A DNA stretch of 64,000 nt from Acidobacteriota bacterium (GTDB lineage: Bacteria; Acidobacteriota; Vicinamibacteria; Vicinamibacterales; UBA2999). Position numbers and translations under genes: made by a program. Each line of letters begins with the position of its first letter. Within the stretch, counting starts at the first letter, position 1. The notes below the pieces were generated by a model. That model saw nothing but the letters and a program-made list of their open reading frames with translations. It ran no database searches and was not told the origin of the DNA. The stretch is taken from NCBI GenBank assembly GCA_018000455.1, contig JAGNJW010000002.1, positions 186,001 to 250,000 on the forward strand, written 5' to 3'. Of this stretch, positions 1-64,000 are shown in pieces.

Positions 1-256
1 AGACGAACCCGGCGCCACCAGCGCAGCCGGCCGCCAGGCGCGCGAGCGTCGCCGAGTAGGGGCTGCCGACGCCGGCCGCCGAGAAGGCGCTCTCGGCGCT
101 GTTGATGGCCCGCACCGACCCGATGGCCGACGCTTCGTTGCCCGCCATGCGGGCGCGCAGCAAGCCGGGGATGGCGATGGCCGCGATGATGCCGATGATG
201 GCCACCACAATCAGCAGCTCGATGAGGGTGAAGCCCTTGGTGTCACGGATACGCAT
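1..256 (-). CDS. pilA: type IV pilin / prepilin (3' end outside window)
   Basis: Structural subunit of the type IV pilus or a pilin-like protein of the same class. The 85 visible residues open with a short basic leader, MRIRDTKG, then the prepilin peptidase site G8|F9 followed by TLIELLIVV, with Glu13 (Glu5 of the mature protein). After the hydrophobic helix comes a segment rich in Ala and Ser (about residues 35-75). The ATG at 256-254 is preceded by AGGAG at a 9-nt distance. The C-terminal domain lies beyond the window, so I cannot tell a major from a minor pilin. It follows pilR on the same strand and has its own sigma-54 promoter. Confidence 0.9.
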   Translation of the reverse strand, partial: MRIRDTKGFTLIELLIVVAIIGIIAAIAIPGLLRARMAGNEASAIGSVRAINSAESAFSAAGVGSPYSATLARLAAGCAGGAGFV

Positions 257-363
257 GATGTCGTTTGCTCCTCGGTGTCGTAGGTTGCCGATCAGGGTTC
301 GAATCTCGATGTTCGGTGCCGCGATGCCGCCACCAACTGGGGCGGCGTCGACGTCACGATAAC

Positions 364-380
364 AAGCAACCTTGATGCCA
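364..380 (-). promoter_or_regulatory. sigma-54 (RpoN) promoter of the pilin gene
   Basis: Read on the minus strand the site is TGGCATCAAGGTTGCTT. GG at 379-378 and GC at 367-366 are exactly 10 nt apart, as in the -24/-12 consensus TGGCAC-N5-TTGC. Transcription would start near 355, giving a leader of about 100 nt before the pilin ATG. The adjacent pilR gene encodes the matching class of activator. Confidence 0.8.
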
Positions 381-401
381 GATTAGGCACGTGAAAGATG
401 A

Positions 402-428
402 CGACACGTAAGACGCTGAGTCGACACG
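402..428 (-). promoter_or_regulatory. candidate PilR-binding sites (two CGTGTCG copies)
   Basis: CGTGTCG occurs twice on the minus strand, at 408-402 and 428-422, exactly 20 bp apart (two helical turns), about 22 and 42 bp upstream of the -24 element. As I recall, Pseudomonas PilR recognises repeats ending in (C/G)TGTC, which these contain. The distance to the promoter is shorter than for a usual enhancer, so this is a candidate only. Confidence 0.4.
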
Positions 429-488
429 ACTTGCGGAGATTATGTGCGGGGTGACTGGTGGCGTGGTGGTGCAGCTACTCTGACGGAG

Positions 489-518
489 GCTGTCAGCGGG
501 ATGGTGAGGACTGACAGC
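489..518. promoter_or_regulatory. perfect 8-bp inverted repeat upstream of the pilin promoter
   Basis: GCTGTCAG (489-496) and CTGACAGC (511-518) form a perfect inverted repeat with a 14-bp spacer, 9 bp beyond the pilR stop codon and 110-140 bp upstream of the pilin -24 box. Each arm carries CTGTC, like the PilR half-sites. No T-run follows on the minus strand, so an enhancer or operator fits better than a pilR terminator. Confidence 0.4.
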
Positions 519-526
519 GGTCGGCA

Positions 527-1921
527 CTACCTGATCTGATATTTCTTGGCCAGGTAGCGGAACTGGCGGAAGGTAATACCGAGCAGATCTGCCGCCTTCA
601 CCTGCACGCCGCCGGCCTGCTTGAGGGCGCGCTCGAGGTGCATGCGCTCGATCTGCTGCAGGTGGGTCTCGAGATTGAACCCGGCCCCCGGAATGGCGTC
701 GACTGCCGGGGCAGCACTTGCACCGCCGCTCAGCCCCTCGGCCAAGTGCGGCGGCAGGCTGTCGGGCATCATCTCGCCGGTCTGCTCGAGCGCCACGCCG
801 CGTTCCATGACGTTCTCGAGTTCGCGGACGTTGCCGGGCCACCGATACGATACGAGCAGCCGCATCGTTTCCGGCGCGATGGCCTGCACGTGGCGGCCCA
901 TGCGTTCGGCAAAGCGGCGCAGGAACTGCTCGGCAAGGATGGGAATGTCCTCGGCCCGCTCACGCAGCGCCGGCAGACGCACCGAGATGACGTTGATGCG
1001 GAAGAAGAAATCTTCGCGGAAGGCGCCCGTCCGCACCATCTCCTCGAGGTGGCGGTTCGTCGCGGCGATGAAGCGGACGTCGGCTTCGAGTTCCTGCGTG
1101 CCGCCGACGCGGCGGAACCGTCGTTCCTGGAGAACGCGCAGCAGCTTGACCTGCATGCCGAGGCTGGTCTCGCCCACTTCATCGAGGAAGAGCGTGCCGC
1201 GATCGGCCGATTCGAGCAGTCCCTTCTTGGTATCGACCGCGCCGGTGAACGAGCCCTTCATATGGCCGAAGAGCTCGGACTCGAGAATCGACTCGGTGAA
1301 GGCGCCGCAATTGACGGCGACAAACGGCTGCGTCTGGCGTGCCGACTGTTGATGGATCTCGCGGGCCGTCCACTCCTTGCCGGTGCCCGATTCGCCGGTG
1401 ATGAGGACGCTGGCATCGGTGCGCGCCACCCGTGCCACCAGGCTGATGACGTCGAGAATCTCGCGGCTGCGGCCCGCGAGCACGAAGCCTTGCCCCTTGC
1501 GGCCCTCGGGCAAAGCCACCTGGGTCTCGGCGAGGTGCTTGGCGGCGAGGTAACGCGCGACGCGTTGCTTCAGGTCGGCCACGTCGAACGGCTTGGTCAG
1601 GTAGTCGACCGCTCCCAGGCGCATGGCCTCGACGGCGGTGTCGGCCGAGGCGAAGGCGGTCAGCAGCAGGCCCACCGAATTCGGACTGCGCTCCTTGAGC
1701 GCGCGCAGGACGTCGACGCCGGATCCGTCCGGCATGCGCAGATCGCTGATCAGCAGATCGGGCAGCGGCCCGCGGCGAATCTGCTCGATGGCGGAGGTGA
1801 CGTCTTCGGCCGTCGACACCTCGTAGCCTTCGCGGCCGAGCACGATCGACAACATCTCGCGGAGCGAGCGCTCGTCGTCGACGACGAGGATGCGGGGCTT
1901 CTGAGTGGGCAGCACGGCCAT
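527..1921 (-). CDS. pilR: sigma-54-dependent response regulator PilR
   Basis: NtrC-family activator that drives pilin transcription with RpoN when phosphorylated by PilS. 464 residues. Receiver domain about 10-125 with phospho-acceptor Asp60 and Lys110. AAA+ domain about 147-380 with Walker A GESGTGKE (from 176), the sigma-54 contact loop GSFTGA (223-228; as I recall this variant rather than GAFTGA is also found in Pseudomonas PilR), a DEVGE Walker B segment and the WPGNVRELEN motif. Fis-type HTH about 418-464, ending FRQFRYLAKKYQIR. The gene lies 8 nt after pilS. The next gene downstream is a pilin with a sigma-54 promoter, which supports PilR over other NtrC relatives. Confidence 0.93.
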   Translation of the reverse strand: MAVLPTQKPRILVVDDERSLREMLSIVLGREGYEVSTAEDVTSAIEQIRRGPLPDLLISDLRMPDGSGVDVLRALKERSPNSVGLLLTAFASADTAVEAMRLGAVDYLTKPFDVADLKQRVARYLAAKHLAETQVALPEGRKGQGFVLAGRSREILDVISLVARVARTDASVLITGESGTGKEWTAREIHQQSARQTQPFVAVNCGAFTESILESELFGHMKGSFTGAVDTKKGLLESADRGTLFLDEVGETSLGMQVKLLRVLQERRFRRVGGTQELEADVRFIAATNRHLEEMVRTGAFREDFFFRINVISVRLPALRERAEDIPILAEQFLRRFAERMGRHVQAIAPETMRLLVSYRWPGNVRELENVMERGVALEQTGEMMPDSLPPHLAEGLSGGASAAPAVDAIPGAGFNLETHLQQIERMHLERALKQAGGVQVKAADLLGITFRQFRYLAKKYQIR

Positions 1922-1929
1922 AACGGTGT

Positions 1930-3567
1930 CTAGCGTCGCTCGCGGCGAGGCGCGCCGGCGCTGGGTGCCGGAAAACGCGCGGTGATCGTGGTGCCGCGTC
2001 CCACGGCGGACTCGACATCGATGCGCCCATTGTAGTCGGTCACGATTCGGTGGACGATCGCCAGCCCGAGGCCGGAGCCGCGGCCGAACGAACCGCGGAA
2101 CGGGTGGAAGATGGCATCGACCTCCTCGGCCGGAATGCCGGTGCCCTCGTCACGCACGCCGATGGCCACGGCCTCGACTTCGGCCTCGGCGAACAGCTGC
2201 AGCCGACCGCCGCGCGGCATGGCCTTGAGGCCGTTGGTCGCCAGGTTCCACATGATCTGCTTGAGCTGATTCTCGTCGGCATCGAGCCAGACGGGCTCAG
2301 GTGGCACCGATACGTCGACCCGATGCTCCGACGACGCCTCCGGGCTCGTGCGCAGCAGCTTCGCCGTGTCCTCTACGGCGCGGCGGACGTCGATGCGCGC
2401 CACGGCGACCGGGCTGGGGCGGGCGTAGGTGAGGAAGGAGCGGATCGTGCTGTTCAGGCGGTCCGACTCGCGCAGCACGATGTCCATCAGCTGCGCCTGT
2501 TCGGTCGAGAGCGGCAACTCGCCCCGCAGCACCTGCATCGCGCCGGACATCGAAGCCAGGGGATTGCGGATCTCGTGGGCAATGCCGGCCGCCATCTCAC
2601 CCACGGCAGCGAGCCGCTGGCGCATCTGAGCCGTGCGCTCGAGACCCTTGATGTCGGTGACGTCCTGGAACGTGAAGATGAATCCGCGCTCGCCCGACGA
2701 GAGCGGCAGCGGCGCCGCGCTCACGCCGAGTTCGATCGAGCGGCCATCGTCGCGCCGGTAGGTGTAGTCGGCGCGCTCGGCGCGGCCGGTTTCCCGGTCC
2801 GCGGTCAGCGCCGTCGCGAACGACTCGGGTAGCTGGAGCGCCTCTGAGACCGTCCGGCCGGTGATGTCGCCGCGCCACCCGGTGATGAGCGCGGCGGCGC
2901 GGTTGTAGGTCAGCACCCGGCCGCTGGCGTCCATGGTGGTGAGCCCGCTCGCCAGGTGATCGATGACGTTTCGGTTGAAGGCCTCGAGGTCAGCAATCTT
3001 CTCGGAGGCCGCCTCGACGGCGACGTCGGCGAAGCGCAGGTTCTCGGCCAGCTGCCCGGCCAGGAAGGCCACGGCAAAGAACGCGAAGACGTTGATCCCG
3101 ACCGTGGCCCAGGCGACGTCACCCGGCGGCAAGCCCTCGAGCACGCTGGCGCCGCCCACCCGCCAGTACTGTGACCCGACGATCGACAGAAAGCACAGGC
3201 TCGCGATGGCGGCCATGCGCACGCTGCCGCGCCGGTACTGGACGCCGGCGGCGGCCACGACCGGCAGCGCGTAGAGGGGCGTGAAGGCGCTGGCGACGCC
3301 ACCCGTGGCCTGGACGTAGGCCGAGATGAGCACCGCATCGAGCACGAAGTGCAGGTCGGCGGTGGCGGCGAAGCGGTCGGCCAGCCGCAGCGTGGCAGCA
3401 TCGATGAGAGCGACGGCGAACAGGCCCGCCAGGGCCACCGTCGCCCGCGACAGCGGCCACAGCCCCGAGCCGACGATTGCCAGCGCCAGGGCGAAGACGG
3501 CGAGCACCGTCGCCGCGCCCAGGCGCACGGCGACGAGTCTCGACAGCCGCGGCCTGAGCGCCGACAT
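1930..3567 (-). CDS. pilS: PilS-type membrane sensor histidine kinase
   Basis: Membrane kinase paired with PilR. 545 residues. Hydrophobic segments fill the first 175 residues (about 15-60, 75-110, 115-132 and 150-172), consistent with about six membrane helices, as in Pseudomonas PilS. A coiled linker and a PAS domain follow (about 195-310). The HisKA box GIAHEIRNPLAS carries the phospho-acceptor His331. The HATPase_c domain (about 430-535) shows the N-box NLATNGLKAM, DEGTGIP and GRGSGLGLAI. It starts only 5 nt after the pilC stop, in the order C-S-R. In Pseudomonas PilS senses pilin in the membrane; the same role here is inference. Confidence 0.9.
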   Translation of the reverse strand: MSALRPRLSRLVAVRLGAATVLAVFALALAIVGSGLWPLSRATVALAGLFAVALIDAATLRLADRFAATADLHFVLDAVLISAYVQATGGVASAFTPLYALPVVAAAGVQYRRGSVRMAAIASLCFLSIVGSQYWRVGGASVLEGLPPGDVAWATVGINVFAFFAVAFLAGQLAENLRFADVAVEAASEKIADLEAFNRNVIDHLASGLTTMDASGRVLTYNRAAALITGWRGDITGRTVSEALQLPESFATALTADRETGRAERADYTYRRDDGRSIELGVSAAPLPLSSGERGFIFTFQDVTDIKGLERTAQMRQRLAAVGEMAAGIAHEIRNPLASMSGAMQVLRGELPLSTEQAQLMDIVLRESDRLNSTIRSFLTYARPSPVAVARIDVRRAVEDTAKLLRTSPEASSEHRVDVSVPPEPVWLDADENQLKQIMWNLATNGLKAMPRGGRLQLFAEAEVEAVAIGVRDEGTGIPAEEVDAIFHPFRGSFGRGSGLGLAIVHRIVTDYNGRIDVESAVGRGTTITARFPAPSAGAPRRERR

Positions 3568-3572
3568 CCCGG

Positions 3573-4784
3573 CTACGTGAGCTGGCTGATCAGGCCGAAG
3601 ATCGGCAGGTACATCGCGACGACGATGCCGCCGACGACGATGCCGAGGAACGCGATCATGATCGGCTCGAGCAGGGTCAGCAGGCCGGCCACGGCCGTGT
3701 CCACTTCCTCTTCGTAGAACTCGGCGATCTTGGCCAGCATCGTGTCGAGGGCGCCTGTGGCTTCACCGACGCCGATCATCTGCACGACCATGCCGGGGAA
3801 GACGCCCGTGGTCTTGAGCGGACCGGCGACGGTCTCGCCGCGTTCGATGCTGCGCCGCACTTCGAAGAGCGCATCCTCGATGATGGCATTGCCGGCCGTC
3901 TTGGCCGTGATCTCCAAGCCGTCGAGAATCGGCACGCCCGACGTCATCAGGGTCGACAGCGTGCGACAGAAACGCGCCACGGCGATCTTGCGCATGATGT
4001 CCCCGAGCACGGGCAGCTTCAGCACGATGCCGTCGACCACGCGTCGTCCGCCCTCGGTGGCATAGTACATCTTGAACGCGTAGGCCAGCAGGCCCAGCGC
4101 GATGATGATGAACGGCATGAACTTGACGAGCAGGTTGCTGGCCGCAATGACCATGCGCGTCAGGAACGGCAGCTCGGCGCCCAGGCCGGCGAACAGCGTG
4201 GCGAAGGTCGGAATGACCTTCCACAGAATCACCGTTACGACGAGACCGGCGATGGTGATGATGGCGACCGGATAGATCATCGCCGACTTGACCTGCGACT
4301 TCAGCTTGACGGCCTTCTCGATGTAGGTCGCCAGGCGCTTGAGAATGGTGTCGAGGATGCCGCCGGCCTCGCCCGCCGCGATCATGTTGGTGAACAGCGG
4401 GTCGAAGGTCTTTGGATGCCGCTTCATGGCGTCGGCCAGCGACGCGCCGCCCTCGACATCCGATCGGGTGTTCAGGATGACGGCGGCGAAGTGCTTGTCT
4501 TCCTCCTGATTGCCGAGGATGTCGAGACACTGTACGAGCGGCAGGCCGGCGTCGATCATCACCGAGAACTGCCGGGTGAAGACCGCCAGGTTCTTCGGGT
4601 TGACCGACTTCGCCCGCAGCTTCTTCGGCGGCGCGATCGCCTTGGCCGCCACGGCGGCGACCTTGGTCACCATGATCTGTTCGCGGCGGAGCGCACTGGT
4701 CACCGATTCCACGGTGTCTCCCATGCGCTCACCGCTGATGGTCTCGCCGCCGCGCGTGCGGCCAGAGAATGCGAAAGTCGGCAT
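3573..4784 (-). CDS. pilC: type IV pilus inner-membrane platform protein PilC
   Basis: Polytopic platform protein on which the PilB and PilT motors act. 403 residues, the usual family length. Two T2SF domains (about 67-190 and 272-390) each contain the conserved GE(A/S) segment: MIAAGEAGG in the first, MIGVGEATG in the second. Strong hydrophobic stretches at about 167-192, 220-242 and 370-397 fit three membrane helices. The N-terminus (MPTFAFSGRTRGGE) is the typical PilC opening. It lies 39 nt downstream of pilT and 5 nt upstream of pilS. Confidence 0.95.
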   Translation of the reverse strand: MPTFAFSGRTRGGETISGERMGDTVESVTSALRREQIMVTKVAAVAAKAIAPPKKLRAKSVNPKNLAVFTRQFSVMIDAGLPLVQCLDILGNQEEDKHFAAVILNTRSDVEGGASLADAMKRHPKTFDPLFTNMIAAGEAGGILDTILKRLATYIEKAVKLKSQVKSAMIYPVAIITIAGLVVTVILWKVIPTFATLFAGLGAELPFLTRMVIAASNLLVKFMPFIIIALGLLAYAFKMYYATEGGRRVVDGIVLKLPVLGDIMRKIAVARFCRTLSTLMTSGVPILDGLEITAKTAGNAIIEDALFEVRRSIERGETVAGPLKTTGVFPGMVVQMIGVGEATGALDTMLAKIAEFYEEEVDTAVAGLLTLLEPIMIAFLGIVVGGIVVAMYLPIFGLISQLT

Positions 4785-4823
4785 GTTCCTCGTCTCCTGG
4801 GGGAGCCTGCGTGCCTGGGGGGA

Positions 4824-5954
4824 TTACCGTGTCGGCCCGGGACGCGCACCTGGCGTGGTGCGGCCCATGCCTGCGCCCGCGACGACCCCGACGCCGCGGC
4901 TCATCATTTCGGTCAGTTCGTCTCTGAGCGACGAGGCGTTCATCGCCGTCTCGGTGGAGATGAGCCGGCGCTGATGCAGCGTGACGAGCGACTGGTTCAT
5001 GGTCTGCATGCCGAGCTTTTCCTGGCCGGCCTGCATCGCCGAGTAGATCTGGTGGACCTTGTCTTCACGAATCAGATTGCGGATGCCGGGCGTGGGCACC
5101 AGGATCTCGAGAGCGACGACGCGGCCCTGGCCGTTGGTGCGCGGCAGCAGCGACTGACAGACGATGCCTTCGAGCACCAGCGACAGTTGCACGCGCACCT
5201 GCGACTGCTGGTGCGCCGGGAAGACGTCGATGATGCGGTTGATGGTCGACGACGCCGAGTTGGTGTGCAGCGTCGCAAATGTCAAGTGACCCGTTTCGGC
5301 GATGCGCAGCGCCGACTCCACGGTCTCGAGGTCGCGCATTTCACCGACCAGGACGATGTCCGGATCTTCGCGGAGTGCGGCCCGCAGAGCGTTGGTGAAG
5401 TTCTGCGTGTCGCTGTGCACTTCACGCTGATTCACCAGACAGCCTTTGTGCTGGTGGAGGTACTCGATCGGGTCTTCGATGGTGAGGATGTGGCCCTTGC
5501 GCTCGATGTTGATCTTGTCGATCATCGCGGCCAGCGTCGTCGACTTGCCGCTGCCGGTCGGACCGGTGACGAGCACCAGGCCGCGTGGGCGCTCGGCCAG
5601 CTTGCCGATGACCGGCGGCAGACCGAGTTCGTCGAACGGCCGCACGCGCTCGGGAATCAACCGATAGACGGCGCCGACGGCGCCGCGCTGGTTGAACAGG
5701 TTGCAGCGGAAGCGCGCCAGGCCGCGGATGCCGAACGAGAAGTCGAGCTCCTGCGTCTCCTCGAACCGCTTCTTCTGCGCGTCGGTCAGCACGCTGTAGG
5801 CCAGCGTCTTGGTGTCCGACGGTGTCAGGTCCGGGTGCTCGAGCCGGCGCAGTTCGCCGTGGATGCGCACCACCGGCGCCGACTGGATCGACAGGTGGAG
5901 GTCGGAGCCGTTGAGCTCCACGGTGGTCTTGAGCAGTTCTGGCAGCGTGGCCAT
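4824..5954 (-). CDS. pilT: pilus retraction ATPase PilT
   Basis: Hexameric secretion-type ATPase that depolymerises the pilus and powers twitching. 376 residues. An N-terminal PAS-like domain (about 1-105) is followed by the RecA-like core: Walker A GPTGSGKST at 131-139, an Asp box with the IEDPIEYLHQHK segment, Walker B DPDIVLVGEMRD, and the His box with ATLHTNSA. AIRNLIRE, typical of the PilT C-terminal region, appears here as GIRNLIRED. The last 25 residues are a Gly/Ala/Pro-rich tail. It lacks the MshEN domain and zinc cysteines of PilB, which separates it from the assembly motor encoded 31 nt upstream. Confidence 0.95.
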   Translation of the reverse strand: MATLPELLKTTVELNGSDLHLSIQSAPVVRIHGELRRLEHPDLTPSDTKTLAYSVLTDAQKKRFEETQELDFSFGIRGLARFRCNLFNQRGAVGAVYRLIPERVRPFDELGLPPVIGKLAERPRGLVLVTGPTGSGKSTTLAAMIDKINIERKGHILTIEDPIEYLHQHKGCLVNQREVHSDTQNFTNALRAALREDPDIVLVGEMRDLETVESALRIAETGHLTFATLHTNSASSTINRIIDVFPAHQQSQVRVQLSLVLEGIVCQSLLPRTNGQGRVVALEILVPTPGIRNLIREDKVHQIYSAMQAGQEKLGMQTMNQSLVTLHQRRLISTETAMNASSLRDELTEMMSRGVGVVAGAGMGRTTPGARPGPTR

Positions 5955-5985
5955 GTGTGTGTCCCTGGTCCCTGGTTCCGACGGG

Positions 5986-7758
5986 TTACTTGACCGTCTC
6001 TCGCACCACTTCTTCGATCGTGGTCACGCCGTCGGTGATCTTGCGCAGACCGCTGCCGCGCAACGTGATCATCCCTTCCTCGATGGCCTTGCGCCTGAGC
6101 TCGATGGCCGAGGCGCCCACGAGGATGAGCTCGCGCAGCTCCTCGGCGATCTCCATCACTTCGTAGAGACCGACGCGGCCCTTGTAGCCCGTCTGGTTGC
6201 ACTTCTCGCAGCCCTTGCCCTTCTTCGGCACCACCGTCTCGGCCAGCTCGGGCGTGAAACCGACATTGACGAGGGCCTGCGGGGGCAGCGGGTCGTCGAT
6301 CTTGCAGTTGGTGCAGATGCGGCGCACCAGGCGCTGCGCGCAGACGAGATTGAGCGAGCTCGCCACGAGAAACGGCTCGATGCCCATGTTCATCAGGCGG
6401 TTGATCGTGCTGGGCGCATCGTTGGTGTGCAGCGTCGACAGCACGAGGTGGCCGGTCAGGGCGGCCTTGACCGCGATCTCGGCCGTTTCGAAGTCGCGGA
6501 TCTCGCCGACCAGGATGATGTTCGGGTCCTGCCGCAGGAAGCTGCGAAGGGCGGCCGCGAAGTTGAGGCCGATGCTCTCGCGCACCTGCACCTGGTTGAC
6601 GCCGACCAGGTTGAATTCGACCGGGTCCTCGGCCGTCATGATGTTCGTGTCCATCGTGTTGATGCGCGAGATGGACGAATACAGCGTGTTGGTCTTGCCG
6701 CTGCCCGTGGGGCCCGTCACCAGTACCATGCCCCACGGTTTCGAGATCTGCGCCTCGAGCTTGACCAGCGACTCCGGCTCGAAGCCCAGCTTCGTCATGT
6801 CGAGCATCAGCTTGGTGCGATCGAGCAGGCGCATGACGATCTTCTCGCCGAAGAGCGTCGGCAGGCACGAGACCCGGAAGTCGATGTCGCGCTGGACGCC
6901 GGCGTCGGAGAAGCGGATCTTGATGCGGCCATCCTGCGGCAGCCGCTTCTCGGCAATATCGAGCTTGGCCATGATCTTGATGCGCGAGGTGATGGCGTCG
7001 CGCATCTTGAGCGGCGGGCTCATGACGTTGTAGAGCAGACCGTCGACGCGGTAGCGGACGCGGTACTCCTTCTCGTAGGGCTCGATATGGATGTCGCTGG
7101 CGCCCTTGGAAATGGCCGACATCAGGATGACGTTGACCAGCTTGATGACCGGCGCTTCTTCGCCCTGCCGGGTCAGCGCCTCGGCGCTGATCTCCTCGAG
7201 CTCGTCGAGCACCTCGACGTCGTCGGCGTCGAGCAGCGGCATCTCGGACATCGCGCGGGTGGCGATATCGAGCGCACTCTCGCCGGGGGCCGTCTCGACG
7301 ATCTTCTGGCTGTGCTTGCCGCCGCCGCTGCCCGGTGCGCCGTAGTACTTCTGAATGGCGTCGAGCACCGCCGTTTCCCACGCCACCACGGGCTCGACGT
7401 TGTAGCCCGTCATGAACTTCAGGTCGTCGAGCGCGAAGACGTTGGTCGGGTCCGTCATCGCGATCGTGAGGGTGGCCCCGACGCGGCTGAGCGGGATGAT
7501 CTGGTACTTGTGGGCGGTCTCGGCCGGGACGAGCTTGATGACGGCCTGATCGATTTCGAACTGGTTCAGAGAAATGGACGGCACGCCGTACTGCTTCGAC
7601 AGCAGTGACGTGATCTCCTCGTCCTTCACGAAGCCGAGCTTCACCAGATTGGCGCCGAGCTTGCCGCCGTTCTGCCGCTGGTAGCTCAGCGCTTCCTGGA
7701 GTTGTTCAGGGGTGATCCGCTTCTCTTTGAGGAGCAGCTCCCCGATCCGTACCGCCAT
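5986..7758 (-). CDS. pilB: pilus assembly ATPase PilB
   Basis: GspE/PilB-family ATPase that polymerises pilin. 590 residues. N-terminal MshEN domain about 1-135 (opens MAVRIGELLLKEKRITPEQL), N2 domain about 190-320, Walker A GPTGSGKT at 349-356, Walker B DPNIILVGEIRD (411-422), His box STLHTNDAPSTINR, and a zinc finger with Cys482, Cys485, Cys517 and Cys520, all four present. MshEN domains bind cyclic di-GMP in several relatives; whether this one does cannot be judged by eye. First gene of the pilBTCSR run. No strong ribosome-binding site is visible before the ATG. Confidence 0.95.
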   Translation of the reverse strand: MAVRIGELLLKEKRITPEQLQEALSYQRQNGGKLGANLVKLGFVKDEEITSLLSKQYGVPSISLNQFEIDQAVIKLVPAETAHKYQIIPLSRVGATLTIAMTDPTNVFALDDLKFMTGYNVEPVVAWETAVLDAIQKYYGAPGSGGGKHSQKIVETAPGESALDIATRAMSEMPLLDADDVEVLDELEEISAEALTRQGEEAPVIKLVNVILMSAISKGASDIHIEPYEKEYRVRYRVDGLLYNVMSPPLKMRDAITSRIKIMAKLDIAEKRLPQDGRIKIRFSDAGVQRDIDFRVSCLPTLFGEKIVMRLLDRTKLMLDMTKLGFEPESLVKLEAQISKPWGMVLVTGPTGSGKTNTLYSSISRINTMDTNIMTAEDPVEFNLVGVNQVQVRESIGLNFAAALRSFLRQDPNIILVGEIRDFETAEIAVKAALTGHLVLSTLHTNDAPSTINRLMNMGIEPFLVASSLNLVCAQRLVRRICTNCKIDDPLPPQALVNVGFTPELAETVVPKKGKGCEKCNQTGYKGRVGLYEVMEIAEELRELILVGASAIELRRKAIEEGMITLRGSGLRKITDGVTTIEEVVRETVK

Positions 7759-8195
7759 GTCGTGGTCGTCCGCCTTGGGCCGTCAGTGTCTGGACGAGCC
7801 TGTCAGGCCTGTCGTCCCATTACCTTTTCGGTCATGACGACCGCGCACTTGAGTCGCCGTTGAGCACCCGAGTCGCCCGGGCCGGTGAAACGGCATGCCA
7901 TCACGTGCAGCGTGGCCGTGGTGAGCCGCGCCTCCAGCCGTCGGGTCGCCGGCCCGTCTGCGCTCCGGACGACGAACCGCTGACGGGTCGGCGCAGGCGA
8001 TGACGATTCTGGCATGTGCCGCCGTCCCGCCAGGCTGGCCAGCGACGGGCCCCAGCGCCGGACGCGGAGCCGCTAGCGGTCGGAATGAGGCACGGAAGTC
8101 CATCGATATCAGCTATTTGACGGTCGGGGCGCGAAACAAACAGGCGCGGATCCCCGTAGTACACTGCCTGGACGGCTCTCGCCCCCACCCGACGA
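7759..8195. other. 437-nt divergent spacer between pilB and the export cluster
   Basis: Should hold the promoters of both divergent units, but I find no convincing pair of boxes. A TACACT hexamer at 8160-8165 could be a -10 box for the plus-strand genes, but there is no good -35 box 16-18 nt before it. I see no sigma-54 GG-N10-GC site for pilB. A 10-bp palindrome, CCGCTAGCGG, lies at 8070-8079. Short reading frames here have no recognisable product. Confidence 0.5.
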
Positions 8196-8912
8196 ATGTC
8201 TTCACCTAGCAACCCTGCGGCCACATCGGTCGGGAAGCGCCTGCTGCTGATGTGCACGTCGCCTCGCAGGGGTATGCGGGCCGCCGTCAGCAGCCCAGGC
8301 GGACAGGTCCTAGCCACCTGGGCGCTGTTTCTTTCTGGCTGGGGCGGCGCCGCCTGGGTGGTCCTGGGCTCACAGGTCGGCCGCCAGGCGCTCGTCGACG
8401 AGCGCGTTCGCGTGGTCGAGGCCTTCGGTGGAACAGTGAACGACGCCGCCTACGCCGCCCTGCAGGCGTCACCGCCATTCTGGGTGTATTTCACGAGCGG
8501 CGGCCGGCTCCTGCTCTTCCCCGTCGTGACGCTGGCCGTCGCCCTGGCGCTGTATCTGTGGCTCGGCCGGCAAGGAACCGGGTTCCTCGCGGCGCTGAGC
8601 GTGGCGGTCCATGCAAGCCTGGCGCTCGTCGTCCAGCAACTCGTCGCGACGCCGCTTCACCTCGTGCGGGAATCCCTGACGAGCCCATTCAACCTGGCGG
8701 CCTTGTTGCCGCTCTTCGATGAGGGCTCCTTGCCGGCCCGGCTGCTCGGCACTGTCGAAGTCTTCGGACTCTGGTGGGTCGGGCTCCTGGCCGTCGGGTG
8801 CGGCGTGCTGGCCGGACGCCGGGCCAGGGAATTCGTCATGCCGCTCGCCGGTGCGTATGTGGGCATCGCCGCAATCGTTGCTGGGCTGGTCGTCCTGGCG
8901 GGAGGGTCGTAA
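8196..8912 (+). CDS. Yip1-like integral membrane protein
   Basis: 238 residues, not assigned to a pathway. After a short basic N-terminus (RRGMRAA) there are about five hydrophobic segments (roughly 35-58, 88-112, 117-140, 172-195 and 205-235), with an amphipathic loop between the first two. This layout resembles the Yip1 family (PF04893) of small polytopic proteins, often found beside ABC exporters in Acidobacteriota. It ends 2 nt before the GTG of the HlyD gene, so it is probably co-transcribed with the exporter. The start at 8196 is the first ATG; the ATGs further in would remove the cytoplasmic N-terminus. No catalytic motif is visible. Confidence 0.55.
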   Translation: MSSPSNPAATSVGKRLLLMCTSPRRGMRAAVSSPGGQVLATWALFLSGWGGAAWVVLGSQVGRQALVDERVRVVEAFGGTVNDAAYAALQASPPFWVYFTSGGRLLLFPVVTLAVALALYLWLGRQGTGFLAALSVAVHASLALVVQQLVATPLHLVRESLTSPFNLAALLPLFDEGSLPARLLGTVEVFGLWWVGLLAVGCGVLAGRRAREFVMPLAGAYVGIAAIVAGLVVLAGGS

Positions 8913-8914
8913 TC

Positions 8915-10279
8915 GTGTTTCGCAGAAAATGGCCGTGGGTCGTCGGTATTCTCGTGGTGGCTGGAGTGGCCGCCGGCGCCTACGCGCGCTCCAAGCAGGA
9001 GAAGGGCACGCTCGTCACCGGAGAAAACGTGCAGCGGCGGGATCTGGAGGCCCTCGTTTCGGCCTCCGGGAAGATTGAGCCGAAGCGCTCGGTGAACATC
9101 AGCGCCCAGTCGATGGGGCGGGTCACGAGCATCGGCGTGCGCGAGGGCGACCAGGTCAAGGCCGGGCAGTTCCTTCTTCAGATCGACCCGGTCGCCGCCC
9201 AGAGTGCGGTGCGCCGCGACGAAGCCGGGGTTGCAGCCGCACGAACCGGCCTCGAACAGGCCAAGGTGCAGGTCCAGAGCACCCAAGCGAGCCTCGACGT
9301 GGCCCGACAGGCGCTCAAGCGCCAGCAGGAGCTGTCGGCGGCGGGCCTGACGCCGCGCGAGACGCTGGAAAAGGCCGAAGCCGAGGTGGCGATGCGCGAG
9401 AGCGATCTCAATGCGCGCGCCCAGGAAATCCGCACGCGGGAAGAGCAGGTACGGCAGCAGGAAGCCGGGCTGGTGAGCACCCGCTACAACCTCTCGCAGT
9501 CGCGCTTCGACTCGCCCTTCGACGGCATCGTGACCCGCCGCAACATCGAGGAGGGCGAGAACGTGGTCGTCGGCACCATGAACAACGCCGGAACGGTGCT
9601 GCTGACGGTGGCCGACATGTCGGTCATCGAGGCCGAGGTCGAGGTCGACGAGACCGACATCCCGCTCGTCAAGATCGGCCAGAAGGCCACGGTCACGATC
9701 GATGCGATCGAGGGCCGGACGTTCGCCGGCCGGGTCACCGAGATCGGCAATAGTCCCATCCAGACAGCCGGCCAGGCCACGGGGCAGCGTACGGCGACCA
9801 ACTTCAAGGTCGTCGTCACGCTTGCGGAGGTCGTGCCGGACATCCGCCCGGGCTTCACCTGCACCGCCGAGATTTCGACGGCCACCAGAGCCAGCGTGGT
9901 GGCCGTGCCGATTCAGGCTCTGACGGTGCGGGAACTCGAGTACGACACGGCCGGAGCCGTCGTCCCGAAGATCCGGCCGGCGCCAGCCTCACGCTTCAAT
10001 TTCAGCTTCGGCGGCCCGGCCGAGCCGGCGACGCCGGCCGCGCCCACCGAGCTGCCCGTGGGACACACGCGCAAGGAGGCCGAGGGCGTGTTCGTCATCC
10101 GTGACAACAGGGCCGTCTTCACCACCGTGTCGGTGGGGATCGCCGGCGAGCGCTACTTCGAGGTGACGTCGGGACTCGACGAGGGCGACCGCGTGATCAC
10201 CGGGCCTTTCGAGAGTGTGCGCAACCTGTTCGACGCCGACGAGGTTCGGGAGAACCGCCCCGCCACCGCGACGAGGTAG
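8915..10279 (+). CDS. HlyD/MacA-type periplasmic adaptor of an ABC exporter
   Basis: Membrane-fusion protein linking an inner-membrane transporter to an outer-membrane channel. 454 residues from the GTG at 8915. One membrane anchor (about 5-22), a lipoyl/barrel-sandwich half-motif (GRVTSIGVREGDQVKAGQFL, about 68-87), a long alpha-helical hairpin with heptad character (about 95-190), the second half-motif (SPFDGIVTRRNIEEGENV) and a beta-barrel domain. A Pro/Ala-rich loop with Phe and Gly (about 350-380) is inserted in the C-terminal part. The frame stays open upstream of the GTG, but that stretch overlaps the preceding gene and looks non-coding. The 19 nt before the next gene suggest one operon with the two permeases. 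Confidence 0.88.
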   Translation: MFRRKWPWVVGILVVAGVAAGAYARSKQEKGTLVTGENVQRRDLEALVSASGKIEPKRSVNISAQSMGRVTSIGVREGDQVKAGQFLLQIDPVAAQSAVRRDEAGVAAARTGLEQAKVQVQSTQASLDVARQALKRQQELSAAGLTPRETLEKAEAEVAMRESDLNARAQEIRTREEQVRQQEAGLVSTRYNLSQSRFDSPFDGIVTRRNIEEGENVVVGTMNNAGTVLLTVADMSVIEAEVEVDETDIPLVKIGQKATVTIDAIEGRTFAGRVTEIGNSPIQTAGQATGQRTATNFKVVVTLAEVVPDIRPGFTCTAEISTATRASVVAVPIQALTVRELEYDTAGAVVPKIRPAPASRFNFSFGGPAEPATPAAPTELPVGHTRKEAEGVFVIRDNRAVFTTVSVGIAGERYFEVTSGLDEGDRVITGPFESVRNLFDADEVRENRPATATR

Positions 10280-10298
10280 CCGGAACAGACGGTCTGCC

Positions 10299-11518
<1,220 letters not shown>

Positions 11519-11522
<4 letters not shown>

Positions 11523-12817
11523 TCCGCCACCTTCGCACCCGTCTGTCGCTCCTGCGTGAGACCGCTGCGATGGCGCTCGACACCTTGTGGGCGAACAAGA
11601 TGCGGTCCATGCTGACCGTGCTCGGCGTGGTCATCGGCATCACCTCGATCGTCGGCATGACGGCCCTCATCCGCGGCTTCGACGAGTCGCTGAAGGACTC
11701 AATCCGCTCGCTCGGCCCGAAGACGATCTTCGTGCAGCGCTTCGGCGCGGTGAGTTTCTCGTCGGGGACGTCGTTCCTCGACCTGATGCGGCGGCCTTCG
11801 CTCAACGCCGACGACGGCGAGGCCATCCGCCGGCTGGCGCCGACAGTGGCCCTGGTCGACACCTGGCTCGGTGGCGGGCCACCGCAGCCGACGATGGAAC
11901 GGGTGTTCTACGGCAGTGACCGCACGCCGCCCAACGTGATCATGGGCGTGTCGGAGCGCTTCGTGGACGTCCGGTTCGCCAAGATGCTCGCCGGCCGCTC
12001 CTTCACCCAACAGGAAGTCGATCGCCGGCGCAACTCCGCCGTGCTCGGCTACGGGCCCTACGAGGCGCTGTTCCTCAAGTCGGGCCTCGATCCGATCGGC
12101 AAGCAGATTCGTGTCGGCGCCGTGCGCTACACGATTGTCGGCGTCATCGACAAGCAGCCGAGCTTCGGCCCCAGCCAGGACGATTTCGTCATCATCCCGT
12201 TCACCGCCTGGCGCAAGCAGTTCGGCTCGGAGAAGACGACCAGTGGCCGCTTCGGCGGCGCACCGGTGATGATCGCGGTGGTGCCGCACGAGTGGGCCTC
12301 GCGCGAGGACGCCTTGCGGGAGGTGGAAGCCGTGATGCGCATCCGCCACGGCCTCACGCTCGACAAGCCGAATGACTTCGACCTGGTCACGCAGGACGCC
12401 ATCCTGAAGGTGTGGGAGCAGATCTCGCAGGCCGTGCTGCTCTCGCTGGTCGTAATCTCGTCGATCGCACTCATGGTCGGCGGCATCGGCGTGATGGCGA
12501 TCATGACCATCTCGGTCACCGAGCGCACACGCGAGATCGGTGTCCGCAAGGCCATCGGGGCCCGGCGCACCGAAATCCTGTTCCAGTTCCTCATCGAGGC
12601 CGTGGTGCTGACCTCGATCGGGGGTGTGCTCGGCATTCTCTTCGGCAGTGGCATCGGCTTCGCGGTGAACGCCATCTCGGGCTTCCCCATCTCGCTGCCG
12701 TGGTGGTCGTTCGCGCTCGGCCTCGGCTTCTCGGCAGGCATCGGCATCTTCTTCGGGATGCTGCCGGCCTGGAGGGCATCCCGGCTCGACCCTATCGAAG
12801 CCCTGCGCTACGAGTAG
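11519..12817 (+). CDS. MacB/FtsX-type ABC transporter permease (second)
   Basis: 432 residues from the ATG at 11519, which shares 4 nt with the stop of the first permease. Same architecture: N-terminal helix with ALDTLWANKMRSMLTVLG, periplasmic core domain with a Phe/Gly-containing insert around 235-260, and a C-terminal FtsX domain with SVTERTREIGVRKAIGARR. The two permeases are clearly homologous but not close copies, so the transporter may be a heterodimer. No ATP-binding gene follows: the next gene, 134 nt away, is an EF-G paralogue with its own promoter. Confidence 0.85.
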
Positions 12818-12842
12818 CGCCCGGGCGCCCTGCCGCGCCCAC

Positions 12843-12870
12843 TTGACTTCGTCCGGGGAAGGCATAGGCT
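12843..12870 (+). promoter_or_regulatory. sigma-70-type promoter of the EF-G paralogue
   Basis: TTGACT (12843-12848) and TAGGCT (12865-12870) are separated by 16 nt, giving a start near 12877 and a leader of about 75 nt. GAGGG lies 8 nt before the ATG at 12952. Confidence 0.5.
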
Positions 12871-12951
12871 ACGGGGAAACAGACGTCCAGAGTCGGCACC
12901 CGGCACGGCCGGGTCGGCAGGGACGCCAGGGACACGCTGAGGGTCCGGCCT

Positions 12952-15045
12952 ATGAAGGTCTACGATGCCGCCAGTATCCGGAATGTCGCCGTCGCAGGGC
13001 ACGGAGGCTGCGGCAAGACGCAGTTGGTGTCGGCCCTGCTCTTCAGCGCCGGTATGGTGAACCGGCTGGGAAGGGTCGACGACGGCTCGGCCGCCACCGA
13101 TTACGACCCCGAAGAAGTCGCCCGCAAACACACGCTCAGCACCTCGCTCGCCTACGTCGAGTGGCGCAAAACCAAGATCAATTTCCTCGACACGCCGGGC
13201 GTCGCCAACTTCTTCACCGAGACGCGCGCCGCGCTGCGCGTCGCCGACGCCGTGCTGATGGTCGTCGATGCGGTGTCGGGCCCGGCCGTCCAGACCGAGA
13301 AGGCGTGGGCCGCCGCCGACGAGCTTGGTCTGCCGCGGCTCATCGTGTTGAGCCGCTTCGATAGAGACCGCGCCTCGCTCGAACGGACAATCGTCGCGCT
13401 CCGCAAGACCTGCCATCGCAACGTCTTTCCCGTGCACCTTCCGATTGGTGAAGGCGAGGCGTGCACGGGCATCGTCGACGTCATCGGCATGAAGGCGTTC
13501 ACGGCGCCGGTCGAGGGGGGGGGCGCGGTCGAAGGCCCGATTCCAGACGCCCTCGTCGGCGAGGCGCAGGCCGCGCGCACCGCGCTCATCGAGGCGGTCG
13601 CCGAAGCCGATGAGACGCTGATGGAGAGGTTCTTCGAGGCCGGCACGCTCGGCGATCACGATCTCATCACCGGCCTGCAGCGCGCGACCGCTGCCGGGCA
13701 GATCTTTCCGGCCATCTGCACCTCGGCGTTTCGCAACATCGGCATCGACGCCACCCTCAACGCCGTCCTGAGCTGGCTGCCCGCGGCCGCCGATCGCCGC
13801 TTCAGCGCGCGCGATGGCGCCGGCGTCGAGCAGCAGCGTCAGATTTCCGAGTCGGCCCCGCTCGCGGCTTTCGTGTGGAAGACGGTCGCCGATCAGTTCG
13901 CCGGGCGAATCACGCTGTTCCGCGTCTACCAGGGGGTGTTGACCTCTGATTCCACCGTCCACAATGCCACGCGCGACGCCGATGAGAGGGTGGGCAGCCT
14001 GATGCTGATGCAGGGCAAGACCCCGATGCCGGTGCCCGAGATTCGGGCCGGCGACATCGGCGCGGTGGCCAAGCTCAAGGAATCGCGCACCGGCGATACC
14101 CTGGCCGCGCCCAAAGGCGATGTCATCTTCGCGCCGATCGAAGTACCGGAGCCCGTCCTCTCATACGCGATTGAACCGAAGACCCGCGGCGACGAGGACA
14201 AGATCAGCACGGCGATGCACCGGCTCGAGGAGGAAGACGGCGCCATCCACTACGCCCGCGACCCCAGCACCAACGAGCTGCACTTGTCGGGGCAGGGCCA
14301 GCTGCACATCGAAGTGACGGTGGCGAAGCTGAAGCGCCGCTTCGGCGTCGAGGTGGTGCTCAAGCCGCCGCGCATCCCCTACCGCGAGACCATCACGATG
14401 GCCGTCGAGGCTCACGGCCGGCACAAGAAGCAGACCGGCGGCCACGGCCAGTTCGGCGATTGCAAGGTGCGCTTCGAGCCCCTGCCGCGTGGCGGCGGCT
14501 TCGCCTTCGTCGACGAGGTCTTCGGTGGCTCGATCCCCCGTCAGTTCATCCCGGCGGTCGAGAAGGGCCTCGACGAGTCTCGCGCGCGCGGCTTCCTGGC
14601 CGGCTTCCCGATGGTCGACTTCAAGGCGACGCTCTTCGACGGGTCGTACCACGACGTCGACTCGAACGAGCTGTCGTTCAAGACCGCCGGCTCGCTCGCC
14701 TTCCGCGACGGCATGGCGCGGGCGCGGGCGACGCTGCTCGAGCCGGTGATGCTCGTCGAGGTCTACGCCCCGACGGAGTTCGCCGGCGATCTCATGGGCG
14801 ACCTGAACGGACGCCGGGGCCGCATCGCCGGCATGGACACCCGGGGCACGAGCACGGTCATCAAAGCCCAGGTGCCGATGTCGGAGATGCTGACCTACGA
14901 ACAGCATCTGACGTCGGTCACCGGCGGCCGTGGCAGTTACCACATGGAGCACTCCCACTACGAGGACGTGCCGGCACCGGTACAGACGAAGATCGTGGCC
15001 GCCTACAAGGCCGCGCATCCGCATGGTGGTGACCACCACGCATAG
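12952..15045 (+). CDS. divergent EF-G paralogue (FusA2-like GTPase)
   Basis: Translation-factor GTPase of EF-G architecture, 697 residues: G domain with G' insert (about 8-280), beta-barrel domain II (290-385), then domains III-V, with the domain IV segment GGHGQFGDCKVRFEP and a short His-rich tail. The P-loop GHGGCGKT (16-23) is intact. Two usually invariant elements are changed: the catalytic His after DTPG is Val84, and the guanine-specificity NKxD box reads SRFD (134-137), keeping only the Asp. The canonical fusA is at 31276-33387, so this is a second, probably specialised factor (recycling, stress or ribosome rescue are possible roles). It has its own promoter and terminator. Confidence 0.85.
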   Translation: MKVYDAASIRNVAVAGHGGCGKTQLVSALLFSAGMVNRLGRVDDGSAATDYDPEEVARKHTLSTSLAYVEWRKTKINFLDTPGVANFFTETRAALRVADAVLMVVDAVSGPAVQTEKAWAAADELGLPRLIVLSRFDRDRASLERTIVALRKTCHRNVFPVHLPIGEGEACTGIVDVIGMKAFTAPVEGGGAVEGPIPDALVGEAQAARTALIEAVAEADETLMERFFEAGTLGDHDLITGLQRATAAGQIFPAICTSAFRNIGIDATLNAVLSWLPAAADRRFSARDGAGVEQQRQISESAPLAAFVWKTVADQFAGRITLFRVYQGVLTSDSTVHNATRDADERVGSLMLMQGKTPMPVPEIRAGDIGAVAKLKESRTGDTLAAPKGDVIFAPIEVPEPVLSYAIEPKTRGDEDKISTAMHRLEEEDGAIHYARDPSTNELHLSGQGQLHIEVTVAKLKRRFGVEVVLKPPRIPYRETITMAVEAHGRHKKQTGGHGQFGDCKVRFEPLPRGGGFAFVDEVFGGSIPRQFIPAVEKGLDESRARGFLAGFPMVDFKATLFDGSYHDVDSNELSFKTAGSLAFRDGMARARATLLEPVMLVEVYAPTEFAGDLMGDLNGRRGRIAGMDTRGTSTVIKAQVPMSEMLTYEQHLTSVTGGRGSYHMEHSHYEDVPAPVQTKIVAAYKAAHPHGGDHHA

Positions 15046-15170
15046 GCAGCGACCGCAGCGCATCGACAGTTCCGTCAGAGTCGACCGGCCCGCCGGCGAA
15101 ACGGCGGAGGGCTGCCAACGACGTGGGCCGCAGCCTGCGGACGTTCGTGATGGCGGAGCGGTGAAAAGCA

Positions 15171-15203
15171 AACGGCCCGGGAAGCGTATGTCCCCGGGCC
15201 GTT
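15171..15203. terminator. bidirectional terminator between the EF-G paralogue and rplQ
   Basis: Perfect 11-bp stem AACGGCCCGGG (15171-15181) / CCCGGGCCGTT (15193-15203) with an 11-nt loop. On the minus strand it is followed by TTTGCTTTTC, so it should end the 19-kb ribosomal supercluster. On the plus strand the tail after the stem is poor in T, so termination of the EF-G gene is less certain. Confidence 0.75.
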
Positions 15204-15230
15204 GCCGCTGATTCACTTGGGCCGGTCGGC

Positions 15231-15830
15231 TTACGACCCGCCGGCTTTGCGCGGGGTCGTCGACTTCTTCTGGGCGCCCCGTGCTGGCTTCGACGCCTTG
15301 CTCGGCACGTCCTTCTTGTCCTTCTTCTCGCCGCGAATGCGCGAGGCTGCGGCGCGCAGCCGCTCGCCCACGCTCTTCTGCGACTTCGGCGCCTCGCCGC
15401 TTTCGGCAGCGGCCGCCTTCTCTTCGGCCGCCTTCTTCGGATCGAACTCCGACCCGACCAGCTCGACCAGCGCCGTCTCAGCACCGTCGCCCTTGCGCAA
15501 GCCGAGCTTCAGGATCCGGGTGTAGCCGCCCGGACGCTCCATGAACCTCGGCGCCAGCTCCCCGAAGAGCTTGGTGACGACGTCGTCGTTGCGGATGTCG
15601 CGGCCGACCTGCCGACGTGCGGCGAGCGTCTTGCCCTTGGGTTCGGCCGCCTTCACGCCGCGTTTGGCCACGGTGATGATCTTCTCGACGAACGGCCGCA
15701 GTTCCTTGGCCTTCGGGAGCGTCGTGGTGATGTGCTCGTGCGTGAGCAGCGCTTCGGCCTGGTTACGAAGCATCGAGATGCGATGCTCCGTCACCCGGCC
15801 CAGTTTGCGATGTCCTACTCGATGTCTCAT
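15231..15830 (-). CDS. rplQ: 50S ribosomal protein L17, C-terminally extended
   Basis: Large-subunit protein near the exit tunnel. 199 residues against the usual 115-130. The canonical domain ([12 protein letters not shown]...[21 protein letters not shown]) ends near residue 125. A tail of about 70 residues follows, rich in Lys, Ala, Glu and Ser, and probably disordered. The tail keeps the local base composition and has no frame break. Last gene of the alpha operon, 50 nt after rpoA; the spacer contains a CTAGCCG repeat. Confidence 0.97.
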
Positions 15831-15853
15831 GATGTTCGTCCCAGCTGGGCGAT

Positions 15854-15876
15854 CTAGCCGCTAGCCGCTAGCCGCT
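15854..15876. repeat. CTAGCCG heptamer tandem repeat, three copies
   Basis: Three perfect head-to-tail copies (15854-15874) plus two bases, in the rpoA-rplQ spacer a few bases after the rpoA stop codon. The same heptamer occurs at 30875-30904 and, in opposite orientation, at 53151-53178. Confidence 0.8.
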
Positions 15877-15880
15877 GAGT

Positions 15881-16855
15881 TCAGTCCTGTCCCTGCTCCA
15901 GCCGCATGCCGAGCCCGAGCCCCATGGTCTGCAGGATCTCCTTGATCTCGTTGAGCGACTTGCGGCCGAAGTTCTTCGTCTTCAGCATGTCGCCCTCGGT
16001 CTTCTGCACGAGTTCGCGGATGGTGCGGATATTGGCGTTCTTGAGGCAGTTGTACGACCGTACCGAGAGCTCGAGCTCCTCGACGCTCTTGTCGAGGTGC
16101 TCATTGGCCCCGCCAGCGCGCACCGCATCAGCAGCAGCCTCGCCGGCCGGTTCGTCCTCGTCGTCGAGGTTGATGAAGATGCTCAGGTGGTCGCGGACCA
16201 GCTTGGCCGAGAGCGACACCGCGTCGCGCGGCGTCACCGAGCCATTCGTCCACACGTCGAGCGTCAGCTTGTCGTAGTCGGTGGTCTGGCCGAGGCGCGC
16301 CGCCTCCACCAGATAGTTGACCTTCTTGACCGGCGAGTGAACCGAGTCGATGGGGATCCAGCCGATGCCCAGGTCCTCGTCGAAGTTTTTGTCGGCCGCG
16401 ACGTAGCCGCGACCGCGCTTCACACGCAGCTCCATGTGCAGCTTGCCGCCCTCGGAGATGGTGGCGATGTGCGCGTCGGGCTCGAGAATCTCGAGATCCT
16501 GGTCGATCTCGATGTCGGCCGCACGCACCTTGCCGGCCTTGTTGACGCGCAGCGTGAGCGTCTTGGCCGCGTCGCTGTGGCACTTGATCGGAATCTGCTT
16601 GAGGTTGAGGATGATGTCGGTGGCATCCTCGACCACGCCCTTGATAGGCGAGAACTCGTGCATCACGCCGTCGATCTTCACCGCCGTGACGGCGGCGCCC
16701 TCAATCGAGGAGAGCAGCACACGCCGCATGGCGTTGCCAACCGTGGTGCCGAAGCCGCGCTCGAACGGCTGGGCCGTGAAACGGCCGTACCGATCGGTGA
16801 GCGTATCGCGCTCGAACTCGAGCCGCTTGGGACGCTGAAAACCCTTCCACAACAT
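15881..16855 (-). CDS. rpoA: RNA polymerase subunit alpha
   Basis: 324 residues. The N-terminal dimerisation domain (about 1-230) has [20 protein letters not shown] near the start. An acidic Ala/Gly/Glu linker (about 230-250) leads to the C-terminal domain (about 255-315) with the DNA/activator-binding helix-hairpin region ([26 protein letters not shown]). I chose the ATG at 16855 because [10 protein letters not shown] matches the family start and GAGAGG lies upstream; the frame is open 20 codons further but that part has no family resemblance. It follows rpsD after a spacer of 175 nt packed with GC palindromes. Confidence 0.97.
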
Positions 16856-16966
16856 GCTGTTCACCCTCTCGCCAATGGGCCGGCAGACCGGCCTCCAGAC
16901 CTGCGTATCATGCATCTCCGGCCTCCCGCTGCAGGTCTGTCAAGCTGCGGGCCGGTGATGGGCGCC

Positions 16967-17024
16967 CCCGGGCGGTGGCCCGGGACCGTGCTTCGCACGT
17001 GGCACTCCGGGGCCAGGGCCCCGG
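16967..17024. repeat. cluster of GC-rich palindromes between rpsD and rpoA
   Basis: Three adjacent inverted repeats: CCCGGG at 16967-16972 and 16979-16984, CGTGC-TTC-GCACG at 16987-16999, and CCGGGGCC-AG-GGCCCCGG at 17007-17024. None is followed by a T-run on the minus strand, and both flanking genes belong to one operon, so stable mRNA hairpins are more likely than a full terminator. Confidence 0.65.
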
Positions 17025-17030
17025 CGTGCA

Positions 17031-17657
<627 letters not shown>

Positions 17658-17697
17658 GTAACGTCGTCCTTCTCTCTCTGTATGCGGGAACGCGCGA

Positions 17698-18117
17698 CTA
17701 GACGCGGCGGCGCTTGGGCGGCCGGCAGCCGTTGTGCGGAATCGGCGTGACGTCGCGAATCGACTTCACCTCGATGCCGGCGTTCTGCAGGGCACGCACC
17801 GCCGATTCACGGCCTGACCCGGGGCCCTTGACCAGCACTTCACACGAGCGCATGCCGAACGTCTTGGCGACGTTGCCGGCGGTCATCGCCGCCTGCGTGG
17901 CGGCGTACGGCGTGCCCTTGCGCGACCCCTTGAAGCCGATGGCGCCGGCGCTCGACCACGACACCACGTTGCCTTCGGTGTCGGTGATGGTGATGAGCGT
18001 GTTGTTGAACGACGCCTGGATGTGCGCGAAGCCGTGGTGCACCACGCGCTTTTCGCCGCGCTTCTTGAACGTCTTCTTCTTCGGGGTGGCTTCTTTCGCG
18101 CCTTCGGTCTTGGCCAT
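17698..18117 (-). CDS. rpsK: 30S ribosomal protein S11
   Basis: Small-subunit platform protein. 139 residues, slightly long because of a basic N-terminus (about 1-25, [14 protein letters not shown]). The conserved core has [15 protein letters not shown] and ends with the typical [18 protein letters not shown]. Only 3 nt separate it from the rpsM stop. Confidence 0.97.
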
Positions 18118-18120
18118 GAG

Positions 18121-18495
18121 TTACACCGTCTTCTTCTTGGCAACCGCGCCCTTGCGCGGTCCCTTGCGCGTACGCGCATTGGTCTTCGTGCGCTGGCCCC
18201 TGGCCGGCAGACCGCGGCGGTGGCGCATGCCGCGATAGCTGCCGATTTCCATCAGCCGCTTGATGTTCAGGGAGATCTCCTTGCGGAGATCGCCTTCCAC
18301 CCCGCCCTGCTCTTCGAGGACGCGGCTGATCTTCCGCACGTCGTCGTCAGTCAGATCCTTGACGCGGACATCACCGCTGACGCCGGCTGCCTCGAGGATC
18401 TTGCCCGACCGGTGCTGCCCGATCCCGAAAATGTACGTCAGCCCGATTTCGACCCGCTTGGTACGCGGAAGATCAATGCCTGCAATACGCGCCAT
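18121..18495 (-). CDS. rpsM: 30S ribosomal protein S13
   Basis: Head protein that contacts the P-site tRNA and the B1 bridges to the large subunit. 124 residues. The H2TH start [21 protein letters not shown] and the motif [20 protein letters not shown] are both present, with a basic C-terminal tail ([13 protein letters not shown]). The 138-nt spacer before it contains a G-rich heptamer repeat. Confidence 0.97.
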
Positions 18496-18519
18496 AACTA
18501 CTGTGCCTCGAGGGGTCGA

Positions 18520-18630
18520 GGGAACCGGGAACGGGGGACAGGGAACAGGAAGACCCTGTCACGCTGTCCGCCACCACGTAGACCGTGGAATCGTTCTTGT
18601 TCCCTGCTCCCTGTTCCCTGTTCCCTGCCC
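18520..18630. repeat. inverted arrays of a G-rich heptamer (GGGAACA type), rpmJ-rpsM spacer
   Basis: Left arm 18520-18552 is a degenerate tandem of GGGAACN units on the plus strand. Right arm 18594-18630 is the same repeat on the minus strand (about five units). About 41 nt lie between, including a small CCAC/GTGG hairpin. In the mRNA, which is minus-strand, the upstream arm has five GGG runs spaced by 2-4 nt, matching a four-tetrad-run G-quadruplex motif, and the downstream arm is C-rich and can pair with it. Related arrays lie at 24004-24105 and 54950-55041. Confidence 0.8.
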
Positions 18631-18633
18631 GTG

Positions 18634-18747
18634 TCAACCCTGCCGCTGCTTGTGCTTCGCATTCGTGCAGATCACCCGCACGACACCCTTGCGACGCACG
18701 ACCTTGCATTTGTCGCAGATCTTCTTGACTGACGCTCGCACTTTCAT
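18634..18747 (-). CDS. rpmJ: 50S ribosomal protein L36
   Basis: 37 residues, the normal length. [17 protein letters not shown], then [13 protein letters not shown], gives Cys11, Cys14, Cys27 and His32, the zinc-binding form. It starts 9 nt after the infA stop, in the conserved infA-rpmJ-rpsM order. Confidence 0.96.
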
Positions 18748-18756
18748 CGCTCGTCC

Positions 18757-18981
18757 CTACAGTTTCTCGACGATGCGCCCACGCGTTCGATCCGTGGGCG
18801 ACAGCGCCAGCTTCACTCGATCACCGACGACGACTCTGACGTAGTTGCGCCCTGGCGTGCCGCCGAGGTGCGCGACGACGTCGTGCCGCCCCTCCACACT
18901 CACGCGAACCAGCGCGCTCGGGAGCAGTTCCCGAACTTCGCCTTCGACTTCCAGCGGAGACGTCGGCGCCTCGCCGGTCAT
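18757..18981 (-). CDS. infA: translation initiation factor IF-1
   Basis: S1/OB-fold factor that binds the 30S A site. 74 residues from the ATG at 18981; a GTG directly before it at 18984 would add one residue. The core VEGEVRELLPSALVRVSVEG, NYVRVVVGDRVKLALSP and TRGRIVEKL matches the family. It is somewhat divergent, with GGTPGRNY where most IF-1 have GKIRMNY. It follows map with almost no spacer. Confidence 0.95.
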   Translation of the reverse strand: MTGEAPTSPLEVEGEVRELLPSALVRVSVEGRHDVVAHLGGTPGRNYVRVVVGDRVKLALSPTDRTRGRIVEKL

Positions 18982-18984
18982 CAC

Positions 18985-19755
18985 CTACGCCGCAGCGTTG
19001 GCCGCCGCGCCGGAGCGGGTCAGCACCCGGCAGCCGTCGGCGGTGACCGCCACCGTGTGCTCGAAGTGCGCCGAGAGGCTGCCGTCCTTGGTCACGGCCG
19101 TCCACCCGTCGCTCAACACCTTCACGCCCGCGCCGCCCATGTTCACCATGGGTTCGATCGCGAGCACCATGCCCTCGGCCAGCCGCGGACCGCGCCCCGG
19201 CGTGCCGTAGTTGGGGATCTGCGGCTCTTCGTGCAACGTCTGCCCGATGCCGTGCCCCACGAACTCACGCACGACGGAAAACCCGGCCGCCTCGACGTGG
19301 CGCTGTACCGCGGCGCCGATGTCCGACAACCGGGCGCCTGCTTTCACCACCGCGAGGGCCTCCAACAGCGACCCCTTGGTCACTTCGAGGAGCCGCGCGG
19401 CCTCCGGCGCAATCGCTCCGACCGGGACGGTCACGGCGCTGTCGCCGTAGAACCCGTCCATCTTCGCACCCAGGTCGACCGACAGGATGTCCCCGGCCAC
19501 CAGCTTGCGCTCCGACGGAATCCCGTGGACGACCTGCTCGTTGACCGACGCGCAGATCGTCGCCGGATACCCATGGTACCCCTTGAACGCCGGCTCGGCC
19601 CCCGCCTCGCGCAACCGGCGCTCGGCGAGTGCGTCGACCTCGGCCGTCGTCACGCCAGGGGCGATCATCCCGGCCAGCTCGACGAGCACACGGGCGACGA
19701 GCGCGTTCACGCGCTCCAGCCGTTCCAGCTCCGCCGCCGATCGACAGGTGATCAT
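18985..19755 (-). CDS. map: type I methionine aminopeptidase
   Basis: Removes the initiator Met from new proteins. 256 residues, single-domain bacterial type without an N-terminal zinc extension. The dimetal ligands are visible in order: SVDLG, then GFYGDSAV, VGHGIGQTLHEEP, LAIEPMV and HFEHTV. The substrate-side His lies in GYHGYPATIC. It ends directly against infA and begins 12 nt after adk. Confidence 0.96.
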   Translation of the reverse strand: MITCRSAAELERLERVNALVARVLVELAGMIAPGVTTAEVDALAERRLREAGAEPAFKGYHGYPATICASVNEQVVHGIPSERKLVAGDILSVDLGAKMDGFYGDSAVTVPVGAIAPEAARLLEVTKGSLLEALAVVKAGARLSDIGAAVQRHVEAAGFSVVREFVGHGIGQTLHEEPQIPNYGTPGRGPRLAEGMVLAIEPMVNMGGAGVKVLSDGWTAVTKDGSLSAHFEHTVAVTADGCRVLTRSGAAANAAA

Positions 19756-19767
19756 CGTCGCTATTCC

Positions 19768-20424
19768 CTATTGCGTGCCGCTCACCGAGGACACTGCCTC
19801 GGCGATGGCCGCGTAAACATCTTTCGGGCTGCACGCCCCGTCGACGCGCCTGAACGTGTCCCGGCCCTCGTAGTACCCTATCATCGGCTGCGTTTCGCGC
19901 CAGTAGACCTTGAGCCTGTCGCGCACGACGCTCTCACTGTCATCCGACCGCTGCACCAGCCGCCCCCCGCACACCCGGCACGCTTGCGCTTCCGACGGCT
20001 CGCCGTCGAACGCTGACACGGTCGTGCCGCACGACTCACAGATCCGCCGTCCCCGCACCCGCCGCACCAGCTCTTCGTCCGGCACGCGAATTTCGACCAC
20101 CGTCAGCGGCGCGCCGTCGAGCAACCCGTCGAGCGCCACTGCCTGGGTAACCGTGCGCGGAAACCCGTCGAGGACGAACCCATCGCGGGCGTCATCGTCG
20201 CCCAGCCGCCGCTGCACCAGCGCCACGATGAGATCGTCACTCACCAGTCGCCCGCGTGCCACCGTTTCCTTCACCTGCAACCCCAGCTCGCTGCCGGATG
20301 ACACCGCATCCCGCAGCATGTCGCCCGTCGAGATCTTCGGCACGCCGTGATCCCGCGCGATCTGCACCGCCTGTGTGCCCTTACCCGCTCCGGGCGGACC
20401 GAGCATCAGCAACCGCAATGCCAT
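19768..20424 (-). CDS. adk: adenylate kinase (zinc-lid form)
   Basis: Converts ATP + AMP to 2 ADP. 218 residues. P-loop GPPGAGKGTQA (about 9-19), AMP-binding ISTGDMLRDAV, and FVLDGFPRTVTQA. The long LID (about 125-165) carries CESCGTTVSAF and ACRVCGG, a four-cysteine zinc site. The conserved RxDD motif reads RSDDSESVVRDRL. Four nt separate it from secY, the usual secY-adk-map-infA order. Confidence 0.96.
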   Translation of the reverse strand: MALRLLMLGPPGAGKGTQAVQIARDHGVPKISTGDMLRDAVSSGSELGLQVKETVARGRLVSDDLIVALVQRRLGDDDARDGFVLDGFPRTVTQAVALDGLLDGAPLTVVEIRVPDEELVRRVRGRRICESCGTTVSAFDGEPSEAQACRVCGGRLVQRSDDSESVVRDRLKVYWRETQPMIGYYEGRDTFRRVDGACSPKDVYAAIAEAVSSVSGTQ

Positions 20425-20428
20425 GACG

Positions 20429-21817
20429 TCAGTCGCGCCGTCCCCGTATCCGGGACTTCTTCATGAAGCCATCGTAGTGCCGCATGATGAGCTGCGACTC
20501 GAGCTGGCTCACGGTGTCCATGGCGACGCCGACCACGATCAGCAGCGACGTGCCGCCGAAGAAGAAGTTGACGCCGAGGCCGTTGGTGAACCACTGCGGC
20601 AGCACGGCATCGAGCCGTTCGCCGACGAACGGAATCGGTGCCACCTTGAAGCCGGTGATCATGAACTCGGGCAGCAGCGCGACCAGGCACAGATAGACTG
20701 CACCGGCCAGAGTGATTCGCGTCAGGATCGTGTCGATATGCTCAGCCGTGCGCTTGCCCGGGCGGATCCCAGGCACGAAGCCGCCGTACTTGCGCATGTT
20801 CTCCGACACGTCATCCGGATTGAAGATGATGGCGGTGTAGAAATACGCGAAAAACATGATGAGGGTGACGAACATCAGGTTGTAGATCGGCATCCCGTAG
20901 GCGAGCTGCCGCACCACCGCATCGCCCCAGCCGCCGGCCGGGAAGAAGCCGGTGAGAGTGCCGGGAAAGGCCAGCAGCGAGCTGGCGAAAATCACGGGAA
21001 TCACGCCGCCGGTGTTGACCTTGAGCGGAATATGCGTGCTCGTGCCGGCGAACTGCCGCCGGCCCACGACCCGCTTGGCATACTGCACGACGATGCGGCG
21101 CTGACCGCGTTCGACGAACACGATGGCGCCCACGACGGCCACCATGAGCACCACGAGCAGCAACAGACGGATGAGCCCGATCTGGCCGGTCTGCAACTGG
21201 TCGAACGTCAGCGTGACGGCGCGCGGGAAGTTGACGACGATACCGGCGAAGATGAGCAGCGACATGCCGTTGCCGATGCCGCGCTCGGTGATCTGCTCGC
21301 CCAGCCACATCACGAAGATGGTGCCGGTCGTCAGCGTCAGGATGCACATCAAGCGGAAGCCCCAGCCAGGCTCGTAGACCAGCGGCAGGCCGCCGGCGAC
21401 GTTGGTCTGCTGCTCCAGGTAGACGGCAATGGCCATCGACTGCGCCAGCGCCAGAACCAGGGTGAGATAACGGGTGTACTGGGTGATCTTGCGGCGGCCG
21501 AGCTCGCCTTCCTTGGACAGCCGCTCGAGATACGGCCAGACCACGGTCAGGAGCTGCAGGATGATCGACGCACTGATGTACGGCATGACGCCAAGCGCGA
21601 AGATCGTCACCTGCGACAGGTTCCCGCCCGAGAACATGTCGTAGAAGCCGAACATCGTGCCGCGTGCCTGCTCGGCCAGCAGCGCCAGCGCCTCGGTGTT
21701 GACACCCGGCGTCGGAATATGGCTGCCCACGCGATACACGCCCAGCATCGCGAGCGTGAACAGCACACGGTTCCTGAGATCGGCGATTGCGAATAGGTTC
21801 TTGAACGCGTCGAGCAT
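20429..21817 (-). CDS. secY: preprotein translocase channel subunit SecY
   Basis: Central pore of the Sec translocon. 462 residues with about ten hydrophobic helices. Hallmarks are YRVGSHIPTPGVN near the N-terminus, GVMPYISASIILQLL in helix 2, the loop KEGELGRRKITQYTRY, and LNPDDV-type cytoplasmic loop FNPDDVSENMRKYGGFVPGI. The C-terminus is short and basic (KKSRIRGRRD). Its partner SecE is encoded at 54310-54594. It is flanked by rplO (38 nt) and adk (4 nt). Confidence 0.97.
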   Translation of the reverse strand: MLDAFKNLFAIADLRNRVLFTLAMLGVYRVGSHIPTPGVNTEALALLAEQARGTMFGFYDMFSGGNLSQVTIFALGVMPYISASIILQLLTVVWPYLERLSKEGELGRRKITQYTRYLTLVLALAQSMAIAVYLEQQTNVAGGLPLVYEPGWGFRLMCILTLTTGTIFVMWLGEQITERGIGNGMSLLIFAGIVVNFPRAVTLTFDQLQTGQIGLIRLLLLVVLMVAVVGAIVFVERGQRRIVVQYAKRVVGRRQFAGTSTHIPLKVNTGGVIPVIFASSLLAFPGTLTGFFPAGGWGDAVVRQLAYGMPIYNLMFVTLIMFFAYFYTAIIFNPDDVSENMRKYGGFVPGIRPGKRTAEHIDTILTRITLAGAVYLCLVALLPEFMITGFKVAPIPFVGERLDAVLPQWFTNGLGVNFFFGGTSLLIVVGVAMDTVSQLESQLIMRHYDGFMKKSRIRGRRD

Positions 21818-21855
21818 GGCCTACGCCTTCTGACTGCCTGACCGGGAACCGGCCG

Positions 21856-22320
21856 TCAGGCCGCGGGCTTTCCCAGGACTTCGACCGTCCCGCCGGCGGC
21901 TGCGATCTTCTCGGCCGCCTTCCCGCTGAACTTGTGCGCGTGCACGGTCAGCGACTTGCCGACCTCGCCGCGCGCGAGGATCTTGATCGGCATGCGGCGG
22001 TCGGACACCAGGCCGACCGCCCGCAGGGTCTCTGGACTCACGACGGCGCCGGCCTCGAATCGCTCGCCGAGCGCGTCGAGATTGACCACCGCGTACTCGA
22101 CGCGGAAGATGTTGTTGAAGCCGCGCTTCGGCATGCGGCGGTGGAGCGGCATCTGGCCGCCCTCGAAGCCGCGCTTGCTCTTGTAGCCCGAGCGCGACTG
22201 CGCGCCCTTGTAGCCGCGCGCCGCCGTCTTGCCGCTGCCCGAACCGGGACCGCGGCCGACGCGCTTCTTGGTGAACTTCGAGCCCGGGGCGGGCTTCAGA
22301 TTACTGAGATTGGTGGCCAT
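21856..22320 (-). CDS. rplO: 50S ribosomal protein L15
   Basis: Large-subunit protein, 154 residues. The Gly/Arg-rich N-terminal extension (about 20-60, [22 protein letters not shown]) is followed by the globular part with [10 protein letters not shown] and a C-terminal [20 protein letters not shown] motif. Five nt after rpmD and 38 nt before secY. Confidence 0.96.
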
Positions 22321-22325
22321 GGTGG

Positions 22326-22514
22326 TTACTCGGCGACCGTCACGAGGTGACGGACCTTGTGAATCATCCCGCGGGTCTCGGGCGTGTCGAGCAGCGTCAC
22401 GGTGTGACGGATGCGGCGCAGCCCCATGCCCTCGACGGTCTTCGCCTGGGTGTTGTTGAAGCCAATCGGGCTCCGCACCAAGGTGACCTTCACTGTCTTC
22501 TCCTGCTTCGCCAT
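22326..22514 (-). CDS. rpmD: 50S ribosomal protein L30
   Basis: 62 residues from the ATG at 22514. [20 protein letters not shown] and [15 protein letters not shown] are the family signature. The frame is open further upstream, but that part overlaps rpsE and is not L30-like. Confidence 0.95.
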
Positions 22515-22531
22515 GATGTCCTCAGTCGCCG

Positions 22532-23053
22532 CTACGCCGTCGCGCCGACGACGTCCGCGAGATCCTTGCCACGCAGACGCGCGACGTGACTGGGATCCTT
22601 CAGCTCCGACAGCGCCGTGAACGTGGCGCGCACCACGTTGTGGGGGTTCGCCGTGCCCAGCGACTTGGTCAGCACGTTGTGAATGCCGCACGACTCGACC
22701 ACCGCGCGCACGCCGCCGCCGGCGATGATGCCCGTGCCTTCCGGCGCCGGCTTCAGCAGCACGCGCCCCGCACCGTAGCGTCCGATCACGGGGTGTGGAA
22801 TCGAGGTGCCCTTCAGCGGCACGCGGATCAGCCCTTTCTTGGCGGCCTCGATGGCCTTCTTGATGGCCGACGGCACTTCCTTGGCTTTGCCGATCCCGAA
22901 GCCCACGACGCCGTGGCCGTCACCGACCACCACGAGCGCGCTGAAGCTCAGGTTCTTGCCGCCCTTGACCACCTTGGTCACGCGGTTGATGGCGACCACC
23001 GTGTCCTTGATGTCGAGCTGGCTTGCGTCGATTCGTTCGCGTGTCCGCATCAT
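22532..23053 (-). CDS. rpsE: 30S ribosomal protein S5
   Basis: Shoulder protein involved in decoding accuracy and mRNA unwinding. 173 residues. The S5 double-stranded RNA-binding domain ([21 protein letters not shown]) lies at about 20-45, and the C-terminal domain has [20 protein letters not shown] and [10 protein letters not shown]. The V/G-rich loop is of wild-type character. A double ATG begins the frame; either could start. Confidence 0.97.
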
Positions 23054-23068
23054 TGCCTTCCGATTCGC

Positions 23069-23443
23069 CTAAAACTCGAGTCCGGCCTTGCGGGCCGCCT
23101 CGGCCACTTCGCGCACACGGCCGTGGTAGAGGAACCCGTTCCGATCGAACACCACTTTCGAGATGCCCTTCGACTTGAGCCGCTCGGCGATGGTCTCGCC
23201 AACGACGCTCGCGCCCTTGTTGTTGCCGGCCTTGGCGCCGTCGGTCATCTTGGCCTTCACCTCGGCCTCGAGGCTCGAGGCCGAGGCCAGCGTCTGGCCG
23301 GCCAGGTCGTCGATGACCTGCACATAGATGTGCGACACGCTGCGGAACACGCTGAGACGCGGTTTCGCCGCCGTGCCACGCATGCGCTTGCGGATGCGGT
23401 ACTTGATCCGCTGGCGACGTTCGTCCTTGTTGCTGATCTTCAT
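23069..23443 (-). CDS. rplR: 50S ribosomal protein L18
   Basis: 5S rRNA-binding protein, 124 residues. [20 protein letters not shown] and [19 protein letters not shown] begin it, and the C-terminus has [22 protein letters not shown]. Five nt downstream of rplF. Confidence 0.97.
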
Positions 23444-23448
23444 GGCCC

Positions 23449-23988
23449 TTACGCCCCCGTCTTTCCGGCCTTCTTCTTCAGGACCTCGCCCGTATAGCGC
23501 ACGCCCTTCTGCTGGTACGGATCGGGCTTGCGCAGCGAGCGCATGTTGGCGGCCACCTGACCGACGAGCTGCCGATCAACCCCGGTCACGGTGATATGGG
23601 TCTGCTTCTCGATCGCCACGTCGATCCCGGTGGGGATGTCGAAGACGACCGGATGCGAGTAGCCGAGAGCGAAGTGCACCTGCTTGCCCTTGACCTCGGC
23701 GCGGTAGCCGACGCCGACGATGTCGAGTTCGCGTTTCCAGCCCTCGTGCACGCCCAGCACGGCATTGGCCACCAGACTGCGCCCGAGGCCGTGGAACTTG
23801 GCCAGCGACTTGTCGTCCGCCGGATCGCGGCGCGCCTCGAGCTGCGCGCCTTCGACGGCCACGACGATACCCGGCGGCAGCGCCTGACGCATCTGGCCCT
23901 TCGGACCCTTGACGTCGACGCCCGCGGCGTCCACCTTCACGGTGACGCCCTTCGGAATCGGAATCGGCTTCTTCCCAATACGTGACAT
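23449..23988 (-). CDS. rplF: 50S ribosomal protein L6
   Basis: Protein near the factor-binding site. 179 residues with two tandem L6 folds: [17 protein letters not shown] in the first, and the C-terminal [24 protein letters not shown] tail split around residue 165 in the second. The spacer upstream (24 to 124 nt toward rpsH) holds a G-rich heptamer array. Confidence 0.97.
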
Positions 23989-24003
23989 GTTCAGAACCTC
24001 GTT

Positions 24004-24105
24004 GGGAGCAGGGACCAGGGAGCGGGAAACAGGAAGAGCCTCGCCGGCTCGATCCGCTGTATCCGCATCCGCAGTCCTGTTCCCTGTTCCCTAGTCCCTG
24101 TTCCC
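24004..24105. repeat. inverted arrays of a G-rich heptamer, rpsH-rplF spacer
   Basis: Left arm 24004-24037 has units such as GGGAGCA, GGGACCA and GGGAGCG on the plus strand. Right arm 24075-24105 has GGGAACA, GGGACTA, GGGAACA and GGGAACA on the minus strand. The mRNA-sense strand of the right arm therefore has four GGG runs with 4-nt loops. The two arms can also pair with each other across about 37 nt. Confidence 0.8.
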
Positions 24106-24112
24106 AAACAGG

Positions 24113-24526
24113 TCACCAGACGTTACAGAGCACTTCCCCGCCGATGCCCGCTTGCCGGGCGGCACGGCCGGTCATCACGCCACGCGACGTCGTGAGAATG
24201 CTGACGCCGAGACCCCCGAGCACCGGACCGATGCCGTCGGCGGCCGCGTAGACGCGTCGGCCGGGGCGGCTCACCCGCTGGATACCCGAGATCACCTTCT
24301 CGCCACCGGGCCCGTACTTGAGCAGCACCCGGATCAAGGGCCGCGTGAAGCCGCCGGTCCGGGCGGGCTTGTCGTCGACGAGCTTGAAGCCCGCGATGTA
24401 GCCCTCGTCCTGCAGGATCCGCGCGATCTCGGCCTTCAACTTCGACGCCGGCATGTCAACGCGGGCGTGTCTCGACGCCACGGCGTTGCGTACCCGGGTC
24501 AGCATGTCTGCAATCGGATCAGTCAT
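24113..24526 (-). CDS. rpsH: 30S ribosomal protein S8
   Basis: 16S rRNA central-domain binder and, in E. coli, the translational repressor of the spc operon. 137 residues. [15 protein letters not shown] at the start, [10 protein letters not shown] in the middle, and [19 protein letters not shown] near the end, with the family-typical GEVLCNVW terminus. I did not recognise an S8 target structure near rplE. Confidence 0.97.
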
Positions 24527-24550
24527 GTTCTTCGTGCTCTCGTCAATCTT

Positions 24551-24583
24551 CCCGAGCCCCGGGACCCGAGCCCCGGACCCGCC
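24551..24583. repeat. single heptamer array, rpsN-rpsH spacer
   Basis: CCCGAGC-CCCGGGA-CCCGAGC-CCCGGAC-CCG on the plus strand, so GGG runs every 7 nt on the mRNA strand, with no opposite arm. Lies directly after the rpsN stop codon. Confidence 0.7.
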
Positions 24584-24586
24584 AAA

Positions 24587-24772
24587 CTACCAACTGCTCT
24601 TCGTCACGCCCGCGACGTCACCGTTCAGCGCGTGCTCGCGGAAACACAGCCTGCAGAGCGCGAATTTTCGCATGTAGGCGCGCGGCCGGCCGCACCGGCG
24701 GCACCGGTTACGGTGGCGCACCTTGAACTTCAGCGCCTTCTTCTCACGAGCCTTCTTCGCAGTCGTCGCCAT
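24587..24772 (-). CDS. rpsN: 30S ribosomal protein S14, zinc-binding (type Z)
   Basis: 61 residues from the ATG at 24772. [21 protein letters not shown] gives Cys24, Cys27, Cys40 and Cys43, the short zinc form; the N-terminus [17 protein letters not shown] is basic. It sits between rplE and rpsH, as usual. Confidence 0.96.
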
Positions 24773-24789
24773 TGCTCGAGTCCTCGGTC

Positions 24790-25344
24790 CTAGTTCGCGC
24801 GGAAGGGCATGCCCATGAGCTGCAGCAGCTTGCGGGCTTCCTCGTCCGTCTTCGCGGTGGTCACTACGCACACGTTCATGCCGCGCGCCTTGTCCACCTT
24901 CAAGTAATCGATCTCGGTGAAGATCAGCTGGTCGCGCAGGCCCAGCGTGTAGTTGCCCCGGCCATCGAAGCCGCGCGCCGACACGCCACGGAAGTCGCGT
25001 ACGCGCGGCAACGAGATGCTGATGAGGCGATCCAGGAAGTCGTACATCCGGTCGCCGCGCAGCGTCACCATGGCGCCGATCGGCATGCCTTCGCGCAGCT
25101 TGAAGGCGGCAATCGACTTCTTGGCCCGACGCACGGACGCTTTCTGGCCCGTGATCTTACCGAGTTCGTCAGTAGCGACGTCGACGATCTTGGCGTTCTG
25201 CGTCGCCTCGCCCAGGCCCATGTTGACGATCACCTTCGCGACCCTGGGCACGGCCATGACGTTGCCGTAGTCGAATTCCTTCGCCAGCGCGGGCACGACG
25301 TCCTTCAGGTAGCGCTCGCGTAGCCGGTTCGTTTTCGTGCTCAT
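24790..25344 (-). CDS. rplE: 50S ribosomal protein L5
   Basis: 5S rRNA-binding protein at the central protuberance, contacting the P-site tRNA. 184 residues. Signature regions: [56 protein letters not shown] and [17 protein letters not shown]. Six nt after rplX. Confidence 0.97.
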
Positions 25345-25350
25345 GTCGCC

Positions 25351-25665
25351 CTACCCCTGCCGCTTGCGGCGGACGCGCACCTTGGCGCCGTCGGCCTCGA
25401 CCCGCACGCCCATGCGTGCCGGCTGGTTGGATTCCGCATCGACCAGCATCACGTTCGAAACGTGGATGGCCGACTCGCGCGTGAGGATGCCGCCCTTGAT
25501 GTTCTTCTGCGGGTTGGGACGAGTATGGCGCTTGACGAGCCCGATGCCCTCCACCACCACCCGGCCCTTGTCGGGCATCACCTGCAGGACCCGCCCGCGC
25601 TTGCCGCGATCCTTGCCCGCTCGCACGAGCACTGTGTCGTTCTTCTTGATCCGCACCTTGGCCAT
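25351..25665 (-). CDS. rplX: 50S ribosomal protein L24
   Basis: Early assembly initiator of the large subunit. 104 residues. KOW motif near the start ([20 protein letters not shown]), then [14 protein letters not shown] and [19 protein letters not shown]. Three nt separate it from rplN. Confidence 0.97.
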
Positions 25666-25668
25666 GGT

Positions 25669-26037
25669 CTACAGCACCTCGGGCGCCAGGGAGATGATCT
25701 TCATGAACCGGCGCTCGCGCAGTTCACGCGCCACCGGCCCGAAGACGCGCGTGCCCACCGGCTCGCCTTCATTGTTGACGAGCACCGCGGCGTTGCGGTC
25801 GAACCGGATGTAGCTGCCATCCTTGCGGCGCTGCTCCTTGCGCACGCGCACGATGACGGCCTTGACCACGGTGCCCTTTTTGACGTTCGACTCGGGCGTT
25901 GCTTCTTTCACCGACGCCGTCACGATGTCGCCCAAGCGCGCGTAGCGCCCGGTGGATCCGCCAATCGGATTGATCACCGCGAGCTTGCGCGCGCCCGAGT
26001 TGTCGGCCACGTCGAGAATCGTCCGCATCTGAATCAT
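25669..26037 (-). CDS. rplN: 50S ribosomal protein L14
   Basis: 122 residues, the standard length. [37 protein letters not shown] and the C-terminal [25 protein letters not shown] are family hallmarks. It contributes to bridges with 16S rRNA. Confidence 0.97.
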
Positions 26038-26050
26038 GGCGGCTCTCCTC

Positions 26051-26305
26051 CTAGACCTTCGGGCCGCGTTCGATCACGCGGGTGACCGACCACCGCTTGC
26101 GGCGGCTCACCGGCCTGGATTCGGAAATGGCGACGAGATCACCCATCTTGGCGTCGTCGTTCTCGTTGTGCGCCATCAGCTTGGTGGTGCGCTTCTGGAT
26201 CTTCCCGTAGACGCCGTGCTGCACACGGCGCTTGACGGCCACGACCACGCTCTTCTGCATGTGATCGCTGATCACCACACCCTGCATTTCAGTCTTCACG
26301 GCCAT
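26051..26305 (-). CDS. rpsQ: 30S ribosomal protein S17
   Basis: 84 residues. [23 protein letters not shown] at the N-terminus and [19 protein letters not shown]-type end (here [19 protein letters not shown]). Two nt after rpmC. Confidence 0.97.
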
Positions 26306-26307
26306 GG

Positions 26308-26496
26308 CTACTTCGCCTTTTCCCTGAGCACGGTCTTCACGCGCGCCAGATTCCTGCGGGCATCGCGGAGAGCCACCGGCTTCTCGAGCTGGCCCATTGC
26401 CTTGCGGATACGGAGGCGAAACAGCTCGTCCTCGATCTCCGCCGCCTTGGCACGCAGCCCGTCAGCGTCGATCTCGCGCAGTTCGATTGCCTTCAT
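26308..26496 (-). CDS. rpmC: 50S ribosomal protein L29
   Basis: 62 residues, a two-helix hairpin protein at the exit tunnel. [20 protein letters not shown] and [19 protein letters not shown] match the family. Its ATG at 26496 overlaps the rplP stop by one base (TGATG), indicating coupled translation. A much longer open frame upstream is a shadow of rplP. Confidence 0.96.
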
Positions 26497-26918
26497 CACT
26501 GCTTCTCCTCGCCGAACCGGACGGAGAACTTGGTCTTGATGGGCAGCTTCGCCGCGGCGAGCTGCATGGCACGACGCGCCTCGATCTCGTTCACGCCTTC
26601 CATCTCGAACAGGATCTTGCCGGGGCGCACCACGGCGACCCAGCCTTCCGGCGCGCCCTTGCCCTTGCCCATGCGCGTCTCGAGCGGCTTCTTGGTGACC
26701 GGCTTGTCCGGGAACACTCGCACCCAGATCTTGCCGCCGCGCTTGATCGAGCGTGTCATCGCCACACGCGCCGCCTCGATCTGCCGATCGGTCATCCAGC
26801 AGGGTTCCATCGCCCGGAGCCCGTAGTCGCCGAACGACACGTCCGAACCGCGCCACGCCTTGCCGCACATGCGGCCGCGCTGCTGCTTCCGGTACTTGAC
26901 CTTCTTCGGCATCAACAT
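26496..26918 (-). CDS. rplP: 50S ribosomal protein L16
   Basis: Protein near the A-site tRNA and the peptidyl-transferase centre. 140 residues. [62 protein letters not shown] and [14 protein letters not shown] are all typical. The [12 protein letters not shown] loop lies at the functional centre. Confidence 0.97.
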
Positions 26919-26930
26919 GATGTCGTCTCG

Positions 26931-27620
26931 CTATCCTCGTGCGCCGGCCGCTCGACGCGGACGGTCGCGGTACTCTTCGTCGCGGCCCACACGCGGGGTG
27001 AGCCGTTCGCCCTTGTACATCCAGACCTTGACGCCGATCTGGCCGTAGGTGGTGTGCGCCTCGTGAAAGCCGAAGTCCACATCGGCGCGCAGCGTCTGCA
27101 GCGGCAGCTGCCCGTGCAGATACCACTCCGAGCGGGCGATCTCGGCGCCGTTCAGGCGGCCTGACACCCGCACCTTGATGCCGCGCGCGCCGAAGCGGAG
27201 CGCCGACTCGACCGCCTTGCGCATCGCGCGGCGGAACGCCACGCGCTTTTCGAGCTGCATGGCGACCGATTCGGCCACCAGCTGCGCGTCGAGCTCCGGC
27301 TTCTGGATCTCCTGGATGTTGATGAAGACCTCGCGCTTGGTGCGCTTCTGGATTTCCTGCTTCAGCTTGTCGACTTCCGTGCCCTTGCGCCCGATGATGA
27401 TGCCGGGCCGCGAGGTGTGCACGTCGATCTTCAGCTTGTTGGCAGCGCGTTCGATCTCGATCTTGGCGACGCCGGCGTGCTGGAACCGCTTCTTGAGGTC
27501 GGCCTTGAGGGCCAAGTCCTCGTGAAGCAGATCGGCGTACTCCTTGCCGGCGAACCAGCGCGACTTCCAGGTCTTGTTGAACCCGATCCGGAACCCGTAC
27601 GGGTGAACTTTCTGACCCAC
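26931..27620 (-). CDS. rpsC: 30S ribosomal protein S3
   Basis: mRNA-entry-channel protein. 229 residues. [13 protein letters not shown] at the start; the KH domain contains [19 protein letters not shown] (about 75-95); the C-terminal domain has [17 protein letters not shown]. The last ten residues ([10 protein letters not shown]) are a basic tail. Twelve nt before rplP. Confidence 0.97.
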
Positions 27621-27635
27621 TGCGATCTCCTCGTG

Positions 27636-28061
27636 CTACTCGGCCGCCGCGGCCTTCTTGACGCGGGCTCGCCGCGCCGGGGTCTTGGTGTCGCCGTCGC
27701 CAACCGCCTTGATCTTCTGCGGCCGCTCGGTCACTTCCACCGTCAGATGCGTCGTGCGCTTCACGACCCGGAATGCGCGTCCCATCGGAGCGGGACGCAC
27801 CCGCTTCTGCGACGGGCCCTGGTTGGCGAACGCCGCCGAGACGTAGAGCCGCTCGACTTCGCCACCGAAGCCCTCCGCCAGCCGGACGTTGGCCACCGCC
27901 GACCGCAGCACCTTCGCCAGGTCGCGCGCCACCGTCTTCTTGGCGAACTGCAGCGTCGAGAGGGCGCGGTTGACGTCCTTGCCGCGGATCAGGTCGCACA
28001 CCAGCCCGGCCTTCTGGGCCGACGAGCGCACGTACTTCGCCGTTGCCTGCGAGCGCACCAT
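27636..28061 (-). CDS. rplV: 50S ribosomal protein L22
   Basis: Tunnel protein whose beta-hairpin lines the exit tunnel. 141 residues against the usual 110-120; the C-terminal 25-30 residues are an Ala/Lys/Arg tail. The core contains VRSSAQKAGLVCDLIRGKDV and the hairpin segment KRVRPAPMGRAFRV. No macrolide-type deletion is visible in the hairpin. Confidence 0.97.
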   Translation of the reverse strand: MVRSQATAKYVRSSAQKAGLVCDLIRGKDVNRALSTLQFAKKTVARDLAKVLRSAVANVRLAEGFGGEVERLYVSAAFANQGPSQKRVRPAPMGRAFRVVKRTTHLTVEVTERPQKIKAVGDGDTKTPARRARVKKAAAAE

Positions 28062-28062
28062 G

Positions 28063-28365
28063 TCAGCTCTTCCCTCCGGCCGGCGACGACGATGCCGTCT
28101 TCTCGGCCTTCGCCGCGTGGCCCTTGAACTGCCGCGTGGGCGAGAACTCGCCGAGCTTGTGCCCGACCATGTTCTCGGTGAGGTAGACCGGCACGAACTT
28201 ACGTCCGTTGTGCACGGCCAGCGTGTGCCCCACCATCTCAGGAATCACGGTCGACCGGCGCGACCAGGTCTTGACGACCTTCTTGTCGCCGGCGCGATTC
28301 ATGGCCTCCACCTTCTCGAGAAGGTGGGTATCGATGAACGGGCCCTTCTTCAGCGATCTGCTCAT
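28063..28365 (-). CDS. rpsS: 30S ribosomal protein S19
   Basis: Head protein, 100 residues with a short Ala/Lys/Ser tail beyond the usual 92. [42 protein letters not shown] and [16 protein letters not shown] are the signatures. One nt separates it from rplV. Confidence 0.97.
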
Positions 28366-28370
28366 AACGC

Positions 28371-29198
28371 CTACTTCTTCCGCCGCTGCACGATGAACTG
28401 GTTACTGAGCTTCTTGTTCGACCGGGTCTTGTAACCCTTGGTCGGCACACCCCACGGCGTCACCGGATGGCGGCCGCCCGACGTCCGGCCTTCGCCGCCG
28501 CCCAGCGGATGGTCGACGGGATTCATCGCGACGCCGCGCACGTGCGGCTTCTTGCCGAGCCAACGGTTGCGCCCCGCCTTGCCGATTGAGACGTTTTCGA
28601 AGTCGAGATTGCCGACCTGCCCGATCGTAGCCAGGCAGTTCTGCAGGATCTTCCGGATCTCGCCCGACGGCATCTTGACCGAGACGTAGTCGCCTTCCTT
28701 GGCCACCACCTGCATCGAGGCGCCGGCGCTGCGCGCCAGCTGTCCGCCGCGGCCGGGCTTGAGCTCGACATTGTGCACGAGCGTGCCCTGGGGAATGTTC
28801 GCCAGGGGCAGCGTGTTGCCGGGCAGGATGTCGGCCGTGTCGGAGGCGATGATCGTGTCACCGACCTTCATGCCGAGCGGCTGCAGCACGTAGCGCTTCT
28901 CGCCATCGGCGTAAGTGACCAGCGCGATGCGCGCCGACCGGTTCGGGTCGTACTCGATGGTCGACACCTTGCCGGGGATGTTCTTCTTGTCGCGCTTGAA
29001 ATCGATGACGCGATAGAGGCGTTTGTGACCGCCGCCGCGCCACCAGATGGTGAGTTCACCGGTGCTGTTGCGACCGCCCGAGCGCTTCAGCGGCTCGGTG
29101 AGCGGACGATACGGCGAGTTGGTCGTGATCTCGTCGAAAGTCTGCACGGTCTGGAACCGGCGTCCTGGCGATGTGGGCTTGTACTTGCGAATCGGCAT
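28371..29198 (-). CDS. rplB: 50S ribosomal protein L2
   Basis: Peptidyl-transferase-centre protein, 275 residues. The C-terminal motif [18 protein letters not shown] contains the conserved His; the OB fold and SH3-like parts are complete. Typical start [17 protein letters not shown]. Five nt before rpsS and 36 nt after rplW. Confidence 0.98.
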
Positions 29199-29234
29199 GG
29201 CCGTCTCTCTCGGATCTCTGAGGCTCGTGGACGC

Positions 29235-29525
29235 CTAGGCGTTCTCGGCGAAGTCGGGCAGCTTCTCGCCCTCGCGCAGCACCACGTAGGCCTTCTTCCA
29301 ATCGGAGCGCCGGCCGACGAACTGGCCCTGACGCTTCTGCTTGCCGTGCGCGATCGAGGTGCGCACCAACGCCACCTTCGGGCCCAGCAGCGTCTCGACC
29401 GCCCGCTTGACGTCGAGCTTGTTCGCCTGCCGCGCCACTTCGAACACCAGCGTCCGGCCGTCTTCCTTCATCACGGTGGTCTTCTCCGTGACGAGTGGTC
29501 GCCGAATCACTTCTGTGAGTTTCAT
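29235..29525 (-). CDS. rplW: 50S ribosomal protein L23
   Basis: Docking site for signal recognition particle and trigger factor at the tunnel exit. 96 residues. VIRRPLVTEKTTVMKEDGR, FEVARQANKLDVKRAVE, then VGRRSDWKKAYVVL match the family. Confidence 0.97.
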   Translation of the reverse strand: MKLTEVIRRPLVTEKTTVMKEDGRTLVFEVARQANKLDVKRAVETLLGPKVALVRTSIAHGKQKRQGQFVGRRSDWKKAYVVLREGEKLPDFAENA

Positions 29526-29540
29526 GGTCCGTTCTCCCGC

Positions 29541-30164
29541 CTAGGCGCCGAGCGCCGACTGCAGCTTCTCAACCGCCGACTGCGTCAGCACGACCTTGGT
29601 CGTATCCATGACGTCGCGCGCGGTGATGCGCGAGCTCGCCAGGAACTTCACGCCGGGGATGTTGCGCAGCGACATCGACAGGTTGCCGTCGGGCTGCACA
29701 TCGACGAGCAGCGCCTTGCCGTGCACGCCGATGGTCTTGAGCATCGCGGCCGCCGCCTTGGTCTTGATGGCCGTCGCCGTCAGCGCATCGACGATGACGA
29801 GGTCGCCGTCCTGCGCCTTCTGCGCCAGCGCTGCCTGGAGGCCGCCGAGCTCGACTTTCTTGGGGGCGGTGAACGCGTAACTGCGCGGCTGGGGGCCGAA
29901 GACGGTGCCGCCCTTGCGCCACAGCGGGTTGCGGATTTCACCCACGCGCGCCCGGCCGGTGCCCTTCTGGCGCCACGGCTTCTTGCCGCTGCCGCTCACC
30001 ATGGCACGGGTCTTGGTGGCGTGCGTGCCGCGACGGTCGGCGGCATTGGACCGCACGACCGAGGCGTGGATGAGGTCGGTCTTGACGCGCCCGCCGAAGA
30101 CGGCGTCGCTGAGCTCGACCGAGCCCACCTTCTTGTTCTCTGCGTTGACGACATCTACAGTCAT
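29541..30164 (-). CDS. rplD: 50S ribosomal protein L4
   Basis: 207 residues. The tunnel loop is visible as KKPWRQKGTGRARVGEIRNP. In E. coli L4 also represses the S10 operon through the leader RNA; no such leader was recognised before rpsJ, which lies inside the transcription unit here. Six nt after rplC. Confidence 0.97.
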   Translation of the reverse strand: MTVDVVNAENKKVGSVELSDAVFGGRVKTDLIHASVVRSNAADRRGTHATKTRAMVSGSGKKPWRQKGTGRARVGEIRNPLWRKGGTVFGPQPRSYAFTAPKKVELGGLQAALAQKAQDGDLVIVDALTATAIKTKAAAAMLKTIGVHGKALLVDVQPDGNLSMSLRNIPGVKFLASSRITARDVMDTTKVVLTQSAVEKLQSALGA

Positions 30165-30170
30165 GGCGTC

Positions 30171-30854
30171 CTACTTCTTGCCCTTCTTGGGCTTTTCCTG
30201 CAGCTGCGGTTGCGGCTCAGGCTTGGCCGCGACGGCCTTGCGGATGAGCACGTAGCCGCCGTTGGCCCCGGGCACGGCGCCGCGCACGACCATCAGGTTG
30301 TTGTCCGCGTCGATGCGCAGCACCTTGAGGTTGCGCACGGTCACCCGGTCGACCCCCATGTGGCCGCCCATCCGCATCCCCTTGACGACACGGGACGGAT
30401 AGGACGAGGCGCCGATCGAGCCCGGCGCACGATGGAACATCGAGCCGTGAGTCGCGACGCCGCCGGCGAAGTGGTGACGCTTGACCACGCCCTGGAAGCC
30501 GTGGCCCTTGCTCGTGCCGATCACGTCGACGCGCTCACCCTGGTTGAACAGGGCCCCCACGACCACGGAGTCGCCCGGCTTCGGCTGCTCGCCACCCGCC
30601 GCGCGCTTGACTTCACGGCGCACGCGGGTCGCCGGAACATTGGCGGCCTTGTGGTGGCCGGTCGTCGCCTTGTTCGCCTTGTACTTGCCGGCGACGAGAC
30701 CCAGCTGCACGGCTTCGTAGCCGTCGCGCTCGGCGCCCTTCGCCTGCACGACGATGCAGGGCCCGGCCTGGAGGACGGTGGCCGGTTCGACCGTGCCATC
30801 CTCGAGGAAGAGCTGCGTCATTCCGATCTTCTTGCCGATGATTCCATTCACCAT
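30171..30854 (-). CDS. rplC: 50S ribosomal protein L3
   Basis: 227 residues, about 15 longer than usual because of a Pro/Gln/Lys tail (PKKGKK at the end). The core has [26 protein letters not shown], the Gln-methylation-type loop GATGPSRV counterpart [18 protein letters not shown], and [16 protein letters not shown]. Next to it is a CTAGCCG repeat in the spacer toward rpsJ. Confidence 0.97.
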
Positions 30855-30874
30855 CGTGATTCCTCAGCTGCTGT

Positions 30875-30904
30875 CTAGCCGCTAGCCGCTAGAGCCTAGC
30901 CGCT
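30875..30904. repeat. CTAGCCG heptamer repeat, rpsJ-rplC spacer
   Basis: Two tandem copies at 30875-30888, a degenerate unit, and a further copy at 30896-30902. Same heptamer as at 15854-15876. Confidence 0.75.
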
Positions 30905-30905
30905 G

Positions 30906-31235
<330 letters not shown>

Positions 31236-31250
31236 GTGCTGTTCCTTGTC

Positions 31251-31275
31251 GAGTCTCGGGTCTCGGGTACGGGGC
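31251..31275 (+). repeat. short heptamer array, fusA-rpsJ spacer
   Basis: GAGTCTC-GGGTCTC-GGGTACG-GGG on the plus strand, ending at the fusA stop codon. It keeps the 7-nt period of the G-rich family but has only three G-runs and no partner arm. Confidence 0.55.
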
Positions 31276-33387
31276 CTACTTGGTGCCCTGGACCCGCGCG
31301 ATGACTTCTTCGCTCACGTTGCGCGGCGCCTGCTCGTAGCGGTCGAAATACATCGAGTAGGTAGCGCGCCCCTGCGTGCGCGACCTGAGGTCGGTCGCGT
31401 AGCCGAACATGTCGCTGAGCGGCACGCGCGCCGAGATGATCTGGGTGCCGCCGCGGTCTTCCTGCGCCTGGATACGGCCGCGCCGGCTGGCCAGGTCGCC
31501 CATCACGTCGCCGAGGTTGTCCTTCGGGCACACGACCTCGACGCGCATGACCGGCTCCATGAGCACGGGACCGGCCTTCTTGGCCGCTTCCTGGAAGGCC
31601 AGCGAGCCGGCGATCTTGAAGGCCATTTCCGACGAGTCGACGTCGTGGTACGAGCCGTCGAAGAGCTCGATGCGGACGTCGTCGATCGGGTAGCCGGCGA
31701 GGATGCCGCGCGTGAGCGCTTCCTGGATGCCCTGGTCGACCGGCTTGATGAACTCGCGCGGAATCGATCCGCCGACGGTCTTGTTCTCGAACTGGTAGCC
31801 ACTCCCCGGCTCGAGCGGGAAGAGGCGAATCCACGCATCGCCGAACTGGCCGCGGCCGCCGGTCTGTCGCTTGAAGAGACCGCGCCCTTCGGCCGGCTTG
31901 GTCAGCGTTTCCTTGTAAGCGACCTGCGGCTTGCCGACGCTGGCTTCGACGCCGAACTCGCGCTTGAGCCGGTCGACGATGATCTCCAGGTGCAGCTCGC
32001 CCATACCGGCGATGACGACCTGGCCGGTCTGTTCGTCGGTCTTGACGCGGAAGGTCGGATCTTCGGCCATCAGCTTGGCCATGCCCTGTCCGAGCTTTTC
32101 CTGGTCGGCCTTGGTCTTCGGTTCGATGGCGAGCGAGATGACCGGCTCCGGGAACTCCATCTTCTCGAGGATGATCGGCTTCTTCTCGTCGCACAGCGTG
32201 TCGCCGGTCGTGACCGACTTCAGGCCGACGGCGGCGGCGATGTCGCCGGCGTTGACTTCCTTGATCTCCTCGCGCTTGTTGGCGTGCATCTTCAGCAGAC
32301 GGCCGATGCGCTCGGTCTTGCCCTTGGTCGAGTTGATGACCGAGGAGCCCGAGGTCAGGGTGCCCGAGTAGACGCGGAAGAACGTGAGCTGGCCGACGAA
32401 CGGGTCGGTCATGATCTTGAAGGCCAGGGCCGCAAACGGCGCCTTGTCGTCGGCGGCGCGCTCGACCAGCGTGCCTTCTTCCTTGGCGTCGGGGTCGATA
32501 CCGGTCACCGACGGGATGTCGAGAGGCGACGGCAGGTAGTCGACGACGGCGTCGAGCATCGGCTGCACGCCCTTGTTCTTGAACGCGGTGCCGCAGACGA
32601 CCAGCACGAACGGCGAGGCTTCCTTGCGCACCGACTCGATCGCGCGCTTGCGCAGGGCCGCTTTCAGATCGGCCTCGCTGATGGTCTCTCCGCCCAGGTA
32701 TTTCTCGAGCAGCTTGTCGTCGGTTTCGCTCGCCTTCTCGACCAGCTTCTCGTGGTAGACCTTGGCCTCTTCGAGCATGTCGGCCGGGATGTCCTGCACC
32801 TCGTAGTCGGCGCCCATGGTCTCGTCCTTGTAGACGAGGGCCTTCATCTGCACCAGGTCGACGACGCCGCGGAACTTGTCCTCGGCCCCAATCGGCAGTT
32901 GGATCGCCACTGCATTGCCCTGGAGCTTGCTGCCAATCTGCGACAGCGTTTCAACGAAGTCGGCACCGATGCGGTCCATCTTGTTGACGAAGCAGATGCG
33001 CGGCACGCGATAACGATCGGCCTGGCGCCACACCGTCTCCGACTGCGGCTCCACGCCCGACACGGCATCGAACACCGCGACGGCGCCGTCGAGGACGCGC
33101 AGCGAGCGCTCCACTTCCACCGTGAAGTCGACGTGGCCCGGCGTATCGATGATGTTGATCCGGTGGTCGCGCCAGAAGCACGTCGTCGCGGCGGAGGTGA
33201 TGGTAATCCCCCGCTCCTGCTCCTGCTCCATCCAGTCCATCACCGCGGTGCCTTCGTGCACCTCGCCGATCTTGTAGGTGATGCCGGTGTAGAACAGGAT
33301 GCGCTCGGTCGTCGTGGTCTTGCCGGCATCGATGTGGGCCATGATGCCGATGTTGCGCGTCCGATTGAGTGGTGCCGATCGAGCCAT
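31276..33387 (-). CDS. fusA: elongation factor G
   Basis: Translocase GTPase, 703 residues. Intact G motifs: [15 protein letters not shown] (P-loop), [12 protein letters not shown] (switch I), DTPGHVDFT with the catalytic His, and [10 protein letters not shown]. Domain IV has [15 protein letters not shown] and domain V RVQGTK at the end. It is the canonical EF-G of this window, unlike the paralogue at 12952-15045. Order rpsL-rpsG-fusA-rpsJ. Confidence 0.98.
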
Positions 33388-33426
33388 GATTCAGTTCAAG
33401 TCGTCCAGGGTCACAAAGAGCAACGG

Positions 33427-33900
33427 CTACCAGCGGTAGTGCGCGAACGCCTTGTTCGCTTCCGCCATGCGGTGAACGTCCTCGCGCTTCTTCACCGCGC
33501 CACCGCGCAGGTTGGCGGCATCGAGCAGTTCGTTGGCGAGCTTCTCCTGCATGGTCTTGCCGTCGCCGCGCGAACGGGCGTAGCCCACCAGCCAGCGGAT
33601 GCTGAGCGACAGGCGGCGATTCGGGTTGACCTCGATCGGTACCTGGTAGTTCGAGCCGCCAACGCGCCGCGACTTCACTTCGAGCGACGGTTTGACGTTG
33701 TCGAGGGCCTTCTTGAAGATCTTGAGGGGGTCGTCGCCCGACTTCTCCTTCACGATCTCGAAGCTGCCGTACACGATGCTCATCGCCGTCGACTGCTTGC
33801 CGTCGCTCATCATGCAGTTGATGAACTTGGTGACCAGCTGGCTGCCATAGAGGCCGTCGGCGGGGAGTTCGCGCTTCGCTACGATTCGTCTACGAGGCAT
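33427..33900 (-). CDS. rpsG: 30S ribosomal protein S7
   Basis: 16S rRNA 3'-domain assembly initiator, 157 residues. [19 protein letters not shown], the KVKSRRVGG counterpart [15 protein letters not shown], and the C-terminus [20 protein letters not shown] are typical. In E. coli S7 represses the str operon. Confidence 0.97.
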
Positions 33901-33910
33901 AACGTCGTTC

Positions 33911-34285
33911 CTACTGCTTCGGGCGCTTGGCGCCGTACTTCGATCGACTCTGCTTGCGACCTTGCACGCCGACCGCGTCGAGGGTGCCGCGCACGACGTG
34001 GTAACGCACGCCGGGGAGATCCTTCACACGGCCGCCGCGAATCAGCACGAGCGAGTGTTCCTGGAGGTTGTGACCCACGCCAGGGATGTAGGTCGTCACC
34101 TCGATCTTGTTGGTGAGGCGGACGCGGGCCACCTTGCGGAGGGCCGAGTTCGGCTTCTTCGGGGTCTGCGTGAACACGCGCACGCACACGCCGCGCTTCT
34201 GCGGGCTCTCCTGCAGGGCCGGGCTCTTGGTCTTCCACTTCACGGCGTCGCGGCCTTTGCGAACCAATTGGCTGATCGTCGGCAC
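33911..34285 (-). CDS. rpsL: 30S ribosomal protein S12
   Basis: Decoding-site protein, 124 residues, starting at a GTG (34285) with GGAGAG at about 5 nt. [17 protein letters not shown] and [17 protein letters not shown] are wild type at the usual streptomycin-resistance positions, and the Asp that RimO methylthiolates is present. First gene of the supercluster. Confidence 0.97.
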
Positions 34286-34650
34286 GATCTCTCCACTCGC
34301 GCGGCGGTGGTCGGACCCGCGCTGTCCTGCGACGGCTCACGCCATCGCATCGCCCAGCCACGACGGCGGGCGAGATCTGCAAACTGCTGACACGAACAGC
34401 ACCCGCCCATACGCCGGCGGCGTTCGTGTGGCGCCGGGCCTGAAAGCCTTGCGGCTTGGCACCCAACGCGCAACTACCCCAAAAACTGTCGAATCTGCGG
34501 CACCGGCGGACGCACCACGCTCCGAGGGTGACTCGGGGCGCGACTTACGGCGTCACGGTGCTCCGATCGCGGTCGCCCCCGCAAACCGGGGAAATGTCGA
34601 CGCTACGAGGAGCGGACGGTCCTAGATAGGGTGTCCTAGGACCACGAGAA
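34286..34650 (-). promoter_or_regulatory. long 5' leader of the str-S10-spc-alpha transcript
   Basis: About 365 nt between the inferred start and the rpsL GTG without a plausible gene. Visible structure: an 8-bp hairpin at its 5' end, CACGAAC and GTTCGTG arms around 34391-34430 enclosing CGCCGGCG, and AAGCC-GGCTT arms around 34444-34456. A leader this long may hold an autoregulatory element, but I recognise no described class. Confidence 0.45.
34618..34643 (-). promoter_or_regulatory. hairpin at the 5' end of the str leader
   Basis: GGTCCTAG (34618-34625) and CTAGGACC (34636-34643) form a perfect 8-bp inverted repeat with a 10-nt loop, starting within about 10 nt of the predicted transcription start. 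Could stabilise the 5' end or be an operator. Confidence 0.5.
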
Positions 34651-34657
34651 CCTGACG

Positions 34658-34688
34658 AGCATAGCACAGAGTCGCACTCACTGTGCAA
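34658..34688 (-). promoter_or_regulatory. promoter of the ribosomal supercluster (extended -10)
   Basis: On the minus strand: TTGCAC at 34688-34683 and TATGCT at 34663-34658, with TGC directly before it (extended -10). The spacing is 19 nt, somewhat long, which the extended -10 could offset. GCACAG (34664-34669) and CTGTGC (34681-34686) form an inverted repeat that overlaps the promoter. Confidence 0.6.
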
Positions 34689-34923
34689 GGCGGCCTTACC
34701 AAGCGCCGATGACTTCGGCCCCCGCGAACGCCGTCACGCTGCGCGGGACATGCCCGACCCGGCGCATGACACGGCGCACCCCCGAATTGTCAGGCGAGCT
34801 CCCTGTCGGCGAGCCTCGAACGGGGCAGCCGGGGTCGCAATCAATGCCCGACTGGACGCTCCGGGCGTGCGCGGAACTACCCTCCTCTGCACGTGCCGGC
34901 ACGGTCTCACCCGCCCTCCCCGG
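34689..34923. other. spacer between the str promoter and the plus-strand cluster
   Basis: 235 nt with no gene, repeat or terminator that I can support. An upstream open extension of the aminotransferase frame covers it but lacks a ribosome-binding site and family resemblance. Confidence 0.5.
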
Positions 34924-34952
34924 TTGCGTCAGCCCGTGGGAGCCCCTACACT
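34924..34952 (+). promoter_or_regulatory. sigma-70-type promoter of the aminotransferase-fold gene
   Basis: TTGCGT (34924-34929) and TACACT (34947-34952) with 17-nt spacing. The predicted start near 34959 leaves a short leader with GGAGG at 34962-34966 before the ATG. Confidence 0.5.
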
Positions 34953-34975
34953 TCCCGGCCTGGAGGCTCTTTGCC

Positions 34976-36289
34976 ATGCGCAGCCGTCGAACCTTTCTCC
35001 GCCTGACCAGCGGCGCCGCCGGCGCCGCCTTCGCCACCGCCCGCTACGGCATCGACGAGGTCGCCGCCCTGACGGCACAGGCCGCCGCCGGTGGCCGGAC
35101 ACCGACGCAGGTGGCCGCCGACGAGGACTACTGGCGCGAGATCCAGTTTGCCTTCACGCTCGACCGCACGATCATCAACCTGAACAATGGCAATTCGAGC
35201 CCGGCGCCCACCGTCGTGCACGAAGCCTGCAAGCGCTACAACGACTGGGCCAATCAGGCCCCGGTCTACCACCGTGGTATGACCGAACGAAACGTCGAGA
35301 CGACACGCCGCCGCCTGGCCGCCGAGTTCGGTGCTGACCCCGAGGAAATCGCCATCACGCGCAACTCGAGTGAGTCGCTCCAGATCGCGCAGAACGGCCT
35401 CGACCTCAAAGCCGGCGACGAAGTGCTCACGACCGAGCAGGACTACGGCCGCATGCTCACGACGTGGGACCAGCGCGTGCGCCGCGACAACATCAAGCTG
35501 ACACGCATCGACTTTCCGGTGCCCACCACCGGCGAGGATCTGTTCGGACGCCTCGCGCGCGCGATCGTGCCGCAGACGAAGGTGATGCACTTCTGCCACA
35601 TCACCAATCAGTCCGGCCAGCTCTTCCCGGTCAAGGACCTGAGCGAACTGTGCCGGTCACGCGGCATCATCTCGATCGTCGATGGCGCGCACGCCATCGG
35701 TCACTTCCCGTTCAAGCTGCGCGACCTGGGCATGGACTACTACGGCGTCTCGCTCCACAAGTGGCTGCTGGCGCCGATGGGCACGGGCATGCTCTACGTC
35801 AGACGCGATCGCATCGCCTCGACCTGGCCGCTCCAGGCGGCGCCGGCGACACGCGACACCGACATCCGCAAGTTCGAGGAGATCGGCACCCATCCGGTGG
35901 GCCCCAAGGCCGCCATCAACGAGGCGATTGCGTTCCAGCAGGCCATCGGCCTCGAGCGCAAGGCCGCCCGCCTGCGCTATCTGACGATGCGCTGGGCCAA
36001 CGCGCTCAAGGCCGTCCCGAAGATCCGCATCCACTCCAACCTCGCCGAAGGCCAGACCTGGGGCCTGGCCGTGGTCTCGATCGACGGCGTGGACACCTTC
36101 AAGCTGGTGCAGCACCTGTGGGACAAGTACCGCATCGTCATTACGTCGATCGGTCACGACAACCCCGACGACCCCGCGATGTCCTACCGCGCCTTGCGTG
36201 TCACGCCGAACATCTACACGCCGCTCGAGGAGATCGACACCTTCGTCGACGCCATGCGGGCCGTGGCACAGAACGGTCTGCCCGCGTAG
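34976..36289 (+). CDS. Tat-exported class V aminotransferase-fold PLP enzyme
   Basis: 437 residues from the ATG at 34976 (GGAGG 9 nt upstream). The N-terminus MRSRRTFLRLTSGAAGAAFA is a twin-arginine signal, so the folded, cofactor-loaded protein should act in the periplasm. PLP-enzyme features: a substrate loop near 70 (NLNNGNSSP), Asp236 in SIVDGAHAIG, and the Schiff-base Lys262 in GVSLHKWLLAP. The closest named group I recognise is isopenicillin-N epimerase/cysteine-desulfurase-like. The reaction is unknown; the missing sulfur-transfer Cys loop argues against a desulfurase. It begins a short run with a metallo-beta-lactamase and a cytochrome. Confidence 0.85.
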   Translation: MRSRRTFLRLTSGAAGAAFATARYGIDEVAALTAQAAAGGRTPTQVAADEDYWREIQFAFTLDRTIINLNNGNSSPAPTVVHEACKRYNDWANQAPVYHRGMTERNVETTRRRLAAEFGADPEEIAITRNSSESLQIAQNGLDLKAGDEVLTTEQDYGRMLTTWDQRVRRDNIKLTRIDFPVPTTGEDLFGRLARAIVPQTKVMHFCHITNQSGQLFPVKDLSELCRSRGIISIVDGAHAIGHFPFKLRDLGMDYYGVSLHKWLLAPMGTGMLYVRRDRIASTWPLQAAPATRDTDIRKFEEIGTHPVGPKAAINEAIAFQQAIGLERKAARLRYLTMRWANALKAVPKIRIHSNLAEGQTWGLAVVSIDGVDTFKLVQHLWDKYRIVITSIGHDNPDDPAMSYRALRVTPNIYTPLEEIDTFVDAMRAVAQNGLPA

Positions 36290-36325
36290 AATGCGGGACG
36301 CGTCGCGACGACGCCGGGAGGACAT

Positions 36326-37243
36326 ATGACGATGCGCGCGTGGGTGCTGGCCGCGGTGGCCGTGACGGGGCTCGGCGCGATGGCGGTGGCGGCGGCGCAG
36401 GCGCCGCCCGCGCCGAAGGTGGTCGAGGCCGAGAAGATCACGGACACGCTCTACGTGCTCAAGGGTGGCGGCGGCAATACCGCGCTGTTCCTGACGGCCA
36501 CCGGCGCGGTCGTCGTCGACACCAAGAATCCGGGGTGGGGGCAGCCGCTGCTCGAGGCGGTGCGGAAGGTGACCGACAAGCCCGTCACGATGGTGATCAA
36601 CACGCACGCGCACTACGACCACACCAACGGCCAGGTGGAGTTCCCCCCGTCGGTCGAGGTCGTCGCCCATGAGAACACGAAGCGGTACATGGAAGAGGCG
36701 AACCCGGTCTACGGGCTGCAGTCGGGTCGGCAGCCCAACATCTTCAAGGACAACGGCGGCCGTGGCATGCCGGCCAGGACGTTCCGCGACACGCTGACCC
36801 TCGGCAGCGGCGCCGATAGAATCGACCTGCACTACTTCGGCCGGGCGCACACCGGCGGCGACACCTACGTGGTATTCCCCGCGCTCGGCGTCATGCACGT
36901 GGGCGACACGTTCCCGAACCGCGACCTGCCGATCATGGACAAGAACAACGGCGGCAGCGGCGTGGCGTTCGCCGCGACGCTGACCAGGGCCGCAGCCGTG
37001 CCGGGTGTCACGACGATCATCAACGGCCACAGCCCGACGACGACGACGCCGGCCGATCTACGAACCTACGCCGCCTTCATCCGCGACTTCGTTGCGGCCG
37101 TGCAGTCGGCCAAGGCGGCCGGCCGCTCCGTCGACGACGTGGTGGCGACGTGGAAGACGCCGGCGGCGTATGCCGGCTACAACGCGCCGCAACCGGCCAG
37201 AATCAAGGCCGACGCCGAGGTGGTATGGAGCGAGACGAAATGA
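36326..37243 (+). CDS. secreted metallo-beta-lactamase-fold hydrolase
   Basis: 305 residues. Sec signal peptide (about 1-24, cleavage likely after AVAAAQA). Metal-binding motif THAHYDHT at about 93-100, a further His in GRAHTGGDTYV, Asp in MHVGDTFPNR, and His in INGHSPTTT complete the binuclear site, so it should be catalytically competent. This is the class seen in secreted MBL-fold proteins of soil bacteria; true beta-lactamase activity is not implied. GGGAGGA precedes the start. Its stop overlaps the next start as ATGA, coupling it to the cytochrome. Confidence 0.88.
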   Translation: MTMRAWVLAAVAVTGLGAMAVAAAQAPPAPKVVEAEKITDTLYVLKGGGGNTALFLTATGAVVVDTKNPGWGQPLLEAVRKVTDKPVTMVINTHAHYDHTNGQVEFPPSVEVVAHENTKRYMEEANPVYGLQSGRQPNIFKDNGGRGMPARTFRDTLTLGSGADRIDLHYFGRAHTGGDTYVVFPALGVMHVGDTFPNRDLPIMDKNNGGSGVAFAATLTRAAAVPGVTTIINGHSPTTTTPADLRTYAAFIRDFVAAVQSAKAAGRSVDDVVATWKTPAAYAGYNAPQPARIKADAEVVWSETK

Positions 37244-37662
37244 CGACGGCGGCACGCTCCCGCCGGCCGCTGCGACGGTCGGCGCTGGCAGCCGTGGCGC
37301 TGGCCGGGCTGTGGCTGGCTCCCGCGGTCGGAGCGCAGCCGCCGAAGCGGGCCCGGCCCCTCGAGAACATCAAGACCTTGAAGGGCTGGGATGGCGACGA
37401 GGTGCGCGCCGAGATGCGCCTGGTAGCCGAAGCGCTCGGCGTGAAGTGCGAGCACTGCCACGTGCAGGGCAACTTCCCGAGCGACGAGAAGCGCGCGAAA
37501 CGCACCGCCCGCCGGATGATCGCGATGACGCAGGCGCTCAACAGGAAGCACTTCGCCGCCTGGGTCCCGGCCGAGGGCGAGTCGACACTCGGACGCGTCA
37601 CCTGCTACACCTGCCATCAGGGCGAGACGATACCCAGGTCGGCGCCGCCGCCGGCACCCTGA
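37240..37662 (+). CDS. small periplasmic dihaem cytochrome c (reaction-centre cytochrome type)
   Basis: 140 residues from the ATG that overlaps the preceding stop. Signal peptide about 1-32 (cleavage after AVGA). Two haem motifs: CEHCH (70-74) and CYTCH (122-126), with Met93/Met96 in RRMIAMTQALN as possible axial ligands. The pattern KVLKG...M..(M)..LGVKCEHCHV resembles the reaction-centre cytochrome subunit family (PF02276), of which Acidobacteriota have many stand-alone members; no photosynthesis is implied. Coupled to a metallo-beta-lactamase and near a Tat-exported PLP enzyme, it could carry electrons for a periplasmic oxidation. Confidence 0.8.
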   Translation: MTTAARSRRPLRRSALAAVALAGLWLAPAVGAQPPKRARPLENIKTLKGWDGDEVRAEMRLVAEALGVKCEHCHVQGNFPSDEKRAKRTARRMIAMTQALNRKHFAAWVPAEGESTLGRVTCYTCHQGETIPRSAPPPAP

Positions 37663-37764
37663 CCGCAAGAGTTGCCTCCGCGACCAGCCGGTCGACGCGG
37701 AAGCAGCCGCCGAGGTCGGCGCACGCCGCCGCTTGCCCCACTCCCGCCGCCAGACCCGTGTCCC

Positions 37765-39162
37765 ATGCGCCGTGCGGCTGCCGCATCGTCACCGGGTGTG
37801 CTACAAGAGGGGGCTTCCACTGAGGACCCTGTGCATCTCGCATCATGCCTACACTCCATCGTTTCCGAGGCGCAGCCGTGGCCCGCAGCCTGGCCGGGGC
37901 GGCTGGTGGTCGTGCGCGGCGACGCCGCAGCCCGTCATGTCACGGCGACGCGACTGCTCACCAGACTGGCGGCCGAGGCACCCGACACCGAGGTGGTCGA
38001 GGTGCCGCCGCCAGCCGAGTGGCCCTTCCGCCACCCGCTCGTGCCACCGGTGCTCGACGCCTCCAGGCCGGCCATCGTCTGGGCGCCCGATCTGCACGAG
38101 GCGTTCGTCAACCACCAGACGAACTCGACGCGGCTCGTGACCACCCAGCCGCTCTATCTGCTGGCGCTGTGGACGACCATGCAGCACACGCATCCGTTGC
38201 TCCGCCTGCTCGCGACGGTCGATGCCGATGTGCTCGCCACGCACGCAAGTGAAGCACTGGAGCTGCGTGGGGCATGGCGCCAGGTGTCATGGATCGACGC
38301 CGTTGACGAGGCCGGGGCCGCGGCGCCGCCGGTGGCTCTCGGCGCCCTGCCGATGGCGCTACGGGCCACCGACCCGGCCGAGCGGCTGGCGTCGGTCGGC
38401 CGCGCTCTCGACGCAGCACGCACGCCGGCGCACCTCATCGTCATGGCCAGCGTCTGCATGGAAGTGAACGATCTGGACAACGCCGGTGACCTGATCGGCG
38501 AGGCGCTGACGGCAGCACCGGCGTGGGCGGCGGCGCACTTCGAGCGCGGTAAGTGGTGCCTGCGCAAGGACGACATGGTGGCGGCAGCCGACGCCTTCGG
38601 TGCCGCGACGCGTCTCATGCCGGCGTTCTCGTCGGCAGCGGCCAACTGGGGAGCCTCGCTCGGAGAACTCGATCGCGCCGACGAAGCACTGGCCGCCTTC
38701 ACCTCGGCACTCGCCGCCGATCCCGACAATCCGCAGGCGCTCAACAACGTCGGCGTGGTGTCTCGCGAACTCGGCCGTCTCGCCGACTCCGAGGCGGCGT
38801 TTCGCCGGGTGATCCGCCTGACACCAGATCTGGCGTTCGGGCACTACAATCTAGGGCATACGCTGTTTTTGCAGGGGCGCTACCAGGCATCGCTTTCGGC
38901 CTACGAGGCCGGGCAGCGACTCGACCCGGAGCGCAACCCGGTGCAGGCCAGCCGGCTCGCGCTGGCAAAGCTCGCGACCGGCGACGCGGCGGGCGCGTTG
39001 AAAGACTTGCAGGGCTGCACGGCCAATCTGCCGCCCGACTACCGCCGGCAGCTGCTGGGCGATACGCAATCGGTGGCCTGGGCCTTGTTGTCGGCGGCCC
39101 CCGACCAGCGCGACTGGCGTGTGGTGGGCGACTGGCTGACGGCGGAACTGGCGCGCGCGTAG
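37765..39162 (+). CDS. TPR-repeat protein with an unidentified N-terminal domain
   Basis: About 465 residues from the ATG at 37765; GTG codons at 37798 and further in are possible starts, as no clear ribosome-binding site decides. The C-terminal half has consecutive tetratricopeptide repeats (about residues 210-400; for example AAANWGASLGELDRADEALA and PDNPQALNNVGVVSRELG). The N-terminal 180 residues look like a nucleotide-binding fold with lost catalytic residues: RLVVVRGDAAARHVTATRLL where a P-loop would be and AIVWAPDLHEAF where Walker B would be. Function unknown; probably a scaffold. It lies 24 nt before the histidine kinase gene. Confidence 0.65.
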   Translation: MRRAAAASSPGVLQEGASTEDPVHLASCLHSIVSEAQPWPAAWPGRLVVVRGDAAARHVTATRLLTRLAAEAPDTEVVEVPPPAEWPFRHPLVPPVLDASRPAIVWAPDLHEAFVNHQTNSTRLVTTQPLYLLALWTTMQHTHPLLRLLATVDADVLATHASEALELRGAWRQVSWIDAVDEAGAAAPPVALGALPMALRATDPAERLASVGRALDAARTPAHLIVMASVCMEVNDLDNAGDLIGEALTAAPAWAAAHFERGKWCLRKDDMVAAADAFGAATRLMPAFSSAAANWGASLGELDRADEALAAFTSALAADPDNPQALNNVGVVSRELGRLADSEAAFRRVIRLTPDLAFGHYNLGHTLFLQGRYQASLSAYEAGQRLDPERNPVQASRLALAKLATGDAAGALKDLQGCTANLPPDYRRQLLGDTQSVAWALLSAAPDQRDWRVVGDWLTAELARA

Positions 39163-39186
39163 CACGAAACGACGAAAGGAGCTGCC

Positions 39187-41004
39187 ATGGACGACCAAAC
39201 ACGCGCCCTGCCCACGTCGTTCCGCGACCGACGGCCGCGCTGGCTCGGTCAGGTGCTCGACGACCGCGGCGTGCGCCTGGCGACCGGCCTGGCGATCGTG
39301 GTCGCCATTCCCGTGGCCGTGCTCTTCTACTTCCAGTTCCGCTCGATCGATGATCTGGCGAGCACCTCGTCGGTGGTGTTGCGCCAGCTCAGCCAGGAAA
39401 CCGCCGACGCGGCCGCGCGCGCGGTCGAAGACACGCTCAAGCGTCCCCACATCAGCGTGCTGCTGGCGGTGCCCCAGGCCCGCAGCGACGCCATGGACCG
39501 CGCCTGGATGGACGATGTCCTGCGCCGCGGGCTCGAGGAGAGCCCGTTCGTCGAAGCCTTCTACGTGTGGTCGGCGGTGTCGCCCGAGGCCCGGGACCGG
39601 CTGCTCGTCTACAACCGCGACAGTCTCGCCGAACAGTCGCGCGACCTCGAACGCCGGTTCCGCGACGCCCCAGGTGTCGGTGCGGTGCTGCTGCCCCGGC
39701 TGCAGGAACTGATCGAGCACAAGCGCGCCATCATCGCCTTCCCGGCCACGATCGGCGGCCGGCGCAAGTACGTGCAGGTACAGGCGCGCTACTCGACCGC
39801 CTCACGTGACACCATGTCGAGCCTGGTCGGCCTGGTCGTCGACGCCGAGGACATCCGCACCAAGCATCTCCCCGAGGTGATGAGGCGCCGGCTGGCCGCC
39901 GTGCAGCACCTCGGCGGCTTTCCACAGCTCGACCTGACACTTCGCGACGGCAAGGGGCAGGTGTTGTTCTCCTCGGCCCCCCCAGGCGCGGATGTCTTCG
40001 TCGACGAGCGGAGTTTTCCGTTGGTCTTCTTCGACCGGGAACTGCTCGAGTACGCGGCGCCGCTCGAGGTCGAGCCCGAGACGTGGACGCTGCACACCGG
40101 CTTCGGCGGGCAGACGATCGCCGTGATCGCCGACTCGAGCAGCCGCCCCCAGATCGCCCTGATGGCCATCCTCGCGCTGGTCATGGCCGCCGGCGTGTTC
40201 TTCGTTGCGGGCGCGGCGGCACGCGAGGTGCGCCTGGCGGAGCTGAAGTCCAACTTCGTCGCCTCGGTCTCTCACGACCTGAAGACACCGCTGGCCCTCA
40301 TTCAGCTCTTCGCCGAGACGCTCGAGCTCGGCCGTGTGCGCACGCCGGAGCGCGCGGCCGAGTACTACCGCATCATCAACGGCGAGGCGAAGAAGCTGAC
40401 CCGCCTCATCGAGAACATCCTCGACTTCTCGCGGATGGAGGCCGGCCTGCGGCCCTACCGCCAGATGCCCGCCGACCTCGGCGAGGTCGCGCGCGACGTG
40501 GTGGCCCGGCTGCAGAGCCAGTTCGAGCAGGGGCGCTTCGCCGTCACCACCCACGTCGAGCCCGGGTTACCGTCGGTCGACATCGACACCGGCGCCGTGC
40601 AGCAGGCGATCGAAAACCTGCTCGCCAATGCCATGAAGTACTCGCGCGAGCACCGCGACATCGAGGTGGCGGTCGAGCGCGTCAACGAGGGGGTCGGCGT
40701 CAGGGTCAGCGACCACGGCACCGGCATTCCTCCCCACCTGCAGCGCCGCGTCTTTCGCAAGTTCTTCCGGGTCGACAGCGGCCTCGGCGGCGGGCCGCAG
40801 GGCTGCGGCCTCGGACTGGCCATCGTCGACCACACGATGCGCGGACACGGCGGCTCGGTGAGCGTCGAGAGCGAGCCCGGCCGGGGCAGCACGTTCACGC
40901 TCGCCTTCCCGATTCCGGCCGGCACGGCCGACGCGTACGGAGACAGACATGAAGCGCATTCTGGTGATCGAGGACGAGCCGCAGATGCTGCTCGGCCTGC
41001 GTGA
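39187..41004 (+). CDS. membrane-bound sensor histidine kinase
   Basis: 605 residues. Two membrane helices (about 33-51 and 323-343) enclose a periplasmic sensor domain of about 270 residues. HisKA motif FVASVSHDLKTPLA with phospho-acceptor His363. HATPase_c domain about 470-580 with N-box ENLLANAMKYS, SDHGTGIPP and GCGLGLAIVD. AAAGGAG precedes the ATG. The last 19 codons overlap the response regulator by 56 nt, an unusually long overlap that implies tight coupling. The signal sensed cannot be read from the sequence. Confidence 0.9.
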   Translation: MDDQTRALPTSFRDRRPRWLGQVLDDRGVRLATGLAIVVAIPVAVLFYFQFRSIDDLASTSSVVLRQLSQETADAAARAVEDTLKRPHISVLLAVPQARSDAMDRAWMDDVLRRGLEESPFVEAFYVWSAVSPEARDRLLVYNRDSLAEQSRDLERRFRDAPGVGAVLLPRLQELIEHKRAIIAFPATIGGRRKYVQVQARYSTASRDTMSSLVGLVVDAEDIRTKHLPEVMRRRLAAVQHLGGFPQLDLTLRDGKGQVLFSSAPPGADVFVDERSFPLVFFDRELLEYAAPLEVEPETWTLHTGFGGQTIAVIADSSSRPQIALMAILALVMAAGVFFVAGAAAREVRLAELKSNFVASVSHDLKTPLALIQLFAETLELGRVRTPERAAEYYRIINGEAKKLTRLIENILDFSRMEAGLRPYRQMPADLGEVARDVVARLQSQFEQGRFAVTTHVEPGLPSVDIDTGAVQQAIENLLANAMKYSREHRDIEVAVERVNEGVGVRVSDHGTGIPPHLQRRVFRKFFRVDSGLGGGPQGCGLGLAIVDHTMRGHGGSVSVESEPGRGSTFTLAFPIPAGTADAYGDRHEAHSGDRGRAADAARPA

Positions 41005-41629
41005 CAATCTCGAGCTCGAGGGTTACGAGGTGCAAACGGCCTCCGACGGCGAGCAGGGACTCGTACGGGCGGCGGCGTTCAACCCGGACCTCGTCATCCT
41101 CGACTTGATGTTGCCGGGCAAGAACGGCTTCGACGTGTGCCGTGAGCTGCGCGAACGCTCGGCCGCGACGTCGATCGTGATGCTGACGGCGCGCTCGGCC
41201 GAGACCGACAAGGTGCTGGGACTCGAACTTGGCGCCGACGACTACGTCACCAAGCCGTTTTCCATCACCGAACTGCTGGCCCGCGTGCGGGCGGTGCTGC
41301 GCCGCACGACGACGCGGCAGCCCACCGAAGATGCGGTGCGCATCGGCGACCTCGCGGTCGACTTCAAGCTGCACCAGGCGCGGCGCGAGGGGCGCCGGGT
41401 CGAGTTCACGGCCCGCGAGTTCGAGCTGCTGCGCTACTTCGTCCAGCACAAGGGCAACGTGGTCACGCGCGAGCAGATTCTGAACGAGGTGTGGGGCTAC
41501 GAGGAGTTCCCCACCACCCGCACCATCGACAACTTCGTGGCCAAGCTGCGGCAGAAGATCGAGCGCGCACCGCACGAGCCCGAGCACATCCTCACCATCC
41601 ACGGCAGCGGCTACAAGTTCGTCGGCTGA
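40949..41629 (+). CDS. OmpR/PhoB-family response regulator
   Basis: 226 residues. Receiver domain with acidic pocket EDE, Asp52 (VILDLMLPGKNGFD) and the KPF motif at TKPFSITELLARV. Winged-helix DNA-binding domain about 125-225 with EFTAREFELLRYF, EQILNEVWGYE and TRTIDNFVAKLRQKIE, which is the OmpR subfamily. It starts inside the kinase gene. Targets are unknown; the neighbouring permease is a possibility. Confidence 0.93.
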   Translation: MKRILVIEDEPQMLLGLRDNLELEGYEVQTASDGEQGLVRAAAFNPDLVILDLMLPGKNGFDVCRELRERSAATSIVMLTARSAETDKVLGLELGADDYVTKPFSITELLARVRAVLRRTTTRQPTEDAVRIGDLAVDFKLHQARREGRRVEFTAREFELLRYFVQHKGNVVTREQILNEVWGYEEFPTTRTIDNFVAKLRQKIERAPHEPEHILTIHGSGYKFVG

Positions 41630-41703
41630 CCGGCCGTCCTGCGCCAGGTTCCGCGTCCGGGGTGCGATAGACTCTGGCAGCCGGACGTTCGCCCAGGAGG
41701 CTC

Positions 41704-42594
41704 ATGGACGCCAAGTCACTGCTCGTTGCCGCACTCGTCGCCGTTACGCTCGTCTACCTCGTCCGCTGGATTGTCGTGGCGCGCGCCCGGCTGGCAACTG
41801 GCGTCCATGGCGCTCACGAACCCGTATGGCCCACCCCGGCGCAGCTCGGCATCGGCGCGGTCACCAACTTCTTCGACACACTCGGTATCGGATCGTTCGC
41901 GCCGACTACCGCCATGTTCCGGGCCTGGAAGATCGTGCCGGACGAGCTCATCCCCGGCACCTTGAACGTGGGACACGTCGTGCCCACCGTGACGCAGGCC
42001 ATCATCTTCACGCAGATCGTCGAGGTCGACTTCACGACGCTCGCGCTGCTCATCGCCGCCGCCTGCACCGGCGCGTTCCTCGGCGCCGGTATCGTCTCGG
42101 GCATGCCGCGGCGCAACGTGCAGCTCGGGATGGGCCTGGCCCTGCTCGGCGCCGCCACCATCATGCTGCTGCAGCTGGTGGGCCTCGTGCCGGGCGGCGG
42201 GGCGGACCTGGGCCTCACCGGCGGCAGGCTCCTCATCGGCATCGGCGCCAACTTCGTGCTCGGCGCCTTGATGACGCTCGGTATCGGGCTCTACGCGCCC
42301 TGCATGATCGTCATCAGTCTGCTGGGTATGAATCCGACGGCCGCATTCCCGATCATGATGGGCTCGTGCGCCTTCCTGATGCCGGTGGGCAGCATGCAGT
42401 TCCTGGCCAAGAATGCCTATCACCTGCGGGCGTCGGTCGGCCTCGCCGTCGGCGGCCCGCTGGCGGTGCTCGTCGCCGCCTTCATCGTGAAGTCGCTGCC
42501 GCTGCTCTACGTGCGCTGGCTCGTCATCGGAGTCGTGGTTTACACGGCGACCTCGATGCTGGTGGCCGCCAAGGCTTCTTCCGCTCGCGGGTAG
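41704..42594 (+). CDS. TauE/SafE-family membrane permease
   Basis: 296 residues with eight or so hydrophobic helices, matching the sulfite/organosulfonate exporter family (COG0730). The N-terminal half holds GIGAVTNFFDTLGIGSFAPTT and the second half repeats its topology (IGIGANFVLGALMTLGIGLYAPC). AGGAGG precedes the ATG. Substrate prediction within this family is unreliable. Last plus-strand gene before a bidirectional terminator. Confidence 0.85.
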   Translation: MDAKSLLVAALVAVTLVYLVRWIVVARARLATGVHGAHEPVWPTPAQLGIGAVTNFFDTLGIGSFAPTTAMFRAWKIVPDELIPGTLNVGHVVPTVTQAIIFTQIVEVDFTTLALLIAAACTGAFLGAGIVSGMPRRNVQLGMGLALLGAATIMLLQLVGLVPGGGADLGLTGGRLLIGIGANFVLGALMTLGIGLYAPCMIVISLLGMNPTAAFPIMMGSCAFLMPVGSMQFLAKNAYHLRASVGLAVGGPLAVLVAAFIVKSLPLLYVRWLVIGVVVYTATSMLVAAKASSARG

Positions 42595-42655
42595 TCCGGG
42601 CAGCTCAGGTCACGAGGCCCGGACACTGCGGGCCGGTCCCAGGTCACGAAAACAC

Positions 42656-42690
42656 AAGGGGCGCGCGATGCGTCATCGCGCGCCCCTTTT
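42656..42690. terminator. bidirectional intrinsic terminator between the permease gene and rpoC
   Basis: Perfect 15-bp stem AAGGGGCGCGCGATG (42656-42670) / CATCGCGCGCCCCTT (42674-42688) with a CGT loop, followed by TTTT on the plus strand. On the minus strand the tail CTTGTGTTTTCG also contains a T-run, so it should end the rpoBC transcript as well. Confidence 0.88.
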
Positions 42691-42737
42691 CAGAACTCCG
42701 TAGCCTTCCCGGGATCGGGCCCCGGACCGTGCCGTTC

Positions 42738-46970
<4,233 letters not shown>

Positions 46971-46977
46971 GGAATCC

Positions 46978-51279
<4,302 letters not shown>

Positions 51280-51308
51280 CTCAGGCTGGGGCCAAGGGCT
51301 ACGGTCGT

Positions 51309-51408
51309 GGAAGGCTGGTGCCCGACCAGCTTCCGTCTGTCCTACCGCACGACGAACTCGCGGACGAACTCACGGATGACGGCCGGGTGCGCACCCGGCC
51401 ATCATCCG
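51309..51408 (-). promoter_or_regulatory. two hairpins in the rplL-rpoB spacer (processing or attenuator candidate)
   Basis: The first has arms GGAAGGCTGGT (51309-51319) and ACCAGCTTCC (51325-51334) with one bulge. The second is a near-perfect 36-nt palindrome, arms 51373-51390 and 51391-51408, with one mismatch and a core of GGCCGGGTGC/GCACCCGGCC. In E. coli the same spacer holds an attenuator and an RNase III site that lower rpoBC expression relative to rplJL; the same role here is inference. Confidence 0.6.
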
Positions 51409-51420
51409 GCACGGACTGAC

Positions 51421-51810
51421 TTACTTGATCTCGACCTTGGCGCCAGCCTCTTCGAACTTCTTCTTGATCGCCTCGGCCTCGTCCTTGGTCACGCCTTCCT
51501 TGATCGGCTTGGGCGCGCTCTCGACGAGGTCCTTGGCTTCCTTGAGCCCCAGGCTGGTGACTTCGCGGACCGCCTTGATCACGTTGATCTTGTTGCCGCC
51601 GATATCGGTCAGCACTGCCGTGAACTCGGTCTGCTCTTCGACGGCCGCTGCCGCCGCGCCGCCGCCGCCCATCTGCATCGCCATCATCGGCATGGCGGCC
51701 GCAGCCGACACCCCCAGTTCGCCTTCCAGCGTCTTCACGAGCTGCGAGAGCTCCATCACGCTGATGTTCTTGATGTAGTCCACAACCTGCTGCTGCGTCA
51801 CGTCGGCCAT
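51421..51810 (-). CDS. rplL: 50S ribosomal protein L7/L12
   Basis: Stalk protein that recruits GTPase factors. 129 residues. N-terminal dimerisation domain, an Ala/Gly/Met hinge (about 35-60), and a C-terminal domain with [20 protein letters not shown] and AGAKVEIK at the end. The double stop of the spacer downstream separates it from rpoB by 141 nt. Confidence 0.97.
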
Positions 51811-51855
51811 TGCTCTTGTCTCCGTCTATGTGAAACGAAAAGGTTGAAATGGGCG

Positions 51856-52377
51856 CTACGCCCGCTTCTTCTCCGCCTGCGCCAACACGTTCACGAGATC
51901 GCGCGGCACGGCGCTCAGCACGCGCACCAGGTTGGTGGCGGGCGCATTCATCAGGAACAGGAGCTTGGCGTACAGCTCCGGCTTGCCCGGCATGTTGGCG
52001 AGGTCGGTGACCTCGGCGACGTTGATCGGCTGCCCTTGCACCACCGCTGCCTTGATCTGCATGGCGGGCACGGTCTTCATGAAGGCAGTCAGCGTCTTGG
52101 CCAGCGCCACCGGATCGGAATCGGTGTAGGCGATGGCCGTCGTACCCTCGAAATGCGCCACCAGGGACTCGTACGTGGTCCCCTGGAGCGCCCGCTTCGC
52201 GAGCGTGTTCTTGACCACCCGGTAGCTCGACCGGGCCTTGCGCAGTTCGCGCCTGAGCTCGGTGACCTGCGGGACGTTGATGCCTCTATAGTCGATGAGA
52301 ATCGCCGCGTCTGCGCCCTGGAACATCGTCGCCAGGACTTGCAGCTCGGCTTCCTTGTCGGCTCTCGTCACGGCCAT
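51856..52377 (-). CDS. rplJ: 50S ribosomal protein L10
   Basis: Stalk base, 173 residues. The N-terminal domain has [20 protein letters not shown] and [11 protein letters not shown], and the C-terminal helix binds L7/L12. In E. coli L10 represses its own leader; here only 14 nt separate it from rplA, so any such structure would overlap the rplA end. Confidence 0.97.
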
Positions 52378-52391
52378 GGTTGGACCGCCCT

Positions 52392-53096
52392 CTACTGTTT
52401 CGCCGCCGACTCGATCCGCAGCTCATCGATGCGGATGCCGGGGCCCATGGTGGACGAAATGGTGATGCTGCGGAGGTACTTGCCCTTGGCCGCAGACGGC
52501 TTGGCCTTCACGATGCTGTCGAGCAGCGTGGAAGCGTTGTCGATGAGGTTCTCCGCGGGAAAAGACGTCTTTCCCACGGGAGCATGGACGATGCCGGTCT
52601 TGTCGACGCGGAACTCGACCTTGCCCGCCTTGATCTCCTTGACGGCCTTGGCGATGTCGACGGTGACCGTACCGGTCTTCGGGTTCGGCATCAGGCCGCG
52701 GGGACCGAGCACCTTGCCCAGCTTGCCCACGACACGCATCATGTCGGGCGTGGCGACGACGGCATCGAAGGCCGTCCAGCCCGCCTGAATCTTTTCGACC
52801 AGCTCCTCGCCCCCGACGTGGTCGGCGCCGGCGTCGGTGGCCTCTTTCTGCTTGTCTGGCCCGGCGATGACGAGAACGAACTTCGTCTTCCCCAGACCGT
52901 GCGGCAGCACGACCGTGCCACGCACCATCTGGTCGGCGTGCTTCGGATCGACGCCGAGACGGATCGACAGCGCGACGGTTTCGTCGAACTTGGCGAACCT
53001 GAGCTTCTGCAGGAGCGGCATCGCCTCCTCCAGCCCATAGGCGCGCTCTTCGACCTGCTGGCGCGCCGCGAGGTATTTCTTCCCGCGTTTCCTCAT
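52392..53096 (-). CDS. rplA: 50S ribosomal protein L1
   Basis: L1-stalk protein, 234 residues from the ATG at 53096, chosen because GGAGGAGG lies directly upstream and [14 protein letters not shown] matches the family; the open extension of 14 codons lacks conservation. [18 protein letters not shown] and [20 protein letters not shown] are typical. In E. coli L1 represses the L11 operon. Confidence 0.97.
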
Positions 53097-53150
53097 GTGC
53101 CTCCTCCGTGGTTCGAACGGGTGAACCCACCCTCCCACGTTGCATGCCAG

Positions 53151-53178
53151 CGGCTAGGTATTAGCGGCTAGCGGCTGG
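53151..53178. repeat. CTAGCCG heptamer, inverted copy, rplK-rplA spacer
   Basis: CGGCTAG at 53151-53157, again at 53165-53171, then CGGCTGG to 53178. The orientation is opposite to the copies at 15854 and 30875 relative to the window, although all three lie in minus-strand operons. Single copies of the motif also flank nusG (53699-53706 and at its stop codon). Confidence 0.65.
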
Positions 53179-53263
53179 TGAACGAACGACGAAACCCACG
53201 AACACGACCTGGGCCGGGGCGAGCAGCGCTATCCGGCCGCGAGCCCCAGCCGCCAGACGCTGA

Positions 53264-53689
53264 CTACTGAATGACGTCGATCCCCATGGACCGGGCGGTG
53301 CCGGCCACCGACTTGATGGCCGCCGCCAGCGACTCGGTGTTCAGGTCGGGCAGTTTCTGCTTGGCGATGTCCTCGACCTGTTTCATCGTGACGGTGCCGA
53401 CCTTGGCCTTGTTGGGTTCCGCCGACCCTTTGGCCACATTGGCGGCCTTCTTCAGCAGCACCGGCGCCGGTGGCGTCTTGGTGATGAACGAATACGAGCG
53501 GTCGGAGTAGATCGTGACCACGGCCGGAATGATGAGGCCTTCGTCTTTCGCCGTGCGGGCGTTGAACGCCTTGACGAAGTCCATGATGTTGACGCCGTGC
53601 GGACCGAGCGCCGTGCCCACGGGCGGGGCCGGAGTGGCCTTACCTGCGGGAATCTGGAGCTTCACCATTGCCTGAACTTTTTTCGCCAT
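53264..53689 (-). CDS. rplK: 50S ribosomal protein L11
   Basis: GTPase-centre protein, 141 residues. [35 protein letters not shown], and the rRNA-binding C-terminal domain with [19 protein letters not shown]. The Pro-rich N-terminal segment that thiostrepton contacts is wild type. Confidence 0.97.
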
Positions 53690-53770
53690 TGCCCTCTTCC
53701 TAGCCGCAAGGTCACCTCACCGCGCGAAGTCCACGCGGCGGGGACCCCGACAGCCGCTCGTGCCTCGCCG

Positions 53771-54313
53771 CTAGAGCTTCTCGACCTGCAGGAAATCCAG
53801 TTCCACGGGCGTTGCCCGGCCGAAGATCGTCACCATGACCTTCAGAGTGTTCTTGTCGACGTTGACATCGTCGACGGTGCCGTTGAAGCTCGTGAACGGC
53901 CCTTCGTTGATGCGTACCTGGTCGCCGCGCTCGAACGAGTACTTCGGCTTTGGTGTCTCGTGCGCGGTGCGCACCTGCACCAGGATCTGCTCCACTTCTT
54001 CCGTGCTGAGCGGCGTCGGCTTCGCTCCCGCGCCGACGAAGCCCGTGACCTTCGGCGTGTTCTTCACGCAGTGCCACGCGTTGTCGGACATGTGCATCTC
54101 GACCAGCAGGTAGCCGGGGAAGAAGCGCTTCGAGGTCACGACCTTCTTGCCGCCGCGCATCTCCACCACGTCTTCGGTCGGGATCAGCACTTCGCCGATC
54201 TCCTCCTGAAGACCATAGGCCTGCACGCGTTGCTGGAGCGACTCGGCCACCTTCTTCTCGAAACCCGAGTAGGTGTGGACGATGTACCAGTGCTTGGTTG
54301 CAACGTCGGTCAT
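53771..54313 (-). CDS. nusG: transcription elongation/antitermination factor NusG
   Basis: 180 residues from the ATG at 54313. NGN domain (about 1-115): [19 protein letters not shown] and [16 protein letters not shown] domain (about 128-180): [22 protein letters not shown]. Its start overlaps the secE stop as ATGA. A 46-codon upstream extension is open but belongs to secE in another frame. Confidence 0.97.
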
Positions 54314-54594
54314 GCTCCACCGAACCGCTGGAAGAGCCGCTGGACAGCCGAGTTCAGCAGCAGGTCGATCCCAAAGAGATAAAGGCCGAACGCCAGCGAC
54401 GTCAGGATCACCACGAAGGTGGTGGCGTAGACCTCGCTCTTTGAGGGCCACGTGACGCGCCTGAGCTCAGCCCGCACCTCGCGGACGAACTCGACCAGCC
54501 GGCCGGGGCCGCGCGCGTTCGAGACCGCGCCGCCCTCCGGCGGGCCACCGCCGGCGGCCCGCGTTCCTACGTTGTCGAGCGTTTCGGTTGCCAC
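54310..54594 (-). CDS. secE: preprotein translocase subunit SecE
   Basis: 94 residues: a Gly/Pro-rich N-terminal stretch (about 1-28), amphipathic helix [21 protein letters not shown], and one membrane helix (about 55-78, [23 protein letters not shown]). This single-helix type is normal outside the enterobacteria. Order tRNA-Trp-secE-nusG is conserved. Confidence 0.95.
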
Positions 54595-54670
54595 GATATC
54601 TCGATTCTCTTCTTACCCCGTGCCGAAGCGTCAGCTCACTGCGCGACGCGCCCGGCGACCGGGTCCAAAC

Positions 54671-54746
54671 TGGCAGGCCAAGAGGGAATCGAACCCCCAA
54701 CCCCCGGTTTTGGAGACCGGTGCTCTACCAATTGAGCTATTGGCCT
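54671..54746 (-). tRNA. trnW: tRNA-Trp (CCA)
   Basis: 76 nt with CCA encoded. Acceptor AGGCCAA/TTGGCCT, anticodon loop CTCCAAA with anticodon CCA, D-arm GCTC...GAGC, T-loop TTCGATT. Between rpmG and secE. Confidence 0.96.
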
Positions 54747-54754
54747 TCAAAGCC

Positions 54755-54782
54755 GGAACCCGGATCCCAGGATCCGGGACCC
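54755..54782. repeat. heptamer palindrome in the rpmG-tRNA-Trp spacer
   Basis: GGAACCC-GGATCCC-AGGATCC-GGGACCC keeps the 7-nt period, and its centre is a perfect hairpin CCCGGATCC-CA-GGATCCGGG (54759-54778). No T-run follows on either strand. Confidence 0.6.
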
Positions 54783-54785
54783 GAT

Positions 54786-54935
54786 CTACTTCTGCTCCTT
54801 GTGAGCAGTGTGCTTACGGCAGAAGCGGCAGTACTTGCTCAACTCGAGCCGTTCCGTCGTCTTCTTCTTGTTCTTCGTCGTGCTGTAGTTGCGACGCTTG
54901 CAGTCGCCGCACGCCATCTGGATGATGTCTCTCAT
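54786..54935 (-). CDS. rpmG: 50S ribosomal protein L33, zinc-binding form
   Basis: 49 residues. [18 protein letters not shown] with Cys9/Cys12 and [14 protein letters not shown] with Cys36/Cys39: the complete zinc form. Between tuf and tRNA-Trp. A heptamer repeat fills the spacer upstream. Confidence 0.95.
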
Positions 54936-54949
54936 TGCGGAGGCTCCGC

Positions 54950-55041
54950 GGGGTCAGGGACCTGGGAACGGGGAACAGGGAGCGGCATGACGGCGGACCG
55001 TCGCATCGTCCCTGTTCCCGGCTCCCTGCTCCCTGTTCTCC
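54950..55041. repeat. inverted arrays of a G-rich heptamer, tuf-rpmG spacer
   Basis: Left arm 54950-54985 (units GGGACCT, GGGAACG, GGGAACA, GGGAGCG on the plus strand) and right arm 55008-55041 (GGGAGCA, GGGAGCC, GGGAACA on the minus strand, four G-runs). The two arms can pair over about 22 nt of loop. Third member of the family in the window. Confidence 0.8.
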
Positions 55042-55045
55042 GCTC

Positions 55046-56245
<1,200 letters not shown>

Positions 56246-56324
56246 GACTCGTCTACGCTCGCTTCGTTTGCGGACTGACGTCCCGGCCCCGTGCCGGCGT
56301 CGAACTTCCGAACCAACTGACTTC

Positions 56325-56400
56325 TGGAGCCGATGACCGGGATCGAACCGGTGACCTCGTCATTACCAATGACGTGCTCTGCCAACTGAGCTACATCGGC
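56325..56400 (-). tRNA. trnT: tRNA-Thr (GGU)
   Basis: 76 nt with CCA encoded. Acceptor GCCGATG/CATCGGC, anticodon loop TTGGTAA with anticodon GGT, T-arm ACCGG/CCGGT. Directly upstream of tuf. Confidence 0.96.
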
Positions 56401-56550
56401 ACTCGCCTACTCGGGAGGCCAACGCGTCGGCCTGCCCTTCGAGACCCGGCGCGCGCCGCACCGCAACCTCTGCTCGGGGCTCCGACGCCTGCCCCGACTC
56501 TCCTCACGCGGCTCCCAACCCGGTCAAGGGAGCCGGTCTTGCCTGACGAC

Positions 56551-56625
56551 TGGAGCGGGAGACGGGGATCGAACCCGCGACCAACAGCTTGGAAGGCTGT
56601 GACTCTACCACTGAGTTACTCCCGC
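56551..56625 (-). tRNA. trnG: tRNA-Gly (UCC)
   Basis: 75 nt with CCA encoded. Acceptor GCGGGAG/CTCCCGC, anticodon loop CTTCCAA with anticodon TCC, T-loop TTCGATC. Confidence 0.96.
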
Positions 56626-56756
56626 CTAGGCCCGTTGGGGCTTCGGCGAGGCGAGCCCGCCCAACCCCGTTCTCTCCATCTTTCTCAGCGAACCTGGCGT
56701 CGCACCACCGCCTGGCTCGCCCAGCCGGCCCACGCCCCGCGAAGCGGAGCGAAGGC

Positions 56757-56843
56757 TGGTGGGCAGGGGAGGATTCGAACCTCCGTAGGCACAAGGCCGG
56801 CAGATTTACAGTCTGCTGCGATTGACCGCTCCGCCACCTGCCC
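56757..56843 (-). tRNA. trnY: tRNA-Tyr (GUA)
   Basis: 87 nt with CCA encoded, class II with a long variable arm. Acceptor GGGCAGG/CCTGCCC, anticodon loop CTGTAAA with anticodon GTA. Confidence 0.96.
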
Positions 56844-56961
56844 GAATCGTCTTGCCGCACGACAGCACTCCGTCGCCATCGGCTGTCGCGCGTTTGCTTG
56901 TGTGTCTTGGATTCCCCCGGGCTGCTTCGCGATCCTGATCCGAGTCCGACGACGCACCCGG

Positions 56962-57038
56962 TGGAGCTGGCGGAGGGATTTGAACCCACGACCCGCTGAT
57001 TACAAATCAGCCGCTCTACCGGGCTGAGCTACGCCAGC
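56962..57038 (-). tRNA. trnT: tRNA-Thr (UGU)
   Basis: 77 nt with CCA encoded. Acceptor GCTGGCG/CGCCAGC, anticodon loop TTTGTAA with anticodon TGT. The T-stem GTGGG/CCCTC has a T-T mismatch at its second pair; the other stems pair fully. First gene of the transcript. Confidence 0.93.
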
Positions 57039-57052
57039 CAGACGAATCAGGG

Positions 57053-57082
57053 ATGGTAGCACGTCCTGTGCCAGAAGTGCAA
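57053..57082 (-). promoter_or_regulatory. promoter of the tRNA-tuf-secE-rplKAJL-rpoBC unit
   Basis: On the minus strand: TTGCAC (57082-57077) and TACCAT (57058-57053) with TGC directly before the -10, spacing 18 nt. Transcription would begin near 57047, just before tRNA-Thr. The same TTGCAC and TGCTA pattern occurs at the rpsL promoter. Confidence 0.65.
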
Positions 57083-57089
57083 CACAGGA
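57064..57089. promoter_or_regulatory. inverted repeat flanking the -35 box of the tRNA-tuf promoter
   Basis: TCCTGTG (57064-57070) and CACAGGA (57083-57089), perfect 7-bp arms with a 12-nt spacer that contains the -35 hexamer. Placement suggests an operator, but one occurrence could be chance. Confidence 0.35.
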
Positions 57090-57172
57090 TCTACCGCGCG
57101 TACACGGGGCGTCACTCGCCGGTCTGCTTTCCTCCTCCGGAGTCCAGACGGCCCTGACGCCCGACCTGAAAG

Positions 57173-57898
57173 TCAGACGCCGAGCCTCCCCCGGTAGCGC
57201 TGGCGGACCGCCTCGAACAAGAGCACCGCGGCGGCCACCGAAACGTTCAAACTGCCGAGCTGCCCCCGCATCGGAATGGAGGCCAGCCGGTCGCACCGCT
57301 CCTTCACGAGACGCCGCAGTCCTGAGCCTTCGGCCCCGACAACGAGCGCGGTGGGAAGCGTGAGGTCGACGTCATCGTATTGCAGATCGGCGTCGGCGTC
57401 GAGGCCCACGGTCCACACGTTCAGCGCCTTCAGCTCTTCGAGGGCCCGGGCGATGTTCACGACGTCGGCCACCGGCACGTGATGGACGGCGCCGGCCGAG
57501 GCCTTGGCCGCCCCGCCGTCAAGCGGCGCAGCGCGGCGTGTCTGCCGCACGACGCCGGTGGCGCCGGCGGCGTGCACCGACCGCAGGATGGCGCCGACAT
57601 TGTTCGGGTCTTCTACGCCGTCGAGCACCACGATGAGGGGCGGCCCGTGCTCGCCCGATGCCAGGTTCTCGATGGTCGTCACCGGCGACGCCCGCACGCG
57701 CGCCACGACGCCCTGGTGCACGCCCGACGGGACCAGGCGGCGAATGCCATCCGGCGACACGGTGCGCACGGACACGCCGGCGGCGCGCGCGGCGGCCACG
57801 ATCTCGCGCACGCGTTCGCCTTGCCCGGCCACCATGACGTCGGTCGCGCGCCCAGCGCGCACCGCTTCGAGCACCGGATAGATGCCGTAGACGATCAC
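57173..57898 (-). CDS. rlmB: 23S rRNA 2'-O-methyltransferase, RlmB/SpoU family
   Basis: SAM-dependent methyltransferase of the SPOUT superfamily, acting in E. coli on G2251 of 23S rRNA. 241 residues from the GTG at 57898 (GAGG upstream). The N-terminal substrate-binding domain starts VIVYGIYPVLEAVRAG. SPOUT motifs: LDGVEDPNNVGAILRSVHAAG (split: LDGVEDPNNVGAILRS then VHAAG), VVGAEGSGLRRLVKERCD and SIPMRGQLGSLNVSVA. The frame is open 33 codons further, overlapping gltX. Confidence 0.9.
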   Translation of the reverse strand: MIVYGIYPVLEAVRAGRATDVMVAGQGERVREIVAAARAAGVSVRTVSPDGIRRLVPSGVHQGVVARVRASPVTTIENLASGEHGPPLIVVLDGVEDPNNVGAILRSVHAAGATGVVRQTRRAAPLDGGAAKASAGAVHHVPVADVVNIARALEELKALNVWTVGLDADADLQYDDVDLTLPTALVVGAEGSGLRRLVKERCDRLASIPMRGQLGSLNVSVAAAVLLFEAVRQRYRGRLGV

Positions 57899-57953
57899 GG
57901 CGCCGACCTCGGGGCCTGGGAGCGGGGGCTCGTCAACGACCTGCTCACTTTGG

Positions 57954-59465
57954 TCACACCGGCGTCCGGTCGAGGATGGCGACGAAGGCGGCGGCACGCG
58001 CGCGGCAGCTCATGACGGGCATCAATCCATCCGCCGGCGCCAGCCTCGCGGCCTGCTCGATGGCTGGGATGAGCAGATCGAGCTCGGGGCCATCGGGCTC
58101 GCCCGTGCACACGAGGCGAATCGTGTGGAAGAGTGACTTCCCTTTGGCCCCGGTAGCGGCGCTCACTTGTTTGGCGAGGGCGCGGAACGAATCCTTCGTC
58201 GTCAAGGCCGGGGCCTCGGCGAGGGCGGCGGCAAAGGCCCGCGCCACCGCCAGCACCAGCGGATCGCGGACCTCGGCGCCGAGGTCCGGGTGGGCCAGCG
58301 CTGCCACGGGATCCCACGCAAACAGCAGACGCAGGCGATCCGGCAGGTCGCTCAGTTTGTCGATCGACGTGGCCAGCGGCGGCACGACCAAGGTCAGCCA
58401 CGTCGAGAGTGCGATCGACGGCTGGCCCGTGATCCACCCCGCCGCCTCGAGATACGGCAGCGAGAGCGACACGAGGCGCTCTGGCGTGGCCAGCTTCAGG
58501 TAGTGACGGTTCACCCACGCCAGCTTGGCTTCGTCGAACACTCCTGCGCTGTGCCCCACTGCCGCCAGCTCGAAGCGCGCAGCCAGTTGGTCGAGGGGCA
58601 GCAGCTCCTGCCCCTCGCCGGGCGACCAGCCAAGCAGGGCCAGGTAGTTGGCGAGCGCTTCTGGCAGGTAGCCCTTGCCCCGGAACTCCGCCACCGAGGT
58701 TGCGCCGTGACGCTTCGACAGCGGGGCGTGGTCGGGGCCGAGCACGAGCGAGAGGTGTGCGAACGCTGGCGGCGTCCAGCCGAAGGCCTCGTAGATGAGC
58801 ATCTGCCGTGGCGTGTTCGAGATGTGGTCTTCGCCGCGCACGACGTGCGTGATCCGCATCAACGCGTCGTCGATGACGACGGCGTAGTTATAGGCCGGGA
58901 TGCCGTCACTCCGCACGATGACTGGATCACCGATGACGTCGGTGTGAAACGACACCGTGCCGCGGACCAGGTCGTCGAAAGACACGATCCGACCGGGCGG
59001 CACCCTCAGCCGGACCGCCGGCGCCTCGCCGGCCTCCATGCGACGCGCGACAACGGCCGGATCGAGCGCGCGGCAGGTGCCGGCGTACTTCGGGGGCGCG
59101 CCGGCGGCCAGTGCCGCCTGACGCTCGGCCTCGAGCCGTTCCGGAGTGCAAAAGCAGTGGTAGGCGTGGCCACGCGAGACCAGATCGCGAGTGTGTGCGG
59201 CGTAGAGATCGAGTCGCTCGCTCTGTCGGTAGGGGCCGACGTCGCCAGTAGCGTCGATGCCCTCGTCCCAGGTGAGCCCGAGCCATCGCAGATCGTCCTT
59301 GATGGCAGCTTCGGAGGCCACAGTCGAGCGCTCGCGGTCGGTGTCCTCGACGCGCAGGATATAGGTGCCGCCATGGTGCCTCGCCAGCAGCCAGTTGAAG
59401 AGCGCCGTGCGCGCGTTGCCAACGTGCAGGTGGCCGGTCGGACTGGGGGCGAAGCGGACTCTCAT
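57954..59465 (-). CDS. gltX: glutamate--tRNA ligase
   Basis: Class I synthetase, 503 residues from the ATG at 59465. HIGH-type motif PSPTGHLHVGN (7-17), KMSKS-type motif PLSKRHG (248-254), CxC at 104-106 and Cys131 in the zinc-binding insert, and a C-terminal anticodon-binding helical domain. Whether it is a strict or non-discriminating GluRS cannot be read by eye. Its start overlaps the ispDF stop as ATGA. The 59-codon upstream extension lies in ispDF. Confidence 0.96.
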   Translation of the reverse strand: MRVRFAPSPTGHLHVGNARTALFNWLLARHHGGTYILRVEDTDRERSTVASEAAIKDDLRWLGLTWDEGIDATGDVGPYRQSERLDLYAAHTRDLVSRGHAYHCFCTPERLEAERQAALAAGAPPKYAGTCRALDPAVVARRMEAGEAPAVRLRVPPGRIVSFDDLVRGTVSFHTDVIGDPVIVRSDGIPAYNYAVVIDDALMRITHVVRGEDHISNTPRQMLIYEAFGWTPPAFAHLSLVLGPDHAPLSKRHGATSVAEFRGKGYLPEALANYLALLGWSPGEGQELLPLDQLAARFELAAVGHSAGVFDEAKLAWVNRHYLKLATPERLVSLSLPYLEAAGWITGQPSIALSTWLTLVVPPLATSIDKLSDLPDRLRLLFAWDPVAALAHPDLGAEVRDPLVLAVARAFAAALAEAPALTTKDSFRALAKQVSAATGAKGKSLFHTIRLVCTGEPDGPELDLLIPAIEQAARLAPADGLMPVMSCRARAAAFVAILDRTPV

Positions 59466-60670
59466 CGGCGGCGCTCGGGTCTCTGGTCGACGGGCGCAGG
59501 CGCCCCGCACTCGACGAGCAAGGCAACGGCGTGACAGGCCATCGACTCGCCGCGGCCCATGCTGTCGACCTCTTCGTTGGTCTTGCCCTTGACGCTCACG
59601 GCCGAGGGATGAACGCCGAGCGCAGCCGCCAGGTTCGCGCACATGGCCGGCACGTGCGGCAGCAGCTTCGGTCGCTCGGCGATGACGGTCACGTCGATGT
59701 TGCTGACCTGAAAGCCGGCCTGCCGCACACGCAGCATGGCCTGACCGAGCAACGCCAGGCTGTCGGCGTTCTTCCAGACCGCATCGGTGTCGGGGAAGAG
59801 CCGGCCGATGTCGCCGAGCGCGGCGGCCCCGAGCACGGCATCGGTCACGGCGTGGCAGACGATATCGGCATCGGAGTGGCCGTCGAGCCCGGTCGCGAAC
59901 GGCACGTGCACGCCGCCCAGAATCAGCGGCCGGCCCGCAATCAGGCGATGGAGGTCGTAGCCGGAGCCGACTCGGATCGCGGGCACCGGGGCGCCGTCGC
60001 CTGAGCGGCCTCGCGCGCTGGCGAGGTCATCGGGGGTCGTGATCTTCACGTTGGCGGGCTCTCCTTCGACCAGTTCGACCTTGCCGCCCATCCGCTCGAC
60101 CAGACCGGCCTCGTCGGTGGCCTCACCGGACGTCGCCCCTTCTGCCAACGCGGCCGCCAGCACGCTTCTTGTGAAGGCCTGCGGCGTTTGTGCGAGGTAG
60201 ACGTGCTGCCGCGGCACGGTGGCCTCGACCCACGTGCGGCCGCGCTCGGGGCGGCCGAGCTTCACCGTATCGGTCGCCAGCACGGCCGGAATAGCGGCGC
60301 CGCTGGCATGCGCCGCGTCGATCATCCGACCGATGAGGGTGGCGCTGGCAAACGGCCGGGCGGCATCGTGTACCAGCACCACCTCGCTCGTAGGCTGCAC
60401 GAGGGCGAACGCATTGGCCACCGAATCCTGCCGCCGTGCGCCGCCGGCCACCACACGCACCGGGCAGGGCCAGACCTGCGCCAGGCACGCCGGCAGCGGA
60501 TCGAGATGCGATGCCGGCAGCGCCACGACGACCTCGTGCACGTCGGGGTGTGTCGCCAGCAGCGCCAGGCTGCGCTCGAGCATCGACCGCCCGTCGAGGT
60601 CGACGAACTGCTTCGGACGGCCGGCGCCGACACGAACACCGAGGCCACCGGCCGCCAGGATCGCGCTCAC
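59462..60670 (-). CDS. ispDF: bifunctional IspD-IspF (MEP isoprenoid pathway)
   Basis: 402 residues from the GTG at 60670. IspD (about 1-225): AILAAGGLGVRVGAGRPKQF, DSVANAFALV and LVHDAARPF. IspF (about 240-395): SGYDLHRLIAGRPLILGG, GHSDADIVCHAVTDAVLGA and KGKTNEEVDSMGRGESMA. It therefore catalyses the cytidylyltransferase and 2,4-cyclodiphosphate synthase steps of the MEP pathway in one chain, as in many alphaproteobacteria and some others. Four-bp overlap with gltX. GAGG precedes the start. Confidence 0.95.
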   Translation of the reverse strand: MSAILAAGGLGVRVGAGRPKQFVDLDGRSMLERSLALLATHPDVHEVVVALPASHLDPLPACLAQVWPCPVRVVAGGARRQDSVANAFALVQPTSEVVLVHDAARPFASATLIGRMIDAAHASGAAIPAVLATDTVKLGRPERGRTWVEATVPRQHVYLAQTPQAFTRSVLAAALAEGATSGEATDEAGLVERMGGKVELVEGEPANVKITTPDDLASARGRSGDGAPVPAIRVGSGYDLHRLIAGRPLILGGVHVPFATGLDGHSDADIVCHAVTDAVLGAAALGDIGRLFPDTDAVWKNADSLALLGQAMLRVRQAGFQVSNIDVTVIAERPKLLPHVPAMCANLAAALGVHPSAVSVKGKTNEEVDSMGRGESMACHAVALLVECGAPAPVDQRPERRR

Positions 60671-60681
60671 GTGGGGACGCC

Positions 60682-61326
60682 TCACGCCATCCACCGCGCC
60701 TCCTCGTGGCCACCGACGGCCTGCCCGACACGCATCGCCGTCAGGTCGAGCACGCGGGCAAGCGTCGAGGCGTCGTTTGACGCCGGCGCGTAGACGACGA
60801 CGAGCGCGTCGCGCGTGCGCCCGGTGACCATCGCACGCGCGGAATCGGACGATGGATTGCCGAACGGTCCGTGCCCGTCGGCGACGGTGACCCGACCATC
60901 GACGTGCACCGTGTCTTTGCGGATGCCCGCGTAGGCCTCGCCGGTGCGGCCGAGTCGCAGCGTGATGGGCCCGGCAATCGCCGCCTGGTCGTAGACCCCG
61001 TAGGGCAGCTGGCATTCGAGGGAGCAGACGTTCACGGCGTCGACGAGACCGTTGACGCGAGGAAACGGATCACCGCGGCGCACGCGGCGCAGCAGTGCCT
61101 CGTTCGAGGGACGGGTCTTGGTCGGATCGAGTCCGATGCGGCGATACATGTCTCTCACGGCCTGAACGTCGACTGGCGGCGCGGCCACGACGGCGGCCGA
61201 CACGGCGGCGATCACCTGCTCGAGACCGGCCGGCCGTTCGACGACCACGGCGCCGTGCCACCACAGCACGGCGGGCCGCACGATGCCCGCCAGGGTTCCA
61301 TCCACCAAGAACGGCGCCAGCACCAC
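60682..61326 (-). CDS. stand-alone B3/B4 domain protein
   Basis: 214 residues, GTG start at 61326. Resembles the B3/B4 domain (COG3382, PF03483) of the PheRS beta subunit, which in PheRS edits misacylated Tyr-tRNA(Phe). Visible: RRIGLDPTKTRPSNEALLRRV and GLVDAVNVCSLECQLPYGVYD. It lacks the catalytic synthetase part, so it may be a free-standing editing or nucleic-acid-binding protein; function unproven. It ends 11 nt before ispDF. Confidence 0.75.
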   Translation of the reverse strand: MVLAPFLVDGTLAGIVRPAVLWWHGAVVVERPAGLEQVIAAVSAAVVAAPPVDVQAVRDMYRRIGLDPTKTRPSNEALLRRVRRGDPFPRVNGLVDAVNVCSLECQLPYGVYDQAAIAGPITLRLGRTGEAYAGIRKDTVHVDGRVTVADGHGPFGNPSSDSARAMVTGRTRDALVVVYAPASNDASTLARVLDLTAMRVGQAVGGHEEARWMA

Positions 61327-61380
61327 GGAATTCTACCCTGTCCGTCGGGACCGGACTTTGGGTGCCTGTAGACTAAGGCG

Positions 61381-62037
61381 ATGATCGATTTCCTGCTGCA
61401 CGTCGACGAGCGGCTCGTCGCCATCGCGAATGCCGCCGGCCCCTGGGCCTACGTCGTGCTCTTCGCCATCATTTTCGCGGAGACCGGGCTGGTGGTCACG
61501 CCGTTCCTGCCCGGCGACTCGCTGCTCTTCGCGGCCGGTGCGCTCGGCGCGACCGGGCTGTTCGACCTCCGCATTCTGACACCGGTGCTGCTGGTGGCGG
61601 CGGTGCTCGGCGATGCCGTGAACTACTCGATCGGAGCGCGCCTGGCCCACCGCTTCCTCGTCCCCGACGGCGAGCGCGTCTCCGGCCCGCTCGGCCGCCT
61701 CGTGAAGCGCGAACACGTCGCACAGGCCCACGAGTTCTTCGTGAAGCACGGCGGCAAGGCCGTGGTGCTCGCCCGGTTCGTCCCTATCGTCCGCACCTTC
61801 GTGCCGTTCGTCGCCGGCGGTGCCGACATGCCATACCGCACCTTCGCCTTCTACAACGTCACCGGCGCAGTGGCGTGGGTCGGCATCTGTCTGGGCGCCG
61901 GGTATCTGTTCGGCAACATCCCAGTCGTCAAGGAGAACTTCGAGCTGGTCGTGCTCGGTATCGTCGGCGTGTCGGTGCTGCCGATCCTCGTCGAGTTCGT
62001 GAAGATGCGGCGGGCGGCGTCGGCCAGCCGCGCCTAG
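61381..62037 (+). CDS. DedA-family membrane protein
   Basis: 218 residues. FAETGLVVTPFLPGDSLLFAAGAL and ARFVPIVRTFVPFVAGG are the DedA hallmarks; about five hydrophobic segments. DedA proteins are thought to support lipid scrambling or proton-coupled undecaprenyl/phospholipid recycling. Its stop TAG lies in the CTAG that also ends plsC on the other strand. Divergent from the B3/B4 gene by 54 nt. Confidence 0.93.
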   Translation: MIDFLLHVDERLVAIANAAGPWAYVVLFAIIFAETGLVVTPFLPGDSLLFAAGALGATGLFDLRILTPVLLVAAVLGDAVNYSIGARLAHRFLVPDGERVSGPLGRLVKREHVAQAHEFFVKHGGKAVVLARFVPIVRTFVPFVAGGADMPYRTFAFYNVTGAVAWVGICLGAGYLFGNIPVVKENFELVVLGIVGVSVLPILVEFVKMRRAASASRA

Positions 62038-62783
62038 CGACCGACCGCCGCCTCTTTGTCGACCTCGAGGCGGACGATCTCACGCACGCGGGTCGCCAGT
62101 TCTCTCATCGCCTCGGGATTCGGCTCCCGCTCGGCCGTGGTCAACACGGGCGGGTGCACCACGAGGCGCACGTCGCCTGGCCGGGTCGTGAGTTCGCCCT
62201 TCCTCATCACGTGGCGGCTCCCGACGATCGAGAGCGGCACGATCGGGATGCCGGCCTGGACGGCCGCCACGAGGCTGCCGGCCTTGAACGGCGCAACCAG
62301 GCCATCCCCGCTGCGCGTGCCTTCCGGAAACACGATGAGCGACAGGCCGCGGCCCGGCAGCGACGTCGCCCAGGCGAAGATGCCGGCGCGATCCGGCCGC
62401 CGGCGGTCCACGAGCATGTGTCCGGTCCTGCGCAGGTGCCAGCCGAGGAACGGAAAGCGGCCGAGCGACTCCTTGGCGATGATTCGCAGCTGGAACGGCA
62501 GCGACCCGAAGAGCACCGGGATGTCGTAGCTGCTCTGGTGATTCGCGACGAACACGTAGGTCGCACCGGGCGTCAGGTGCTCCACTCCCTCGACGCGCAC
62601 GCGCACGCCGGTCGTGGCGAGAATCAGCCACGACCACCACTGCGCGCATTTGTGGGCGAAGTGGCCGTGACCGCCGAGCGCGGTGGAGGCGAGCGACATC
62701 GTCCCGAGCACGATCGTGTAGATGGTGATGGCGGGAATCAACCAGATGACCGTGCGAATCAGGTGGAACGACACGACTGTCAC
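62034..62783 (-). CDS. plsC: 1-acyl-sn-glycerol-3-phosphate acyltransferase
   Basis: Makes phosphatidic acid from lysophosphatidic acid at the inner membrane. About 249 residues from the GTG at 62783, which overlaps the radA stop; a second GTG 9 nt on is possible. Two N-terminal hydrophobic segments, then ANHQSSYDIPVL (HX4D motif), FPEGTRSGDG (substrate-binding), and IPIVPLSIVGSR. The upstream extension of the frame belongs to radA. Confidence 0.92.
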   Translation of the reverse strand: MTVVSFHLIRTVIWLIPAITIYTIVLGTMSLASTALGGHGHFAHKCAQWWSWLILATTGVRVRVEGVEHLTPGATYVFVANHQSSYDIPVLFGSLPFQLRIIAKESLGRFPFLGWHLRRTGHMLVDRRRPDRAGIFAWATSLPGRGLSLIVFPEGTRSGDGLVAPFKAGSLVAAVQAGIPIVPLSIVGSRHVMRKGELTTRPGDVRLVVHPPVLTTAEREPNPEAMRELATRVREIVRLEVDKEAAVGR

Positions 62784-64000
62784 CCGATGAGCACGTCGAG
62801 CGCCTCGCCCACGTGGCGGACACCGACGAGCGTCGTGCCGGCGTCGTCGGCCTGCTGCCGGCTGTCGTCGTCGAGATTGGCGGCCGGCAGCACCACCCGG
62901 GTGAAGCCGAGTTGCCGCGCCTCTCGCAGCCTGAGCGGCGCCTGCGGCACGCCGCGGACTTCCCCGCCGAGGCCGACTTCGCCGAACACTGCCGTCCCCT
63001 GCACGATCGGCCGGTTTCGTACGCTCGAGGCCAGGGCCGCGATGACCGCCAGGTCGGCGGCCGGCTCGTCGAGGCTCATGCCGCCGGCGATGTTCACGTA
63101 GACGTCCTCGCCGACCAGCACCAGTCCCGCGCGCTTCTCGAGCACGGCCAAGAGCAGCGACACCCGCCCTGAGTCGATGCCCACGGCCATCCGGCGCGCC
63201 GTGCCGTAGGTGGCGGTGCTGACGAGCGCTTGCACCTCGACCAGGAGCGGGCGCGAACCCTCGACGCAGCACAGCACCGCCGAACCCGGGGTGGCCGTCG
63301 GCCGCTCGGCCAGGAACAACTGCGACGGATTCGGCACCGCGCGCAGCCCGCCGCCGGTCATCTCGAACACGCCGAGCTCGCTCACGGCGCCGAAACGGTT
63401 CTTGATCGCCCGCACGACCCGGTGCGAGTGGTGCCGCTCCCCCTCGAAATAGAGCACCGTGTCGACCACGTGCTCGAGCACCTTGGGGCCGGCCAGCGCG
63501 CCATCCTTGGTGACGTGCCCGACCAGGAAGGTCGGCAGATCGTGACCCTTGGCCGTGAACAGGAACTGCGTCGCTGCCTCGCGCACTTGGCCGATGCTGC
63601 CTGGCGCCGATTGGAACTTGAGCGAGAACACGGTCTGAATCGAATCCACGACCAGCAGCCGCGGCCGCACCCGCCCGATCTCCTCGAGGATGCGTTCGAC
63701 GCAGGTCTCGGCCAGCAGGAACAGCGGCGCGTCGCCGACGCCGAGCCGCTCGCCACGTAATTTCACCTGATGTTCGGATTCCTCGCCGGAGGCGTAGAGC
63801 ACGGCGCCGTGCACGCGCGCGAAGTTCGCTGCCGCCTGCAGCAGCAACGTCGATTTGCCGATGCCGGGCTCTCCGCCGAGCAGCACGAGCGAGCCCGGGA
63901 CGATGCCCCCGCCGAGCACACGATCGAACTCGTCGATGCCGCTCGTGAGGCGGGCGGCGTCGCTCGCCTCGATGTCCGCGTACTTCTTGGCGCCGCCGGT
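62780..64000 (-). CDS. radA: DNA repair protein RadA (5' end outside window)
   Basis: RecA-like helicase of recombinational repair. 406 residues are visible and the N-terminal zinc finger lies beyond the window. Walker A GGEPGIGKSTLLLQ, the RadA-specific KNRFG motif in IKNRFGAVSELG, and the C-terminal Lon-protease-like domain (VEVQALVSTATYGTARRMAVG split; SLDEPAADLAVIAALASS) are intact. The frame runs open to position 64000, so the gene continues. Its stop overlaps the plsC start. Confidence 0.95.
   Translation of the reverse strand, partial: TGGAKKYADIEASDAARLTSGIDEFDRVLGGGIVPGSLVLLGGEPGIGKSTLLLQAAANFARVHGAVLYASGEESEHQVKLRGERLGVGDAPLFLLAETCVERILEEIGRVRPRLLVVDSIQTVFSLKFQSAPGSIGQVREAATQFLFTAKGHDLPTFLVGHVTKDGALAGPKVLEHVVDTVLYFEGERHHSHRVVRAIKNRFGAVSELGVFEMTGGGLRAVPNPSQLFLAERPTATPGSAVLCCVEGSRPLLVEVQALVSTATYGTARRMAVGIDSGRVSLLLAVLEKRAGLVLVGEDVYVNIAGGMSLDEPAADLAVIAALASSVRNRPIVQGTAVFGEVGLGGEVRGVPQAPLRLREARQLGFTRVVLPAANLDDDSRQQADDAGTTLVGVRHVGEALDVLIG

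Follow-up and report, generated by a model that had tools for sequence, protein, structure and literature searches.

To our knowledge, the origin of bacterial 7 nt repeats is unexplained, and PF05635 (S23p) is a protein family of solved structure and no known function. The closest described repeats are the GGGAATC heptamers of Xanthomonas, which are inverted, intergenic and G-rich and occur in facing pairs (Rehm et al., 2015; PMC4692102). That study found neither a link to a mobile element nor a regulatory role for them, proposed that stem-loop and G-quadruplex may compete, and showed that heptamers related to the unit described below form G-quadruplexes in vitro. In the 23S rRNA intervening sequence (IVS) of Coxiella, tandem GACAGAT heptamers, varying in copy number by strain, lie directly before the S23p gene, and a 28 bp terminal stem is cut by RNase III (PMC4990558). 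For the TAACTGA heptamer arrays of Beggiatoaceae and cyanobacteria, a mobile element or a repeat-binding protein has been suggested (PMC4679880).

The window analysed here, a stretch of 64,000 nt from the 5.19 Mb genome of an Acidobacteriota bacterium (G000), carries arrays of the heptamer GGGARCA in three spacers of translation genes, as follows:

18520-18547, plus strand: arm 1 of the rpmJ-rpsM spacer, four GGGARCA units, read inward into the spacer
18548-18597, no strand: loop of 50 nt, without homology to the loops of the other copies
18598-18630, minus strand: arm 2 of the rpmJ-rpsM spacer, four GGGARCA units plus GGGCA
24004-24031, plus strand: GGGARCA arm 1 of the rpsH-rplF spacer
24078-24105, minus strand: GGGARCA arm 2 of the rpsH-rplF spacer
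54957-54984, plus strand: GGGARCA arm 1 of the rpmG-tuf spacer
55006-55040, minus strand: GGGARCA arm 2 of the rpmG-tuf spacer

The rpmJ-rpsM spacer consists almost entirely of two facing arms of this degenerate heptamer. The plus-strand arm is built of GGGAACC, GGGAACG, GGGGACA and GGGAACA and lies 25 nt from the rpsM start codon; the G-strand of the minus-strand arm begins 3 nt past the rpmJ stop codon and reads GGGAACA, GGGAGCA, GGGAACA and GGGAACA, with GGGCA as the outermost element. An earlier sequence-only reading had described two facing arms of this type inside the ribosomal supercluster, with five GGG runs spaced by 2-4 nt on the mRNA strand and the same design in at least two further translation-operon spacers, and all of this was confirmed, the further spacers being rpsH-rplF and rpmG-tuf. 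RNA folding of the three spacers gave −66 to −71 kcal/mol (z −4.4 to −6.5), which no shuffled sequence equalled. The loops of these gene-less copies measure about 20-50 nt and contain no gene, and an Rfam search across the window returned tRNAs only. When three mismatches were permitted, the window held 33 double-unit matches, as compared with a mean of 20.6 and a maximum of 32 in 100 shuffles. A second family of heptamers in the window, with the unit CTAGCCG, occupies the rplQ-rpoA spacer (15854-15876), and a short TCGGGTC-type array of period 7 lies between rpsJ and fusA (31249-31274).

The repeats share most of their layout with those of Xanthomonas and Nostoc (GGGAATC or GGGGA(C/T)T; Rehm et al., 2015), since in both cases a 7 nt unit is present at least twice, mainly between genes and in facing inverted pairs, with the G-strand starting beside a gene edge and reading into the spacer and with few arrays in divergent spacers; the letters of the GGGARCA arm fit a G-quadruplex motif. 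The sequence-only reading, which knew of no described family with this unit, had overlooked a published precedent for the repeat type. The unit is nevertheless different, other lineages use units that are not G-rich, and a link to PF05635 is absent from the earlier study (PMC4692102). As in the 23S rRNA IVS of Coxiella and Leptospira (PMC4990558), gene-bearing elements consist of a single PF05635 gene within stem-forming inverted repeats, and the window copies have inverted terminal repeats and a predicted RNA stem; in contrast to the IVS, they lie between protein genes and outside 23S rRNA genes, end in multi-unit heptamer arrays, are dispersed over the genome and lack the IVP/S23p gene, the only one of G000 being in another copy. 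The TAACTGA arrays are likewise dispersed, intergenic and present in ribosomal operons, but they are direct, with almost no inverted pairs, and have no reported IVP link (PMC4679880). In the open-access literature, outside which most subscription journals and preprints lie, we found no published link between IVP and heptamers and nothing relevant on the exact GGGARCA unit. What is new here is the tie between inverted heptamer arrays and one gene family, PF05635.

The genome-wide count that the sequence-only reading had proposed gave 110 exact GGGARCA double units in about 30 places of G000 and none for the reversed unit. In 743 kb of this genome, many stretches of which were picked for holding GGGARCA, 7 was the most frequent of the tandem periods from 2 to 15 (48 arrays; period 14 is a multiple of it), while periods 5, 8 and 11 were not found and periods 3, 6, 9 and 12 gave 8-21 arrays each, probably stemming from coding sequence. 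According to the calls of our own gene finder, 41 of 47 GGGARCA arms were intergenic, although 92% of the sequence was coding. The 5' end of the G-strand was the one nearer a gene edge in 39 of the 41 intergenic arms, often within a few nucleotides, and the arms therefore read inward from the spacer borders. Divergent spacers were under-used (4/41 arms vs 86/349 spacers). The exceptions to intergenic placement were one arm at the 3' end of another gene and five arms within dnaE2 (imuC) of the ImuA-ImuB-DnaE2 mutasome (L032 8828-12391, G000:C5), which are in frame at linker positions; the unit in these DnaE2 linkers differs by species, and one such linker is nearly empty in the congener G003. 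CTGGCGG-type arrays also recur in G000 (L034:10863, L063:7155, L065:6014), a genome that lacks an intact IVP gene with that heptamer.

The densest GGGARCA cluster of G000 lies in the imuA-imuB-dnaE2 operon, where a facing pair encloses a small gene of the PF05635 family, coding for a 23S rRNA intervening-sequence protein (IVP/S23p). The protein encoded at G000:C5:11404-11718 scored 107.9 bits against the PF05635 profile (curated cut-off 33.8, E 4e-31), belongs to the four-helix bundles of TIGR02436 and has as its nearest solved structure 2gsc, XCC0516 of Xanthomonas campestris. This gene, between imuB and dnaE2, is the single PF05635 match of the genome. Three members of the genus, G000, G002 and G004, have one PF05635 gene each, which at the imuB-dnaE2 junction is in every case enclosed by facing GGGARCA arrays. 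These genomes contain 110, 30 and 41 GGGARCA double units, respectively. In the congeners G001 and G003 no PF05635 match above the cut-off was obtained, an absence to be read with the fact that metagenome assemblies can miss genes, and their double units number 1 and 3. At the imuB-dnaE2 junction of G003 (L284, G003:C79) we observed an internally deleted IVP remnant, covering PF05635 positions 1-33 with an E value of 2e-4, under the cut-off, and lying between arrays of a GGGGGCT-type unit, which is also the unit of the G003 rpmJ-rpsM spacer. Comparison of the G002 and G004 genes gave a dN of 0.02 and a dS of 0.18, indicating that the IVP gene is under constraint.

We then scored a locus as bracketed when the same heptamer, with no more than one mismatch, formed arrays in inverted order on its two sides within 350 bp. 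Of 101 PF05635 loci, 96 had enough flank, and 59 of these 96 were bracketed, as compared with 3 of 574 comparably sized control genes (1/191 and 2/383; p=6e-55, uncorrected for phylogeny like the other statistics given here). Bracketing was observed at 21 of 30 loci with the best PF05635 matches in the order, a set not selected for arrays, and at 7 of 20 lower-scoring IVP paralogues, the other 13 being unbracketed. It was found at 16 of 30 loci in genomes of other phyla picked by GGGARCA pairs and at 17 of 21 loci from the Dyella order; array-selected genomes supplied all of the former and some of the latter. Arrays on both sides had period 7 at 51 of the 101 loci and any other period from 4 to 12 at 0-5, and the bracketing unit, read inward, was richer in G than in C for 51 of 54 units. 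Bracketed IVP genes occurred in Selenomonadaceae, Clostridiales, Armatimonadota, Chloracidobacterium, Verrucomicrobia, Gemmatimonadota, Nostoc, Moorena, Dyella and Acidobacteria, and PF05635 was present in 19 of 20 genomes fetched solely for facing GGGARCA pairs and in none of 14 control genomes. Inverted heptamer arrays thus bracket IVP genes as one recurring unit.

The heptamer itself is lineage-specific, matches the dispersed arrays within genomes and co-varies with the IVP. GGGARCA was found chiefly in the genus of G000. In the rpmJ-rpsM spacer, same-order relatives carry inverted arrays of GGGACTC-type, GGGGGCT-type, GGTCCTT, GTGCTTG, GCTGGCA or AT-rich units, and some have only a short spacer; the rpsH-rplF spacer is shorter than about 25 nt in many genomes and holds different heptamers in others. 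The 605 kb examined from 33 relatives contained 102 arrays of period 7 and 0-4 of periods 4, 5, 8, 10, 11 and 13. Triples of CAGTTNT numbered 168 in G046, 54 in G052, 25 in G041 and at most 9 in other genomes, and those of GTAGGCA numbered 210 in G008 and at most 12 elsewhere. Units dispersed in the ribosomal region resembled the IVP-flanking units of the same genome (mean 0.37 vs 0.09 permuted, with 0 of 2000 permutations as high), as seen for CAGTTNT and TAGTCGT in G046, CAGTTNT and GGTCCTT in G041, GTAGGCA in G008 and GGTAGCC in G015. IVP copy number correlated with the array density of the ribosomal region (Spearman 0.66, n=33, uncorrected for kinship). The distance between IVP proteins correlated weakly with that between their units, both overall (Mantel r 0.26, p 0.002) and between groups (r 0.16, p 0.012), the two values being uncorrected for phylogeny; a unit was common, within one mismatch, to 69% of IVP pairs less than 30% divergent and to 1% of pairs more than 65% divergent. 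Several IVP paralogues, each with its own heptamer, were present in single genomes (G137, L281 and L283; G041; G046).

The Xanthomonas-type GGGAATC arrays obey the same IVP-linked rule as GGGARCA. In a sample of 200 genomes from the order of Dyella, PF05635 was checked in 13 genomes with GGGAATC at at least four sites and in 15 without, and was present in 13/13 and 5/15, respectively. The IVP was flanked by GGGAATC- or GGGATTC-like units in 10 of the 13 array-bearing genomes, the other three having an IVP with another unit, and in none of the five IVP-bearing genomes without arrays. XCC0516 of X. campestris is likely to be flanked by GGGAATC-like arrays itself.

The copies of the array are intergenic and inward-facing. 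We consider it probable that the rpmJ-rpsM feature belongs, as a copy without a gene, to a family of small selfish elements of IVP and heptamers, related to 23S rRNA intervening sequences. The gene-bearing element would comprise heptamers in tandem, a short gap, one PF05635 gene, another short gap and the same array inverted, with no transposase; each element lineage would have its own heptamer, GGGARCA in G000, and gene-less pairs or single arms of that heptamer would be dispersed among the spacers of the genome concerned. The two arms are predicted to pair in RNA into a long stem, as in 23S rRNA intervening sequences, which probably makes an insertion between genes tolerable even within a ribosomal operon, and this stem may be an RNase III substrate and be cut there. 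The IVP, alone or together with host enzymes of replication or RNA processing, might recognise the heptamers and promote their spread, the arms perhaps being added one by one or copied across a hairpin. We observed no movement of the heptamer elements, nor did we identify an enzyme that would mobilise them. The loops of gene-less copies are homologous neither among themselves nor with the ends of the IVP element, and the copies are therefore not plain internal deletions; a model of that kind, as for MITEs, was rejected because the loops have nothing in common beyond the arm sequence. On a broader proposal we are evenly divided, namely that GGGAATC, the cyanobacterial G-rich heptamers, GGGARCA, the units without G-runs, the 23S rRNA IVS and PF05635 all belong to a single class of mobile elements, so far undescribed and free of transposases, whose four-helix-bundle protein spreads the inverted arrays specific to each element into spacers without reverse transcriptase.

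The main rival to the selfish element is that arrays spread alone, by replication slippage and recombination, and that IVP genes settle preferentially in the loops of inverted arrays already in place, as they do in 23S rRNA hairpins. It would account for loops of unrelated sequence, some of which contain terminator-like hairpins of the host, for orphan units that have no intact IVP gene of their own (CTGGCGG in G000, GGGGCTC in G002) and for spacers in which the unit changes between sister species while the boundaries stay. Nevertheless, array abundance follows IVP presence both in the genus and in the Dyella order, and related IVPs have common units across genomes, so that joint travel of IVP and arrays is the more natural account, and we regard independent spread as unlikely. 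Because the arrays track one specific gene family, the random slippage products that the sequence-only reading had named as its refutation are not supported either.

Selection by the host for intercistronic RNA hairpins, serving RNase III processing or decoupling and with the heptamer repetition as a by-product of slippage, would fit the strong stems and their position between a stop codon and the following ribosome-binding site; the patchy occurrence between sister species, the period of exactly 7, the in-frame arrays within dnaE2 and the association with IVP genes make it improbable. We give still less credence to the switch between hairpin and G-quadruplex, selected to regulate translation operons, that the sequence-only reading had put forward. 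The arm of this unit has at least four GGG runs, the hairpin is strong in all three spacers and related heptamers form G-quadruplexes in vitro (PMC4692102). The hairpin half of that claim stands, with its strong stems, its non-coding position and its repeated occurrence in translation operons. In contrast, units without GGG occur in the same spacers, 26 of 61 units bracketing IVP genes have neither a GGG nor a CCC tract, the corresponding spacer is almost empty in many relatives and Rehm et al. found no regulatory role (PMC4692102). The G-quadruplex was therefore rejected as the conserved feature: the unit turns over, whereas its arrangement and its period of 7 persist, indicating that the G-run is not the conserved trait, and the G-quadruplex potential would be incidental to the GGGARCA unit. 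The least credible account, in our judgement, is a repeat dependent on a RAYT transposase or a reverse transcriptase. The IVP resembles Avd of the diversity-generating retroelements, both being four-helix bundles, Y1_Tnp genes are present in most of these genomes, and REP/BIME elements are also extragenic, dispersed inverted repeats. REP/BIME elements nevertheless lack tandem heptamers, and Y1_Tnp does not follow the arrays, since the array-rich G041 lacks it and the array-poor G001 and G003 have it just as the others do. Likewise, RVT_1 had no match in the array-bearing genomes G000, G002, G052, G110 and G219, suggesting that, unlike for the Avd retroelements, a reverse transcriptase of this family is not needed. 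Both enzymes were rejected as drivers, the reverse transcriptase as far as known RVT_1 enzymes go.

If the selfish-element reading holds, tying PF05635 to the heptamers gives both a testable role, the IVP recognising or spreading a specific heptamer and the arrays being its footprint, and suggests how 23S rRNA intervening sequences entered rRNA genes. Surveys of bacterial G-quadruplex repeats would also read differently, as the presence of a G-run would then be incidental to some of the units. Elsewhere, an array of eight GGGARCA units makes the C-terminal end of the reading frame of an iron-sulfur protein (L052 10940-11929).
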